Assembly: GCF_003144395.1 (NCBI RefSeq)
Contig: NZ_PENZ01000030.1
Span: 54,950 to 118,949 of the forward strand
Length of the DNA: 64,000 nt
Source: Proteus faecis
Lineage (GTDB): Bacteria; Pseudomonadota; Gammaproteobacteria; Enterobacterales; Enterobacteriaceae
Reading direction: 5' to 3'
Each line of letters begins with the position of its first letter. The stretch's first letter is position 1. The translations under genes and the position numbers were made by a program. Positions 1 to 64,000 of the stretch are shown piece by piece. The notes under the pieces were generated by a model. It saw only the letters and a program-made list of their open reading frames with translations, was not told where the DNA came from and ran no database searches.

Positions 1-48
1 GTGCAAATACTATAATTTGTGAAAAAAGTAAAAAAATTTATTTCTGGA

Positions 49-303
49 TTTTAAACAAAGTAACCAATCATGTTTGTTTTTTAAAATAATGATAAATATC
101 AATATGTTAATTAAATTAAGATATAAGGTTAATATTAAATTTGACTTAAGTGCGAAGCCAGAGAATAATAGTAAACAATTTGGTGTATTCTGTTTATTTC
201 TCTAAAGATGTCTGAATTCCTCTCTTTATTCATTTTTCACTTTTTCAATCAATAACTTTCATTTTCCAAAAATCAATAATCTTTCGATAAACTTGTTTAA
301 AAT
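49..303. promoter_or_regulatory. Putative mrp phase-switch invertible element
   Basis: An 11-bp perfect inverted repeat, ATTTTAAACAA at 49-59 and its reverse complement at 293-303, bounds a 255-bp segment just upstream of mrpI. From memory, the P. mirabilis mrp switch is about 252 bp with about 21-bp inverted repeats and lies between mrpI and the divergent mrpA, so position and size fit. Homology beyond the 11 bp is patchy, and in such AT-rich DNA an 11-bp match alone is not decisive. The mrp structural operon would lie left of the window. The element should be inverted by MrpI to switch fimbriae on and off. Confidence 0.5.
141..169 (+). promoter_or_regulatory. Sigma-70-like promoter inside the putative invertible element
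   Basis: TTGACT at 141-146 and AATAAT at 164-169 are separated by exactly 17 bp, a good sigma-70 promoter. It lies inside the putative switch and points right, toward mrpI and away from the presumed mrpA side. If this is the mrp operon promoter, the sequenced molecule is in the OFF orientation. No transcript data; inferred from spacing and consensus. Confidence 0.5.
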
Positions 304-422
304 GAACAAGTAAAAGTGAAAGCATAAAAAAAATATAACCCTTTATTGATGCATATTACTTGTTATAGTGATGCAACAATTGACTTTTGTTCCTTGTTAT
401 CTCATTGAAAAGGTTATGAAAA

Positions 423-983
423 ATGAAGCAACGCAAGTTTCTTACACGTTTTGAGATCAATTCTATTTTGAAACAAGCAAAGGAAGGACGGTATCCAGAA
501 AGAGATTACTGCATGTTTTTAATGTGTTTTTTACATGGATTTCGCGTTAGTGAACTATGTAGGTTAACCCTCAGCGATATTGATTTGGAAAGTCGGATAC
601 TCTATGTCAGACGTTTGAAAGGAGGGCTATCTACAACACAACCAATTATTGAAGATGAGTATGAAGCATTAGTTAACTGGTTGAAAAAACGGGAAACATG
701 GAGAGAAGCTGATTCTGAATGGGTGTTTTTATCTCAAAAAACAGGTCCAATCTCGCGCCAACAAGTTTATGGATTACTTCGCCGTTTAGGTAAAAAAGCT
801 AATGTATCTATTATTCCTCACCCTCATATGCTACGTCATGCATGTGGCTATGCCTTAGCTGATTTAGGACGAGATACGCGTCTAATCCAAGATTATTTAG
901 GACATCGTAATATTTCACATACTGTTATCTATACCGCAAGCAACTCAAAACGTTTTATTCACATTTGGGACGCAAGAAATTAA
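423..983 (+). CDS. mrpI: MrpI-like fimbrial tyrosine recombinase
   Basis: A small phage-integrase-type tyrosine recombinase of 186 aa, in the size class of FimB, FimE and MrpI. It lacks an arm-binding domain and consists essentially of the catalytic domain. The tetrad can be placed: R41 (in FRVSE), K66, H135-x-x-R138 (HMLRH), H161 and nucleophile Y170. The family inverts short promoter segments by cutting at inverted repeats, and a plausible target lies directly upstream. The sequence closely resembles what I recall of P. mirabilis MrpI, hence the symbol; another Proteus fimbrial recombinase remains possible. The ATG follows an A-rich stretch with only a weak ribosome binding site. Confidence 0.85.
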   Translation: MKQRKFLTRFEINSILKQAKEGRYPERDYCMFLMCFLHGFRVSELCRLTLSDIDLESRILYVRRLKGGLSTTQPIIEDEYEALVNWLKKRETWREADSEWVFLSQKTGPISRQQVYGLLRRLGKKANVSIIPHPHMLRHACGYALADLGRDTRLIQDYLGHRNISHTVIYTASNSKRFIHIWDARN

Positions 984-1416
984 CAATTATTTTTTTATTA
1001 ATATGTACAATGAGGATTAATACACTAAATAGAGTAAGCTATATTTTTTCAATAAGAATAAAGTTAATTTTAATATAATTAATAAAATTAGGAATTGTTT
1101 TATACTAAAATAAATAACTGCGATTGTAGATATTGATAGGTTATTAATAATTACTTTTCAATTATAGAATCACTTAATATAAGTATTCTTTTTTTGATTA
1201 TCTTTATTAGTCGAAAATGAGTTTAATATCAGTAATTATTTATTAATAATACTAAACATTTATTGTTTGAATTTTGAGCGAGAAATAAGGACTTAATTTA
1301 AAAGTAACTTTAATTCTTTAACTTATATTCATTTGCATACCATGCACACTCTTTCATATCTCACTATCCCCAACGTTATCGTTAGGGGATAGTTATGGAT
1401 TACCTTAAAAACACCA
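984..1416. other. Gene-free AT-rich spacer
   Basis: This 433-bp stretch between the convergent mrpI and rtcB is very AT-rich with frequent stops in all frames. The only structure I can support is the hairpin at 1364-1392. Confidence 0.7.
1364..1392 (-). terminator. Hairpin downstream of rtcB
   Basis: CTATCCCC pairs with GGGGATAG, extended by AACG/CGTT around a TTAT loop with one bulged A. It begins about 25 bp after the rtcB stop, a typical terminator position. No clear U-run follows on the minus strand, so it may act as an mRNA 3'-end stabiliser or a weak terminator. Confidence 0.55.
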
Positions 1417-2640
1417 TTATCCTTTTACACAAACAACCTGTCGTAGTGTATGAACTATCTCAACAAGCGATAACTGTGCCTTCATAACAGCATCAATATC
1501 CTTATAAGCCATTGGAATTTCATCAATCACATCTTCATCTTTTCGACATTCCACATGTGCAGTTGCTCGAATTTGGTCTTCAACATTAAAGGTTTTTTTC
1601 GCAGCTGTTCGGCTCATTACGCGTCCAGCGCCATGACTACATGAACAGAAACTGTCGGCATTTCCTTTTCCTCTCACAATAAAGCTTTTAGCCCCCATTG
1701 ACCCAGGAATTATCCCCATTTCACCTTTTTGAGCTGAAACAGCGCCTTTTCGAGTCACCAGCACTTCTTCACCAAAGTGCATTTCCTTTTGCACATAGTT
1801 ATGGTGGCAATTTACCGCCTGTTGTTGTGTTGTAAAAGGTTTCGCTATTTGTGTTGATAATGCCGCCAACACGTGTTCCATCATAATTTCACGGTTATGT
1901 CGGGCAAAATCCTGTGCCCACTCTACGGCTTCTATATAGTCATCATAGAAAAGAGTCCCTTCCTTTAAGTACGCTAAGTTTTTATCCGGTAAGTTAGCGA
2001 TATGTTCTCTCATATCTTCTTGTGCCATTTGTATAAATAGCGTACCAATAGCATTACCGACGCCACGAGAACCACTATGTAACATGACCCAAACATTATC
2101 AGATTCATCAAGGCACAACTCGATAAAATGGTTTCCTGTTCCTAATGTACCAAGGTGACAATAGTTATTCGTATTTCGTAAACGTGGGTACTTATCAGTT
2201 AAAATCTTAAAACGACCTTCAAGTTGTTGCCAATGTTGATCAACAAGTTTAGGTGGGTTCTTCCATGAACCACGATCATTTCCTGATTGATAACTTGTTC
2301 TTCCATGAGGTACAGCTCTTTCTATTGCCGTTCTTATGGCAAACAAATTATCTGGCAGATCATTTGCGTGTAATGATGTTTTCACCGCAATCATTCCACA
2401 TCCAATATCCACACCAACAGCAGCCGGAATAATCGCACCTTTTGTTGGAATAACACTCCCTATTGTTGAGCCTTTCCCTAAGTGAACATCAGGCATTACC
2501 GCCATATGTTTGAAAATAAAAGGCATCTTGGCAGTATTTATAAGTTGCTTTAGAGCATCTGCTTCAACGGGCACACCATTTGTCCACATTTTGATTTCAG
2601 CAGTTCCTGCTTCTTTTACTATTTGATGATCCAATATCAT
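1417..2640 (-). CDS. rtcB: RtcB, 3'-phosphate/5'-OH RNA ligase
   Basis: RtcB joins RNA ends bearing 2',3'-cyclic phosphate or 3'-phosphate to 5'-OH ends, using GTP and Mn2+. It repairs tRNAs or rRNA cut by ribotoxins. The 407-aa length matches E. coli RtcB (408). Visible family motifs include MPDVHLGKGSTIG, the metal-site segment GVDIGCGM, GTGNHFIE, HSGSRGVG, and the guanylylated His in SCSHGAGR (H336). The gene starts two bases after the slipin stop, so the two are surely cotranscribed and probably translationally coupled. Expression should depend on the sigma-54 promoter at 4155-4170 and RtcR. No rtcA cyclase follows, unlike the E. coli rtcBA operon: the next gene, mrpI, is convergent. Confidence 0.95.
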   Translation of the reverse strand: MILDHQIVKEAGTAEIKMWTNGVPVEADALKQLINTAKMPFIFKHMAVMPDVHLGKGSTIGSVIPTKGAIIPAAVGVDIGCGMIAVKTSLHANDLPDNLFAIRTAIERAVPHGRTSYQSGNDRGSWKNPPKLVDQHWQQLEGRFKILTDKYPRLRNTNNYCHLGTLGTGNHFIELCLDESDNVWVMLHSGSRGVGNAIGTLFIQMAQEDMREHIANLPDKNLAYLKEGTLFYDDYIEAVEWAQDFARHNREIMMEHVLAALSTQIAKPFTTQQQAVNCHHNYVQKEMHFGEEVLVTRKGAVSAQKGEMGIIPGSMGAKSFIVRGKGNADSFCSCSHGAGRVMSRTAAKKTFNVEDQIRATAHVECRKDEDVIDEIPMAYKDIDAVMKAQLSLVEIVHTLRQVVCVKG

Positions 2641-2642
2641 GC

Positions 2643-3782
2643 CTATGCTCCTTTAATTTGTACTAACCCGTTTAATACTTGGTCTAAACCACCATAAACG
2701 GAAATCTTATCAATACGTTCTGCAATTCGTTCTACGGTTTCTAGCTCTTTTAATCGTAAGGCTACTGGATTGTTTTCCATCACTTTTGCCGTATTTAATA
2801 AAGAGCGTGTCGCGGATGTCTCTTCTCTTCGACGAATAACATTAGCCTGAGCTGATTTTTCTGCCTCAACAACTTGCGCTAAAATCGTTTTCATTTCGCC
2901 TGGTAAAACAATATCTTTTACCCCTAATGAAGCCACTTCAATACCATATCCTTTAGTCATTTCACTGATTTTTTCACTCACTAAGCTGTCAATCAGGGTT
3001 TTATTTTCTAATAATTCATCCAATGTTCGTGTTCCTACGGCTTCACGTAACGCAAACTGCAACTCTTTATATAAGAACTCAATCGGTGAACTCAGTAATT
3101 GATACGCTGAAAGCACATCGCTATAACGCCAGTTTGCTGACAAATTAATGCGCAATGTCACTTTATCTTTCGTTAAGATCTCCTGACCACTCACATCAAG
3201 AGTTTGTAAACGCATATCAACAACCTCAACATCAACTTTGTGCTGATAACGCCAATAGCCTTTTAATCCAGGAGGCAATAGTGATTGAGTTTCACCATCA
3301 ATACGGATAATGCCAGCATGCCATGTCGGAATATCCACACTTAATACACCTTCACTGCCTTTGACAGTCTGGTTACGTAATTTTGGATGCTGCAATTTTT
3401 TAACCAAGGTTGGCGAAACTTCCAATTCATTCGCTGACAACACTTCCATTGAGCGTTGTGTATAATTCCAATAGAGACGACGGGTACTCGGCGCTAAGAT
3501 CTCTTTGAGTGAGCCATTTTCATAAAGTAAGCCAATCTCTTCATCAGATAACACAATATCAAAACAATATTCACGCACCCATTCTGGATGATATTGACGT
3601 AAAAATTCGGCTTTCTCTCTTTCAATTTCTGGACCGTTTAACTCCACCAGCTCAACACTTAATTGACGACGAAAATCGAAAAATTTATGCTCACCGGCTG
3701 TAAGGACTTCAATATACTCATCGTCCTTCTTTAATAAACCCAGCTGTCCTTGTTTTACTTTTATTGTTGTTTTTATCATCAT
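2643..3782 (-). CDS. Slipin (SPFH/band 7 family) of the RNA-repair operon
   Basis: A 379-aa protein with a stomatin/prohibitin-homology (SPFH) domain roughly at residues 155-330. The signs are the stretch VDVEVVDMRLQTLDVSGQEI, the segment GYGIEVASLGVKDIVLPGEM, and the Ala/Glu-rich helix EAEKSAQANVIRRREET typical of slipins. The N-terminal 150 residues look soluble, and I see no clear membrane anchor. Slipins usually scaffold membrane microdomains; their role beside RtcB is unknown. From memory, slipin genes recur next to rtcB in RtcR-controlled loci. A good Shine-Dalgarno (AAGGAAG) precedes the ATGATG start. It is the first gene after the structured leader at 3783-4146. Confidence 0.85.
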   Translation of the reverse strand: MMIKTTIKVKQGQLGLLKKDDEYIEVLTAGEHKFFDFRRQLSVELVELNGPEIEREKAEFLRQYHPEWVREYCFDIVLSDEEIGLLYENGSLKEILAPSTRRLYWNYTQRSMEVLSANELEVSPTLVKKLQHPKLRNQTVKGSEGVLSVDIPTWHAGIIRIDGETQSLLPPGLKGYWRYQHKVDVEVVDMRLQTLDVSGQEILTKDKVTLRINLSANWRYSDVLSAYQLLSSPIEFLYKELQFALREAVGTRTLDELLENKTLIDSLVSEKISEMTKGYGIEVASLGVKDIVLPGEMKTILAQVVEAEKSAQANVIRRREETSATRSLLNTAKVMENNPVALRLKELETVERIAERIDKISVYGGLDQVLNGLVQIKGA

Positions 3783-3839
3783 TGCTTCCTTTTTCTCTTC
3801 TTTATTTTTAGCTTTCTTTTATTACCATTTTTATCGTGA

Positions 3840-3953
3840 CTTGCTTTCCACGAACAAACTTGGCGAAATCGAAGGGAAAACAAGAGAGGAACGATACTTT
3901 GTTTGTCTCTTCTTCTGCCTCCAATCCAGCGTAGTTGCTGGTGGATAAGCAAG
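3840..3953 (-). ncRNA. Long-range stem domain, Y-RNA-like shape
   Basis: On the transcribed strand the 5' arm CTTGCTTATCCAC (3953-3941) pairs with the 3' arm GTGGAAAGCAAG (3851-3840): 12 bp with one bulged A. About 90 nt are enclosed, including a perfect CCAGC-AACTAC-GCTGG hairpin and an AAGAGA/TCTCTT helix. Outside it, TTGTGAC and GTCACGA can add a further stem. A closing stem that brings both ends together with internal hairpins resembles bacterial Y RNAs. No Ro/Rsr protein gene is present in the window, so the comparison is of shape only. Confidence 0.45.
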
Positions 3954-4011
3954 GTGACGGTACTGCTGTCACAACGATTTTTTATATTTAATTTTACATT
4001 TGGATTTGTAA

Positions 4012-4099
4012 TGGTTTTGGTGTCAGGAATCGAACCTGAAAATAACCCTCTTCACCTACAGAGTCCCGATGTGAAGGAACACATTTAGATAACACCACA
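4012..4099 (-). ncRNA. tRNA-like element in the RtcR-regulated leader
   Basis: An 88-nt segment on the minus strand ends in an encoded CCA (4014-4012). Its T-arm is canonical, TCAGG-TTCGATT-CCTGA (4039-4023). The 3' acceptor strand CACCAAA plus discriminator A pairs with a 5' strand TGTGGTG (4099-4093), six of seven bases. In place of D- and anticodon arms are hairpins ATGTG-TTCCTT-CACAT and CTCT-GTAGGTGA-AGAG. A normal D-arm (A box with AG...GG) is absent and no 7-nt anticodon loop forms, so it is not an ordinary tRNA. It could be a mimic recognised by RtcB, by RNase Z, by CCA-adding enzyme, or by RtcR. Confidence 0.6.
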
Positions 4100-4154
4100 G
4101 AGTGTTCTTTATGTGCCTACCAGATTTAAAATCTGCTCAAGACACTAATAATAT

Positions 4155-4170
4155 TGCGAAGATCGTGCCA
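4155..4170 (-). promoter_or_regulatory. Sigma-54 promoter of the slipin-rtcB operon
   Basis: The minus strand reads TGGCACGATCTTCGCA. The -24 element TGGCAC is perfect, and GG and GC are separated by exactly 10 nt. The -12 element TCGCA differs from TTGCA at one base. Divergent rtcR, an AAA+ sigma-54 activator, supports it. The predicted start is about 4144-4146, so the transcript begins with the structured leader. Confidence 0.88.
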
Positions 4171-4269
4171 AGTTTTTAAAACCCGCCCCAAAAAACTTTT
4201 AATTTATTGTTTTTATTGAAAATAATATCTTTAATATAAATTTTTACTATTTATACATTGAATTAAAAA

Positions 4270-4343
4270 AGATAAAAACTTATCTTTTTATCTATATATT
4301 TATAAATATAGATAAAATAAATAGAGATAAAATAAATAGAGAT
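4270..4343. promoter_or_regulatory. Candidate RtcR upstream activating sequences
   Basis: Between the sigma-54 promoter and rtcR lie inverted repeats AGATAA-N4-TTATCT (4270-4285) and ATCTATAT-N8-ATATAGAT (4290-4313). Two perfect tandem copies of a 15-bp unit ending in AGAGAT follow (4314-4328, 4329-4343). They are 100-190 bp upstream of the promoter, the usual distance for enhancer sites of sigma-54 activators, and abut the rtcR start, so they may also control rtcR itself. Confidence 0.5.
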
Positions 4344-4349
4344 AACGTA

Positions 4350-5942
4350 ATGAAACGCAAAGTGGTGATTGGTGTTTTAGGCACAACATTAGATAGACGA
4401 GGTAAAAGCCATAAAAGATGGAACTCATGGCGCCCAACAATTTCTATTTGCCATCAAAAAGATTTCCCTGTTAGTCGATTAATCATGATCCACCAGCCTA
4501 ATGATTCAATGTTAGCGTCAAAAACCATTGAAGATATTCATACCATTTCACCTGATACTGAGGTGTTACCTTACGAAATTGATATTCGCGATCCTTGGGA
4601 TCTCGAAGAGGTTTATAGTCACTTTCTTGATTTTGCAGTGAATTATCCATTTGATACCGAAAATGAAGAATATTATGTACATATCACCACAGGTACACAT
4701 ATCGCTCAGATTTGTTGGTTCCTACTGACTGAAGCACATTATTTACCGGCAAAACTATTACAAACCTCGCCTTCTTCTAAAATAGAAAATAAAGACGGCA
4801 TCAAAACAGTACAATCAGCCACGGGTAGTTATGCTGTTATTGATCTTGATTTAAGCCGTTATACCAAGCTAACGAGCCGATTTGAGCATTACCATAATGA
4901 ATCCCTCTCTTTTTTAAAATCAGGGATCGCCACACGTAATGAACGTTTTAATACTTTGATTGCTCAAATTGAACGTGTTGCATTGCGCTCCGTTGCTCCC
5001 ATTTTATTAACAGGCCCCACGGGTGCCGGTAAATCATTCCTTGCTCAGCGTATTTATGAATTACGGCAGTCTCGCCATTTTGTAAAAGGCCGTTTTATTG
5101 CTGTTAACTGCGCCACTTTACGAGGAGACAATGCGATGTCCACTTTATTTGGGCATGTAAAAGGTGCATTTACAGGGGCATTACAAGCCAGACAAGGCTT
5201 ATTAAGAGAAGCCGATAAAGGAATTTTATTTCTTGATGAAATTGCAGAATTAGGACTTGATGAGCAAGCCATGTTGCTTAAAGCGATAGAAGAGAAATCT
5301 TTTTATCCTTATGGTTCAGATACTGAGGTACAAAGTGATTTTCAGCTAATCGCAGGAACACATCGTGATATGGACAAGCAAATTGCAAAAGGACTTTTTC
5401 GTGAAGATCTTTATGCAAGGATCAACTTATGGTCTTTTTCACTACCTGGTTTAGCCGATCGTAAAGAGGATATTGAACCTAATATCGATTATGAATTGCA
5501 TCACTTTGCAAAATGCCATCAAAAGGCGATCCGTTTTAACTCTGATGCGAAATCACACTATATTCGATTTGCAACATCGGAACAGGCATTATGGCGTGGT
5601 AATTTCCGTGAACTTAGTGCTAGTATAACGCGAATGGCGACACTTGCCGAAAATGGTCGTATTACCCTTCCTCTGGTTGATGAAGAAATTAATCGTTTAA
5701 AACAAAATTGGGGAATAGCTTCCACCTCTTTATTTAAGAATACTGAGATTGATCTTTTCGATCTGAGTCAACTTAATACAGTGATCAAAACGTGCCAACA
5801 ATCATCAACTCTCTCAGAAGCCGGTAGAAAACTTTTCGCAGTATCAAGACAAAATAAAAAACAACCCAACGATGCCGATCGCCTACGTAAATATCTAGCA
5901 AAATTCGATTTAAGTTGGGAACAAATTCGACATGGAGAATAA
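4350..5942 (+). CDS. rtcR: RtcR, CARF-domain sigma-54 activator of RNA repair
   Basis: RtcR senses RNA damage and activates the sigma-54 promoter of rtc genes. This 530-aa protein (E. coli 532) has an N-terminal CARF/Rossmann sensor (about 1-180; start MKRKVVIGVLGTTLD and HITTGTH at 111-117). An AAA+ domain follows, with Walker A GPTGAGKS (222-229), the sigma-54-contacting GAFTGA (272-277) and Walker B GILFLDE (291-297). A C-terminal helix-turn-helix region lies near 490-527. As I recall, the Salmonella protein is activated by tRNA fragments bound through CARF. The gene diverges from slipin-rtcB and is followed nine bases later by RNase Z, an unusual partner. The start has only a weak ribosome binding site. 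Confidence 0.95.
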   Translation: MKRKVVIGVLGTTLDRRGKSHKRWNSWRPTISICHQKDFPVSRLIMIHQPNDSMLASKTIEDIHTISPDTEVLPYEIDIRDPWDLEEVYSHFLDFAVNYPFDTENEEYYVHITTGTHIAQICWFLLTEAHYLPAKLLQTSPSSKIENKDGIKTVQSATGSYAVIDLDLSRYTKLTSRFEHYHNESLSFLKSGIATRNERFNTLIAQIERVALRSVAPILLTGPTGAGKSFLAQRIYELRQSRHFVKGRFIAVNCATLRGDNAMSTLFGHVKGAFTGALQARQGLLREADKGILFLDEIAELGLDEQAMLLKAIEEKSFYPYGSDTEVQSDFQLIAGTHRDMDKQIAKGLFREDLYARINLWSFSLPGLADRKEDIEPNIDYELHHFAKCHQKAIRFNSDAKSHYIRFATSEQALWRGNFRELSASITRMATLAENGRITLPLVDEEINRLKQNWGIASTSLFKNTEIDLFDLSQLNTVIKTCQQSSTLSEAGRKLFAVSRQNKKQPNDADRLRKYLAKFDLSWEQIRHGE

Positions 5943-5951
5943 TATTTCATT

Positions 5952-6869
5952 ATGGAGCTCACTTTTTTAGGCACTAACGCCGGCGTTCCTTCTAAAGATC
6001 GCAATGTCACAAGCATGGTGCTTGATTTACAAAATAAACAAAAAAGCATGTGGATGTTTGATTGTGGTGAAGCAACACAACATCAAATATTGCATACCCG
6101 TGTGAAACTACCGCGTTTAAATAAAATATTTATTACCCATTTGCATGGCGATCATATTTTTGGTTTACCAGGATTGCTTTGTAGTCGCTCAATGGGAGGA
6201 ACAGAAACATGTTTAACGGTATATGGCCCTAGGGGTATAAAAGCCTTTATAGAAACAGCACTGACATTAAGCCAATCTTATTTAACTTACCCTATTAATA
6301 TTATTGAGATTGACGAAGCGGGTTTTCTGTTTGAAGAAGAAGGTATGAAAGTCAGCTGTGAAGTTCTTTCTCATCCCGTACCTTGTTTTGGTTATCGTTT
6401 AGAAGAAGAAAACCGTCTAGGTAAATTAGATGCCGAAAAACTGAAGGTTGACAATATTCCAGCGGGTCCTTGGCTACAAGACTTAAAACAAGGTAAAACA
6501 ATTAAATTGCCAGATGGCAGAGTTATTGACGGCAAAGAGTATATTGGTCCAGAAATAAAAGGTCGTTGTATTGCTATTTTTGGAGATACTCAACCCACAC
6601 CGAATGCATTAAAGCTGGCTAATAACGCAGATGTTATTGTTCATGAAGCGACGTTTAAACATGAAATGGCAGATCAAGCAAATAGTCGTGGACACTCAAC
6701 AACAGTACAAGCGGCACAGTTAGCAAAAGAGGCTAATAGCAAAAAGTTGATTATCACACATATTAGTAGTCGCTATTCACCCGAAGAGTGTGTTGAATTA
6801 CTCAATGAAAGCCAAGAAATCTTTAGCCAGACAGAAATGGCTACTGATTTTGAGGTATTTAAGTTGTAA
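5952..6869 (+). CDS. rnz: Ribonuclease Z / RNase BN
   Basis: A 305-aa metallo-beta-lactamase-fold tRNA 3'-processing nuclease, close to E. coli Rbn/ElaC in size. Metal ligands are visible: H63-x-H65-x-D67-H68 (THLHGDHIFG), the HPVPCFGYR segment, GDTQPT, and the late SRGHSTT and ITHIS motifs. It trims tRNA 3' trailers as an endo- or exonuclease before CCA addition. It begins nine bases after rtcR and is probably cotranscribed with it, placing a tRNA 3'-end enzyme under the same control as the repair sensor. That neighbourhood suggests it may act on broken tRNA ends or on the tRNA-like leader RNA; this is inference. Confidence 0.92.
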   Translation: MELTFLGTNAGVPSKDRNVTSMVLDLQNKQKSMWMFDCGEATQHQILHTRVKLPRLNKIFITHLHGDHIFGLPGLLCSRSMGGTETCLTVYGPRGIKAFIETALTLSQSYLTYPINIIEIDEAGFLFEEEGMKVSCEVLSHPVPCFGYRLEEENRLGKLDAEKLKVDNIPAGPWLQDLKQGKTIKLPDGRVIDGKEYIGPEIKGRCIAIFGDTQPTPNALKLANNADVIVHEATFKHEMADQANSRGHSTTVQAAQLAKEANSKKLIITHISSRYSPEECVELLNESQEIFSQTEMATDFEVFKL

Positions 6870-6890
6870 TTACGTCTTTATTAACTAGCA

Positions 6891-6914
6891 GTGGCGATAT
6901 TATTTCGCCATTGT
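6891..6914 (+). terminator. Hairpin after RNase Z
   Basis: TGGCGA and TCGCCA form a stem around a 7-nt loop about 20 bp after the stop codon. The following bases TTGTTATAAAT are only weakly U-rich, so termination is plausible but not strong. Confidence 0.5.
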
Positions 6915-6954
6915 TATAAATCACACTCCTCTCATTTACGCATATTTTAGTTAT

Positions 6955-7623
6955 TTATAACGTCGTCCGCTTAATCTTCCCATCTTGTAAAATAAAATTG
7001 ACCTTTCCATCCCAAAATTCAGCTAAGAAAATATCTTCCGGTTTATCAATATGCTGATTTTTCATCTCTTCTTGAAGCCACGCTTCATCTTTTTCTATTT
7101 GCGCTAATTCTGATGTGCGAATAACGCCCTCTTTCATGACAATAATTGAAGGCATTTTTGCACCATCACACACTACGGTGATTTGTCCATCTGGTTCAAT
7201 TTGCGCATAATTGACCTCTTGAAACGAATGAATACCCTGAGCATGAAGACGAGACGTTATGTTTAAAATGTCTATTTTATTCTTTTTCTCCATGATGTTT
7301 TCCATTATAAACTCCCCCTTCTTTATAATAGGAATAGGGTTACCAATGGTCACTGCACGGAAAAAGTTGAATCGTTTACTAATATAATTAAGCAAAGAGA
7401 TAAAACATACCCCAATTAAAAAGACGATAATATATTGATAAAGAGGAATTGCATCAGTGTAAATGACCCCTCCCATAATGCCACCGAGGACAAAATTACC
7501 AATAAAATCAATAGGTGTTAATTGAGAGAGTTGTGTTTTACCTGATAAATTCATATGAGCTAATATGATAGTAAAACCAATAATAAATTTGATAATAACC
7601 AGAAAGTAATATTCCATTTGCAT
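6955..7623 (-). CDS. YetF/DUF421-family membrane protein
   Basis: A 222-aa protein with an N-terminal membrane part (hydrophobic segments about 4-22, 38-56 and 64-82) and a C-terminal cytosolic domain of the DUF421/YetF type. The second part shows GNPIPIIKKGEF at about 113-124 and LHAQGIHSFQEVNYAQIEPDGQ further on, typical of the family. In Bacillus relatives these proteins are linked to spore membranes; in Gram-negatives the function is unknown. It is transcribed alone, convergent to RNase Z, with no clear operon partner. Confidence 0.75.
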   Translation of the reverse strand: MQMEYYFLVIIKFIIGFTIILAHMNLSGKTQLSQLTPIDFIGNFVLGGIMGGVIYTDAIPLYQYIIVFLIGVCFISLLNYISKRFNFFRAVTIGNPIPIIKKGEFIMENIMEKKNKIDILNITSRLHAQGIHSFQEVNYAQIEPDGQITVVCDGAKMPSIIVMKEGVIRTSELAQIEKDEAWLQEEMKNQHIDKPEDIFLAEFWDGKVNFILQDGKIKRTTL

Positions 7624-7881
7624 CTCACATTTCCAATAATCTCTGCTTTTATTATAAAGCAGAAAATCCCCCTCAGATAAAAATCTAAATTATTTTTGAT
7701 GATATTTGACTAAGAAAAAACACTTTATATACTTAGAATTGTTGATTTTAAGACTCACACTATACTTATTACTATGGTTTATCTGTAATATCTTATTATC
7801 AACTCAATAGCTTCTCGCCTTTTCTAGCTCTTACGCGGGATATCACTGAATTGTTTTTGAATACACATTTGGGAGAAAAAA

Positions 7882-8451
7882 ATGAATAAAAAACTACTTA
7901 CTTCATTGGTTCTAGCGGGTTTGGTCACTATTACAGCAGGTTGTGATGATTCATCTAAGAAAGTCGATGATAGCATTGATAAAGCAAAAGAAACTGCTAC
8001 TCAAGTTACTGAAACAGCGCAAGATAAAGCCAACGAATTAACAGAACAAGCCAAAGATAAAGCTGCCGACTTGAAAGAAGATGCGTCAGCAAAAGCAGAT
8101 GAATTAACAAAACAAGCTCAAGAGTTAAAAGATAAAGCTGAACAAAAAGCGGCTGAGCTAAAAGATGTAAGTGCAGCAAAAGCTGAAGAAATTAAGCAAA
8201 GCCTAGAAGCTGAAAGTAATAAATTATCTGAAAAAGCCGCAGAGCTAAAACAAGATGCAAGCAAAACAGCAGATAACCTGATGCAAGAAGCAGACAACAA
8301 GATTGATCAGCTAAAAGGCGACGCGTCAAAAACTAGCGATGATGTAAAACAACAGGCTCAAGAGACTGAAAATAAAGCAATTGATAAAGCGGATCAATTA
8401 ACTGATCAAGCCAAACAAAAAATTGATGATTTAAAAACTGAAAACAAATAA
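7882..8451 (+). CDS. Coiled-coil lipoprotein with short Lys/Ala/Asp repeats
   Basis: A 189-aa protein with a lipoprotein signal: Lys-rich start, hydrophobic core, lipobox ITAGC and lipidated C21. Residues +2 and +3 are Asp-Asp, the classical Lol-avoidance signal for keeping a lipoprotein in the inner membrane. The rest (about 25-189) is one long amphipathic helix of degenerate 11-residue units rich in K, A, D, E and Q (for example AKDKAADLKEDASAKADEL), resembling LEA or apolipoprotein helices. No enzymatic domain. I do not recognise a named gene; an envelope stress or spacer role is a guess. Good Shine-Dalgarno (GGGAGA) and its own terminator: a single-gene unit. Confidence 0.8.
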   Translation: MNKKLLTSLVLAGLVTITAGCDDSSKKVDDSIDKAKETATQVTETAQDKANELTEQAKDKAADLKEDASAKADELTKQAQELKDKAEQKAAELKDVSAAKAEEIKQSLEAESNKLSEKAAELKQDASKTADNLMQEADNKIDQLKGDASKTSDDVKQQAQETENKAIDKADQLTDQAKQKIDDLKTENK

Positions 8452-8480
8452 TCCGATTTCAGTTTTTTTGATGAATTGAG

Positions 8481-8508
8481 AGCCAGTAAACTTTCACTGG
8501 CTTTTTTT
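8481..8508 (+). terminator. Rho-independent terminator of the lipoprotein gene
   Basis: AGCCAGT-8 nt-ACTGGCT stem followed by seven Ts, 30 bp after the stop codon. Confidence 0.9.
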
Positions 8509-8816
8509 GTACAAAAAAAAGACAAGGGTTGATCGTTTAAGCAAAAAATGTAACCATGTTCTCCTTTTTTCAACAGGAGAAACCTATTAAAGAGCGAAAG
8601 CATCTAGAATATAAAGTTATTAATAAATTGATTTAATTGTACTTTTCTTCATCTTGCGGAAAAAATAATTTACTTCCGTTCTTTTATAAAACATTTGTCC
8701 AATTTGGTGTTTTATTCAAATTTTCTTATGAACTTTTCTTTTCTGGTAACATAAGCAATCAGATAATGGGTAGCGAAAAGTCTCTTTCTAAGAAAATAAC
8801 TATAAATAGGTTAACT
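8509..8816. other. Spacer upstream of the BCCT transporter
   Basis: About 310 bp. The reading frame of the transporter stays open here back to 8637, but the translation looks random and lacks a ribosome binding site. Probably promoter and leader for the transporter gene. Confidence 0.5.
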
Positions 8817-10823
8817 ATGAGTCAACAAAACGATATAACCCCTCAAAAAAAAGTTAGGATGAAAATTAATCCTCCCGTTTTTTATACATCAGCGTTGTTA
8901 ATTTTACTGGTCGTTGGTTTCTCGGCGTTATTTCCTGAGTTAGCTAATGATAAATTAGGTCATCTTCAGGAAAATCTCTTCAGAAATGCGAGCTGGTTTT
9001 ACATTCTAGCCGTTGCATTGGTTTTGCTGAGTGTGACTTATTTAGGACTTTCCCGCTTTGGTCAAATCAAGTTAGGGCCAGATCATGCTCGCCCTCACTT
9101 TAGTTATTTTGCTTGGTTTGCCATGCTCTTTTCAGCAGGTATGGGGATTGGCTTAATGTTCTTTGGTGTTGCCGAACCTGTTATGCATTACCTAATGCCT
9201 CCGACTGGTGAAGCTCAAACCATAGAAGCCGCGAAAGAAGCGATGCGATTAACCTTTTTCCACTGGGGATTACATGCATGGGCAATTTACGCCATTGTCG
9301 CGTTGATCTTAGCTTTCTTCTCTTATCGCCATGGTTTACCGTTAACACTGCGCTCGGCACTTTATCCAATTATTGGTGATCGCATACATGGCCCGATTGG
9401 TCATGCGGTTGATATTTTCGCCGTTATGGGAACCGTATTTGGTGTCGCAACCTCACTTGGATTTGGTGTTCTGCAAGTTAATGCGGGTTTAAATCACCTC
9501 TTTAATGTACCGATTAATCCAACCATTCAAGTAATCTTAATTGTTGTGATCACAGGACTTGCAACCATTTCAGTTGTTTCTGGGTTAGAGAAAGGGATCC
9601 GCTTTTTATCTGAACTTAATTTAGGATTGGCGGTTATTCTTCTTTTATTAGTTATTACTCTCGGTCCAACCGTATTGATATTAAAATCATTTGTTGAAAA
9701 TACGGGGGGATATCTATCCGAAATTGTCAGTAAAACTTTTAATCTTTACGCATATGAACCCAAATCGAGTGATTGGTTAGGGGGATGGACTCTACTTTAT
9801 TGGGGGTGGTGGCTTTCATGGTCCCCATTTGTAGGGATGTTTATTGCCCGCATTTCTCGAGGCCGTACTATTCGTGAATTTGTTGTAGGTGTCCTGTTTG
9901 TTCCTGCTGGCTTCACTTTACTTTGGATGACCGTTTTTGGTAACACTGCGATCCATTTAATCAAAGATAAAGGTGCAGAAGCTCTTGCCAATATCGTACA
10001 GCAAGATGTGTCATTGGCTTTATTTGAGTTCTTAAATTATTTTCCATTCTCGACTGTTTTATCCTTCGTTGCGATGTTGATGGTAGTCGTCTTCTTTGTG
10101 ACTTCAGCAGACTCAGGCGCAATGGTTGTTGATACTTTAGCTTCTGGCGGTGATAGCGAAACCCCCGTATGGCAACGTATTTTCTGGGCTGCCTTAATGG
10201 GCATTTCTGCAATTACTTTATTATTAGCGGGTGGTTTAACTGCACTACAAACAGTAACTATTGCAAGTGCACTTCCCTTCTCAATGGTATTACTTGCTTC
10301 TATTTATGGACTAATTAAAGCATTACGAGTTGATGTATATAAACGTGATAGCCAACAACTAACGACAATTGCACCACCAGCCAGTCGCAATCCAATTCCT
10401 TGGCAACGTCGTTTAAGAAATATTGCCTATTTTCCTAAACGCTCTCATGTAAAACGTTTTATGGATGAAGTCATTCAACCCTCAATGGAAATGGTGTCTG
10501 CCGAATTAAGTAAGCAAGCAACGCAATGCATTATCCATAATGAAGAAGATGATCGAATTGGTTTTGAAGTCGATTTAGGCGATGACATGAATTTCTTCTA
10601 TGAAGTTCGCCTGCGTTTTTATACTCAACCGGCCTTTGCGTTAGCAGGATTAAGTGATGAAGAAAGAGACGAAGAGCATAAATATTACCGTGCTGAAATT
10701 CACTTAAAAGAAGGTGGGCAAGATTATGATGTAATGGGTTGGACGAAAGAACAAATCATTCACGATATTCTTGATCAGTACGAAAAACACATTCACTTCT
10801 TACACGTATTAGGTAAGCAATAA
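8817..10823 (+). CDS. BCCT-family transporter, BetT-like
   Basis: A 668-aa secondary transporter of the betaine/choline/carnitine family with 12 predicted membrane helices. Signature segments are the glycine-rich GMGIGLMFFGVAEP and the Trp-rich WWLSWSPFVGMFIARISRGR. A C-terminal cytosolic tail of about 150 residues, as in E. coli BetT (677 aa), may sense osmotic state. Choline or another quaternary amine is the likely substrate, with H+ or Na+ coupling. No betA, betB or betI genes adjoin, so uptake is not tied to local glycine betaine synthesis. I start at ATG 8817, preceded by AGG at good spacing, rather than the longer open frame from 8637. Confidence 0.88.
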   Translation: MSQQNDITPQKKVRMKINPPVFYTSALLILLVVGFSALFPELANDKLGHLQENLFRNASWFYILAVALVLLSVTYLGLSRFGQIKLGPDHARPHFSYFAWFAMLFSAGMGIGLMFFGVAEPVMHYLMPPTGEAQTIEAAKEAMRLTFFHWGLHAWAIYAIVALILAFFSYRHGLPLTLRSALYPIIGDRIHGPIGHAVDIFAVMGTVFGVATSLGFGVLQVNAGLNHLFNVPINPTIQVILIVVITGLATISVVSGLEKGIRFLSELNLGLAVILLLLVITLGPTVLILKSFVENTGGYLSEIVSKTFNLYAYEPKSSDWLGGWTLLYWGWWLSWSPFVGMFIARISRGRTIREFVVGVLFVPAGFTLLWMTVFGNTAIHLIKDKGAEALANIVQQDVSLALFEFLNYFPFSTVLSFVAMLMVVVFFVTSADSGAMVVDTLASGGDSETPVWQRIFWAALMGISAITLLLAGGLTALQTVTIASALPFSMVLLASIYGLIKALRVDVYKRDSQQLTTIAPPASRNPIPWQRRLRNIAYFPKRSHVKRFMDEVIQPSMEMVSAELSKQATQCIIHNEEDDRIGFEVDLGDDMNFFYEVRLRFYTQPAFALAGLSDEERDEEHKYYRAEIHLKEGGQDYDVMGWTKEQIIHDILDQYEKHIHFLHVLGKQ

Positions 10824-10844
10824 TTTTATCTGCATAATAGCAAC

Positions 10845-10876
10845 AAAAAGGAGATGCCATGACATCTCCTTTTTTC
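10845..10876. terminator. Bidirectional terminator between the BCCT gene and hpaR
   Basis: AAGGAGATG-CCATGA-CATCTCCTT stem with A-run before and T-run after, so it can serve both convergent genes. Confidence 0.92.
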
Positions 10877-10888
10877 TTATCAAATAAC

Positions 10889-11326
10889 TTATTTCTCTAA
10901 TTGTTCAATATCATCTAAGTTAAGCGCAATCAGCTCTTTTAATAATCCGGACAACCGTTGTAGTTTTTCAGTCGAAAACTTTTGCTCAAGTAATTGATAG
11001 CCTTCTTCAATTTTAGGCTGAATTTTATCGTATAAACTTTGCCCATTAGCAGAAAGTGAAACAAAAAGTTTACGTTGGTCACTTATTGGTTTTAAACGAC
11101 AAATTAGCTCGTCTCTTTCCATTCTAATAAGAATACCTGTTAGACTTGGTCGAAGAATACACGATTTTTGCGCTAATTCGTGGAAATCAATCGAGCGTTT
11201 ATCCGCAAGTACACGAATAATACGCCACTGCTGTTCTGTCAGATTATGCTCTTTGAGAACAGGTCTAAAAAAACCCATCGCAGATTCCCGTGCTTGTAAT
11301 AGCGCGATAGTTAATGATTCATGCAT
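10889..11326 (-). CDS. hpaR: HpaR-like MarR-family regulator
   Basis: A 145-aa winged-helix regulator very similar to E. coli W HpaR, repressor of homoprotocatechuate degradation. Shared stretches include HESLTIALLQARE, NLTEQQWRI and CILRPSLTGILIRMERD. The DNA-binding helix-turn-helix is near residues 55-95, with the wing near KPISDQRKLF. Start chosen at the ATG giving MHESLT; an upstream in-frame TTG is less likely. It diverges from hpaC about 590 bp away, yet the rest of the hpa pathway (hpaGEDFHI, hpaB) is absent from the window. Its present target may simply be hpaC or itself. Confidence 0.85.
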   Translation of the reverse strand: MHESLTIALLQARESAMGFFRPVLKEHNLTEQQWRIIRVLADKRSIDFHELAQKSCILRPSLTGILIRMERDELICRLKPISDQRKLFVSLSANGQSLYDKIQPKIEEGYQLLEQKFSTEKLQRLSGLLKELIALNLDDIEQLEK

Positions 11327-11916
11327 AATCAAGAAACTCTTTATATGGTGTTATAGGTGAAATGACAAAATATCACTCAATATAGACAGTGAAAAAGTAC
11401 CGCTGTTTATAGTTTATAAATGGCTATATTCTAAGAATAGACTAATTGTTACAATTATTCATATTAACAAATAAATAAAGTTGACTCAATTTTTGCAATT
11501 TTCTTCCCTTTCTGCAATTTATCACCCATGCGCCTTTTCAGAGTTAAATTCATCTTCCACAACATCTTGAGCTATACGCAATTTTTATAAATTGGCAATT
11601 TGTGTTATCTCTTTACCAATCAAAAAAAGTAGCCTGATTTGCCTATTATCCTATTTCTAAATTAGGAATAATGTCGCTTAGCGATAAGGTTGTCTCACAG
11701 TTTTTGAGATAAAGTTAATGGGTTGTAACAAAGAAAGATTGCTATCTTTGTTCATGCGCGGTAGCGTTACAGCTTTAAAACAACGCAACAAAGAAACCGG
11801 CAATAGCATTACAACTTTGTTAGCGGAGTAGTCAGATGATTTTTATAGTTATCTAACTAATAATTATTTTAAGTGAAGACGCCCACAGACGAGAAGTCTG
11901 GCAGTAGGAGTAAATA
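11327..11916. other. Long hpaR-hpaC intergenic region
   Basis: This 590-bp divergent spacer holds no ORF that resembles HpaB or any other protein. It is AT-rich on the hpaR side. The hpaC side becomes more structured, with hairpins at 11727-11752 and 11784-11825 and a CAGAC/GTCTG stem just before hpaC. Confidence 0.6.
11727..11825 (+). promoter_or_regulatory. Structured 5' leader candidate of hpaC
   Basis: AACAAAGA (11727-11734) pairs perfectly with TCTTTGTT (11745-11752). CGCAACAAAG (11784-11793) pairs with CTTTGTTAGCG (11815-11825) with one bulged A. The two hairpins share the word AACAAAGAAA, so they may be a duplicated element or alternative pairing partners. I do not recognise a known riboswitch class; in particular the FMN consensus is absent. 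Confidence 0.35.
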
Positions 11917-12435
11917 ATGTCTGAGGAAAAACAGGCTAACCCACTTTTTCGGGATGCAATGGCAAGCTTAGGCGCTGCGGTCAATATCGTGGCAACAAAT
12001 GGCGATGCGGGATGTTGTGGCTTAACAGCAACTGCAGTATGTTCTGTTACTGATAATCCACCTACCGTAATGGTTTGCATCAACAGTAAAAGTCAGATGA
12101 ACTCTATTTTTCAAGAAAATGGAAAATTAAGCATCAATATATTAAACCATGAGCAAGAAGAAATGGCATGTCATTTCGCCGGAATGACAGGGCTCGCGAT
12201 GGCAGATCGCTTTACCCAACCAGGATGGCAAAACGGACAATTACAACAACCCGTATTAACAAATGCGCTTGCCTGCCTCGAAGGTGATATTCATGATGTA
12301 CGCCAAGTCGGTACACATTTTGTTTATATGACCGAAATTAAGACTATTTCAGTACGTGAAGATGGTGATGGCCTTATTTATTTCAAACGAGGTTTCCATT
12401 CTGTTAAAAATAGACAAGCCCCCATCCCTGCTTAA
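11917..12435 (+). CDS. hpaC: HpaC-like flavin reductase
   Basis: A 172-aa flavin reductase of the HpaC family, which supplies FADH2 to the monooxygenase HpaB for hydroxylation of 4-hydroxyphenylacetate. Family motifs visible: FRDAMASLGAAVNIVAT, the flavin-binding GLTATAVCSVTDNPP, and the C-terminal YFKRGFHSV. Length matches E. coli W HpaC (170). Start supported by GTAGGAG. HpaB, normally immediately upstream, is missing: the spacer contains no trace of it. The reductase must serve another oxygenase elsewhere or provide free reduced flavin. Confidence 0.88.
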   Translation: MSEEKQANPLFRDAMASLGAAVNIVATNGDAGCCGLTATAVCSVTDNPPTVMVCINSKSQMNSIFQENGKLSINILNHEQEEMACHFAGMTGLAMADRFTQPGWQNGQLQQPVLTNALACLEGDIHDVRQVGTHFVYMTEIKTISVREDGDGLIYFKRGFHSVKNRQAPIPA

Positions 12436-12459
12436 ATTTCACCTATTTTACTTCAAGAT

Positions 12460-12488
12460 AAAAACGCACTTTTAATAAGGGCGTTTTT
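12460..12488 (+). terminator. hpaC terminator
   Basis: AAAAACGC and GCGTTTTT form the stem with a T-run, 25 bp after the stop codon. Confidence 0.8.
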
Positions 12489-13031
12489 ATTGATTATAAT
12501 CACACCATAGAGTTAAATATTTATCTATATTAAATGAATATTTATTTATCGAAATGGCATTGACTAAGTTTTAGATATTTATTAAACATTTATTAACATC
12601 TGTTTGTTATAAAAGAATAATTTTTAATTATAATAAAAAAATTCTTTCTAGAATCAATCAGTCACATAATCAAAAGTATTTTCTTTCTACCTTTCCCCTT
12701 TATCTTTATTTAATTCAACCAGATTAAAATATAAACAAATAATAATCTCACTGATTGCATTTTATACAAAAAGTCAATTAAATGACTTTATTTGAAAATA
12801 AACTAATGAATATTTTTTTCAATCTGGTATTAATCTTACCCACAGTGTGATCAACCTTTGAGAAGTCATTCCATCAATATATTAGTCTACTCGACTTGCT
12901 GATTACCTTCTTAAATTTGCAAACATCACTCTAAATGCAACAGATAATGTTATCGTCGTGTAACATTTCTCGTGAATGTGAGTAAATAACATCGTTGTTG
13001 AAAATAAATAATAATTAGGGGCATTACATAT
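12489..13031. other. AT-rich upstream region of dtpB
   Basis: About 540 bp without coding potential; presumably dtpB promoter and leader. I see no convincing operator palindrome. Confidence 0.6.
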
Positions 13032-14516
13032 ATGGATAAACCCGCTCAAGTCGGTTTATTACAACAACCTAAACCATTCTTTATGATTTTCTTTGTGGAA
13101 TTATGGGAACGTTTTGGTTACTACGGCGTACAAGGTATTCTTGCCGTTTATTTTGTTAGTAAACTCGGTTTCTCTCAAGAACAGGCTTTCATTACTTTTG
13201 GTGCATTCTCTGCACTGGTTTATGGGCTGATTTCTATTGGTGGTTATGTTGGTGACCATTTATTAGGAACAAAACGAACAATTGTTTTAGGTGCTATTGT
13301 CTTGGCTATCGGTTATTTCATGACTGGTATGTCAATTATGTATCCTAATTTAATTTTCTACGCATTAGGGACTATTGCAGTAGGTAATGGTTTATTTAAA
13401 GCCAACCCAGCCAGCCTATTAGCAAAATGTTATCCACCTAAAGATCCACGTCTTGATGGTGCATTTACACTATTTTATATGTCGATTAATATCGGCTCAT
13501 TAATTTCTTTATCTATCGCCCCTGTACTTGCAGAACGTTACGGATATGCACTGACTTATAATATCTGTGGTATTGGCTTGATCATGGCGTTATTAGTTTA
13601 TTTCTTCTGTCGTAAAATGGTTGCCAATATTGGTTCTGAACCAGACCATTTACCAATGAGCTTTAACAAACTGTTATTAGTTATTATTGGTTCAATTGCG
13701 ATGGTATTTATTTGTGCATGGTTACTGCACAACGTGATGATTGCAAATATCGTTTTAGTCAGTCTGTCTATTATTGTTGTCTTTATTTATTTCCGTGAAG
13801 CATTTAAACAAAAAGACAGAGTCGCTCGTAATAAAATGTACGTTGCATTTGTTCTGATGTTAGAAGCTGTTGTTTTCTACATTTTATATGCTCAAATGCC
13901 AACTTCACTGAACTTCTTTGCTATTCATAACGTTCATCATACGCTTTTAGGCTTTGATATTAACCCTGTAAGCTTCCAAGCACTAAACCCATTCTGGATC
14001 ATTGTTGCTAGCCCAATCCTTGCTATCGCTTACAGCCATTTTGGCGCGAAAGGTAAAGACTTCTCAATGCCAGCGAAGTTTACCGCAGGTATGCTTCTGT
14101 GTTCATTAGGATTCCTTACAGCGGCAGCATCAGGTATGTGGTTTGCCGATGCTCAAGGCTTAACATCGCCTTGGTTTATCGTTCTGGTTTATTTATTCCA
14201 GAGCTTAGGTGAACTGATGATCAGTGCGTTAGGTTTAGCAATGGTTGCTGCGTTCGTACCACAATATATGATGGGCTTTATTTTAGGTATGTGGTTCTTA
14301 ACACAAGCTACAGCTTATCTGTTAGGGGGGTATGTAGCGACCTTCACAGCTGCACCAGAGGGTATTACTGATCCACTACAAACTTTGCCTATTTATACCG
14401 ATGTATTTGGTAAAATTGGCATAGTAACCTTAATTGTGGGCTTGGTTATGTGGGCAACAGTCCCTCTACTTAACCGAATGATGAAAGAAGAAAGCAAAAA
14501 CGTTAAAGTCGCTTAA
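13032..14516 (+). CDS. dtpB: DtpB, proton-dependent di/tripeptide transporter
   Basis: A 494-aa POT/PTR2 family permease importing di- and tripeptides with protons across the inner membrane. The ExxER proton-coupling motif sits in [11 protein letters not shown] (about residues 22-32). PTR signatures [14 protein letters not shown] and [13 protein letters not shown] follow, with about 14 hydrophobic segments. It resembles E. coli DtpB more than DtpA, for example in MGMLQQP-like start, [13 protein letters not shown] and [12 protein letters not shown]. Monocistronic, with a long upstream region and its own terminator. Confidence 0.93.
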
Positions 14517-14542
14517 TCTTTCAATTTGAATTAAATATTAAT

Positions 14543-14570
14543 AAAAGCGCCTTTAGTAGGCGCTTTTATT
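14543..14570 (+). terminator. dtpB terminator
   Basis: AAAAGCGCC-7 nt-GGCGCTTTT stem followed by a T-rich run. Confidence 0.9.
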
Positions 14571-14632
14571 TTGCAATAAAAACCATTCTTTCGTTTAAGA
14601 GTTACAATGATTTTCTACTTTTCTTGATATAT

Positions 14633-14660
14633 AAAAAAACCCGCCAAATAAGCGGGTTTA
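14633..14660 (-). terminator. fbaA terminator
   Basis: On the minus strand AACCCGC-TTATTTG-GCGGGTT is followed by seven Us, ending the epd-pgk-fbaA unit. Confidence 0.92.
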
Positions 14661-14684
14661 ATTTAATCATTAAGAATGATCCAA

Positions 14685-15764
14685 TTACAGAACATCAACT
14701 GAATTCAGTTCTTTAAATGCTTGTTCTAAACGAACAACCATAGATGATTGTGCGTGACGTAACCAGTTACGTGGGTCGTAGTATTTCTTGTTAGGTTTAT
14801 CAGCACCTTCTGGGTTACCTAACTGGCCTTGCAGATAGGCTTCGTTCTTTTTGTAGAACTGTAAGATACCATCCCAAGTTGCCCACTGAGTATCTGTATC
14901 GATATTCATTTTGATAACGCCATAATCAACAGCTTCTTTGATTTCTTCAGCTGAAGAACCGGAACCGCCGTGGAAAACGAAATCTAAGCTATTGTGTGGT
15001 AAATTGAATTTCTGTGATACGTAGTCTTGTGAGTTACGTAGAATTTTTGGCGTTAACTGAACGTTACCTGGTTTATAAACACCGTGAACGTTACCGAAAG
15101 ATGCCGCGATAGTGAAACGAGGACTTACCGCGCTCAGTTTTTCATATGCGTAAGCAACATCTTCTGGTTGAGTATAAAGTGCAGAGCTGTCCATACCCGT
15201 GTTATCAACACCGTCTTCTTCACCACCCGTGCAGCCTAATTCGATTTCTAAAGTCATATCGATTTTAGCCATACGCGCTAAATATTTAGCACAGATTTCA
15301 ATGTTTTCTTCTAATGATTCTTCAGATAAGTCAATCATATGAGAAGAGAACAGTGGTTTACCTGTTTTAGCATAGTGTTTTTCACCAGCATCTAACAGAC
15401 CATCAATCCATGGTAATAATTTTTTCGCGCAGTGGTCAGTATGCAGAATAACAGGAACACCATAATATTCAGCCATTTGATGCACATGATGAGCACCAGA
15501 AATTGCGCCTAAAATAGCAGCTTGCTGTGGTACATCAGATTTAAGACCTTTACCTGCGATAAATGCAGCACCACCGTTAGAGAACTGTACAATAACAGGA
15601 GAACGAACTTTCGCAGCAGCTTCTAACACAGCATTGATTGAGTCAGTACCTACACAGTTAACCGCAGGCAGAGCAAATTTGTTTTCTTTTGCTACTGCAA
15701 ATACTTTTTGTACATCATCACCAGTGATGACACCCGGTTTCACGAAATCAAAAACTTTAGACAT
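14685..15764 (-). CDS. fbaA: Class II fructose-1,6-bisphosphate aldolase
   Basis: Zn-dependent aldolase of glycolysis and gluconeogenesis, cleaving fructose 1,6-bisphosphate to glyceraldehyde 3-phosphate and dihydroxyacetone phosphate. The 359-aa length equals E. coli FbaA. Zn/active-site segments HTDHCAKK, ELGCTGGEEDGVDNT, FGNVHGVYKPGNV and FHGGSGSS are all intact. It is last in the epd-pgk-fbaA cluster, 63 bp after pgk, a classic arrangement. Confidence 0.98.
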   Translation of the reverse strand: MSKVFDFVKPGVITGDDVQKVFAVAKENKFALPAVNCVGTDSINAVLEAAAKVRSPVIVQFSNGGAAFIAGKGLKSDVPQQAAILGAISGAHHVHQMAEYYGVPVILHTDHCAKKLLPWIDGLLDAGEKHYAKTGKPLFSSHMIDLSEESLEENIEICAKYLARMAKIDMTLEIELGCTGGEEDGVDNTGMDSSALYTQPEDVAYAYEKLSAVSPRFTIAASFGNVHGVYKPGNVQLTPKILRNSQDYVSQKFNLPHNSLDFVFHGGSGSSAEEIKEAVDYGVIKMNIDTDTQWATWDGILQFYKKNEAYLQGQLGNPEGADKPNKKYYDPRNWLRHAQSSMVVRLEQAFKELNSVDVL

Positions 15765-15827
15765 GTAATAAGATCCTATATTTGGAACAGGTAGAAAATA
15801 ATTTTCTACCTGTATGAGCTGACTTAA

Positions 15828-16991
15828 TTACTGTTTAGCGCGTTCTTCTAACATTGCAACAGCAGGAAGTTTTTTGCCTTCAACGAATTCTAAGAAAGCA
15901 CCACCACCGGTTGAAATGTAAGAGATTTTGTCTGCGATATCAAATAAATCAATAGCAGCTAACGTATCACCACCGCCAGCGATAGAGAATGCTTCACTAT
16001 CTGCGATTGCTTTAGCAACGATTTCTGTGCCTTTGCGGAAGTTAGGGAATTCAAACACACCTACTGGGCCGTTCCACAGAATAGTTTTTGCATTTTTCAG
16101 AATTTCAGCTAAACGTTCAGCAGTCACATCACCGATATCCAATACTTGTTCATCATCTTTAATGTCATTTGCTGATTTCAATACAGCTTCTGCTGTTTCA
16201 GAAAATTCAGTCGCAACACGAACATCGCTTGGTACTGGAATATCACATTTTTCCATTAATTTCTTAGCATCATCAACAAGATCAGCTTCGTATAAAGAAC
16301 GACCTACAGGATGACCTTCTGCTGCAATAAAGGTATTTGCGATACCGCCACCAACGATTAATTGGTCAGCAATTTTTGATAAAGAATCTAATACAGTCAG
16401 TTTAGTTGAAACTTTAGAGCCACCAACAATAGCAACCATTGGACGAGCAGGTTTATCTAAGGCTTTACCTAATGCTTCTAATTCTGCTGATAACAGTGGG
16501 CCTGCACACGCAACATCGGCAAATTTAGCCACGCCATGCGTTGATGCTTGAGCACGGTGAGCAGTACCAAATGCATCCATTACAAAAACATCACATAATG
16601 CAGCATATTGTTTAGATAGCGTTTCGTCGTCTTTCTTTTCGCCTTTATTAAAACGAACGTTTTCAAGGACAACTAATTCACCTGCATTGACTTCAACACC
16701 ATTTAAATAGTCTTTAGCAAGGCTAACTGGTGCAGTTAATTTATCTTTCAGATAGTCAACAACTGGTTTTAAAGAGAACTCTTCGTTGTACTCACCTTCG
16801 GTAGGACGACCTAAGTGAGAAGTTACCATCACTTTAGCGCCTTGTTTTAACGCTGCTTCAATTGTTGGTAAAGAAGCACGGATACGCGCATCTGAAGTCA
16901 CTTTACCATCTTTAACGGGAACGTTCAGGTCAGCACGGATAAGAACTCGTTTACCCGCTAGGTCTAAATCGGTCATCTTAATTACAGACAT
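15828..16991 (-). CDS. pgk: Phosphoglycerate kinase
   Basis: Transfers phosphate from 1,3-bisphosphoglycerate to ADP in glycolysis. The 387-aa product starts [15 protein letters not shown] as in E. coli; an upstream in-frame extension of five residues is rejected. The motifs [32 protein letters not shown] and the nucleotide loop GGGDTLAA are present. It sits between epd and fbaA, probably in one transcript. Confidence 0.98.
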
Positions 16992-17078
16992 GATGAATCC
17001 TCTCATTGATTCTCTAAAATTTAGTAATCTTCTGTTCAGTGCCTTGTATTATTACGCGACACCGTCATTAAAACATGA

Positions 17079-18098
17079 TTATTTAAAACCAGTTGCAGCC
17101 ATTGCTAACGTTGTATCAAGCATTCTATTAGCAAAGCCCCATTCATTATCACACCAGACTAACGTCTTGATCAGGTGTTGCCCACTGACTCTTGTTTGAG
17201 TGCCATCAACGATTGCACTATGAGGGTCGTGGTTAAAATCAGTTGAGACTAATGGCAATTCTGTGTAATCCACTATACCACGAAATGCGCCAGTTGCTGA
17301 TTTTTGAATTAACCGATTGACATCTAACACATTTACAGCAGTTTTTACAGTGATACTTAAATCAATTGCCGTCACATTAATTGTAGGAACTCGTACAGAA
17401 ATTGCCTCAAAATGATCCTTAAATTTCGGGAAAATTCGAGTAATTCCTGCGGCCAATTTCGTATCAACAGGAATAATAGATTGTCCTGCAGCACGAGTAC
17501 GGCGTAAATCCTTATGGTATGCATCAATCACGGGTTGGTCGTTCATGGCTGCATGGATTGTAGTTACTGTTCCTGATTCTATATTAAACGCGTCATCCAT
17601 CATTTTAATGATGGGGATAATGCAATTTGTTGTACAAGATGCGTTTGAAACAATTCGGTGCTCTTTTTTAAGTTCGTGTTGATTCACACCAAAAACGACA
17701 GTTGCATCTAAATCAGTTGTACCAGGATGAGAAAAAAGCACCTTCTTTGCGCCTTGTGCAATATGTGCTTCGCCATCAGCACGGGAGCCATAGGCACCAC
17801 TACAATCAAGTACGACATCAATACCCAGTTCACCCCAAGGTAAATCAGTAATCTCAACGTGATGAAATAAACGAATCGTATCATCACCTACTTGCAATAA
17901 ATCGTTGTTAATTCGTACATCCCAAGCAAAACGTCCGTGGCTGGAGTCATACTTGAGAAGATGCCCGATACCTTGTGCATCAGCTAATTCATTTATTGCA
18001 ACAACCGTTATTTCAGCTCGTTTACCTGATTCATAAAGCGCTCTTAACACATTACGCCCTATACGACCAAAACCGTTAATAGCGACTCTGATTGTCAT
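17079..18098 (-). CDS. epd: Erythrose-4-phosphate dehydrogenase
   Basis: A GAPDH-family enzyme oxidising erythrose 4-phosphate to 4-phosphoerythronate, the first step toward pyridoxal phosphate in gammaproteobacteria. The 339-aa form starting [16 protein letters not shown] equals E. coli Epd in length; a 36-residue N-terminal extension of the open frame is rejected. Catalytic Cys is in [10 protein letters not shown], and the C-terminal [12 protein letters not shown] is conserved. First gene of the epd-pgk-fbaA cluster. Confidence 0.96.
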
Positions 18099-18295
18099 GT
18101 GACTTCCTTGATAACTAGTAATTTGCAACCGCTTAGAATAATAGAGCAAGATACTAATCAACAACGATAAATCAAGTAAATCTAGAAATTGTGCAGTCAC
18201 CGACATTTTAGGATTAACTGAAACGGTTCAGCTTACTGATAGTCAGATTACGAAAAATGAGAGAAGATCGCAATAGTAAACAAAGATGGAAGGAT

Positions 18296-18340
18296 AAAAA
18301 AAGAGCACATCTGAGAAATTCTTCCCAAAAATGTGCTCTT
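18296..18340 (-). terminator. tktA terminator
   Basis: AAGAGCACAT and ATGTGCTCTT form a 10-bp stem followed on the minus strand by a long U-run. It separates tktA from epd transcription. Confidence 0.92.
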
Positions 18341-18355
18341 GTTAACACTTATTGA

Positions 18356-20350
18356 TTATTTAAGTAAAGATTTTGCCTGTGTAACCACATTTTCAACAGT
18401 AAAACCAAACTCTTCAAATAATTCATTTGCTGGTGCCGATTCGCCGAAGCTATGCATACCAACAATCGCGCCTTCTAAACCAACATATTTGAACCAATAG
18501 TCAGCAATACCAGCTTCGATAGCAACACGTGCTTTCACTGATGCTGGCAATACTGCTTCACGGTAATCTGCATCTTGCTTATCAAATGCATCTGTTGCTG
18601 GCATAGAAACAACACGTACTTTACGGCCTTCAGCTGTCAGTTGTTCATAAGCACTAACTGCTAATTCAACTTCAGAGCCTGTTGCAATAAAGATTAATTC
18701 TGGAGTGCCAGCACAATCTTTCAGGATATAACCACCCTTTTCGATATTTGCCAGTTGCTCTGGAGTACGTGATTGCTGTGCAAGATTTTGACGAGAGAAG
18801 ATCAGTGCTGTTGGACCATCTTTACGATCAATAGCATATTTCCATGCAACAGCTGATTCAACTTGGTCACATGGACGCCATGTGCTTACGTTTGGAGTGA
18901 CACGCAGGCTTGCCATTTGCTCAACAGGTTGGTGAGTTGGACCATCTTCACCCAGACCGATAGAGTCATGAGTATAAACAAAGATACTACGGATCTTCAT
19001 CAATGCAGCCATGCGTACAGCATTACGTGCATATTCCATAAACATCAGGAAGGTCGCACCGTAAGGAACAAAACCGCCATGTAATGCAATACCGTTCATA
19101 ATTGCAGACATACCGAATTCGCGTACACCGTAATGGATATAGTTACCTGCTTTATCTTCGTTCAGTGCTTTAGAACCAGACCACATGGTCAGGTTACTCG
19201 GTGCTAAGTCCGCAGAACCGCCCATGAATTCAGGTAATACTTTACCGAATGCTTCTAATGCATTTTGAGACGCTTTACGGCTTGCAATACTTGAAGGGTT
19301 TTGTTGCAGATTTTCAATAAATGCTTTGGCATCTGTTTCCCAGTTTGCAGGTAATTCACCAGAAATACGACGTTTGAATTCAGCGGCTAATTCAGGGAAT
19401 TCTGCAGCATATGCAGCAAATTTAGCATCCCATGCAGCTTCTTTTGCTTTACCCGCTTCTTTCGCATCCCACTCTTTATAAATTTCTTGTGGAATTTCGA
19501 ATGCGCCATATTCCCAACCTAACGCTTTACGTGTTTCAGCAATTTCTGCATCACCTAATGGGGAGCCGTGAGAATCAGCAGTACCTGCTTTATGAGGAGA
19601 ACCAAAACCGATAGTGGTTTTACAAATTAACAGTGAAGGCTTGTCAGTAATTTGTTTTGCTTCTTCAATCGCTGCTTTGATGCTTGCTGCATCGTGTCCA
19701 TCAATGCCACTGATTACATGCCAGCCATAAGCGTCAAAACGTTCTGCTGTGTTATCAGTAAACCAACCGTGCACTTGACCATCAATAGAGATGCCATTGT
19801 CATCATAGAATGCAATCAGTTTACCTAACTGTAATGTTCCAGCTAAAGAACACACTTCATGAGAGATACCTTCCATCATACAACCATCACCCATAAAGGC
19901 GTAGGTGTAGTGGTCAACAATGTCATGACCAGGACGGTTAAATTGAGCCGCTAATGTACGTTCTGCAATTGCAAAACCCACTGCGTTTGCAATACCTTGA
20001 CCTAAAGGACCCGTTGTTGTTTCAACACCAGGGGTGTAACCAAATTCTGGGTGACCAGGTGTTTTAGAATGCAATTGACGGAAATTTTTCAGATCATCTA
20101 AAGAAACTTGATAACCAGACAGGTGCAGTAAGCTGTAAATCAGCATTGAAGCGTGGCCGTTAGACAATACGAAACGGTCACGATCAGCCCAGTTAGGGTT
20201 AGTCGGGTTATGATTTAAAAAATCACGCCATAATACTTCTGCAATATCAGCCATACCCATAGGGGCGCCAGGGTGTCCTGATTTCGCTTTTTGCACAGCA
20301 TCCATACTTAAAAAACGGATCGCATTAGCAAGGGTTTTACGAGTGGTCAT
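18356..20350 (-). CDS. tktA: Transketolase
   Basis: Thiamine diphosphate enzyme moving two-carbon units between pentose phosphate sugars, also making erythrose 4-phosphate, the Epd substrate. The 664-aa length matches E. coli TktA. The ThDP/Mg motif [12 protein letters not shown] is near residue 155, and [24 protein letters not shown] and FSRQNL are present. It lies upstream of epd-pgk-fbaA in the same orientation but has its own terminator, so it forms a separate unit. Confidence 0.97.
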
Positions 20351-21046
20351 TTTCTACTCCAAGTCGGATAAAAAGCATCTAGATAGCTGATTCTCTCAAT
20401 GCAGGCAAAAAACCGCAATATAAAAAATCCGCAAAGGTGGCTATCGTAATTAGCTTAAATCAATAATTCTTTGATTTACACAACATTTTTTACGATAAAA
20501 TCGGAAAATAACATTATCTCACCGCATTATTGCGCAACAAAAACATTAAATAGACATTATTTGCGCAACCAAGAAATAAGCTATTAAACCTTAGCTTGAT
20601 ACGACTAATCAAGATAAAATTTCTTTATCAAATTATCCATTAAATCAAATAAATATCGTATTTGTTTTAATTATAACCTAATAACTGACTGAGTTTGTTG
20701 CAAGGACGTAGAATTATAAGAGCTTAAAAAAGACAAAAAGCAGATAATTCACTGATTCAGTGATAAAAATCTTATTTACATCATATATAGCTAAAAGGAA
20801 AAATCAGCGTAACGTAAATGTTACTTATTACCTTAGCAAAATGAGTGAGAAAATAAGTAATTAGGTTATTCCAAGAATGGTTTTTATAAATTTTATTACA
20901 ATAAAGAATATATTTTTCGTATTTTAACTTTCAATAAGCCTAAAGTTTCTTTTTTCTGTGTTAATTGAATATTTTTTTCTATTATCATTTTTGCAGAAAA
21001 ATAATTTCAGAAAACAGCTTACTTAATAATACGCGAAAGTTTGCAA
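20351..21046. other. Intergenic region upstream of tktA
   Basis: Roughly 700 bp, AT-rich with scattered stops. The part near 20351-20600 should carry the tktA promoter; the remainder shows no gene or clear repeat. Confidence 0.6.
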
Positions 21047-21077
21047 AGCAAAAAACCCAGCATAAATGCTGGGGTTT
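21047..21077 (-). terminator. Terminator hairpin, duplicate of the tRNA-Asp terminator
   Basis: The stem built on CCCAGCATAAATGCTGGG is followed on the minus strand by a U-run, 60 bp after the dioxygenase-like gene. The 31 bases match 23262-23292, after tRNA-Asp, at 30 positions and in the same orientation. It is likely a duplicated copy marking the island edge. Confidence 0.85.
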
Positions 21078-21138
21078 AGTAATGGAAGGCATCCCTCCGA
21101 ATTGGATTATCATTTAATATGGTTATAACTAACCTTGT

Positions 21139-22362
21139 TCAGATATTTTTAAAGACAGGTATTTTTCTAACTTCTTTAAGGTAGGCAGTACCTTCAGTAT
21201 TGCCAGTACCTGGCGAGGTACCCAGCATTTTTACAGCAATACCGTAATGCGACTGCCTCCATATTTTCATGCCTAATCCAAACGACTCCATCGCTTGATG
21301 AAAATCGTCTTTATACAAATTATCCTGAGGAATAAGATTAAAAACATCATCAATCGTCTCGGGGTTAGATAAAATCGCCTCGCTTACCTCCGGTACCGCT
21401 TGATAGGCTATTGAATTGAATCTTTCGGCATCAGGTCTACTACACAATGATTCAACTTTTTTATAACTGCGTGACTGGATTGCACTAGAGCCTTCGGTAT
21501 AGTCTCTGAACCTATGAAAACCATCAACCCGCAACGTCGATAACAATGGAAAAAGTGCTGCCATTTCATTCAATCGATTAGCGCTGAGAAACAAGAGTTC
21601 AGTTGCTTGTTTCAGATCCGATTTAGCAAAGGCAATAACTTCCGTTAAACAAGAGGCCAGCCAATCAAACAATGTTTCAAAGGCCTGTAATATACGTAGA
21701 AAAATGTACTCATCATGATTAATATAAACGGGTATCATAGAGTATTCTAAGCGTAATTTTTCATTATCAGATAAGCGTAAAAACACAGCAGAACAAATTG
21801 TGTCGCAGATAGCTATCATATCCCGCTCATTATTTTCCCACTGTATATTCATTCGTTGATATACTTTTCCCATACACTTTATCAGTCGTCGGCAACGCAT
21901 ATTAACAAGTCGCTGATCTGGTGCCATTTCATAGAGCCAACTGCCATTATTACGCAATGCATCTAGCTCAAAGCGGATTAAATCCATAGTAATAATAGTC
22001 AATTGCCAATCGATATAATCAGCACTATTTTCTGTGTAATTCTGCCAATGTAATAAATCCAGTGCTAGATAAGATCGATAACTATAAGTGTCATCAAATT
22101 TATCCAAGACGACGTTAAGAAAACTTAACATCCAATCACCAGCGGAACTGTGGGCTAATTCATCTCGATATACTGCCAGTTGTTGTAATTTTTGCTGGGT
22201 AACAAAATGTTTTCCAACTTTATGAAATTCAGAAAGGATCTCTCTGGCATCACACCGATGACTATTATTCAATAGACTGTCTTCGGCGACCACTCTATAA
22301 CTCTTTTCACGTTTTGAATCAGCCCCATCAAGATGCTCTTGCTCTGATATTCTATCAGACAT
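21139..22362 (-). CDS. Tryptophan 2,3-dioxygenase-superfamily protein
   Basis: A 407-aa protein whose parts align by eye to heme-dependent tryptophan 2,3-dioxygenase. They are SYRSYLALDLL, then NHDEYIFLRI (the TDO catalytic-His HDE motif), HRFRDYTEGSSAIQS (TDO Arg-x-Asp substrate loop), and WRQSHYGIAVKML with GTSPGTGNTEG (heme-ligand His and GTGG loop). It is longer than TDO (about 280-300 aa), with roughly 100 extra residues between the first two motifs. That recalls secondary-metabolism members of the superfamily rather than kynurenine-pathway TDO. No kyn or biosynthetic partner adjoins. SD GGGAG supports the start. Substrate unknown. Confidence 0.65.
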   Translation of the reverse strand: MSDRISEQEHLDGADSKREKSYRVVAEDSLLNNSHRCDAREILSEFHKVGKHFVTQQKLQQLAVYRDELAHSSAGDWMLSFLNVVLDKFDDTYSYRSYLALDLLHWQNYTENSADYIDWQLTIITMDLIRFELDALRNNGSWLYEMAPDQRLVNMRCRRLIKCMGKVYQRMNIQWENNERDMIAICDTICSAVFLRLSDNEKLRLEYSMIPVYINHDEYIFLRILQAFETLFDWLASCLTEVIAFAKSDLKQATELLFLSANRLNEMAALFPLLSTLRVDGFHRFRDYTEGSSAIQSRSYKKVESLCSRPDAERFNSIAYQAVPEVSEAILSNPETIDDVFNLIPQDNLYKDDFHQAMESFGLGMKIWRQSHYGIAVKMLGTSPGTGNTEGTAYLKEVRKIPVFKNI

Positions 22363-22364
22363 AG

Positions 22365-22436
22365 TTAGCTCCCGGCTCTTTGTTGCATAAATGTCAGGAT
22401 TTCAAGTTGCTGGGCGAGTAGTTTTATATATTCCAT
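22365..22436 (-). CDS. 23-codon ORF just upstream of the dioxygenase-like gene
   Basis: ATG to TAA, encoding a short helical peptide (MEYIKLLAQQLEILTF...), stops two bases before the downstream ATG, and its end carries that gene's Shine-Dalgarno. It may be a coupled leader peptide, or the frameshifted tail of the decayed gene at 22402-22539. No homologue recognised. Confidence 0.3.
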   Translation of the reverse strand: MEYIKLLAQQLEILTFMQQRAGS

Positions 22437-22539
22437 CCCGCTTCACTAATACTGTTGCCTTCGCTACATACCCAGCACTCAATTCACTCGCTGCTTCAGC
22501 TAACTCTTCATTTTGAAGTTTCAACCATCGCTCTGTGGA
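22402..22539 (-). pseudogene. Fragment of an unknown gene
   Basis: A 45-codon open stretch without a start reads like real protein (RWLKLQNEELAEAASEL then YVAKATVLVKRDG) and runs out of frame near the point where the 23-codon ORF begins. I read it as a gene remnant with a frameshift. Family not recognised. Confidence 0.3.
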
Positions 22540-23261
22540 TTAATGTATAACCTGAAAGTACCATTCATTAATAATATAAATGTATTTATACAATATAACA
22601 GTCATTAAAACCAACAATAATTTAACGTTGAACCAACAACCCTAACTGTAAAAAGACATATTTACCGGAATTACATAAATAAAATCAATCAAGTTAAAAG
22701 GAAAATAATTTTATTACATAGGTTGAAAATTCTTTAAATTAATCCACCAAAGAGTAATTAAAGATAATTAAAAGTGATAACTTGCATTATTATAGTTTTT
22801 TAGTTCGATTAGTTATTATGATTTATTTTATTATTCTAATTGCTTTAATTATTTTAACGGTAATTTTTCGAAGGGTAACAATTAAAGATATCCCGTCATT
22901 AATCACAAGCCAAATAAGCAAATACATAAAATATATTTATACTTTTTTATTAAAGCAATGTTAAAATCTGTTTTATTGGTTTTCAATAATTATTTATATA
23001 TTCAATCAAACAGCTATGCGGGTCTAATAAACAAGGTGTTACTGGCTAGCTGAGGCTAGTTTGGATATCAACGGGGATCAGTACTGGTGTTACCCGCTTA
23101 GTTACCCGCTTAATGGTAGGAGAAAGCCTTGTGTTCTTATATTTAGTTCAATGTTTCTGAACGCACGTTACCGCGTGATTTACGTGAACGATTGGCTTAA
23201 TTGCGGGTAGAAGGTCGGAAAAGTAGCATACTGCTGTCTGGTATGATGATAAAACCCCAAT
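22540..23261. other. Gene-poor part of the tRNA-Asp island
   Basis: Very AT-rich to about 22980, with one 60-codon hydrophobic ORF (22782-22964, +) that I do not believe. From about 23020 the base composition rises. There is a 12-bp tandem repeat at 23089-23112 and, on the plus strand near 23150-23230, a protein-like stretch (SERTLPRDLRERLA, stop, LRVEGRKSSILLSG) interrupted by a stop. This looks like remnant mobile DNA. Confidence 0.4.
23089..23112. repeat. 12-bp perfect tandem repeat
   Basis: GTTACCCGCTTA occurs twice back to back within the decayed island DNA beside tRNA-Asp. Confidence 0.9.
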
Positions 23262-23292
23262 AGCAAAAACCCCAGCATAAATGCTGGGGTTT
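23262..23292 (-). terminator. tRNA-Asp terminator
   Basis: CCCCAGCATAAATGCTGGGG stem with a U-run on the minus strand, eight bases after the tRNA 3' end. It is the presumed parent of the copy at 21047-21077. Confidence 0.92.
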
Positions 23293-23299
23293 GGAATGT

Positions 23300-23376
23300 T
23301 GGCGGAACGGACGGGACTCGAACCCGCGACCCCCTGCGTGACAGGCAGGTATTCTAACCAACTGAACTACCGCTCC
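23300..23376 (-). tRNA. aspV: tRNA-Asp (GTC)
   Basis: A 77-nt cloverleaf: acceptor GGAGCGG with CCGTTCC, D-arm, anticodon loop CTGTCAC giving GUC, T-arm GCGGG-TTCGAGT-CCCGT and encoded CCA. It is almost identical to E. coli tRNA-Asp. It lies downstream of dnaQ in the same orientation, as E. coli aspV does. Confidence 0.98.
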
Positions 23377-23499
23377 GCGCATCCTTTCGGACGGAGTGAA
23401 TATTACGAATCTCTTGCCTTGTCGTCAACTGTTTTTCTAACAAAAAGATGCATTTGGATAATTTTTAATCTCAACTTACTCTTTGTGCTTTTTTTATAT

Positions 23500-24252
23500 T
23501 CAAACAGCCTCATCATTTGATGCTGGACGCCATAAACAATGCCCGCCTTTCTTCTCAACCAAATCTAATCGAGCCTCATGCTCAGCAACTTCTTCTGCAG
23601 TTGCTCTTATTACTCTTAATCCTGAAACTGGGCGCTCGATGCGCTGAATATCATTTTGCTCTTGCTCGTTACTTGATTCACCTTCCATTGAAAATGCTAA
23701 TGCTGTTTGTCCACCGGTCATTGCCAAGTAAACATCAGAAAGTATTTCAGCATCCAATAACGCGCCGTGAAGAGTACGCTTAGAGTTATCTATTAAGTAT
23801 CTATCACATAAGGCATCAAGATTATTTCGTTTGCCGGGAAACAATTCCCTCGCCATTGCAAGGCTATCGGTAATTTGACAGAACGTTTCGGTAGGCGGAA
23901 TATCACGATTAAGCTTTCTAAATTCATAATCCATAAAGCCGATATCGAACGATGCATTATGAATGATCAGCTCTGCTCCGCGAATATATTCTAAAAACTC
24001 ATCGGCAATATCAGCAAAAGAAGGACAATCTTCTAAAAACTCATCACTAATGCCGTGAACTTCAAAAGCTTCAGGATCAACTAATCTTTCAGGCTTAATG
24101 TAAACATGGAAATTTCGCCCTGTTAATCGACGATTGATAACCTCTACGGCACCAATTTCAATGATATTATGACCTTCATAATGAACGCCCAGTTTATTCA
24201 TACCGGTAGTTTCGGTATCAAGTACAATTTGTCGTGTGATTGGAGTGCTCAT
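23500..24252 (-). CDS. dnaQ: DNA polymerase III epsilon subunit (proofreading exonuclease)
   Basis: The 3'-5' exonuclease of the replicative polymerase core, 250 aa (E. coli 243). DEDDh motifs: D12-x-E14 in VLDTETTG, NASFDIGF, and HGALLDAEIL. The C-terminal tail after about residue 190 should bind the alpha subunit. It diverges from rnhA with a 65-bp spacer, the conserved enterobacterial arrangement, and is followed by tRNA-Asp. Confidence 0.97.
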   Translation of the reverse strand: MSTPITRQIVLDTETTGMNKLGVHYEGHNIIEIGAVEVINRRLTGRNFHVYIKPERLVDPEAFEVHGISDEFLEDCPSFADIADEFLEYIRGAELIIHNASFDIGFMDYEFRKLNRDIPPTETFCQITDSLAMARELFPGKRNNLDALCDRYLIDNSKRTLHGALLDAEILSDVYLAMTGGQTALAFSMEGESSNEQEQNDIQRIERPVSGLRVIRATAEEVAEHEARLDLVEKKGGHCLWRPASNDEAV

Positions 24253-24317
24253 AATCCGTTTTTATGTCAGACTTAGGGTTAGTTTTTCGTATTAATCAAA
24301 AAGGATAAGTCGCCTTT

Positions 24318-24800
24318 ATGCACAAGCAGGTAGAAATATTCACCGATGGTTCATGCTTAGGCAACCCAGGCCCTGGTGGTTATGGCGCTATTTTACGCTA
24401 TCAACAACATGAAAAAACCCTAAGTGAAGGTTTTTTTATGACCACCAATAACCGAATGGAACTTCTTGCTGCTATCGTAGCACTAGAAACATTAAAATTC
24501 CCTTGTAAAATTACACTGACAACAGATAGCCAATATGTCAGACAAGGTATTACACAGTGGATCCATAGCTGGAAAAAGCGTCAATGGCGCAAAGCAGACA
24601 AAAGTCCTGTGCTTAATGTCGATTTATGGAAACGCTTAGATAGTGCTATTACTCGTCATGAAATTGAATGGCATTGGGTAAAAGGCCATGCCGGTCATGA
24701 TGAAAATGAACGTTGTGATGAATTAGCAAAAGCGGCAGCTCAATCACCGACACAAGAAGATACGGGTTATATCGAAAGCCAAAAAGATAAAACACAATAA
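24318..24800 (+). CDS. rnhA: Ribonuclease HI
   Basis: Degrades RNA in RNA:DNA hybrids. The 160-aa protein carries D10 in [12 protein letters not shown]48 in NRMELLAA, D70 in TTDSQYV and the C-terminal [11 protein letters not shown], so the catalytic carboxylates are complete. Divergent from dnaQ and convergent with yafS. Confidence 0.98.
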
Positions 24801-24808
24801 ATCATGTT

Positions 24809-25525
24809 TTATGGCTCTGAATGATTGCGTGTGGCCCCTAAAACTCGACCTTTTACACTCATTCTTGGCAATGCAAATTTCAATGCAGTGGGTGTTAAAG
24901 GAAGTGTTCTTTTACGAGCAATAATTAAATTTAAACAGCCACCAGTGTGATAGCGGCTACCATCACGTTTTATTGGTCTTGAAAATGGCATAATATGGAA
25001 ATTCTGTTGTGTCATCACTTCGTAATTTAGCACACTAAGCCAATCGATTTGGCGTCGAAGTGAAAACATGCGACTTGAATAAGGCTGCTTTTGTCGTAAA
25101 AGAGGCGTGCATTTGCCCAACCCTAATAAACTAATCGGGTTAAAGCTTGTTAATACTATCCAACCATCATCAATTAAAACACGATCAGCTTCTCTTAGTA
25201 GCCAATGGGGATCTGCACTATAATCAAGCACATGAGCCATAAGACAAACATCAATCGATTTATTTTCAAAGGGTAGATAATCTAAAGACGCGATAACATC
25301 CGCATTTAATGCATTCGATGTCACATTGACTTGATGCGAAACGATACTTAATTTGGTATCCAGTTCAGCACTGAGTTGACCGAGTTTCAGCAAATGAAAG
25401 CCATACATTTTTGGCCACCAGTTTTGTAAACGCAATTCAATCGCCATGCGATAATATTCCCCCCAAGGAATATCACGCCAAGAATTTGGCATTGTAATCG
25501 GTTTTACTGAACGCGCTGCTTTCAT
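24809..25525 (-). CDS. yafS: YafS-like SAM-dependent methyltransferase
   Basis: A 238-aa class I methyltransferase-fold protein similar to E. coli YafS. Conserved stretches are PWGEYYRMALE-like start, KMYGFHLLKLGQLSAE, SHQVNVT, and LLREADRVLIDDGW. The substrate is unknown. It sits between gloB (divergent) and rnhA (convergent), the same order as in E. coli. Confidence 0.9.
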   Translation of the reverse strand: MKAARSVKPITMPNSWRDIPWGEYYRMAIELRLQNWWPKMYGFHLLKLGQLSAELDTKLSIVSHQVNVTSNALNADVIASLDYLPFENKSIDVCLMAHVLDYSADPHWLLREADRVLIDDGWIVLTSFNPISLLGLGKCTPLLRQKQPYSSRMFSLRRQIDWLSVLNYEVMTQQNFHIMPFSRPIKRDGSRYHTGGCLNLIIARKRTLPLTPTALKFALPRMSVKGRVLGATRNHSEP

Positions 25526-25563
25526 CGTTTAACCCTTTATATTTTATAAGTAAGGTAACTTAT

Positions 25564-26319
25564 ATGGAGCTTATCAGAATTCCTGCTTTATCAGATAACT
25601 ACATTTGGCTATTAAGTAATGAAAATAGTGAATGTGTGATTGTGGATCCGTCACAAGCCAAGCCTGTTATTGAAATGCTTTCACAACGCTCGCTAACACC
25701 TATCGCAATTTTATTAACCCACCATCATGATGATCATGTTGGTGGCGTTGCTGAACTTGTAAAAAAATATCCTAACATTGACGTTTTTGGCCCACAAGAA
25801 ACACAAAGTAAAGGGGCTGAAAATATTATTCATAATCAAGAACGCATTATTGTTAGCACGTTCACTTTTAATGTGATTGGCACACCCGGCCATACATTGG
25901 GTCATGTTGCTTATTATTGTGAACCTTATTTATTTTGTGGCGATACACTTTTTTCTGGTGGTTGTGGTCGCTTATTCGAAGGTACCGCACAACAAATGTT
26001 TAGTTCATTACAAAGATTGAGTGCGTTACCAGATAACACATTAATTTGTTGTGCTCATGAATACACCCTATCAAATATGACCTTTGCACATCATATCATG
26101 CCAGAAAATGCACTTATTACCGATTATTTAGCCCAAGTTAGTGAAATGCGTAAAAATTTGCAACCAACTGTGCCAATAACACTGAAAAACGAAAAGAACA
26201 TTAATCTTTTTTTGAAATCTGACGATATTGATTTGCAAAGGATTTTAGGTATAACCACCAATACTTACGCTCCAATTAAGACATTTACAAAATTAAGAGA
26301 GTTAAAAGACAATTTTTAA
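25564..26319 (+). CDS. gloB: Hydroxyacylglutathione hydrolase (glyoxalase II)
   Basis: Hydrolyses S-lactoylglutathione to lactate and glutathione in methylglyoxal detoxification. At 251 aa it has E. coli GloB size, with the binuclear metal motif THHHDDHVGG, then GTPGHTLGH, FCGDTLFSGGCGR and CAHEYT. The last 80 residues form the glutathione-binding domain. mltD follows in the same orientation. Confidence 0.96.
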   Translation: MELIRIPALSDNYIWLLSNENSECVIVDPSQAKPVIEMLSQRSLTPIAILLTHHHDDHVGGVAELVKKYPNIDVFGPQETQSKGAENIIHNQERIIVSTFTFNVIGTPGHTLGHVAYYCEPYLFCGDTLFSGGCGRLFEGTAQQMFSSLQRLSALPDNTLICCAHEYTLSNMTFAHHIMPENALITDYLAQVSEMRKNLQPTVPITLKNEKNINLFLKSDDIDLQRILGITTNTYAPIKTFTKLRELKDNF

Positions 26320-26394
26320 ATTCTATTGATTGTTTTATTTTGGCAGACTAAGTATCATTTGGTTCAAAAAACACACAGGATGAATTTTTCTATT

Positions 26395-27720
26395 ATGAAG
26401 ACAAAAGCGATTTTGTTCTCCATATTGCTATTGGCGGGCTGCCAGCAATCTGAGAACATTAAACCTAATTTGTCTGCGATCACACCAACGTCAACGAAAG
26501 GGACTTCAACTTCTCACCAACCTCAATATGATGTAAAAACCAATTTATGGGGTTATGTGGTAAGTGAATTGAAAATGGACCTCCCTGAAAATGAAAGGAT
26601 CTCGCAGCAAGAATTATACTTTTTAAATAATCCCAAACATATACAGAGCGTTGCTTCTCGCGCTGAACCTTATATGTATTCGATTATTGATGAAATTGAA
26701 AAACGTGAATTACCAATGGAACTGGCACTTGTTCCTGTCATTGAAAGTGCGTTTAATCCTCATGTTACCTCTTCTGCAAATGCCGCGGGTTTATGGCAAT
26801 TTGTACCAATAACCGGTAATTACTATGGTTTAGCACAGAACCAATGGTATGACGGCCGTCGTGATGTCATGGCATCAACGAAAGCTGCCCTTGATTTACT
26901 AGAGCGCTTGTATGTGATGTTTGATAGTGATTGGGCACTTGCCCTTGCTGCTTATAACGCGGGTGAAGGCCGTGTCATGCAAGCAATAAAGGCAAATGAG
27001 AGTCAAAACTTACCAACAGACTATTGGTCGCTTTCTTTACCTAAAGAAACGATGAATTATGTGCCGAAAATTCTCGCATTGAGCAAAGTTATTCGTGAAA
27101 ACGAACAAACTATTACTTTCCCCAAAAGTAATTATCGCGATAAAGCATTAGCCTCATTTGATGTCGGCGAGCAAATCACGTTAAATAAAGTTGCTGAATT
27201 AAGTCAGTTACCTATTAATACCGTGAAAGATTATAATCCCGGCTATAAGCGCGGAATAACCGCACCAAATGGCCCTCATGTCATTATGCTGCCTCGCAAT
27301 AAGCTTGACCAATTCCGTACCGCTTTTGAGGATGAAGCGATATTAGAAACTATTCGTTTAGCTGTTGCCAAAACGAATCAGTCTATTAAGCAAGAAGGCG
27401 TTTATAAGGTTCGTTCTGGGGATTCGTTTTACGCTATTGCTCGTCGCTACAATATGAGTATAAAAGACTTACAGCGTATTAATGGATTGAATGCAAAGAG
27501 CACATTGCTAGTTGGTCAGACATTAAAAATTCATAATGCAGGCAGTGCCACAACAACGAAACCAGCGAAACCGTCACCAAGCTACTATAAAGTACGCCAA
27601 GGTGACTCTTATTACAGCATTGCCCGTCGCCATGGCATTAATCTAAAACAGTTAATGAGCTGGAACGCTGACATTAAAATGTTAAAGCCAGGTACGCAAT
27701 TAACACTGTATATAAAATAG
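26395..27720 (+). CDS. mltD: Membrane-bound lytic murein transglycosylase D
   Basis: A lipoprotein that cleaves peptidoglycan glycan strands to 1,6-anhydro ends. About 441 aa: signal peptide with lipobox LLAGC; SLT domain (about 80-230) with catalytic Glu in PVIESAFNP and AAYNAGEGRVM; two C-terminal LysM repeats (YKVRSGDSFYAIARRYNMS and YKVRQGDSYYSIARRHGIN) for peptidoglycan binding. Start placed at MKTKAIL by comparison with E. coli; an ATG 15 bases upstream (26380) is possible. Confidence 0.93.
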   Translation: MKTKAILFSILLLAGCQQSENIKPNLSAITPTSTKGTSTSHQPQYDVKTNLWGYVVSELKMDLPENERISQQELYFLNNPKHIQSVASRAEPYMYSIIDEIEKRELPMELALVPVIESAFNPHVTSSANAAGLWQFVPITGNYYGLAQNQWYDGRRDVMASTKAALDLLERLYVMFDSDWALALAAYNAGEGRVMQAIKANESQNLPTDYWSLSLPKETMNYVPKILALSKVIRENEQTITFPKSNYRDKALASFDVGEQITLNKVAELSQLPINTVKDYNPGYKRGITAPNGPHVIMLPRNKLDQFRTAFEDEAILETIRLAVAKTNQSIKQEGVYKVRSGDSFYAIARRYNMSIKDLQRINGLNAKSTLLVGQTLKIHNAGSATTTKPAKPSPSYYKVRQGDSYYSIARRHGINLKQLMSWNADIKMLKPGTQLTLYIK

Positions 27721-27742
27721 TTTTCTACACTTAAGCTTCTTT

Positions 27743-27796
27743 AAAGCCATCAATATATTAACACCTTAAAGGTGATAAATAGAGATGGCTTTTTTC
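27743..27796 (+). terminator. mltD terminator
   Basis: AAAGCCATC and GATGGCTTT form the outer stem followed by Ts. An inner CACCTTAAAGGTG hairpin sits in the loop. Confidence 0.8.
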
Positions 27797-27913
27797 TTTC
27801 CTGTCAATTAGTCCCCCTTTCCAAGAAAACCGCTCTTTTCTTCCTTTTCATCCATGCCTTCTATTTTATTTTGTTTGAATATGCTCCCTTTACTCTTCCA
27901 AATATTAGACAAT

Positions 27914-27955
27914 AAAAAAAGCGCCTGATATTTAACTATCAAGCGCTTTGTTTTT
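27914..27955 (-). terminator. Terminator of the DASS transporter gene
   Basis: On the minus strand AAAGCGCTTGATA pairs with TATCAGGCGCTTT (one G-U) and a U-run follows. Confidence 0.88.
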
Positions 27956-27984
27956 ATCTCTATGAATTAATTTAGCATACTAAC

Positions 27985-29367
27985 TTATAGCCAGAAGAAC
28001 CAAGCAAACAGAGAGATAACAAAGATACATACTAAGTTTAGTACACCACCAACTCGCACCATTTCAGTCTGTTTAATATAACCAGAACCAAAAACAATCG
28101 CATTTGGCGGTGTTGCGACAGGTAACATAAATGCACAAGATGCACCGATACCAATAATCATTGTCAGCGCCATTACTGGCATACCTAACGCTTGTGCAAC
28201 GGTTGCAAAGATAGGTACTAATAACGCAGCACTCGCTGTATTACTGGTGAACTCTGTTAATACAATAATAAAGGTTGTTACCGCCAGAATAATCACAAAC
28301 CAATGACTGTTACCGAAAGTATCTTTCATAAAGTCAGCCATAACTAAGCTTGCACCAGAAGATTGTAAAATTGCGCTTAGTGTTAAACCACCACCAAACA
28401 GCATTAATACACCCCACTCTGTATTTTCTTGGATCTGGCTCCAACTAGCTACACCGGTAACCCCAATAACAATGGCGGCACTAACAGCAATAACGGTATC
28501 TAAATCTTTCACACCACCAAAAGCGCTACTGATAAAAGAACTAAAGATCCAGCAAAATACCGTCACTAAGAAGATAATCATGGTAATAACACGCTTGTTA
28601 TTCCACTCTAAGACTTCTAATTTCAGATCAAACTTATGTTTCAAGTTAGGACGCAACATTAGGTACATTACAATAAACATGATAGGTAATAACACCAACA
28701 TGATTGGAACACCATACTTCATCCACGTAATGAAATCTAAGTTCAGTTGAGCAGCGGCAATCGCATTTGGTGGGCTACCAACTAACGTACCTAAACCACC
28801 AATACTGGCACTATAAGCAACACCTAGTAATACGAAGACGAAAGTATTACGTTCTGAACGAATATCTAAGTTAGATAAAATACCTAATACTAGAGGCAGC
28901 ATCATCGCAGCTGTTGCTGTGTTACTGATCCACATTGAGAGTAATGCAGTAACACCAAATAACAGCAATACAGCGATTGACAGTTTACCTTTTGCGATCA
29001 TCAGCAAGCGGTTAGCAATTAAGCGATCTAGCCCTTGGATATGAAGTGCTGTCGCTAATGCAAAGCCACCGAAGAATAAGAAAATGATAGGGTTTGCAAA
29101 TGATTTTAATGACTCATTAGTATTCATTAGCCCAAGCACAACGGCTAATATAGGTATAAATAATGCTGTTATAGTCACGTGAATAGCTTCTGTCAGCCAT
29201 AACACACCCACAAACACCATTAATGCTAAACCTGCATTTGCCTTTGGATCATAAGGTAAAAATTCTAGCAAAAGTAGTAATAACACCACATCAATAGCCA
29301 GAATAATTAACCCTCGCTTGTTTATCGGACTAGACTTCGCCGACGGGGCTAAATTGGATGCGTCCAT
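27985..29367 (-). CDS. DASS/SLC13-family sodium-dependent dicarboxylate transporter
   Basis: A 460-aa inner-membrane carrier of the divalent anion:Na+ symporter family. Two substrate/Na+ site SNT motifs are visible, SNTATAAMMLP (about 150) and TSNTASAALLVP (about 380), plus GSPPNAIA and ATPPNAIVFGSGYI, in an inverted-repeat arrangement of about 11 helices. Succinate, malate or fumarate are likely substrates, as for VcINDY; citrate or tartrate are not excluded. Start moved to the ATG of MDASNLAP, preceded by GGAG at 7 bp. Monocistronic. Confidence 0.85.
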   Translation of the reverse strand: MDASNLAPSAKSSPINKRGLIILAIDVVLLLLLLEFLPYDPKANAGLALMVFVGVLWLTEAIHVTITALFIPILAVVLGLMNTNESLKSFANPIIFLFFGGFALATALHIQGLDRLIANRLLMIAKGKLSIAVLLLFGVTALLSMWISNTATAAMMLPLVLGILSNLDIRSERNTFVFVLLGVAYSASIGGLGTLVGSPPNAIAAAQLNLDFITWMKYGVPIMLVLLPIMFIVMYLMLRPNLKHKFDLKLEVLEWNNKRVITMIIFLVTVFCWIFSSFISSAFGGVKDLDTVIAVSAAIVIGVTGVASWSQIQENTEWGVLMLFGGGLTLSAILQSSGASLVMADFMKDTFGNSHWFVIILAVTTFIIVLTEFTSNTASAALLVPIFATVAQALGMPVMALTMIIGIGASCAFMLPVATPPNAIVFGSGYIKQTEMVRVGGVLNLVCIFVISLFAWFFWL

Positions 29368-29627
29368 GATAATACTCCACATTAGCTGATATGAACATTG
29401 GATTCACTAAGCTTAAATTGTTAACGAAATAGGTTATATGTGAAATATAAAAACATTTCCCTTCATTGAAAATGCGCAAAAGCTATATTTGAGATCTGTT
29501 CCACGAGAATTAACCAATTTATTAATAAAAGAGTAATAATTGAACACTATTTTCTCTTATACATCACACTTTTTTCAAAGTTGTTAAAAATAAATATTCT
29601 ATTTTTTCTGTAAAAAAATAAAAAAAA
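29368..29627. other. Spacer upstream of the DASS transporter gene
   Basis: About 260 bp, AT-rich; promoter region for the transporter. No gene. Confidence 0.6.
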
Positions 29628-29654
29628 GAGGAGAACTCAAGGTTCTCCCCTTTC
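29628..29654 (-). terminator. eno terminator
   Basis: GGGGAGAAC-CTTGA-GTTCTCCTC stem followed on the minus strand by a long U-run. Confidence 0.92.
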
Positions 29655-29688
29655 AGATTAATAAATTTTTTTAATCAAAGATGCAAGA

Positions 29689-33200
<3,512 letters not shown>

Positions 33201-34001
33201 TCACTCAATCGGTTGTTTTTTTGCTTTCTGCCAATAGATCTCCATCTCTTCCAATGAGGCATTTTCTATGCCAGTGCCTTTTTCTGAGAGCATTTTTTCA
33301 ACAAAACGAAAGCGTTGTTCAAATTTTCGGCATGCTCGATTTAATGCTTGCTCGGGTTTTTGTTTTAAATGACGTGATAAATTCACCACAGAAAACAATA
33401 AATCACCTAACTCATCTTCAATTCGAGAGGCATCTTGAAGCTCTTTTTTCACCTCAGCTATCACTTCATCAATTTCTTCATAAACCTTACCCAAGACAGG
33501 CTCTAATTCATTCCAATCGAACCCCACTGAAGCACAACGTTTTTGGATTTTTTCGGCTTTCATTAAAGCAGGTAATGTAGCGGGAATATCATCTAATAAT
33601 GAAAACTGAGCTTTAGCTTCTCGCTCTTGAGCTTTAAGTTTTTCCCAACGATATTTTTCTGTGACTAAATTATTGTCACTTTCAGTGGCAAAGATATGAG
33701 GATGACGGCGTTCTAGCTTATTACTGATAGCTTCACAAACATCATTAAAATCAAATAATTTTTGCTCTTGCGCCATACGTGAATAAAAAACAACCTGATA
33801 AAGCAAATCGCCTAACTCTTCTTTTAAATCAGCAAAATCTTTGCGTGTAATGGCATCTAATACTTCATAGGTTTCTTCTAATGTATAAGGTGCGATAGTG
33901 TCAAAAGTCTGCACTTTATCCCATTCGCACCCTGTTTCAGGATCACGTAGTTGCGCCATAATTTCTAATAAACGAAAGATTGCACGATTTTCTGACATCA
34001 T
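33201..34001 (-). CDS. mazG: MazG nucleoside triphosphate pyrophosphohydrolase
   Basis: Hydrolyses NTPs to NMP and pyrophosphate and lowers ppGpp under stress in E. coli. The 266-aa protein has two MazG repeats, each with an EExxE...ExxD metal motif (LEETYEVLDAI...LKEELGDLL near 40-62, EEIDEVIAEV...IEDELGDLLF near 175-200). In E. coli mazEF-mazG follows relA; here a bacteriocin/immunity pair sits where mazEF would be. Confidence 0.94.
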   Translation of the reverse strand: MMSENRAIFRLLEIMAQLRDPETGCEWDKVQTFDTIAPYTLEETYEVLDAITRKDFADLKEELGDLLYQVVFYSRMAQEQKLFDFNDVCEAISNKLERRHPHIFATESDNNLVTEKYRWEKLKAQEREAKAQFSLLDDIPATLPALMKAEKIQKRCASVGFDWNELEPVLGKVYEEIDEVIAEVKKELQDASRIEDELGDLLFSVVNLSRHLKQKPEQALNRACRKFEQRFRFVEKMLSEKGTGIENASLEEMEIYWQKAKKQPIE

Positions 34002-34047
34002 ATTGCCTTTTAAATAAGAGTTAGCTTTATCCTGTTTAACACATTTC

Positions 34048-34092
34048 TAGATAAAAAATGCCGAGAACAGTTGTCTCGGGATCTTATCATTT
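34048..34092. repeat. Left copy of the relA terminator repeat
   Basis: About 45 bp with the hairpin CCGAGAACAGTTGTCTCGG, flanked by TAGATAAAAA and ATCTTATCATTT. It is a near-exact direct copy of 35975-36020, differing by a one-base indel and one substitution. It borders the bacteriocin/immunity insert on the mazG side. Confidence 0.92.
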
Positions 34093-34241
34093 CAAGCTCA
34101 AGATCTTAAAAATAACTTTTTTGAAAGAATAATGACATTTTAAATTGAACTATAAATTTGTTATTTACAAATATACTCCTCGCTATAAATCCACGTTTCA
34201 ACACCATATAAATACATCATTTTTGTTAAAGGTTTAATAAA

Positions 34242-35516
34242 ATGAGTGAAAATATAATTCAATTTAGTACATTAACTGTAACGCCACATAATACTTATAT
34301 TCCTGAGTATGCTTTTAATAATGGTTTTTCTTTTAATCAAGCTACAAATATTATTTGTAATAATTTTATGCAGGATAAAAAACAAGAATGCCCTGTTTGC
34401 GGAAAGAAAAATTGCCCTGCGTTTAAAAATGAATGTAAATCTTACTTAAAACAGAAAACCGAATTAGCATTAAAAAAAGCATTAATAATGCGACCTTATG
34501 GCCGTGCTTTAATGCATAGATCTAACGAGTTTAATGAAAGTTCTCCATTGCTATTATTAAATATGGAAGAAAACAACATTCCATTAAATAATGAAAATAT
34601 AAGTCGTATATTTGAAGCAGATCTGAATCTAAGTAGAATGTTTTACCAAAAAATGAACTATATAAATGGTTTTCTCTTTGATATTCATTTTAGTCCTCAT
34701 CCAGATCCTATGTTACAAAATATAGGTGAAAAATTTGGGGAATATTCCCGCTGGCTACCCTCAGTACGATTAGCCTTACATGCCTTATATGCAGATAAAG
34801 GCGCAGACAATATAAATAATTTTCCTGAGATGCAAAAATATATTAGAGAACAAGATTTTAAATCCGCATGCCAAGATTTCCATAATAATATGACGTTTAC
34901 ATATCGCAATTTCCAAATTGCTGATATTTTAGCTCAACAAGCAAATAAAAAAGAACAAACAAACGATGATTTTAAGCAATTGCATGATTCAATAAAGTTT
35001 ACTGCTGATTTTTATAAAGAAGTGTTTAATGCTTATGGTGATAAAGCAAGGAAATTAGCGGAGTCTTTAGCACAACAAGCCAGAGGAAAAACCATCCGTA
35101 ACGTTGATGATGCGCTAAAAGCTTACGAAAAATACAAAGCGAATATCAATAGAAGAATTAATGCCAAAGATCGTAAAGCTATTGCAACTGCATTGGAATC
35201 GATCAAACTCGATGATATAGCTCAAAAATTAAAAAAATTTAGTAAAGGTATGGCCTATACTGGTTACGCTATTAACTTTGCAGATTGGGCTACCGAATTA
35301 CATAAAGCAATACAAACCGATAACTGGCGTCCTTTTTTTGTCAAAACAGAAACGCTTATAGTAGGAATGGCAGCTACATCTGTAGCTGGATTTACATTTA
35401 GTGTGCTTCTAGGTGGTCCTATAGGTATATTAGGCTATGGATTAATCATGGCTGGTGTTGGTGCATTAATAAATGATGATTTAGTTGAAAAAGCCAACCA
35501 GTTCTTGGGAATTTAA
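34242..35516 (+). CDS. Colicin-type pore-forming bacteriocin
   Basis: A 424-aa protein whose C-terminal 190 residues match the pore-forming domain of the colicin E1/Ia group: KEVFNAYGDKARKLAESLA, GKTIRNVDDALKAYEKYK, DRKAIATALESIKLDD, then the hydrophobic hairpin (about 372-408) and the terminal LGI. It should depolarise the inner membrane of sensitive cells. Near the N-terminus STLTV (10-14) resembles the ETLTV TonB box of colicin M, suggesting TonB-dependent uptake. A Cys cluster (C50, C53, C58, C65) may bind metal; the middle region is unknown to me. Visibly more AT-rich than its neighbours. Convergent with its immunity gene; no lysis gene or clear LexA box seen. Delivery by a contact-dependent system is an alternative. 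Confidence 0.85.
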   Translation: MSENIIQFSTLTVTPHNTYIPEYAFNNGFSFNQATNIICNNFMQDKKQECPVCGKKNCPAFKNECKSYLKQKTELALKKALIMRPYGRALMHRSNEFNESSPLLLLNMEENNIPLNNENISRIFEADLNLSRMFYQKMNYINGFLFDIHFSPHPDPMLQNIGEKFGEYSRWLPSVRLALHALYADKGADNINNFPEMQKYIREQDFKSACQDFHNNMTFTYRNFQIADILAQQANKKEQTNDDFKQLHDSIKFTADFYKEVFNAYGDKARKLAESLAQQARGKTIRNVDDALKAYEKYKANINRRINAKDRKAIATALESIKLDDIAQKLKKFSKGMAYTGYAINFADWATELHKAIQTDNWRPFFVKTETLIVGMAATSVAGFTFSVLLGGPIGILGYGLIMAGVGALINDDLVEKANQFLGI

Positions 35517-35533
35517 CTTTATATAATGAAAGG

Positions 35534-35878
35534 TTACTTATTTAATAAGTAACCTTTCATTAACAAAACTATAATATAAATAATTGTAATTGGAATAGTC
35601 AATAAAAAAACGACTCCATGATATACCGCTATCCCTCCCATTTTTCCTGGTGTATCCATAAATACCCCCTTATTCCAAAACTCTCTTGTAGTAAACTTAA
35701 GAAAGAAACTCTCAACTGCCCATTTAGATACGGAAAAGAATATAATTCCATAAATATTAATAATTAAATAAATAGTCTTATACCTAAATTCATCATTCCA
35801 AAATAGATATAAAAAACATAAACCAATAAACCATCCCCAACACATATTCTTAATATAATATTGTTTAGTTATCTTCAT
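35534..35878 (-). CDS. Immunity protein for the pore-forming bacteriocin (colicin E1 type)
   Basis: A 114-aa inner-membrane protein beginning MKITKQYYIKN, like colicin E1 immunity protein (YYIKN near its start), with hydrophobic segments about 12-26, 36-51 and 83-107. Proteins of this type block the colicin channel in the producer's membrane. It is convergent to the toxin with an 18-bp gap, the usual order for pore-forming colicins, where immunity is transcribed constitutively from the opposite strand. Confidence 0.82.
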   Translation of the reverse strand: MKITKQYYIKNMCWGWFIGLCFLYLFWNDEFRYKTIYLIINIYGIIFFSVSKWAVESFFLKFTTREFWNKGVFMDTPGKMGGIAVYHGVVFLLTIPITIIYIIVLLMKGYLLNK

Positions 35879-35974
35879 ATTTATCTACTAGATCCCTTTT
35901 ATTTAAAACTATATTTATTTTAAATAAACCCTAGCAATTAAATCACTAACTAAATATACAGTTTTTCTGATTTT

Positions 35975-36020
35975 TAGATAAAAAAATGCCGAGAACAGTT
36001 GTCTCGGCATCTTATCATTT
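35975..36020 (-). terminator. relA terminator / right copy of the flanking repeat
   Basis: The stem ATGCCGAGAACAGTTGTCTCGGCAT is followed on the minus strand by U7, just after relA. The full 46 bp recur at 34048-34092 in the same orientation. This copy has the perfect stem and is presumably the original. Confidence 0.92.
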
Positions 36021-36027
36021 TAATGTT

Positions 36028-38265
36028 TTAGTGAGAAAAGCGTTTCGCTTCTATCACATCAGGCAACTGATTAAGTTTTGCCAAAATACGACTTAATACT
36101 TGGAGGTTATAAATCTCAATATTCATATCAATGGTCGCAATTTGTTGCTTCACATCACTACGGCTACTGACACCAAGTACATTCACTTTCTCATTGGCTA
36201 AAATAGTCGTGATATCACGTAATAATCCACTACGATCATTCGCAACAACACGCACTACTAATGAATAACCGCTGGAATAATTCTCTCCCCATACCGCATC
36301 AACAATACGCTCTGGCGCATGAGAAAGTAATTCAGCAAGTTGCTCACAATCAGCACGGTGAATCGAAATACCACGACCTTTGGTAATAAAACCAACAATA
36401 TTGTCACCCGGAATAGGCTGGCAACAACGTGCAATATGGTGCATTAAGTTACCCACCCCCTCAACGACAATACTACTACCTGAACCAGTGGTTCTTGGTG
36501 CTGGCGTTTTGCTTTCGAGTGTCCGCAGTGCTTCTTTATCTTCATCTTCCGCAGTGGCTTTATTTAATTTACTTTGAATAAAGTTCACTAATTGATTAAT
36601 TCGGATATCACCGACACCAATCCCAGCTAATACTTCATCAACACTATGCACGTTATAACGCACAATCAGCAGTTTTTCTGCTTCTTTCATATTGATATCC
36701 ATATGCGCCAATTCGTTATCTAAAATCTGACGCCCTGCAAGAATATTTTTATCGCGATCCTGCTTGCGGAACCAATTGTGAATTTTTGCACGTCCACGGC
36801 TTGTCGTGACATAACCTAAATTAGGATTTAGCCAATCGCGGCTCGGGTTAGGATGTTTTTGCGTGATAATCTCAATTTGATCGCCCATTTGTAGCTGATA
36901 GCTAAAGGGCACAATGCGCCCGCCAATTTTCGCTCCAATGCAGCGGTGCCCCACATCACTATGAATATGATACGCAAAATCAAGCGGTGTTGATCCTGCC
37001 GGTAAATCAACCACATCACCTTTTGGTGTAAAGACGTAAACCCTATCATCAAACACTTGGCTACGAACTTCATCCAGCATTTCGCCAGAATCTGCCATCT
37101 CTTCTTGCCATGCAATCAGTTTGCGTAACCATGCAATACGGTTTTCATAACTTCCTGTACCGCCTTTCGTTGTCGCGCCTGTGGCGCCTTCTTTGTATTT
37201 CCAGTGCGCAGCCACACCCAGCTCGGCATCTTCATGCATTTGGCGAGTACGAATTTGAATTTCAACCGTTTTACCTTCTGGCCCTAACACAACGGTATGA
37301 ATAGATTGATAACCATTTGGCTTTGGATTTGCCACATAATCATCAAATTCATCAGGTAAATGACGAAAATGAGTATGCACAATCCCTAATGCTGCATAAC
37401 AATCTTGAAGACGTTCAACAACAATACGTACCGCTCTTACATCAAATAATTCATCAAATGCCAAGTTCTTTTTCTTCATTTTGCGCCAGATACTATAGAT
37501 ATGTTTGGGGCGACCATAGATATCTACATCAACATTCTCTTCTTTCATATAACCACGTACCGTACTGACAAAATTATCAATATACTGTTCGCGATCGATA
37601 CGACGCTCATGAAGCAAGCTTGCTATTTTTTTGTATTCATCAGGATGAAGATAACGGAAACAAAAATCTTCTAATTCCCATTTTAATTGACCAATACCCA
37701 ATCGGTTGGCTAACGGCGCATAAATATTAAAACACTCTTTAGCAGCCAGTACGCGCTCATCTTCTGTGGCATCTTTGACTTCGCGTAAATGGGCTATACG
37801 CTCTGATAGTTTAATGACTACACAACGGAAATCTTCTACCATAGATAACAGCATACGACGCACGTTATCTACCTGAACTGAGCTTGTTTCATTGGTATGT
37901 GTCGCTTTTAATTGGCGTATGGCGTCCATTTCCATAACACCACGTACTAAGCTCCAAATAGCATCACCAAAGTGTTCTGTGACGATTTCCTGATCAATAA
38001 GATTTTCTTCAGCAAGAGGGAAAAGAAGCGCTGCCCTCATGCTGTCTTTATCCATGCTGAGTGTCGAAAGAAGCTCAACCATTTCAACACCACGCCACAA
38101 TAACCGTTCGGCATCTTCACGCCCTTGAACAGTACGATGGCAGTATTCCCAGGTTTGCATGATTTCACTACCCGCATTGGCATGAGTTAAGTTCAAGCTG
38201 TTAACCCATTTATCAACAGCAAACTCTCCCGCAGGTGTTAAGTGAGCACTTCTTACTGCAACCAT
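36028..38265 (-). CDS. relA: RelA, (p)ppGpp synthetase I
   Basis: Ribosome-associated stringent-response synthetase making pppGpp and ppGpp on amino acid starvation. The 745-aa length matches E. coli RelA (744). Domain order: degenerate HD hydrolase (lacking the HD pair), synthetase with DVYGRPKHIYSIWRKM-like motif and PNGYQSIHT, TGS (DRVYVFTPKGDVVDLPAGST), helical/Zn-finger region with CCQPIPGD, and C-terminal ACT. Follows rlmD by 71 bp. Confidence 0.97.
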   Translation of the reverse strand: MVAVRSAHLTPAGEFAVDKWVNSLNLTHANAGSEIMQTWEYCHRTVQGREDAERLLWRGVEMVELLSTLSMDKDSMRAALLFPLAEENLIDQEIVTEHFGDAIWSLVRGVMEMDAIRQLKATHTNETSSVQVDNVRRMLLSMVEDFRCVVIKLSERIAHLREVKDATEDERVLAAKECFNIYAPLANRLGIGQLKWELEDFCFRYLHPDEYKKIASLLHERRIDREQYIDNFVSTVRGYMKEENVDVDIYGRPKHIYSIWRKMKKKNLAFDELFDVRAVRIVVERLQDCYAALGIVHTHFRHLPDEFDDYVANPKPNGYQSIHTVVLGPEGKTVEIQIRTRQMHEDAELGVAAHWKYKEGATGATTKGGTGSYENRIAWLRKLIAWQEEMADSGEMLDEVRSQVFDDRVYVFTPKGDVVDLPAGSTPLDFAYHIHSDVGHRCIGAKIGGRIVPFSYQLQMGDQIEIITQKHPNPSRDWLNPNLGYVTTSRGRAKIHNWFRKQDRDKNILAGRQILDNELAHMDINMKEAEKLLIVRYNVHSVDEVLAGIGVGDIRINQLVNFIQSKLNKATAEDEDKEALRTLESKTPAPRTTGSGSSIVVEGVGNLMHHIARCCQPIPGDNIVGFITKGRGISIHRADCEQLAELLSHAPERIVDAVWGENYSSGYSLVVRVVANDRSGLLRDITTILANEKVNVLGVSSRSDVKQQIATIDMNIEIYNLQVLSRILAKLNQLPDVIEAKRFSH

Positions 38266-38336
38266 ATTCTCTCCCTACACGGTATAAATCTTATTTGCGA
38301 CTTATTTACTGGCTAACTGTTTATTATCGACTCAAA

Positions 38337-39662
38337 TTATTTTCGACTAAACTGTGCCATTGATTCCAGATGACCCGTTTGTGGAAACATATCCAACATT
38401 TTTAAACCGGTTAGCTGATATCCAGAATCTAATAATATCTTACTATCTCTGGCTAACGTGGTCGGATTACAGGAGACATACACGATTTTTTCTGCAGATA
38501 ACTTCACTATGTGTGACATTACCTCCAGCGCTCCTGCTCTTGCAGGATCTAACAACACTTTGTTAAACCCTTCTTTCGACCACGACATCGCAGAAAAATC
38601 AGCCGATAAATCTGCATGCCAAAAATGCGCATTACCTAGTTGGTTTAGTTTTGCATTCTTTTTCGCCATTTCAACCAGTGCAGGTACACCTTCTATACCC
38701 ACAACTTCACTGACACGTTTTGCAATAGGTAAAGTAAAGTTACCCATACCACAAAACAGATCTAACACGCGATCTTCTAGCGATAAATCAAGCCATTCAA
38801 TAGCTTGAGCAACCATCTGAGAATTTATTTCATCGTTTACTTGAATAAAATCAGTGGGTGCAAAACGTAAATTTAGACCTTCTATTTGATAGAAGGGTTC
38901 CTGCTCAATTGGAGTTAATCGTGCTATCTCGCTATTATCACCTGCAAGATACATCGTAACTTGATAAGTTTGAGAGAAATCACGCAAACTCTGTTTATCA
39001 TGCTCAGGCAATGGAGATAAATGACGTAAAATAACTAATGGTCCATTATCAGCAAGCACCATTTCAACATGCCCTAAATCACGCGCTGATGTTAATTTGC
39101 TAAGGCATGTCCAAAGAGGAGGCAATAAATCATTTAATTGAGTTTTTAACACTGGGCATTTTTTTATCATCACCAAATCGTTCGAGCGCTCTTGGCGAAA
39201 GCCCATTACCAACCCTTTTTCAGGTTGATAGCGCAATCCTAATCTTGCTCTACGACGATAACCATATTCAGCGCCTGCAATAACAGGTTCCGCTGAAATA
39301 ATCACCCCAGTTTCACGCTTAATAAGGTGCGATAACACACTGGCTTTTGTTGTACGTTGTAGCGCAATAGGCACATGTTGCTGCTGACAACCACCACAAC
39401 GATCATAATATTCACAATGCGGTTTTATGCGCTGTTCACTGGTCGTTAAACGCTTAATAACTTCGCCTTTAGCAAACTGGCGCTTTTCTTCTGTTAAACG
39501 AATACGAGCAGTTTCTTGTGGGAGTAATCCTTTTACAAAAATTGTTTTGCCCTCAGCATGAGCAATACCTTGACCATTTGCATCCAATGCACTGGCGGTC
39601 ACTTCCAGAATCATCGCCTGTTTTTTCGCAGGACGTTTTTTAGGGGAATAAAACTGCACCAT
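38337..39662 (-). CDS. rlmD: 23S rRNA m5U1939 methyltransferase
   Basis: A 441-aa TrmA-family RNA methyltransferase (E. coli RlmD 433). N-terminal TRAM domain; 4Fe-4S cysteines in [18 protein letters not shown] motif [14 protein letters not shown]; catalytic Cys in [11 protein letters not shown]. Upstream of relA as in E. coli. Confidence 0.96.
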
Positions 39663-40050
39663 AGTATTAAATTAAGTATCAATAATGAATTAACAGTGAA
39701 ATGACATCGTTTTAAAATACGCTGTATTTTTTCAGCGTGACATGAATGACTATGCATTTCAGAAGAAAACATAAAGAGAGTATAACATCGAACAAGTTAT
39801 TTACTTAACTGATATAAGCAATATTTTTGTTAATTTGATAAATCTTTTAATGATAACAACCTAAGGCACTCGTTTTATGAATTTTATATTGTTCTATAAC
39901 TAACAAATATTATATATAACTTTTATATTGAATATATTTACAATTAATAACATCTGTTTTCTGTTATTTTAATAAATCTTTATTATCACTAAGAAAAGTC
40001 TAAAATTTATCACCAATCAATTAGATAGCGTTTTTCTTAATGATTACAAA
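39663..40050. other. rlmD-dgt intergenic region
   Basis: 388 bp, extremely AT-rich, between a minus-strand start (rlmD) and a minus-strand stop (dgt). No gene or convincing terminator recognised. Confidence 0.6.
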
Positions 40051-41559
40051 TTAATCACAAACCATTAATTTTCTATATTCTTCATAAGCATAATGATCTG
40101 TCATTCCACTGATATAATCTTGAATTAATCTTGTACGATAATAAAACTCTAAGACTTTACCTTTTTCAGTATTTATATCATTTAGCTTTTCTAACATTTC
40201 GTTATAAGCTAGTTTATGTTTCACAGAAAGCTTATGATATAAACGCGTCTCAATAACATATTTAGGATGTTCGTTATATTTATGCAATCTTAAAAAATCT
40301 TCCGTTGATAATAAAAGCAAGGGTTTATAGATATCAAGTAACCCACTAATCACGCGATATCCTTTCATTTCAAGTTCTTCAACTTCAGGATGGCTAAACA
40401 CCCATTTTTTAGCCACACTTTTTAATGTTGTTAATAAACGGTGCTCAGCACTATCCCCTTCCAATAAGGCGTGGTTAAAACTCCCTTCATAAACTTGAGG
40501 AAGATTTTTTATAAAACGGTAGGCAGTATAAGGGACTAATTTCCCTGTAATATAAACTCGTAAATACATAAAGAACTGATCTTGCATACTGCGCTTAGCT
40601 TCATTTTGATCGACTTTTTTATAAGCACGATTAACGGTTATATCAAATAAATCACCTTCAGTGACATCGCCATTTTCACGCCATGCATCACGTAAAAGCT
40701 GAACAAGACGGTTAATATCAAAAATTCCCTTTTCTACCGCATCATCTAAATCCGCAATACAATAAGAGATGTCGTCAGCAGCTTCCATAATATAAGTGAG
40801 GGGAAAGCGACAAAATTCCCCCATATCTAATTTTTGTTGTACTTCTTTTACAAATGCTAATTCAGACCAATAATACCCTGGTTTTTTCATTAAATAGCTA
40901 TATTCTTTAGGAACATCACCTTGCCAATAAGCAGGACGAGTGTATTTCAATACACACCCAATTTGCGCATAGGTTAAATTCAATTTAAGCAGATGATGTG
41001 CCATTCGGATAGCTTGCGCATTACCTTCAAATTGACATAAATCTTGGCGTAAAGTTTGTCGCAATTCATTTAATTGCACTTTAGCTGAATACTGCATAGG
41101 GATAAATGGGCAACGGTCGAATTCGGCCGTCGCCTCTGGTGATAATACTTTTTGAAACCAATGTTTAATTGCCGCTTCACCAAAATGGCCAAAAGGTGGG
41201 TTACCAATGTCATGCATTAAACACGCCATCTCAATTAAACTCTCAAGGCTATCAATACGCTCATTTAAGCCATACACTTCAAGCTTATTTTGTTTTTTTA
41301 ACTCACCAATAATTTGCTTAGCGATATAACGCCCTATTTGTTGAACTTCGAGAGAATGAGTAAGGCGACTGCGTACTGCGGAATTTGTCTCTAAGGGAAA
41401 GACTTGTGTTTTTTGTTGTAAACGACGAATAGCGGCTGAGTTAATAATACGCCCTCGATCACTTTCAAATTGTCGAGAAACCTGAATTTCATCATTAATA
41501 TCGATGTCACTGCTGTTGTATTTACGTTGATAATTTAACTTCAGCTTAAAATCGATCAT
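40051..41559 (-). CDS. dgt: dGTP triphosphohydrolase
   Basis: Hydrolyses dGTP to deoxyguanosine and tripolyphosphate, limiting the dGTP pool and restricting some phages. The 502-aa protein (E. coli 505) has the HD-domain metal motif [15 protein letters not shown] near residue 115, with [25 protein letters not shown] and [14 protein letters not shown] conserved. Divergent from mtnN. Confidence 0.96.
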
Positions 41560-41685
41560 TCCTATCCTCTTTCTGGCTTAAATGAAACGAATTCTCTATT
41601 CTTTGTGTTATATCGTGTTTTTCCGATAGATGTTAAACTCTATTTAAATTTTATTTATTCTTAACCTACAAGTGAGTATGACACA

Positions 41686-42381
41686 ATGAGAGTTGGCGTA
41701 ATAGGTGCAATGGAGCAAGAAGTCACACTTCTGCGTGATAAAATTGAAGATTGCCAAATCTTATCCCGTGGCGGTTGTGAAATCTATACAGGTAAAATTA
41801 ACGGTGTTGATGTTGCATTACTAAAATCAGGTATTGGTAAAGTTGCAGCCGCGATCGGCACAACATTATTACTTGAGCATTTTCGTCCTGATGTCGTTAT
41901 CAATACTGGCTCTGCGGGTGGCTTAGACTCAAGATTAAATGTCGGTGATATCGTTGTTTCAACAGAAGTGCGTTATCACGATGCTGATGTGACTGCGTTT
42001 GGTTATGAACCTGGTCAAATGGCACAATGCCCTCCCGCTTTTATTGCAGATCCCAAACTTATTAGCATCGCAGAAGAGTGTATTGAATCACTAAAATTAA
42101 ATGCAGTTCGTGGTTTAATTTGTAGTGGTGATGCTTTTATTAATGGTGCAGAACCTTTAGCTCGGATCCGTCGCACATTCCCAGATGTTGTGGCCGTAGA
42201 AATGGAATCAACCGCAATTGGCCATGTTTGCCATCAGTTCGATACACCATTTGTTGTGGTTCGTGCTATTTCTGATGTGGCTGATAAAGAATCACACTTA
42301 AGTTTTGATGAATTTTTATCTGTTGCCGCAGAACAATCAAGCTTAATGGTGACAGCGATATTGGATAAATTAAAAGACTAA
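41686..42381 (+). CDS. mtnN: 5'-methylthioadenosine/S-adenosylhomocysteine nucleosidase
   Basis: Cleaves MTA, SAH and 5'-deoxyadenosine at the glycosidic bond, recycling SAM by-products and feeding LuxS. The 231-aa length is standard; motifs [26 protein letters not shown] and the catalytic Asp in RAISDVAD are present. Followed by btuF. Confidence 0.97.
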
Positions 42382-42413
42382 TTAAGTCGAGATAATCTTA
42401 ATACCGCTTTATC

Positions 42414-42472
42414 AATACCCCGCCTTTCTTTTTTACTTATTCTAAGATAAAAAATAGGTGGGTATTTTTTTA
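42414..42472 (+). terminator. mtnN terminator candidate
   Basis: AATACCC and GGGTATT are followed by Ts, with a long internal loop. It partially separates mtnN from btuF. Confidence 0.55.
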
Positions 42473-42486
42473 TTATTGGAAAAGTA

Positions 42487-43311
42487 ATGCGTTTATTTAT
42501 TAATCTTGGGTTATTACTCTGCCCATTATTTTGGCTCAATTTTGCTATTGCTACCACGCCTGTTGATCGTGTTATTACGCTATCGCCTTCAGCCACTGAA
42601 ATGGCTTATGCTGCGGGTATGGGTAATAATATTGTCGGAGTTAGTGCTTACTCTGATTATCCGGAGGCGGCTAAAAGTATTGAACAAGTGGCCAATTGGC
42701 AGGGCATTAATATCGAGCGCATTCTATTATTAAAACCTGATTTAATCATTGCATGGCGAGGCGGTAATCCACAACGTTCGTTAGATCAATTAAAAGCCTT
42801 GGGTATTCCTATCATTTATTCTGATCCACAAAGTATTGAAGAAATCGCAGACGATCTTATTACTCTTTCCAGTTATAGCCATCATCCTGATATTGCTTTA
42901 AAAAATGCCCAACAATTGCGCCAGCAATATCAGGCATTACAGCAACAATATGCATCAAATATATCGCATCACGCCAAGAAAAAAGTATTTATTCAATTTG
43001 GGATGCAACCATTATTTACCACATCAAATAGCACATTACAGAGCCATATTACGGAACTTTGCGGTGGAGAGAATATCTTTGCTAACAGCCCGGTGGCATG
43101 GCCTCAAGTAAGCCGAGAGCAAGTACTTACAAAGCAACCTGATTTGATTATATTCAGTGGTAAGGCAGAGCAAATACCTACAATAAAAGCATTTTGGCAA
43201 CCTCAACTCACTGTACCCGTTATTGCCATTGATGAAGACAGTTTTAGCCGACCTGCACCACGTATTATTAATGCAGTACAGCAAATTTGTGAGGCAGTGG
43301 CGAAAAGTTAA
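42487..43311 (+). CDS. btuF: BtuF, periplasmic vitamin B12-binding protein
   Basis: Delivers cobalamin to the BtuCD importer. A 274-aa precursor with a signal peptide ([17 protein letters not shown], cleavage likely after AIA). The mature start [20 protein letters not shown] matches the BtuF/FepB fold. [13 protein letters not shown] and the late [11 protein letters not shown] are family features. As in E. coli it follows mtnN. Confidence 0.92.
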
Positions 43312-43367
43312 ATTACGTTTTGTTGAAAAACGAGAAAGGATTTAACAATAGGAAATTGAAAGTTTAA

Positions 43368-43406
43368 GGTTTTATTCTTAGGTTTTATTCTTAGGTGTTG
43401 TTCTTA
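43368..43406. repeat. Three tandem 13-bp repeats
   Basis: GGTTTTATTCTTA occurs twice exactly, followed by a third diverged copy GGTGTTGTTCTTA, between btuF and erpA. Confidence 0.85.
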
Positions 43407-43430
43407 AAAATTTATCTTTAAAAAATCCCA

Positions 43431-43555
43431 CCGACAAAAGTCGTGAGCGAGCAGTGCAACAAAGCAGGTAGCCTGCAGTAAGCGAAGCATACATTAGTAT
43501 GTGAGTATTACGAGCACAGCTCTAACGCCGTGGCATGCTACACAGCCACGACGCC
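43431..43555. repeat. Hairpin-rich intergenic element
   Basis: About 125 bp of higher G+C than the surroundings, made of successive hairpins: CGAC/GTCG, GCAGG/CCTGC, CATAC/GTATG and CGTGGC/GCCACG. It lies between the convergent btuF and erpA stops. It looks like a dispersed intergenic repeat or small structured RNA; I cannot test copy number here. Confidence 0.45.
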
Positions 43556-43564
43556 AAAGAAAAA

Positions 43565-43909
43565 TCAGATACTAAAAGAAGAACCACAACCACACGTACT
43601 CTTAGCATTAGGATTCGTCACAATAAAACGCGACCCTTCCAATCCTTCGGTATAATCCACACAACCGCCCACTAAATACTGCAAGCTCATTGGATCAACC
43701 ACTAAAGCAACGCCTTGTTTTTCTATGGTCATATCACCTTCATTCATTGCATCATCAAAGGTAAAACCATACTGGAATCCGCTACAACCGCCACCCGTGA
43801 TATAAACACGTAAACGCAGATTTGGATTTTCTTCATCTGCAATCAGATCTTTTACTTTATTTGCAGCCGCGTCAGTAAATTGTAACGGCAGAGCCATATC
43901 ATCACTCAT
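43565..43909 (-). CDS. erpA: ErpA, A-type Fe-S cluster carrier
   Basis: Inserts Fe-S clusters into targets such as IspG. The 114-aa protein (E. coli 114) has the three cluster cysteines C42 ([11 protein letters not shown]), C106 and C108 ([10 protein letters not shown]). Monocistronic and divergent from hemL. Confidence 0.97.
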
Positions 43910-44184
43910 TGTTCACTCCAGACTGGGTATTCCAGCAAAAAAACAGCCAGCAAAAAATTTATATTTCTTGCTGATATAATGTGATGATTATCTAATACCT
44001 GCTCATAACCTTCAAGTTTGTTGTGGACAAAATACACTTTTTGCTACCTATCACTTTTTACGATAAACCACGTACCCACAATAACAGTGAGAAATCAAAA
44101 TCTTGTTGCCGTAATTTGGCTTCATCTGCGTGGTGCTTTAGAATACGCCTTAATCTTACGCTCACCCATCATTAGGAGTCTGAC

Positions 44185-45471
44185 ATGAGCAAGTCTGAAA
44201 CGCTTTATAATCTCGCACAACAAGTGATCCCTGGCGGTGTCAACTCACCTGTTAGAGCATTTAACGGTGTAGGTGGAACCCCTCTTTTTATTGAACGTGC
44301 TAATGGTGCGTATATTTATGATGCCGATGGACGTGCTTACCTTGACTATGTTGGCTCATGGGGACCAATGGTTCTAGGTCATAATCACCCTGCTATTCGT
44401 GATGCTGTTACTGATGCGGTACAAAAAGGATTAAGTTTTGGTGCACCAACAGCAGCTGAAGTTGAAATGGCTAACCTCGTTACCGAACTAGTACCTTCAA
44501 TGGATATGGTTCGTATGGTGAACTCAGGCACAGAAGCAACAATGAGCGCGATCCGCCTTGCTCGTGGTTATACTGGCCGTGACAAAATCATTAAATTCGA
44601 AGGTTGCTACCACGGTCATGCAGATTGCTTATTAGTAAAAGCAGGTTCTGGTGCATTAACTATGGGCCAACCTAATTCACCGGGCGTACCCGCTGATTTT
44701 GTCAAACACACTTTAACTTGCACTTACAACGATTTAAATTCTGTACGCCAAGCCTTTGAAAACTACCCAGAAGAAGTCGCTTGTATCATTGTTGAACCAG
44801 TTGCGGGCAATATGAACTGCGTACCCCCTAAAGCAGACTTCTTACCCGGTTTACGTGCATTATGTGATGAGTTTGGTGCTTTACTGATCATTGATGAAGT
44901 AATGACAGGCTTTCGTGTAGCATTAGGTGGAGCACAAGCTTATTACGACGTTGATCCTGACTTAACCTGCCTCGGTAAAATCATCGGTGGCGGTATGCCG
45001 GTTGGTGCATTTGGTGGGCATATGGAAGTGATGTCTAAACTGGCACCTATTGGCCCTGTTTATCAAGCGGGAACCTTATCAGGCAATCCAATTGCAATGG
45101 CAGCAGGTTTAGCGTGTTTACACGAAGTATCACAACCGGGTGTTCATCAGACATTAGATGAGCTAACAACTATGCTCGCTGAGGGTTTACTGGAAAAGGC
45201 GCAACAAGCAGGCATTCCAATGGTTATCAACCATGTTGGAGGTATGTTTGGTCTGTTCTTTACAGATGCAAAAGAAGTGACTTGCTATCAAGATGTAATG
45301 AATTGTGATGTTGAGCGCTTTAAGCAATTCTTCCACTTAATGTTAGAAAAACGCATCTACCTTGCTCCTTCTGCATTTGAAGCAGGCTTTATGTCTATCG
45401 CACATACCAAAGAAGATATTCAACGCACTATTGATGCCGCGGAATATGCATTTGGAAAAATGAAACGCTAA
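44185..45471 (+). CDS. hemL: Glutamate-1-semialdehyde 2,1-aminomutase
   Basis: PLP enzyme making 5-aminolevulinate for heme and sirohaem. 428 aa (E. coli 426), with [15 protein letters not shown], the PLP Asp in [12 protein letters not shown] and the Schiff-base Lys in [14 protein letters not shown]. Good SD (TAGGAG). Own terminator follows. Confidence 0.97.
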
Positions 45472-45497
45472 TACCTATCTATTTTGACAAAAAACAA

Positions 45498-45520
45498 ACG
45501 GCACTGACGTGCCGTTTTTA
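45498..45520 (+). terminator. hemL terminator
   Basis: ACGGCAC-TGAC-GTGCCGT stem with a T-run, 25 bp after the stop. Confidence 0.92.
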
Positions 45521-45543
45521 TTTTAGCTAATCTACGTGATCAC

Positions 45544-47850
45544 TTACTCAGAAAACAGATCTTGTAACCACTTTGGTGCGCCACTTTCATCGGTATCTTG
45601 CTGAACAGGTGTGCACAATCCATCTGGATTGGCTGTCCATACAGGTAAAGTACGAACACCACCGCCATAACAAGCAAAGTTCCCTTGAGCATCAACAGAC
45701 ATCTCTGCGATATCTTCTGGTGCTGGTGGATTTAGTTTCAGCGGTGCCTGATTCTCTAAATAGTTACGATACAGCAACAATGCCCCTGTTGACCCCGTTA
45801 AATTCGTTGGGCCATTATTATCGCGCCCCATCCATGAGATCGTCACTTCCTTACCATCAATCCCTGCAAACCAACTATCGCGGAGATCGTTTGTCGTACC
45901 CGTTTTACCAGCAAGATTGTAATTACCAAATTTTGGTTTTAATACACGCCATGCTGTCCCTGAATTCACGACTTGTTGCATACCAAACAACGTCATATAA
46001 GCCGCTTGAGGTGAAACCGTCGTTTCCGCTTGAGGATAACTTTGGTAAAGCACGGTACCATTTTGAGCAATAACAGAACGCAATGATGATAGTTTTGCTC
46101 GATTACCTAAACTACCAATTGTTTGGAAGGTTTGAGCGACTTCCATTGGTGTTAAGTTTAATGCGCCTAATAGCATCGCTGGCACTTTTTCCAGATTTTC
46201 TGCGGGTGCACCTAAGTTAATCCAAGTTTGGATCACGCGATCTAACCCGACTTCTAAACCAAGATTTACAGTCGGTATATTGCGTGAAGTCGCTAATGCA
46301 TCCACCAACATTAATTTACCTTTATAACCACGATCATAGTTACGAGGTTGCCAAGGTTTGCCTCCTGGAATAGGCACAGATATTGGCTCATCAGCAAGCC
46401 ATGTATTTAAACGAAAACGCTCAGGTTCACTTAATGCCGTTAAGTAGGTCGCAGGTTTTGCCAAAGAGCCAATAGAGCGACGAGCCGATAATGCACGGTT
46501 AAAGCCCGCATATTGTGGTTGAGAGCCACCCACTAATGCTCTCACCTCACCACTTAAGCGATCCACAACAACCATCGCCCCTTCAAGATCGTCAATCTTA
46601 CGCACTTTACGTATATCGGCAACGCCCACTTCAACTGCTTTTTCAGCGGCATCTTGCGAGACCGGATCTAATGTAGTGAAAATTTTTGTACCCGATAAAT
46701 CTTTTACTTTATCGCCTAGGGTTGTTTGTAACTCTTGACGAACCAATTGCATAAATGCCGGTTGAGGCGTTAACGCTTCACTACGTGGTTTCACACCTAA
46801 AGGACGAGCACTCAGCACATTGTAAAGCTCTTGGTCGATTATCTCTTGGGTTTGCAGCAGTTTTAATACCACATTACGACGCTCTAACGCAGATTTTGGG
46901 TTACGCCATGGGTTATAAGCAGACGCACCTTTAACCATACCCACTAAAAGAGCTTGCTGATCAAGGCTTAATTCATCAACGGGACGACCAAAATAGTAAA
47001 GGCTAGCTAAAGGGAAGCCTCGAATTTGTTCATCACCACTTTGCCCTAAAAAAACCTCATTAAGATACAGTTCTAAAATACGATCTTTGCTATAACTCGC
47101 ATCCATAATGATCGCCATATAGGCTTCATTAAGCTTTCTTTTTAACGTTCTTTCGTTAGTCAAAAATAGGTTTTTCACTAACTGTTGCGTTAAGGTACTC
47201 CCGCCTTGAACCGCTTTACCTGCGCTAAAGTTTGCTAATACTGCGCGTCCAATCGAATAAAGGCTAATGCCATCATGCTCATAAAAACGGCGATCTTCTG
47301 TTGCAATTAGCGTATCCACTAATAATTGTGGAAATTTATCTCTTGCTAAGAATAAGCGTTGTTCACCATTTGCAGATTGCATCATGGTAATTAACTTAGG
47401 ATCAAGACGGAAAAAACCAAACTGCCGTTGATTATCCATGTTAGTAATACTAACCAATGAATTCTGCTCAAAGGCTAATTTAGCTAAAATTTGCTCTTCA
47501 CGACCATCAGGAAAATCGAAAGGTCGGCGCAACATCTCAATCGTGTTGCCTCTTACCACAAATTCGCCAGGACGAGTGATTTTGTTAACATTGCGGTATT
47601 GCATACCCTCGAGTAAGCTCACCATCTCTTTTTGGCTATAATTCATGCCCGGCTCTAAGTTAACTGTACGTCCGTAAACCGCAGCGGGTAATTCCCAAAC
47701 ATTGCCATCAAGGCGCTCTTTGATTTGAGAATGTAAATAAACCCCATAAATCCCCATTAAAACCGCAACCACAATGGCGATTTTGACAAATAACCAAAAC
47801 CAAGAACGACCTCTTTTGGTTTGTTTCACTGGTCTTTTCTTTCTACTCAT
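45544..47850 (-). CDS. mrcB: Penicillin-binding protein 1B
   Basis: Bifunctional peptidoglycan synthase, 768 aa (E. coli 844, which has a longer N-terminus). Order: short basic cytosolic tail, one membrane anchor (about 17-38), UB2H-like domain, glycosyltransferase GT51 (catalytic Glu in ATEDRRFYEHDG, then GGSTLTQQLVKN), and transpeptidase with SLAKP, SRN and KTGTTNDLRD motifs. Works with the lipoprotein LpoB. Downstream of hrpB in the same orientation. Confidence 0.95.
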   Translation of the reverse strand: MSRKKRPVKQTKRGRSWFWLFVKIAIVVAVLMGIYGVYLHSQIKERLDGNVWELPAAVYGRTVNLEPGMNYSQKEMVSLLEGMQYRNVNKITRPGEFVVRGNTIEMLRRPFDFPDGREEQILAKLAFEQNSLVSITNMDNQRQFGFFRLDPKLITMMQSANGEQRLFLARDKFPQLLVDTLIATEDRRFYEHDGISLYSIGRAVLANFSAGKAVQGGSTLTQQLVKNLFLTNERTLKRKLNEAYMAIIMDASYSKDRILELYLNEVFLGQSGDEQIRGFPLASLYYFGRPVDELSLDQQALLVGMVKGASAYNPWRNPKSALERRNVVLKLLQTQEIIDQELYNVLSARPLGVKPRSEALTPQPAFMQLVRQELQTTLGDKVKDLSGTKIFTTLDPVSQDAAEKAVEVGVADIRKVRKIDDLEGAMVVVDRLSGEVRALVGGSQPQYAGFNRALSARRSIGSLAKPATYLTALSEPERFRLNTWLADEPISVPIPGGKPWQPRNYDRGYKGKLMLVDALATSRNIPTVNLGLEVGLDRVIQTWINLGAPAENLEKVPAMLLGALNLTPMEVAQTFQTIGSLGNRAKLSSLRSVIAQNGTVLYQSYPQAETTVSPQAAYMTLFGMQQVVNSGTAWRVLKPKFGNYNLAGKTGTTNDLRDSWFAGIDGKEVTISWMGRDNNGPTNLTGSTGALLLYRNYLENQAPLKLNPPAPEDIAEMSVDAQGNFACYGGGVRTLPVWTANPDGLCTPVQQDTDESGAPKWLQDLFSE

Positions 47851-47978
47851 GAACGGTATCTCTCATTAAAACCCCTTTATCACGGGATAAAGAAGCCTAA
47901 CATTGTCGCTATTTTTCTGTGTGATCCCACAAGAAAGCTCTCAAATAGGGATAATCTACGATAAAAACTTAAATTAAC

Positions 47979-50429
47979 TTATTGGCTATATTTTTTTACT
48001 CGTCGAGTCGGTGCCGTATTCGCCGGATCATCAGGCCATAAATGCTTGGGATAACGTCCTTTCATCTCTTTTTGCACTTCTTTATAACTTCCTGCCCAAA
48101 ATGTCGCCAAATCGTGTGTTTTTTGGATAGGACGATGGGCTGGTGACAATAATTCCATGACGACAGGCAATTGACCATTCGCAATAATAGGGCTTTGTTG
48201 TTCGCCATAAACTTCTTGAATACGAATAGCAATCACCGGAGGTGACTCCAAATCATAAGTAATCATCACTTTTGTTCCTGTTGGCGCCAAATAATGCGTC
48301 GGAAATAAGCGTTGAAGCAACTGATTTTCATGCCAAGTTAATTGATTTTTAATAATTGTATTAATATCAATTTGTTGTAATGCTTTTAATGTCTGAATTT
48401 CCCCTAGTTCAGGTAAAAGCCATGTTTCTAAATTTTCAAGTAACACTGTTTCTGCTAAATCAGGTAATAAGGCTTCTGGACACCATTTTTTCGCTAAAGC
48501 AAGTCGTATAAAAAGCTGTTGAGTCTCTTCACTCAGCGCTAAAGCCTTTAAACCGTTATCTCTCAGCCAATTCAATAATGCTTGTTGCATTTGTTGCTTA
48601 TTTGGTTTGTCTAGTTGTCGCTGACTTAAAGTTAATCGCCCTAATTGACGCTGTTGCCATGCAACCAATGTGCCTCGTTTTTCATCCCATTCAACTGTGG
48701 TATTATTTTCAATAAGCTCAGGAAAGATAGCTGATATTTCATCGATATCAATGGGTAGCGCTAATAAAATGCGCACATCGGCATAATGTACATTTTGTAG
48801 TAATAACGGCGCTAAGATCCACTGAGTATTACTCATAGCGTGCGCATCATCCATCATGGCACCTTGCCCATTTGCCAAACGAAAACGTCCTTGATTATCA
48901 CGATTTTTAGCAATCCTATCAGGAAATCCAACCGCTAATAGTACACCTAACAATTCAGGACAAAACGTCCCTTTCCGATGTTGAGAAAGCTGTTTTTCAC
49001 GTCGTGTCCAGAACATGTTTTTCTGCTGAGAAACCCATTCTAGATTAATTTCCTGTCCTCGTGGAGGCTCTTCTAAGATTGCACATAAACGTGCAGCTGT
49101 CGCAAGGTGATTGTCACTTAGCTCACTCGCATAATCCAAAATCGCCGCTAATCGAGGTTCAATCCCCCATTGCGCCATGCGTGTTCCCCGATGTGTTAAT
49201 CCACCTTGTTTATTTATCGCACCTAAACGATACAGTAAATCTTTAGCTGCATATAATGCTTGTGGGGTTGGTGTATCCAACCAACTCAACTGATTAATGT
49301 CACGACATCCCCACTGCAAGACGGAAAGCCATAACGACGATAAGTCACTACTTAAAATTTCAGGTATTTGGTGAGAAGCAACACGCTCTGCCTGCTCTTG
49401 GCTGATTAAATGCCAGCAAATACCTGCCTCAAGACGCCCAGCTCGCCCAGCTCGTTGTGTTTGTGACGATTGGCTAATCCTTTGACGCAATAAGCTAGTG
49501 ACACCACTTTTCAAATCAAATTGAGCGCGTTTTTCAATGGCACTATCTAGGACTAAACGGATCCCTTCAATAGTCAGACTGGTTTCTGCAATATTGGTAG
49601 CAAGTACGATCTTTCGATAACCTTTTTCTGTTGGCTCAATCGCTTTTTGTTGTTCCGCTAATGAAAGAGCACCATAAAGTGGGAAGAGTAAAATATTGTC
49701 ATCCACTTTATCCTTTAGAATATCTGCAACGCGTACTATTTCTGCACTTCCCGGCAAGAATATCAGCATAGAGCCGGTTTCTTGCGCCAATAATCGCAAC
49801 GCCATTGTGGCAATTTCTTGTTCGAAGGGTTGATACGAATTGATAGGAAAATAGGCTCTTTCAACGGGATAACTACGCCCTTGCGCACTGATCATAGGGG
49901 CATCAGGTAGTAGTGAGGTAATTTTTTGATTATCTAAGGTCGCGGACATAATCAAAACACGCAAATCATCACGTAATCCCATCTGTACATCGAGCAATAG
50001 CGCTAGTGCTAAATCCGCTTGTAAACTACGTTCATGAAATTCATCTAAAATCACAAGGCTTACGCCAGTCAACTCCGGATCTTGCTGTAACATCCGGTTT
50101 AATACGCCTTCTGTTACTACTTCAAGTCGAGTTTTTGAGCTAACTTTGCTTTCCGCTTTCATACGATAACCTACCGTATTTCCAACTTCTTCATTTAGCT
50201 GATTTGCTAAACGGTAAGCAATACTTTTAGCGGCTACTCTCCTTGGCTCTAATAAAATTATTTTTCCATCAAAACAATTTTGCTCCAGCAAATAGAGGGG
50301 TAACGCCGTGGATTTACCGGCACCTGTAGGTGCATGAAGCAAAACTTGTGGGGATTGTTTTAACGCAGTAACGATTTTTTCTGTTACATCAAAGATTGGC
50401 AATAAATGCACACGGGCTCCATGGCTCAT
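47979..50429 (-). CDS. hrpB: HrpB, DEAH-box ATP-dependent helicase
   Basis: An 816-aa DExH/RHA-type helicase: Walker A HAPTGAGKSTALP, DEAH-like ILDEFHERS, motif III MSATLD, motif VI QRAGRAGR, then HA2 and the HrpB C-terminal domain. The cellular role in enterobacteria is poorly known. It diverges from sfsA and precedes mrcB. Confidence 0.95.
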   Translation of the reverse strand: MSHGARVHLLPIFDVTEKIVTALKQSPQVLLHAPTGAGKSTALPLYLLEQNCFDGKIILLEPRRVAAKSIAYRLANQLNEEVGNTVGYRMKAESKVSSKTRLEVVTEGVLNRMLQQDPELTGVSLVILDEFHERSLQADLALALLLDVQMGLRDDLRVLIMSATLDNQKITSLLPDAPMISAQGRSYPVERAYFPINSYQPFEQEIATMALRLLAQETGSMLIFLPGSAEIVRVADILKDKVDDNILLFPLYGALSLAEQQKAIEPTEKGYRKIVLATNIAETSLTIEGIRLVLDSAIEKRAQFDLKSGVTSLLRQRISQSSQTQRAGRAGRLEAGICWHLISQEQAERVASHQIPEILSSDLSSLWLSVLQWGCRDINQLSWLDTPTPQALYAAKDLLYRLGAINKQGGLTHRGTRMAQWGIEPRLAAILDYASELSDNHLATAARLCAILEEPPRGQEINLEWVSQQKNMFWTRREKQLSQHRKGTFCPELLGVLLAVGFPDRIAKNRDNQGRFRLANGQGAMMDDAHAMSNTQWILAPLLLQNVHYADVRILLALPIDIDEISAIFPELIENNTTVEWDEKRGTLVAWQQRQLGRLTLSQRQLDKPNKQQMQQALLNWLRDNGLKALALSEETQQLFIRLALAKKWCPEALLPDLAETVLLENLETWLLPELGEIQTLKALQQIDINTIIKNQLTWHENQLLQRLFPTHYLAPTGTKVMITYDLESPPVIAIRIQEVYGEQQSPIIANGQLPVVMELLSPAHRPIQKTHDLATFWAGSYKEVQKEMKGRYPKHLWPDDPANTAPTRRVKKYSQ

Positions 50430-50496
50430 TAACTTTCTTGACTAGGCATTGTAGCATTAGCGCTTTATTAAAGGTCATACTTTCATCGGAGTGATC

Positions 50497-51207
50497 ATGA
50501 AATTTGAGCAACCGCTACAATCTGCCACTTTACTAAAACGATATAAGCGTTTTTTAGCAGACGTTGTTACCCCTAATGGGGAAGAATTCACGCTTCATTG
50601 TGCCAACACAGGTGCAATGACGGGATGTGCAACACCGGGTGATACCGTTTGGTACTCCACCTCTTTGAATGCAAAAAGAAAATATCCACACAGCTGGGAA
50701 CTGACTCAAACTCAAACCGATGATTGGATTTGTGTAAATACCTTAAGAGCGAATGGGATAATTGCTGATGCGATTGAGGCAGGTGACATTCCAGAATTAT
50801 CCGAGTATGACGAGATAAAACGAGAAGTGAAATACGGTAGTGAGAATAGCCGTATTGATATTTTACTTAAATCAAATCATAAAGTTGACTGTTATATTGA
50901 AGTGAAGTCAGTCACCTTACTCGACAACGGTATGGGTTATTTCCCTGATGCAAAAACAGAACGTGGTCAGAAACATCTTCGAGAGTTGACCGCTATCGCA
51001 AAATTGGGTTTAAGGGCTGTCTTATTCTACGCAGTTCCCCATACTGGAATTATGGAAGTGACTGTTGCTAAAGAGATTGATCCTAACTATGCTTCACTGC
51101 TAAAAGAAGCATGTGATGCGGGGGTTGAAATCTTGTGTTATCGCATCAATATTAGTGAATACAATTTAACAATCGGACAGCAATTACCTTTTATTTCAAA
51201 TGGTTAA
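50497..51207 (+). CDS. sfsA: SfsA, sugar fermentation stimulation protein
   Basis: A 236-aa protein of the SfsA family (E. coli 234), with an OB-like N-terminus and a PD-(D/E)XK-type nuclease fold: SRIDILLKS and YIEVKSVTL supply the D and E-x-K residues. Named for an effect on maltose genes; the biochemical function is unclear. I use ATG 50497, with GGAG five bases upstream, rather than the GTG at 50491. Confidence 0.92.
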
Positions 51208-51403
51208 TTGAAATTCATGGTGTTAGTTAATCATTTTTTAACTAAAAAGGGATATTTACTTGCGTGCCTTCACACCATGAGAAAACTTATTAAAGGAATA
51301 ATTGCTATCCTCGCGGGCATCTGCTATTTATAGCGCCCTATTTTTTCCCCTTCCTATTTTTAAGGTGGGGATTATTCAGAAATGCGTATGTAGGAGAAGC
51401 ATT

Positions 51404-51859
51404 ATGCAAGAAGGGCAAAAGCGTAAAACATCGTCCATGAGCATTCTCGCTATTGCTGGCGTTGAGCCATATCAGGAAAAAGCGGGCGAAGAGTACATGA
51501 ACGAAGCCCAATTAGCGCATTTTAAGCTAATACTTGAATCTTGGCGCAATCAGCTCAGGGATGAAGTCAACCGCACCGTTACTCATATGCAAGATGAGGC
51601 GGCAAACTTCCCTGATCCCGTTGACCGAGCTGCACAAGAAGAAGAATTCAGTCTTGAGCTGCGTAACCGTGATCGTGAACGTAAACTCATTAAGAAAATC
51701 GAGAAAACACTGAAGAAAGTCGAAGATGATGACTTTGGTTTCTGTGAATCTTGTGGAGTTGAAATCGGCATTCGCCGTTTAGAAGCTCGTCCTACAGCCG
51801 ATTTATGCATCGACTGTAAAACATTAGCTGAAATCCGTGAAAAGCAGATGGCTGGCTAA
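51404..51859 (+). CDS. dksA: DksA, RNA polymerase secondary-channel regulator
   Basis: Binds RNA polymerase and potentiates ppGpp, linking to relA in this window. The 151-aa product matches E. coli DksA almost residue for residue. The coiled coil bears the tip DxxDxA ([10 protein letters not shown]), and a Zn finger is formed by CESCG and CIDC. Start at MQEGQKRK with SD TAGGAG; the open frame upstream is not coding. Confidence 0.98.
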
Positions 51860-51869
51860 TAATGAGCAG

Positions 51870-51900
51870 ACGCCTCAACCTAATACGTTGAGGCGTTAAT
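51870..51900 (+). terminator. Hairpin between dksA and gluQ
   Basis: ACGCCTCAAC-7 nt-GTTGAGGCGT is a perfect 10-bp stem, but only TTAAT follows, so it is probably partial and lets some transcription reach gluQ. Confidence 0.65.
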
Positions 51901-51912
51901 CTGAATCTTTCG

Positions 51913-52824
51913 ATGCACGAGATTACAGACTATATTGGGCGCTTTGCGCCATCACCAACGGGTCAACTTCATTTTGGCTCATTGGTTACTGCACTTGGCA
52001 GTTATCTTCAAGCTCGTGCACACCACGGGCGTTGGCTTCTGCGCATCGATGATATCGACCCTCTTAGAGAACCTCCCGGCACTGCATTCCAAATTATTCG
52101 CACATTAGAACATTATGGTTTGTTTTGGGATGAAGAGATCCTCTATCAATCGCAACGCCATGATGCTTACCGTGAAATTTTACACACCCTTTGGAAAGAA
52201 GGTGTTTGCTACCACTGTCATTGTAGCCGTCATCGTTTACATGACTTAGGGGGAGTGTATGATAACCACTGCCGTCATCGCGAGCCACTAACGAATAATG
52301 TTACACCTTTCGATAAAGAGAGTGCATGGAGATTGATCCAACAGCATCCCGTTTATCATTTTGAAGATGTCATTCAAGGTACATATTATTCAAAAAGTAC
52401 GTCTATCGTATTAGAAGATATGATTATTCACAGAAAAGGTAACTTATTTGCGTATAATCTAGTAACAGTGATTGATGATAATTATCAGGGTGTAACCGAA
52501 GTTGTTAGAGGTGCCGATCTACTTGATCCCACGCTGCGACAAATCAGTTTACATAAACAACTGAATTTACCTATCCCACGTTATGCTCATTTACCTTTAG
52601 TAATAAATCATGACGGTAATAAATTATCAAAACAAAATCACGCGCATGCGTTACCAGATACTGATCCAAGACCTGTCATTATCGATGCTTTACGGTTTCT
52701 TAATCAGCCCATTATTGCAGGTTGGCAAGATTATTCGTTAACATCATTGCTAGAGATTGCGATAGCACAGTGGTCACCTTCTGAGATTTTAAAACAAAAT
52801 CATCAGCAACAAAGGTATGAATAA
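51913..52824 (+). CDS. gluQ: Glutamyl-Q tRNA(Asp) synthetase
   Basis: Attaches glutamate to the queuosine base of tRNA-Asp. A 303-aa truncated GluRS-like protein with no anticodon-binding domain: FAPSPTGQLHFGSL (HIGH equivalent), Zn-binding CYHCHCSRH...HCRH, and NKLSKQNH (KMSKS equivalent). Between dksA and pcnB as in E. coli. Its substrate tRNA-Asp is encoded at 23300-23376. Confidence 0.96.
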   Translation: MHEITDYIGRFAPSPTGQLHFGSLVTALGSYLQARAHHGRWLLRIDDIDPLREPPGTAFQIIRTLEHYGLFWDEEILYQSQRHDAYREILHTLWKEGVCYHCHCSRHRLHDLGGVYDNHCRHREPLTNNVTPFDKESAWRLIQQHPVYHFEDVIQGTYYSKSTSIVLEDMIIHRKGNLFAYNLVTVIDDNYQGVTEVVRGADLLDPTLRQISLHKQLNLPIPRYAHLPLVINHDGNKLSKQNHAHALPDTDPRPVIIDALRFLNQPIIAGWQDYSLTSLLEIAIAQWSPSEILKQNHQQQRYE

Positions 52825-52914
52825 ACCACACAAAGCATTCTCAAAAAATGTTCAGTAGGCTATGATTAGCCGCTTAATTTTTTAATTATTAGAATTTATT
52901 ATTCGAGGTGTCAT

Positions 52915-54468
52915 ATTTTTAATCGAGTAGCACATTTCTGCCGTAATCTGCTAGGGCGACAAACACCGTCATCAGACACACAACCGGTAGCAAGTGAAAG
53001 GCCAGTCACTGCATCTGACCGACCAATACAAGAAACACAGAAACCTGTGCGTCGGCGTCCTGCTATATCCGCAGACCGTCCCCGTAAGAAAAAGAGTAAT
53101 AAAGAAAAGGCGAACGGGAGTGATTTGCCAATGACTGTGATCCCAAGAGATCAACACCCAATTTCACGTAAAGACATCAGTGATAATGCATTAAAAGTGC
53201 TTTATCGACTAAATAACTCTGGTTTTCAGGCTTATTTAGTGGGAGGTGGTGTCCGTGACTTATTACTGGGAAAAAAACCAAAAGATTTTGATATTGCCAC
53301 TAATGCAACACCTGAAGATGTACGTCGATTATTCCGTAACAGCCGTTTAGTCGGTCGTCGTTTTCGTCTTGCTCATATTATGTTTGGCCCTGAAGTGATT
53401 GAAGTTGCGACTTTCCGTGGTTCTCATGAAGATCATGAAGTTTCAGACAACAACCAATCCCAGCAAGCACAAAGTGGCATGTTACTGCGTGACAATATTT
53501 TTGGTTCAATTGAAGAAGATGCCATTCGCCGTGACTTTACATTAAACAGTCTCTATTACGGCGTTGATGATTTTGCTGTACGTGATTACGTTGGCGGTTT
53601 AGCGGATCTGAAAGCAGGTATTATTCGTTTAATAGGCGATCCTGAAACGCGTTATCGCGAAGACCCTGTCAGAATGCTTAGAGCAATTCGCTTTGCTAGT
53701 AAATTGGATATGCAAATTGCGCCAGAAACTGCAGAGCCTATTAGCCGATTAGCTCCTTTATTACGTAATATTCCATCGGCTCGTCTTTTTGAAGAGTCGC
53801 TAAAATTATTACAAACAGGGCAAGGCTACAAAACTTACAAGTTAATGTGCCGTCATCAATTACTTGAACCACTGTTTCCGCTAATTGCGTCTAAAATGAC
53901 AGAGCAACATGATACGCCAATGGAGAGAATGATAGATCAAATTCTCAAAAATACAGACTACCGCATCAATAAAGAGATGCGAGTCAATCCGGCGTTCTTA
54001 TTTGCGGCAATGCTGTGGTATCCATTAATTGAACATGCCGAAAAATTAGTCCAAGAAAGTGGTCTTTCTTACTATGACTCTTTCTCTATGGCAATGAACG
54101 ATATTTTAGATGAGCAATGCCGTACTATTGCGATCCCAAAACGCATTACCACAACCATGCGTGATATCTGGCAATTACAGCAACGTTTACCTAAACGCCA
54201 AGGCCGTCGTGCAAATAAATTACTTGAGCACCCTAAATTCCGTGCAGCGTTCGATTTACTGGAATTACGAGCCAACGTACAACGCAATCCAGAGCTTGAA
54301 GCGTTAGCAAGTTGGTGGGCTGATTTCCAAGAGTCTAACAATACACAACAGCGCTCAATGGTGTCTGAATTAGGTCAAGCGCCGGTTCGCAGACGTCCAC
54401 GTCCACGTAAACGCCCTCGTCATCCAAGTGCAAAACCAGCATCCAGACAAGAGAGTACCAATGAATAA
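52915..54468 (+). CDS. pcnB: Poly(A) polymerase I, predicted ATT start
   Basis: Adds poly(A) tails that promote RNA decay. The nucleotidyltransferase core has [20 protein letters not shown] near residue 100, with [12 protein letters not shown] and [14 protein letters not shown] following. The Arg/Lys-rich C-terminus ([12 protein letters not shown]) resembles E. coli PcnB. No ATG, GTG or TTG fits the conserved N-terminus. The frame reads ATT-TTT-AAT-CGA-GTA-GCA..., equivalent to E. coli MFTRVANFCRK, with GAGGTG four bases upstream of the ATT. E. coli pcnB is known to start at AUU, which limits synthesis. From there the product is about 517 aa, longer than E. coli (465) because of an extended linker. 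Confidence 0.9.
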
Positions 54469-54955
54469 ACAAAAAAAACGTGTTTATATCATTTTGGGAA
54501 GTAATTTGAATTCACCTGAAAACCAGGTGAATTCAGCGATTAAAGCAATTAGTGAGATCCCACAAACAACATTAATTGCACAATCATCTTGGTATCGTAC
54601 TCGCCCGATGGGACCACAAGATCAGCCTGATTATCTTAATGTCGCGGTTGCGGTTGATACAACATTAGCACCAGAAGAGCTACTTAATAACACGCAGGCT
54701 ATTGAATTAGCACAAGGTCGCGTTAGAAAAGAAGGCAATCGTTGGGGACCAAGAACGCTTGATCTTGATATTATGTTATTTGGTAATGACGTGATCCAAA
54801 CCGAGCGATTAACCGTACCTCATTACGGGCTTAAAGTGCGTGAATTTATGCTTTATCCTTTAGCAGAATTAGCCCCTGACCTTCGTTTTCCTGATGGTGA
54901 GTTATTAGCAGATAGATTGGCGTTAGTGCCTAAAAATGGCATGGAAAAGTGGTAA
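54461..54955 (+). CDS. folK: HPPK, folate pyrophosphokinase
   Basis: Transfers pyrophosphate from ATP to 6-hydroxymethyl-7,8-dihydropterin in folate synthesis. 164 aa, with [30 protein letters not shown] and [19 protein letters not shown] (the last with the family signature). Its ATG overlaps the pcnB stop by 8 bp, so translation is probably coupled; start taken at MNKQKKR. Confidence 0.96.
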
Positions 54956-55314
54956 TTTCACACTAATACGTTCTTAATGCTAAAGGTTGATACTGTAAAA
55001 AATAGACACAGTATCAGCCTATCTCTTCTCTTTAGCTTTCCCTCGATTTTTCAAACTTAACTCTCCTTCTCAATTTTTAAACTCTTTTGTATTTATTTTT
55101 TACATATAACAAACTGATAAATATAAACAAAAATTATCATTTGTTATTTTTTATTACTCATTTAACTACTTTTTCTTCGTTTTTAGCCCTTAGATGCTAC
55201 AATCGAAAGCGGCTTTATTTTGATAATCTAATATTTTCTTTAATAAACAAATAATTATGTGAAGTAATTAATTTTATCTACACACCAAAAACAACACTGA
55301 TGGAGTTTTTTACA
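54956..55314. other. folK-panB intergenic region
   Basis: About 360 bp with an AT-rich second half; presumably the panBCD promoter. No gene; no operator recognised. Confidence 0.6.
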
Positions 55315-56106
55315 ATGAAACCCACTACGCTTTCAACGCTGAACCGCTATAAGCAAGAAAAGAAAAAATTTGCCACACTCACTGCTTATGATGCAAGTTT
55401 TGCTCGCCTTTTTGCACAAGAAGGTATTCAAGCCATGTTGATTGGTGATTCCTTAGGAATGACACTACAAGGTCATAACAGCACCTTACCCGTTACTGTT
55501 GAGCAAATTGCCTATCACACCCGATGCGTAAGAGCCGGTGCGCCTAATGCCTTCTTAATTGCAGATATGCCCTTTATGTCTTATTCAACACCTGAACAAG
55601 CTTGCCTTAATGCCGGCATTTTAATGCAAGCAGGGGCTAATATGGTAAAGATTGAAGGGGGTAGCTGGTTAATACCGACAGTAAAAATGCTCACCGAACG
55701 TGCTGTTCCGGTCTGTATTCATTTAGGATTAACACCACAATCCGTGAATGTGTTTGGTGGTTATAAAGTTCAAGGCAGAGAACTAGCAGCCGCAGAACAA
55801 TTAAAACAAGATGCCATGTCACTTGAAAGTGCAGGTGCCCAACTGGCTGTTTTAGAATGTGTTCCCGTTACTCTAGCTAAGGCAATTACAGATGTATTGA
55901 CCATGCCGGTTATTGGCATTGGTGCGGGAAATGTTACTGATGGCCAAATTCTCGTTATGCATGATTTATTAGGATTAACGCCACAGCCTCCAAAATTCTC
56001 TAAAAACTTCTTGCAAGAAGCAGGCTCTTTGCAAGGCGCCGTTAGCCTGTATGTTCAGCAAGTAGAGCAAGGCCTATTTCCACAAGAACAACATACATTT
56101 AACTGA
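55315..56106 (+). CDS. panB: Ketopantoate hydroxymethyltransferase
   Basis: First committed step of pantothenate synthesis, from alpha-ketoisovalerate and methylene-THF. 263 aa; conserved [51 protein letters not shown] and [14 protein letters not shown]. Start at MKPTTL with GGAG nine bases upstream. First gene of panBCD. Confidence 0.97.
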
Positions 56107-56149
56107 TTTATTATCTTAATTTATAAACATCGTTTAAAGGAGTCACGCC

Positions 56150-57001
56150 ATGCTAATTATTGAAACTACGCTTATCTTACGCAGAGAAATCAAGCGATTA
56201 AAACAAGAAGGTAAACGCATTGCATTGGTTCCAACTATGGGTAATCTTCATGAAGGTCATCTGAAACTCATTGAAGAAGCCCGTATTCACGCGGATGTCG
56301 TGATAACGTCTATCTTTGTTAATCCACTTCAGTTTGATAGAGAAGCAGATTTAGCAAACTACCCTCGTACTTTACAAGAAGATTGCGAGTTACTGCGTGA
56401 TAAACATGTCGATATTATCTTTGCACCTTCAGCGAAAGAGATGTATCCACACGGAATGGAAAACCAAACCACTGTTGATGTGCCTGTATTGTCTACAGTA
56501 TTAGAAGGTGCAAGTCGTCCAGGTCATTTCCGTGGCGTCACAACAGTTGTCAGTAAACTTTTTAATCTTGTACAACCTGATGTCGCGATGTTTGGTGAAA
56601 AAGACTTCCAACAACTGCAAATTATCCAAAAAATGGTAAACGATTTATGTATGGATATCAGCATCGTTCCTGTTGCTATCGTACGTGACAAAAATGGTTT
56701 AGCACTCAGTTCGCGCAATCGTCTATTATCTGATAATGAAAAACAGCAAGCTCCTGCACTTTACCAAGCAATGCAAGAAATCGCAGAACAATTAAAGTCG
56801 GGGGATCATGATGTTAATCATCTACTGCAAAATGCAAAAAACACTTTAGAACAAAAAGGTTTTCGTGCAGATGAATGCTTTATTTGTGACGCAGATACAC
56901 TCACACCATTAAATGAAGAGAGTCGTCGAGCTGTGATTTTAATGGCTGCATGGCTGGGTAACACTCGTCTTATTGATAACCAACAAGTTAACCTTGTTTA
57001 A
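56150..57001 (+). CDS. panC: Pantoate-beta-alanine ligase
   Basis: ATP-dependent condensation of pantoate and beta-alanine. 283 aa; HIGH-like [21 protein letters not shown], and [14 protein letters not shown] conserved. 43 bp after panB. Confidence 0.97.
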
Positions 57002-57033
57002 TCTTCATTATTAGAAAAATAGGAAACACAACT

Positions 57034-57414
57034 ATGCTACGCACTATGTTACAAGGCAAACTTCATCGCGTAAAAGTCACACAAGCAGATCTTCATTATG
57101 AAGGCTCTTGCGCGATTGATCAGGATTTTATGGATGCGGCAGGCATTCTTGAAAATGAAGCGATCGATATTTATAACGTAGATAATGGAGAACGCTTTTC
57201 AACTTACGCCATTTGTGCGGAAAGAGGTTCACGAATTATTTCAGTTAATGGTGCGGCTGCACGTAAAGCTGCGGTTGGCGATCGCTTAATTATTTGCTCT
57301 TATGTCCAAATTCCTGATAGTGATGCGCGTAGCCATAAACCCAATATCGCCTATTTTGAAGACAACAATGAAATGAAGCGCATAGCCAAAGCCGTACCAG
57401 TTCAAGTTGCTTAA
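57034..57414 (+). CDS. panD: Aspartate 1-decarboxylase proenzyme
   Basis: Makes beta-alanine for PanC. The 126-aa proenzyme self-cleaves at G24-S25 (YEGSCAID) to form the pyruvoyl cofactor. E. coli-type PanD also needs the PanZ activator, which is not in the window. Third gene of panBCD, adjacent to panC, whereas E. coli has an intervening gene. Confidence 0.97.
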
Positions 57415-57432
57415 TCAATAAAATATTGCATC

Positions 57433-57470
57433 TTCCCATAGGCAGAAGCGCCCTGCTTATGGGAATAATT
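57433..57470 (+). terminator. panD terminator candidate
   Basis: TTCCCATA...TATGGGAA outer stem with inner GCAG/CTGC; a weak T-rich tail follows. Confidence 0.65.
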
Positions 57471-57642
57471 CACAAGAACAATAAATAATCCATTATTATT
57501 TGCTTGTCACGATTCACCTTGATAGAAACGAGATATAAGGTTTAAAACCGAGTTTCTTCTCCATTTTTCCTCGCTTATCTTTCTGTAGCTTGTTATAAAT
57601 CATATAAGTATTGTCTGACTACTCCCTGACTAATAAAAAATT

Positions 57643-58275
57643 ATGATAAAAGTTGCTTTAGTAGATGATCACATTGTTGTGCGTTCTGGTTTTGCACAAC
57701 TCCTAATGCTAGAACCCGATATTCACATCGTGGGTGAATATTCTAATGGGCAAGAAGCATGGCCTTATTTAGCACATGACGATATTGATGTTGCCGTGAT
57801 GGATCTCTCAATGCCCGGCGAAAGTGGTCTACAACTACAAAGTCGTTTAAAACAAAAACGTCCTGATTTTCGCACGATCATTTTAAGTATTTACGATACC
57901 CCTGCCTTTGTTCAAAGCGCACTTGATTCAGGCGCTCGCGGTTATTTAACCAAACGTTGTGGCCCTGAAGAATTAGTGCAAGCCGTGCGCGCTGTACATC
58001 AAGGTGGCTGTTATCTTTGTTCTGATGCGATGAAAGCATTGCGACAAACACCCGAAAAAGAAGATGCACTCCATGCTTTAACCCCCCGAGAAAGAGAGAT
58101 TTTTAATCTTTTAGTTCAAGGTGTGAACGTCAAAACAATCGCTGTGCAACTTAATCTTAGCCATAAAACCGTACACGTTCATCGCGCTAATGTACTAGGC
58201 AAATTAAGCTGTGAAACGACCATCGATTTAGTTCATTTCGCCTTAAAAAATCAGTTGATCACAGGATCGCTGTAA
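57643..58275 (+). CDS. uhpA: UhpA-like response regulator
   Basis: A 210-aa NarL/FixJ-family regulator. Receiver domain with phospho-acceptor D54 (AVMDLSMPG) and acidic pair D8-D9; C-terminal LuxR-type HTH (LTPREREIFNLLVQG... LSHKTVHVHRANV). It resembles E. coli UhpA, activator of the hexose-phosphate permease gene. One base separates it from uhpB. Here the likely target is its own operon or the downstream transporter. Confidence 0.9.
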   Translation: MIKVALVDDHIVVRSGFAQLLMLEPDIHIVGEYSNGQEAWPYLAHDDIDVAVMDLSMPGESGLQLQSRLKQKRPDFRTIILSIYDTPAFVQSALDSGARGYLTKRCGPEELVQAVRAVHQGGCYLCSDAMKALRQTPEKEDALHALTPREREIFNLLVQGVNVKTIAVQLNLSHKTVHVHRANVLGKLSCETTIDLVHFALKNQLITGSL

Positions 58276-58276
58276 C

Positions 58277-59833
58277 ATGAAAAGGGGACTGCGTTTTCTT
58301 CTTCAATCCCTCTTTTTATTACTCACCTATTCTTTACTTTGGCTATCACTTTGGGTGATTGGCTTCTATTTAAGTAAAAATGGACAACAAGCGGCTCTTT
58401 TCTTACCTCAAGGTCTCCGATTAGCCCTAATCATTTTACTCTGGCGCCGTTTTTGGCTACCGATGTTATTTGCAGAATGGGGGCTTTATTACTGGTTAGC
58501 ACAAGAGCAATTAATTACCCACGCCATCATTTATCTCTCACCAATACTCAGCCTTGTTGTTGCGCTAGAAGTTCAGCGTATTTGGTGGCGATACCCTCTT
58601 TACTGGCAACGCTTAACCCTATTAATTGGTGCTGTAGGCTTTAATAGCCTGCTACAAGCCTTTATTCTCAGTTTCTTTATTAATACCACCAGCGGGATTT
58701 TCCTCACATCTGTAACCGGAGGCATATTACTCGCACCTTTTGTCTTTTTACTTTATGAATATCTTCGTGAATTACAAAGTCGCGCCTTAGTTTCTGATGG
58801 TACTCCCGATCCTCCGCTAAGAACCTCCTTGCTAATGTGGGGATTTCTATTTTGTCTTATCGGATTAAGTGCTCAGTTTTTCTTAACACCCGAAATAGAA
58901 CGTTTATTAGTTATCCTTGTTTTTATTCCTAATGTCTTTATGGCTTATCGTTATGGTTGGCAAGGTGGCGTATTATCCGCACTATTAGGCAGTTTAATTA
59001 TTACTTTTGCTCGCCAAGTTAATGGCGCATTTAATGATTTGCGTGAGTTAGAAATGTTCTTAACCACACAAGCTATTATCGGTATTGGTTTAGGGATTGC
59101 GATTAGTCGCCAACAGCAACTTGCTCATAATTTACGTCATTATCGTTTACGTCTAGAACAAGAATTACAAGCCCGTCGTGAACTAATGGAAAAACTGGTT
59201 CATACCGAAGAAGATGTTAAAAAAGCCATTGCTCGCGAATTACATGATGAAATTGGACAAAATATTACAGCGATCCAAATTCAATCAATGCTAATCAAAA
59301 GAACCGCAGATAACGACAAAACACGTCAAACCGGAGAGCAAATCGAACGGCTTGCACTACAAATTCATCAATCTACACGTCAACTACTCCGACAATTACG
59401 CCCTCCTGTTTTAGAGGAAATGTCGCTTGAGAAAGCCCTTCATCATTTAATCAATGAATTTGCTTTTGATGACAACGGTATTACTTGTAATTTTAATTAC
59501 TCATTAGATAAAGAGCCTGAAAACGAAACCATTATTTTTACCCTCTATCGTTTAGTACAAGAGCTGTTAAACAATATTAGTAAACATGCTAATGCAACCT
59601 ATATTGACGTTTCATTAACCCAAAACAAAAACCGTCTACGGCTGATCATTAGTGATAATGGTATTGGTATGCTCCCCACATCATTATCAACACAACAAAG
59701 TAGCGGTTTTGGATTACGTGGCATTGAAGAACGCATTCGCGCTTTAGGCGGAGAATGGGAAGTGATAAATCATCACGGTACGAAAATAATTGTTAACTTA
59801 CCCACAAATTCAAAAGAAAACAATGAAAACTAA
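58277..59833 (+). CDS. uhpB: UhpB-like sensor histidine kinase
   Basis: A 518-aa kinase (E. coli UhpB 500). The N-terminal half has about eight membrane helices (MASE1-like). A HisKA_3 dimerisation domain with H323 (ARELHDEIGQN) and a HATPase domain (LVQELLNNISKHAN, SDNGIGM, GFGLRGIEERI) follow. In the Uhp model UhpC bound to glucose 6-phosphate stimulates UhpB to phosphorylate UhpA. All key residues are intact. Confidence 0.92.
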   Translation: MKRGLRFLLQSLFLLLTYSLLWLSLWVIGFYLSKNGQQAALFLPQGLRLALIILLWRRFWLPMLFAEWGLYYWLAQEQLITHAIIYLSPILSLVVALEVQRIWWRYPLYWQRLTLLIGAVGFNSLLQAFILSFFINTTSGIFLTSVTGGILLAPFVFLLYEYLRELQSRALVSDGTPDPPLRTSLLMWGFLFCLIGLSAQFFLTPEIERLLVILVFIPNVFMAYRYGWQGGVLSALLGSLIITFARQVNGAFNDLRELEMFLTTQAIIGIGLGIAISRQQQLAHNLRHYRLRLEQELQARRELMEKLVHTEEDVKKAIARELHDEIGQNITAIQIQSMLIKRTADNDKTRQTGEQIERLALQIHQSTRQLLRQLRPPVLEEMSLEKALHHLINEFAFDDNGITCNFNYSLDKEPENETIIFTLYRLVQELLNNISKHANATYIDVSLTQNKNRLRLIISDNGIGMLPTSLSTQQSSGFGLRGIEERIRALGGEWEVINHHGTKIIVNLPTNSKENNEN

Positions 59834-59915
59834 GAATAAGTCTTAGTCATCTACAACCTTATCTCATTCTTTTTCTCGACATTTTTTTTACATTTGCAAC
59901 ATCAAAGAGGATGTT

Positions 59916-61253
59916 ATGTCAGGTAAAAATTCGGCATCAATTAATAAGACCTATAACTTTTGGCGCAAAAATTTAATGCTGTCGATGATTATCGGTTATG
60001 CCACTTTCTATCTCACACGTAAAAGCGTCAACTTTGTGATGCCCGTTATGCAGGTGGAGTTAAATTTAGATAAAGGGGATATCGGTTGGATAGCCAGCCT
60101 TTTTTATCTCACTTACGGTTTATCTAAATTTGTTTCCGGTATTTTTCATGACAAATGGGGATACCGCTGGTTTATGGGTATGGGATTAGTGATGACTGGC
60201 ATTATGAATATTATTTTTGCCTATTGTCTCTCGTTCCCTGCACTGCTTTTGGTCTGGGCACTAAATGGTTTCTTTCAAGGCTTTGGATGGCCTCCTTGTG
60301 CAAGGTTGTTAACACACTGGTATTCGCGTAATGAACGCGGTTTCTGGTGGGGGTTATGGAATATCTCAATCAACCTTGGCGGGATGAGTCTTCCCATTTT
60401 AACAGCGTGGTTAGCAACGCATTATAGTTGGCAAGTCGCACTGCTTGTTCCCGGTATTATCGGCATTATCATCGGGCTGTGGTTGTGTGTACGATTAAAA
60501 GGTACCCCCGCAGAGGAAGGACTGCCTACTGTGGGTGTGTGGCGGCGCGATGTTTTTGAATTACGTCAAGAGCAGGCATCTCCCCCTAAACCCATGCTAA
60601 CTATTTTGAAAGAGAGCATTTTATTTAACCGAATGATTTGGTTACTGGGTTTTTCCTATATTTTGGTTTATCTCATACGTATGGCGATAAACGATTGGGG
60701 AAATATCTGGTTATCAGAAACACATGGCGCCAACTTATTGAGTGCTAATGCCATTCTCTCTTTGTTTGAAGTGGGTGGTTTACTCGGGGCGTTATGTTCA
60801 GGCTGGGGCTCGGATTTATTATTCCGTGGTCAACGAGCACCCATGATATTGCTGTTTTCACTCGGGCTTTTTACCGCAGTAACAGCACTTTGGTTAATTC
60901 CAATTCATCATTATGCTTTACTCGCAGCCTGTTTTTTTAGTATCGGTTTTTTTGTGTTCGGACCACAGATGTTAATCGGGCTTGCTGCAACAGAATATTG
61001 TCATAAAAACGCAGCAGGCACGGTAACTGGCTACTTGGGATTGTTTGCCTACTTAGGGGCAGCAATGGCAGGTTGGCCATTAAGTCAGGTCATGGCGCAT
61101 TATGGTTGGACTGGGATGTTTGCATTATTAACCAGTGCTGCGGCCTTAATGGGACTCTTACTAATGCCGTTGTTAATTGCTGATGTTAGCAAACAAGAGC
61201 ATTTAGTTGGCCCACTTTCATTTTCCGATGACGACACATTTAAAAGGTTCTGA
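59916..61253 (+). CDS. uhpC: UhpC-like hexose-phosphate sensor (MFS)
   Basis: A 445-aa major-facilitator protein of the organophosphate:phosphate antiporter family (E. coli UhpC 439). 12 hydrophobic segments; features include YATFYLTRKSVNFVMPVM and the loop motif SKFVSGIFHDKWGYRWFM. In E. coli UhpC senses external glucose 6-phosphate rather than feeding the cell. UhpT, the transporter usually next to it, is absent; an ABC binding protein starts two bases after the stop instead. A transporter rather than sensor role is possible. Confidence 0.88.
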   Translation: MSGKNSASINKTYNFWRKNLMLSMIIGYATFYLTRKSVNFVMPVMQVELNLDKGDIGWIASLFYLTYGLSKFVSGIFHDKWGYRWFMGMGLVMTGIMNIIFAYCLSFPALLLVWALNGFFQGFGWPPCARLLTHWYSRNERGFWWGLWNISINLGGMSLPILTAWLATHYSWQVALLVPGIIGIIIGLWLCVRLKGTPAEEGLPTVGVWRRDVFELRQEQASPPKPMLTILKESILFNRMIWLLGFSYILVYLIRMAINDWGNIWLSETHGANLLSANAILSLFEVGGLLGALCSGWGSDLLFRGQRAPMILLFSLGLFTAVTALWLIPIHHYALLAACFFSIGFFVFGPQMLIGLAATEYCHKNAAGTVTGYLGLFAYLGAAMAGWPLSQVMAHYGWTGMFALLTSAAALMGLLLMPLLIADVSKQEHLVGPLSFSDDDTFKRF

Positions 61254-61255
61254 AC

Positions 61256-62287
61256 ATGAAATTGAAAACCCTCTCTACACTTGTTGCTGCTGGTTTGGCT
61301 CTCTCTGCGGTTAGCTTATCAACAAATGCAGCTGGTCGTTTAGTCGTTTACTGTAGTGCAACAAATGCAATGTGCGAAGCTGAAACAAAAGCCTTTGCCG
61401 AAAAATATGATGTTAAAACAACTTTCGTTCGTAATGGTTCAGGAAGTACTTTAGCCAAAATCGAAGCAGAAAAACGTAATCCACAAGCTGACGTTTGGTA
61501 TGGCGGTACTATGGATCCTCACTCACAAGCGGGTGAAATGGATCTGCTAGAGCCTTATGTCTCTCCTAATCTCGATCAAATCATGCCACAATTTCGTGAT
61601 CCCGCTAAACGCAAAGGTAACTACTCTTCTGCGGTCTACGTTGGTATTTTAGGTTTTGGTGTCAATAAAGATCGCTTAAAAGAAAAAGGCATCGCAATTC
61701 CAACATGTTGGAAAGATTTAATTAAGCCTGAATATAAAGGTGAAATTCAAATTGCCGATCCGCAAAGTTCAGGAACCGCTTACACAGCACTAGCAACCTT
61801 TGATCAATTATGGGGAACTGAACAAGCCTTTGATTATCTGAAGAAAATCAATACAAATATTTCTCAATACACCAAATCAGGTATTGCTCCAGCACGAAAT
61901 GCCGCTCGTGGTGAAGCCGCCATTGGTATTGGTTTCCTACATGATTACTCATTAGAAGTTGAAAATGGTGCACCACTTGAATTGATTTCACCTTGTGAAG
62001 GTACAGGCTATGAAATCGGTGGTGTCAGTATCATTAAAAATGCCCGTAATATGGATAACGCAAAATTATTCGTAGATTGGACACTCTCAAAAGAAGCTCA
62101 AGAAATTAGCTGGAAAGAAGGTAAATCTTACCAAATCCTAACCAATACCTCGGCTGAATCTTCACCTATGGCACTGAAATTATCTGACTTAAAACTCATT
62201 AACTACGACATGGATAAATATGGCGATAGTGAAGTGCGTAAAGAACTGATTAATAAGTGGGTTACCGAAGTAAAAATGGGTAAATAG
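61256..62287 (+). CDS. afuA: AfuA-like periplasmic sugar-phosphate-binding protein
   Basis: A 343-aa binding protein with signal peptide (MKLKTLSTLVAAGLALSAVSL, cleavage likely after TNAA). Annotation pipelines often call this fold an iron(III)-binding FbpA homologue. The adjacent-Tyr iron site of FbpA is absent; the matching region reads GIGFLHDYSLEVENG. As I recall, AfuA of Actinobacillus and Citrobacter binds glucose 6-phosphate and related sugar phosphates. Position right after uhpC, two bases away, fits a sugar-phosphate uptake role. Confidence 0.85.
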   Translation: MKLKTLSTLVAAGLALSAVSLSTNAAGRLVVYCSATNAMCEAETKAFAEKYDVKTTFVRNGSGSTLAKIEAEKRNPQADVWYGGTMDPHSQAGEMDLLEPYVSPNLDQIMPQFRDPAKRKGNYSSAVYVGILGFGVNKDRLKEKGIAIPTCWKDLIKPEYKGEIQIADPQSSGTAYTALATFDQLWGTEQAFDYLKKINTNISQYTKSGIAPARNAARGEAAIGIGFLHDYSLEVENGAPLELISPCEGTGYEIGGVSIIKNARNMDNAKLFVDWTLSKEAQEISWKEGKSYQILTNTSAESSPMALKLSDLKLINYDMDKYGDSEVRKELINKWVTEVKMGK

Positions 62288-62296
62288 CCTATTAAC

Positions 62297-62319
62297 AGAG
62301 CGAGATAACCTCTCGCTCT
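62297..62319 (+). terminator. Intercistronic hairpin afuA-afuB
   Basis: AGAGCGAGA-TAACC-TCTCGCTCT is a perfect 9-bp stem directly after afuA, with no strong T-run. It probably protects or partly attenuates the message so that binding protein exceeds permease. Confidence 0.7.
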
Positions 62320-62361
62320 CCTTTTCTCATAATAATAAATACATTTACTTTCGGGGGATTT

Positions 62362-64000
62362 ATGTCTCACACACTCGCTTTATCTGAAAAAAAGAGGCGG
62401 GATCCCATATTTTTATGGATCCTAATTGCATGGATGGCATTTGCTTTACTGCCATCATGGAGCCTTGATTACGGTCTTTTAGATTCAACAGCAGATGAAT
62501 TACTCACCTCTTACGGCTGGAGTAGCGTCAATATCAGTTGGCTCTGGTTTTTATTACCTAGTTTACTGCTATTTCGTCCATTAACTGCGCCTAAGCGTGA
62601 AAATCGCTCTCGTCACTATTTTGACGCAGGTTTTGCCTTATTTTGCGCCTTTATTACGATAGTCAGCGCTACGCTTGAAGGACGTGGCTTAGGTTATTCT
62701 GCCATCATCCTGTTTATTTCTCTGGGAATGATCATGAAAACCGCCTTAACACGCCTTGAATGGCTAGGTGGTGATAGCTTTGTTATCGGCTCTTTAATAA
62801 CCGTTGTTGCACTAATTGGTGCCTTTATCATCTTCCCGAGTATCGCTATTTTTATTCCTATGTTTAAAGATAGTGCAGGTAATTTTGCACCTTTTGAGTT
62901 TATCGCTATTTTAAGCCAAGCTCATATTGTGCAAGTGATGCTCAACTCTATTGCACTTTCTATTGCTGTAGGAATAGGTTGTACTTTCTTTGGTTTAATT
63001 CTAGCAATTTATACCTCTCGTATTGCGGTACGTTCAGCCATTATTGGCCGTGTATTTTCTATCTTACCTATTGTTACGCCTCCTTTTGTTGTTGGTTTAG
63101 GCGTGACATTAATGATGGGACGTTCAGGTTATGTGACGGAGTTTCTCGCCACTTACGCAGGACTTGAAAATACCAACTGGCTATATGGATTTACTGGAAT
63201 TTGGTTAGCGCAAGTGCTTGCCTTTACCCCTATGTCATTTATGATTTTAGATGGTGCCATTAAAACCATTCATCCTTCATTAGAAGAAGCGTCTTACACT
63301 CTAAGAGCTAACCGCTATCAAACCTTCTTTAATGTTTTTATGCCATTACTTAAGCCTGCATTAGCCAATGCATTCTTAATTGTGATTGTGCAATCTCTTG
63401 CTGACTTTAGTAACCCGTTGGTTTTAGGGGGTAACTTTGACGTTATCGCTACACAAATTTACTTCTATATCACGGGCTCTCAACTGGATTATCAATCAGC
63501 CAGTACATTAGGTGCGTCGCTATTAGTTTTCTCATTATTAGTGTTCTGTGTGCAGTATATGTGGATTGGTAAACGCTCTTACGTCACCGTATCAGGTAAA
63601 TCTTATCGCGGCGATGTTCAACCTCTTCCATCATCACTAATTGCATTTGTGACAACAGTTTTAGCTATTTGGGTTATCTTTAATATCTTGCTCTATGGCA
63701 GTATTTTCTATGGTAGCTTCACCGTTAACTGGGGAGTTGATTACACCTTAACTCTGGATAACTTTATCAAGCTATTTGGTCAAGGAATGAGTGATGGTGC
63801 ATGGCCGTCGTTGTTAGATACCTTGTTATATGCGGGTATTGCGGCACCGATTACCGCGATCCTCGGACTATTAATTGCCTATATCGTGGTGCGCCAAGAC
63901 TTTAAAGGTAAGAAAAGTATCGAGTTCACAACAATGCTCTGTTTTGCTGTACCGGGAACGGTTGCCGGTGTCTCTTATATTCTTGCGTTTAACGACTCAC
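62362..64000 (+). CDS. afuB: AfuB-like ABC permease (partial, cut by window end)
   Basis: An open frame runs from ATG 62362 (SD CGGGGGA) to the window end, 546 codons so far. The translation is membrane protein throughout. An EAA-type ABC-contact motif is near residue 310 (SLEEASYTLRANRYQTFFNVFMPLLKP, quoted in two parts: SLEEASYTLRAN and VFMPLLKPALANA). A second permease half begins after about residue 430, so it is a fused double-domain permease like AfuB/FbpB (about 690 aa). The ATPase afuC should follow outside the window. Confidence 0.88.
   Translation, partial: MSHTLALSEKKRRDPIFLWILIAWMAFALLPSWSLDYGLLDSTADELLTSYGWSSVNISWLWFLLPSLLLFRPLTAPKRENRSRHYFDAGFALFCAFITIVSATLEGRGLGYSAIILFISLGMIMKTALTRLEWLGGDSFVIGSLITVVALIGAFIIFPSIAIFIPMFKDSAGNFAPFEFIAILSQAHIVQVMLNSIALSIAVGIGCTFFGLILAIYTSRIAVRSAIIGRVFSILPIVTPPFVVGLGVTLMMGRSGYVTEFLATYAGLENTNWLYGFTGIWLAQVLAFTPMSFMILDGAIKTIHPSLEEASYTLRANRYQTFFNVFMPLLKPALANAFLIVIVQSLADFSNPLVLGGNFDVIATQIYFYITGSQLDYQSASTLGASLLVFSLLVFCVQYMWIGKRSYVTVSGKSYRGDVQPLPSSLIAFVTTVLAIWVIFNILLYGSIFYGSFTVNWGVDYTLTLDNFIKLFGQGMSDGAWPSLLDTLLYAGIAAPITAILGLLIAYIVVRQDFKGKKSIEFTTMLCFAVPGTVAGVSYILAFNDS

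What the first reader, a model, noticed from the sequence alone, without database searches (positions are those of the whole stretch)
4012..4099. tRNA-like RNA encoded in the sigma-54/RtcR-controlled leader of an rtcB operon
The minus strand between the sigma-54 promoter and slipin encodes a perfect T-arm (TTCGATT loop), an acceptor-like stem with six of seven pairs, a discriminator A and a templated CCA. Two non-canonical hairpins replace the D and anticodon arms. Seen directly in sequence. RtcR in Salmonella is known to respond to tRNA fragments, and its RNA-repair operon carries Y RNAs with tRNA-like modules. Here a tRNA mimic is made only when repair is induced. It could be a substrate, decoy or feedback ligand for RtcR, RtcB or RNase Z.
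Basis: partly seen in the sequence, partly recalled or inferred. Interest (0 to 1): 0.85.

Follow-up and report, generated by a model that had tools for sequence, protein, structure and literature searches.

The report
tRNA-mimic RNA paired with slipin
Upstream of an RNA-repair gene cluster, this bacterium encodes a structured RNA that imitates part of a transfer RNA, and relatives of that RNA travel with the same slipin protein in distant bacterial groups, which points to an undescribed RNA partner of RNA-repair machinery.

Summary
A perfect T-arm and a templated ACCA lie in the sigma-54 leader of rtcR/slipin-rtcB. The proposed acceptor strand fails in the most diverged congener; another strand (4053-4058) pairs instead. 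Single-sequence folding gives no support. A covariance model built without this genus finds the window at E 1.1e-7, its only match in the genome.

The element follows slipin. Among 108 RtcR loci a T-arm lies upstream of slipin in 59 of 60 slipin loci; of 34 loci with neither slipin nor rsr, 2 have one, one of them inside coding sequence. Rsr loci carry Y RNAs instead. In 80 slipin loci from other phyla, 69 of the 76 with enough upstream sequence have it, all on the slipin strand; no rtcR was found in the fetched pieces. A model of the non-tRNA core from those loci recovers 9 of 32 Pseudomonadota leaders and 0 of 30 controls, though not the window. Rfam has only 'tRNA' there.

Best guess: RNA scaffold of a slipin-based repair particle. 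Main rival: cis-regulatory leader. Expression untested.

The parts
4155..4170 (-). sigma-54-type -24/-12 promoter TGGCACGATCTTCGCA; transcript predicted to start near 4144-4146
   Evidence: sequence; TGGCAC..GC at the same place in leaders of relatives
4140..4143 (-). P1, 5' strand (GTCT), thought to close the upstream module with 4063-4066
   Evidence: by eye: GTC/GAC in most relatives; not part of model R1; G-U at one pair in the window
4121..4135 (-). P2 hairpin CAGAT-TTTAA-ATCTG
   Evidence: fold; in L016/L165 (one genome) the loop changes and the stem is kept; covarying helix in relatives of other genera
4077..4107 (-). P3 hairpin GAACAC...GTGTTC with internal GTTATC
   Evidence: sequence; aligned with the third helix of relatives, which covaries there
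4063..4066 (-). P1, 3' strand (GGAC)
   Evidence: by eye
4012..4058 (-). tRNA-like minihelix: acceptor 5' strand 4058-4053, linker AAGAGGGTTATTT 4052-4040, T-arm 4039-4023, acceptor 3' strand 4022-4017, ACCA ending at 4012
   Evidence: linker resembles AAGTCGGTT of L016 and of relatives; model R1
3800..4011 (-). 3' part of the leader, conserved in the genus, function unknown
   Evidence: 12 of 16 rows (the other 4 I gave in the wrong orientation)
2643..3782 (-). slipin: SPFH/Band_7 protein of 379 aa with extra N-terminal beta modules
   Evidence: Pfam Band_7 E 1.5e-26; model and fold search
1417..2640 (-). rtcB RNA ligase
   Evidence: Pfam RtcB E 4.7e-130
4350..5942 (+). rtcR, divergent sigma-54 activator
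   Evidence: ORF; name from annotated homologues

Best explanation
Shown by computation: the leader encodes a conserved structured RNA with a 5' module and a tRNA-like module, followed by a conserved 3' part. The tRNA-like module is a T-arm/acceptor minihelix here, one to three cloverleafs in some other Pseudomonadota, and in other phyla mostly a T-arm followed by a hairpin-closed acceptor. Such RNAs are tied to one long-form slipin subfamily across phyla. Inferred: the RNA is the noncoding partner of that slipin, as Y RNA is the partner of Ro60/Rsr in the sister type of operon. It would be made when the operon is induced, here by RtcR after tRNA damage, and its tRNA elbow would bring tRNA-acting enzymes (RtcB, the operon nucleotidyltransferase, possibly PNPase or modification enzymes) or damaged tRNAs to a slipin ring.
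For: Linkage: T-arm upstream of slipin in 50 of 51 slipin-first loci and 9 of 9 loci with slipin further down; 3 of 57 other leaders (relaxed pattern, set after I had read the leaders). Strict pattern, set before: 37 of 51 against 2 of 57. Shuffled leaders give 0.14 of 51 (strict) or 0.8 of 51 (relaxed). Other phyla: 69 of 76 on the slipin strand, 0 of 76 on the other; 2 of the 7 misses have it about 1 kb upstream. 9 generic slipins: none. Structure: covariation score 0.298 against 0.093 or less for slid versions, and 0.618 against 0.137 or less. Acceptor hairpin of 5 or more pairs after the T-arm in 64 of 82 T-arms of other phyla, 9.2 in shuffles. Core: model R2, from 33 loci of other phyla, hits 9 of 32 Pseudomonadota slipin loci and 0 of 30 controls, and 27 of 47 slipin loci left out of it and 0 of 9 generic ones. 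Rsr loci: Rfam YrlA in 7 of 14, so an RNA beside a ring-protein gene recurs. In L178 and L179 a same-strand ORF of 215-227 aa separates RNA and slipin, which argues against a simple slipin 5' UTR.
Against: No binding, expression or processing data. The RNA is almost always directly 5' of slipin, and no second copy was seen (18 matches in 198 genomes, 17 of them beside rtcR, one weak; strict filters that lose weak matches), which fits a cis element equally well. One slipin operon (L148) lacks the T-arm, and 5 of 76 loci elsewhere show none, although L243 among these keeps the core. R2 does not detect the window or three family relatives at E up to 1, and misses 23 of 32 other Pseudomonadota slipin loci, so the window joins the cross-phylum family through R1, synteny and order of modules only. 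R1 scores the cloverleaf-type loci at E 0.013 to 0.8, a range in which one slipin-less control also scores (L136, E 0.48). Some conserved letters of R2's training set were required by the pattern that chose it.
Confidence: 0.45

Rival explanations
1. Cis-regulatory leader: the structured 5' region with its tRNA mimic controls translation or stability of the slipin-rtcB mRNA, for example as an operator bound by slipin, RtcB or a tRNA-binding protein, sensing tRNA damage by competition.
For: Almost always immediately upstream and on the same strand; no second copies seen. Some relatives can pair the acceptor 3' strand either upstream or in a downstream hairpin (L131, L132, L139; hairpins of 6 or more in 11 of 64 Pseudomonadota T-arms, 1.6 in shuffles), as a switch would.
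Against: Large multi-module RNA with up to three tRNA units; an ORF lies between RNA and slipin in L178 and L179. Sequestration of the slipin ribosome-binding site was not examined.
Confidence: 0.3
2. Decoy or feedback ligand: the tRNA mimic absorbs tRNA-cleaving toxins, or is cut to give or mask the RtcR ligand.
For: RtcR CARF binds 5' tRNA fragments with cyclic phosphate, and a competitive-inhibitor role was suggested for YrlA (PMC7790460, passages). Some relatives have full cloverleafs with anticodon loops.
Against: No anticodon arm in this genus and its family relatives. 69 of 76 loci of other phyla carry the RNA and none of the fetched pieces shows rtcR. Fragments of YrlA were not detected in the Salmonella work (PMC7790460, passages).
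Confidence: 0.12
3. RNA-processing signal: the T-arm/acceptor minihelix is an RNase P or RNase Z site that trims the mRNA.
For: Minihelix of acceptor and T-arm with templated CCA in this genus; minihelix recognition by these enzymes is recalled, not tested.
Against: CCA and open acceptor ends are not kept in relatives; a processing site does not explain the covarying core modules.
Confidence: 0.08
4. A degenerate tRNA gene or chance match in a leader.
For: Not called by ARAGORN or Rfam; folding no better than shuffles.
Against: Model, covariation, linkage and strand bias.
Confidence: 0.02

Closest known systems
Bacterial Y RNAs (YrlA, Rfam RF02553) with Rsr/Ro60
   Same: tRNA-mimic RNA encoded inside RtcR/RtcB operons next to a ring-protein gene; in other phyla the slipin RNA has the order T-arm, closed acceptor hairpin and, in some, D-arm, which is also how the Rsr-locus elements read by eye.
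   Different: Partner gene is slipin, not rsr; lies upstream rather than downstream of it; no Rfam YrlA match in the window or in 36 slipin loci, while 7 of 14 Rsr loci match; different core; many members are cloverleafs or a bare minihelix.
Anabaena trn operon, rtcB and slipin under TrcR
   Same: rtcB, a slipin-family gene and a tRNA operon are under one repressor (PMC10272220, passages); some RtcR operons here carry tRNA arrays.
   Different: There the genes are at separate places with tRNA genes; here a tRNA-like module is built into a structured RNA upstream of slipin.
Vault particle (major vault protein and vault RNA)
   Same: Slipin model matches MVP over residues 147-346 (VIA Z 12.0, rmsd 3.5, 193 aligned; Foldseek E 1.1e-11).
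   Different: Stomatin SPFH domains score higher (Z 17.0); the N-terminal part alone matches only SPFH-type modules weakly (erlin2 Z 6.2, 44 aligned). No RNA homology tested.
tmRNA
   Same: tRNA-like domain embedded in a larger structured RNA (recalled).
   Different: ARAGORN finds no tmRNA in the window or in 38 leaders of relatives.

Membership tests
Bacterial Y RNA (YrlA) | Match to the Rfam YrlA covariance model | tested here: not met
   No YrlA hit in window 1-10000 at E up to 10, nor at gathering score in 16 + 20 slipin loci; positive control: 7 of 14 Rsr loci match
Bacterial Y RNA (YrlA) | Encoded next to an rsr/Ro60 gene | tested here: not met
   No Rsr cluster member beside slipin in the 60 slipin loci or the window stretch by blastp clustering
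Bacterial Y RNA (YrlA) | tRNA-like domain with T and D arms | tested here: inconclusive
   T-arm present; no D-arm in the window; D-arm-like segments in several relatives
Bacterial Y RNA (YrlA) | Binds Ro60 and PNPase | not testable with these tools
   needs biochemistry
Canonical tRNA gene | Full cloverleaf called by ARAGORN or Rfam tRNA | tested here: not met
   Not called in the window element; called in several relatives
Canonical tRNA gene | Seven-pair acceptor stem | tested here: not met
   Best-supported acceptor is a six-position helix with one mismatch
Slipin-linked tRNA-like RNA (proposed here) | T-arm module upstream of a long-form slipin on its strand | tested here: met
Slipin-linked tRNA-like RNA (proposed here) | Match to a covariance model of relatives | tested here: met
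   R1 (other genera only) 34.1 bits, E 1.1e-7
Slipin-linked tRNA-like RNA (proposed here) | Cross-phylum core (model R2) | tested here: not met
   R2 does not hit the window or L056, L127, L151 at E up to 1, while it hits 9 of 32 other Pseudomonadota slipin loci; so the window is a diverged member at best
MVP-like protein (slipin) | Shared fold beyond the SPFH domain | tested here: inconclusive

The most novel reading that the evidence does not exclude
A cross-phylum bacterial ribonucleoprotein in which a vault-like slipin shell is organised by a tRNA-mimic RNA, working as the Rsr-independent counterpart of the Ro60/Y-RNA machine in tRNA-damage repair, with the RNA existing in open and hairpin-closed acceptor forms.
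Probability: 0.2. Interest if true: 0.95.

Novelty: new variant of a known kind. Interest (0 to 1): 0.84.

Why it matters
RNA-repair operons were known to carry Ro60 with Y RNA in some bacteria. This suggests that another accessory, slipin, also comes with its own tRNA-mimic RNA, in Bacillota as well as Pseudomonadota. It gives slipin, whose role in these operons I found described nowhere in the held papers, a testable RNA partner. The leader is present in 1627 of 5426 complete E. coli genomes, so it can be studied there. It also adds an RNA class that Rfam labels 'tRNA' or not at all in the loci scanned.

Tried and rejected
Single-sequence folding did not support the element. YrlA search of 40 relatives: over the cut-off in one (G022); the weak G000 matches that were listed lie at other places, but the list was cut. 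In one search I gave 4 of 16 rows in the wrong orientation, so I use only the other 12 by eye. N-terminal slipin fold: no Foldseek match at E 0.001 or better. Slipin-MVP kinship stays suggestive.

Literature: nine searches and passages of PMC7790460, PMC9879122, PMC10272220, PMC8394870, PMC13086221, PMC7824862 and PMC8619066 gave no description of a tRNA-like RNA upstream of slipin. That holds for this open-licence library only. Chen 2014 (PMC4201824) and PMC5062991, which I believe from memory is Burroughs and Aravind 2016, are not held, so earlier mention there cannot be excluded.

Rows left out: of the rtcR places found, six were not fetched (G108, two further copies in G385, G014, G1124, G1305). 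3 of 111 loci had no recognised operon gene (L063, L103, L157). Alignment A8 used 33 of 44 core matches: 9 were left out by hand and L181 and L218 when one search was made. Alignment A2 left out L130, L134, L147 and L150; A3 left out these and also WIN, L165, L128, L129 and L141.

Full report
What is in the window. On the minus strand a sigma-54-type promoter (4170-4155) is followed by about 360 nt of leader, then slipin and rtcB; rtcR diverges. By DNA comparison the leader was found in 16 of 40 genomes searched, the window's own among them, all of one genus; 4 of the 20 genus members gave no match. ARAGORN and Rfam do not call the element and single-sequence folding is unremarkable (z 0.01; z -1.83 for a longer stretch).

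The fold. The alternative, strand 4058-4053 with 4022-4017, is perfect in L016 (TCAGTG/CACTGA against TAGGTG/CACCAA: one pair changed on both sides, one mismatch turned into a pair); in the other 14 rows it does not vary. The linker beside it in L016, AAGTCGGTT, is also the linker in several relatives of other genera, where the same place holds GCGAA/TTCGC, GGCGAA/TTCGTC or GCAAA/TTTGC. So the window has a minimal tRNA top half: acceptor, linker, T-arm, without D or anticodon arm. The hairpins upstream (4121-4135, 4077-4107) belong to a separate module. In 19 sequences from other genera this module and the T-arm show 12 of 25 pairs with changes on both sides and a covariation score of 0.298, against at most 0.093 when partners are slid; the structure was derived from the same alignment.

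Is it more than chance? Model R1 from those 19 sequences finds the window at 34.1 bits, E 1.1e-7 in 64 kb, and finds E. coli (81.6 bits) and Citrobacter (115.3 bits) leaders that were not in it. In 198 genomes of the family it gives 18 matches at E 0.01: 17 lie beside an rtcR (10 of these supplied training rows), one is weak (21 bits) in a 0.5-Mb genome; no genome has two. The ten best were fetched and each has slipin-like sequence on the other side of the RNA.

What it is linked to. I collected 111 RtcR loci including the window; 108 have a recognised operon gene. With a strict T-arm pattern, 37 of 51 slipin-first leaders have one, against 1 of 36 rtcB-first, 1 of 14 rsr-first, 0 of 6 nucleotidyltransferase-first and 0 of 1 rtcA-first. 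I then read the leaders without a strict match and set a relaxed pattern: in a fixed 550 nt it is 50 of 51 against 3 of 57, 1 of 51 on the other strand, and 0.8 of 51 in shuffles (strict pattern in the same stretch 39 of 51, 2 of 57, 0.14). In all 9 loci where slipin comes after rtcB the element sits in the 500 nt before slipin. Rsr loci have T-arms downstream of rsr in 13 of 14, and 7 of the 14 loci match Rfam's YrlA. Of 34 loci with neither gene, 2 have a T-arm, one of them inside coding sequence.

Beyond RtcR. A slipin alignment headed by a Subdoligranulum protein returned 80 named loci, the nearest of 575 relatives: mostly Bacillota by their titles, two Spirochaetes, one Synergistaceae and one labelled Bacteroides. 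Of 76 with at least 400 nt upstream, 69 have a T-arm on the slipin strand and none on the other. No rtcR-like match was found in the 80 pieces and rtcB in 30 of them; many pieces end at contig ends. Of the 7 without, L178 and L179 have the RNA about 1 kb upstream behind a same-strand ORF, and L243 keeps the core without a T-arm. Nine generic, shorter slipins have none; six further long slipins (two of them the same E. coli sequence, one the seed of the scan) all do.

Core across phyla. The 5' module of 33 loci from other phyla has a covarying hairpin followed by GGUGC...GUAUGCC, score 0.618 against at most 0.137 when slid. The rows were chosen with a pattern that asks for these letters, so their conservation is partly by choice; the first hairpin and the inner helix were not asked for. 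Model R2 from these finds 9 of 32 Pseudomonadota slipin loci, in the leader (best E 4.9e-8), and 0 of 30 slipin-less controls; it finds neither the window nor three family relatives at E up to 1. On loci left out of it, it finds 27 of 47 slipin loci and 0 of 9 generic ones. The tRNA module itself varies: cloverleafs, up to three in a row; a minihelix in the window's relatives; and elsewhere a T-arm running into a hairpin-closed acceptor. That hairpin (5 or more pairs) follows 64 of 82 T-arms of other phyla against 9.2 in shuffles, while an upstream partner is no commoner than in shuffles (42 against 38.9). In Pseudomonadota the upstream partner is enriched (6 or more pairs in 29 of 64 against 9.6), the downstream hairpin less so (11 against 1.6). 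Rfam 15 sees only tRNA in the leaders of 16 Pseudomonadota loci, and in 20 other loci no family at the slipin leader; its tRNA hits there lie elsewhere or on the other strand.

The protein. Slipin is an SPFH/Band_7 protein. The model (mean pLDDT 81.6) shows beta modules before the SPFH domain and a long helix. Best matches are stomatin SPFH domains (Z 17.0), with major vault protein further down (Z 12.0, rmsd 3.5, 193 aligned). The first 145 residues alone give only weak SPFH-module matches (Z 6.2). MVP kinship is therefore suggestive.

Reading. Shown: a conserved structured RNA with a tRNA-like module, and T-arm RNAs tied to long-form slipins across phyla. Inferred: it is slipin's RNA partner, with a scaffold role like that of YrlA, which links Rsr and PNPase (PMC8394870, passages). 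The cis-regulatory reading is the strongest rival, because the RNA nearly always lies directly upstream of slipin. RtcR-specific decoy or ligand roles are weakened by the many loci without rtcR and by the missing anticodon arm.

Limits. No expression, binding or processing data. The loci are related by descent, so the counts are not independent trials, but slipin loci with the element come from several family labels. The window's place in the cross-phylum family rests on R1, synteny and module order, not on R2. Earlier mention in papers not held cannot be excluded.

Noticed in passing
L077 (operon coordinates 5268-7047), L079 (4998-7561), L124 (3644-4812): RtcR-rtcB-rtcA-slipin operons that carry arrays of tRNA genes called by ARAGORN on the same strand: 12 after slipin in L077, 9 in L079, 4 between rtcA and slipin in L124. 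This looks like tRNA resupply under RtcR control.
   Followed up: partly
L261 3916-7331 (E. coli): In E. coli the leader, slipin and a nucleotidyltransferase gene sit between yjbD and lysC without rtcR or rtcB beside them and with a zeta toxin family gene next door; the leader carries no annotation.
   Followed up: partly
L131, L132, L139 leaders: The acceptor 3' strand can pair either with the upstream strand (5 pairs) or with a downstream strand (6-7 pairs), a possible switch or an evolutionary step between open and hairpin-closed forms.
   Followed up: partly
L118 about 240-315 after rtcR; L095 and L164 leaders: A tRNA-like unit in an rtcB-first leader without slipin (L118), and T-arm matches upstream of rsr (L095, L164): exceptions to the linkage.
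   Followed up: no
L178 and L179, between RNA core and slipin: An ORF of 215-227 aa lies between the RNA and slipin; not identified.
   Followed up: no
window 5952-6869 +: ORF next to rtcR that looks like an RNase Z/BN-type hydrolase (recognised by eye, not searched).
   Followed up: no
window 3954-3972 +: Terminator-like hairpin with a T run on the plus strand inside the leader, opposite to the RNA (0.3 expected in shuffles).
   Followed up: no
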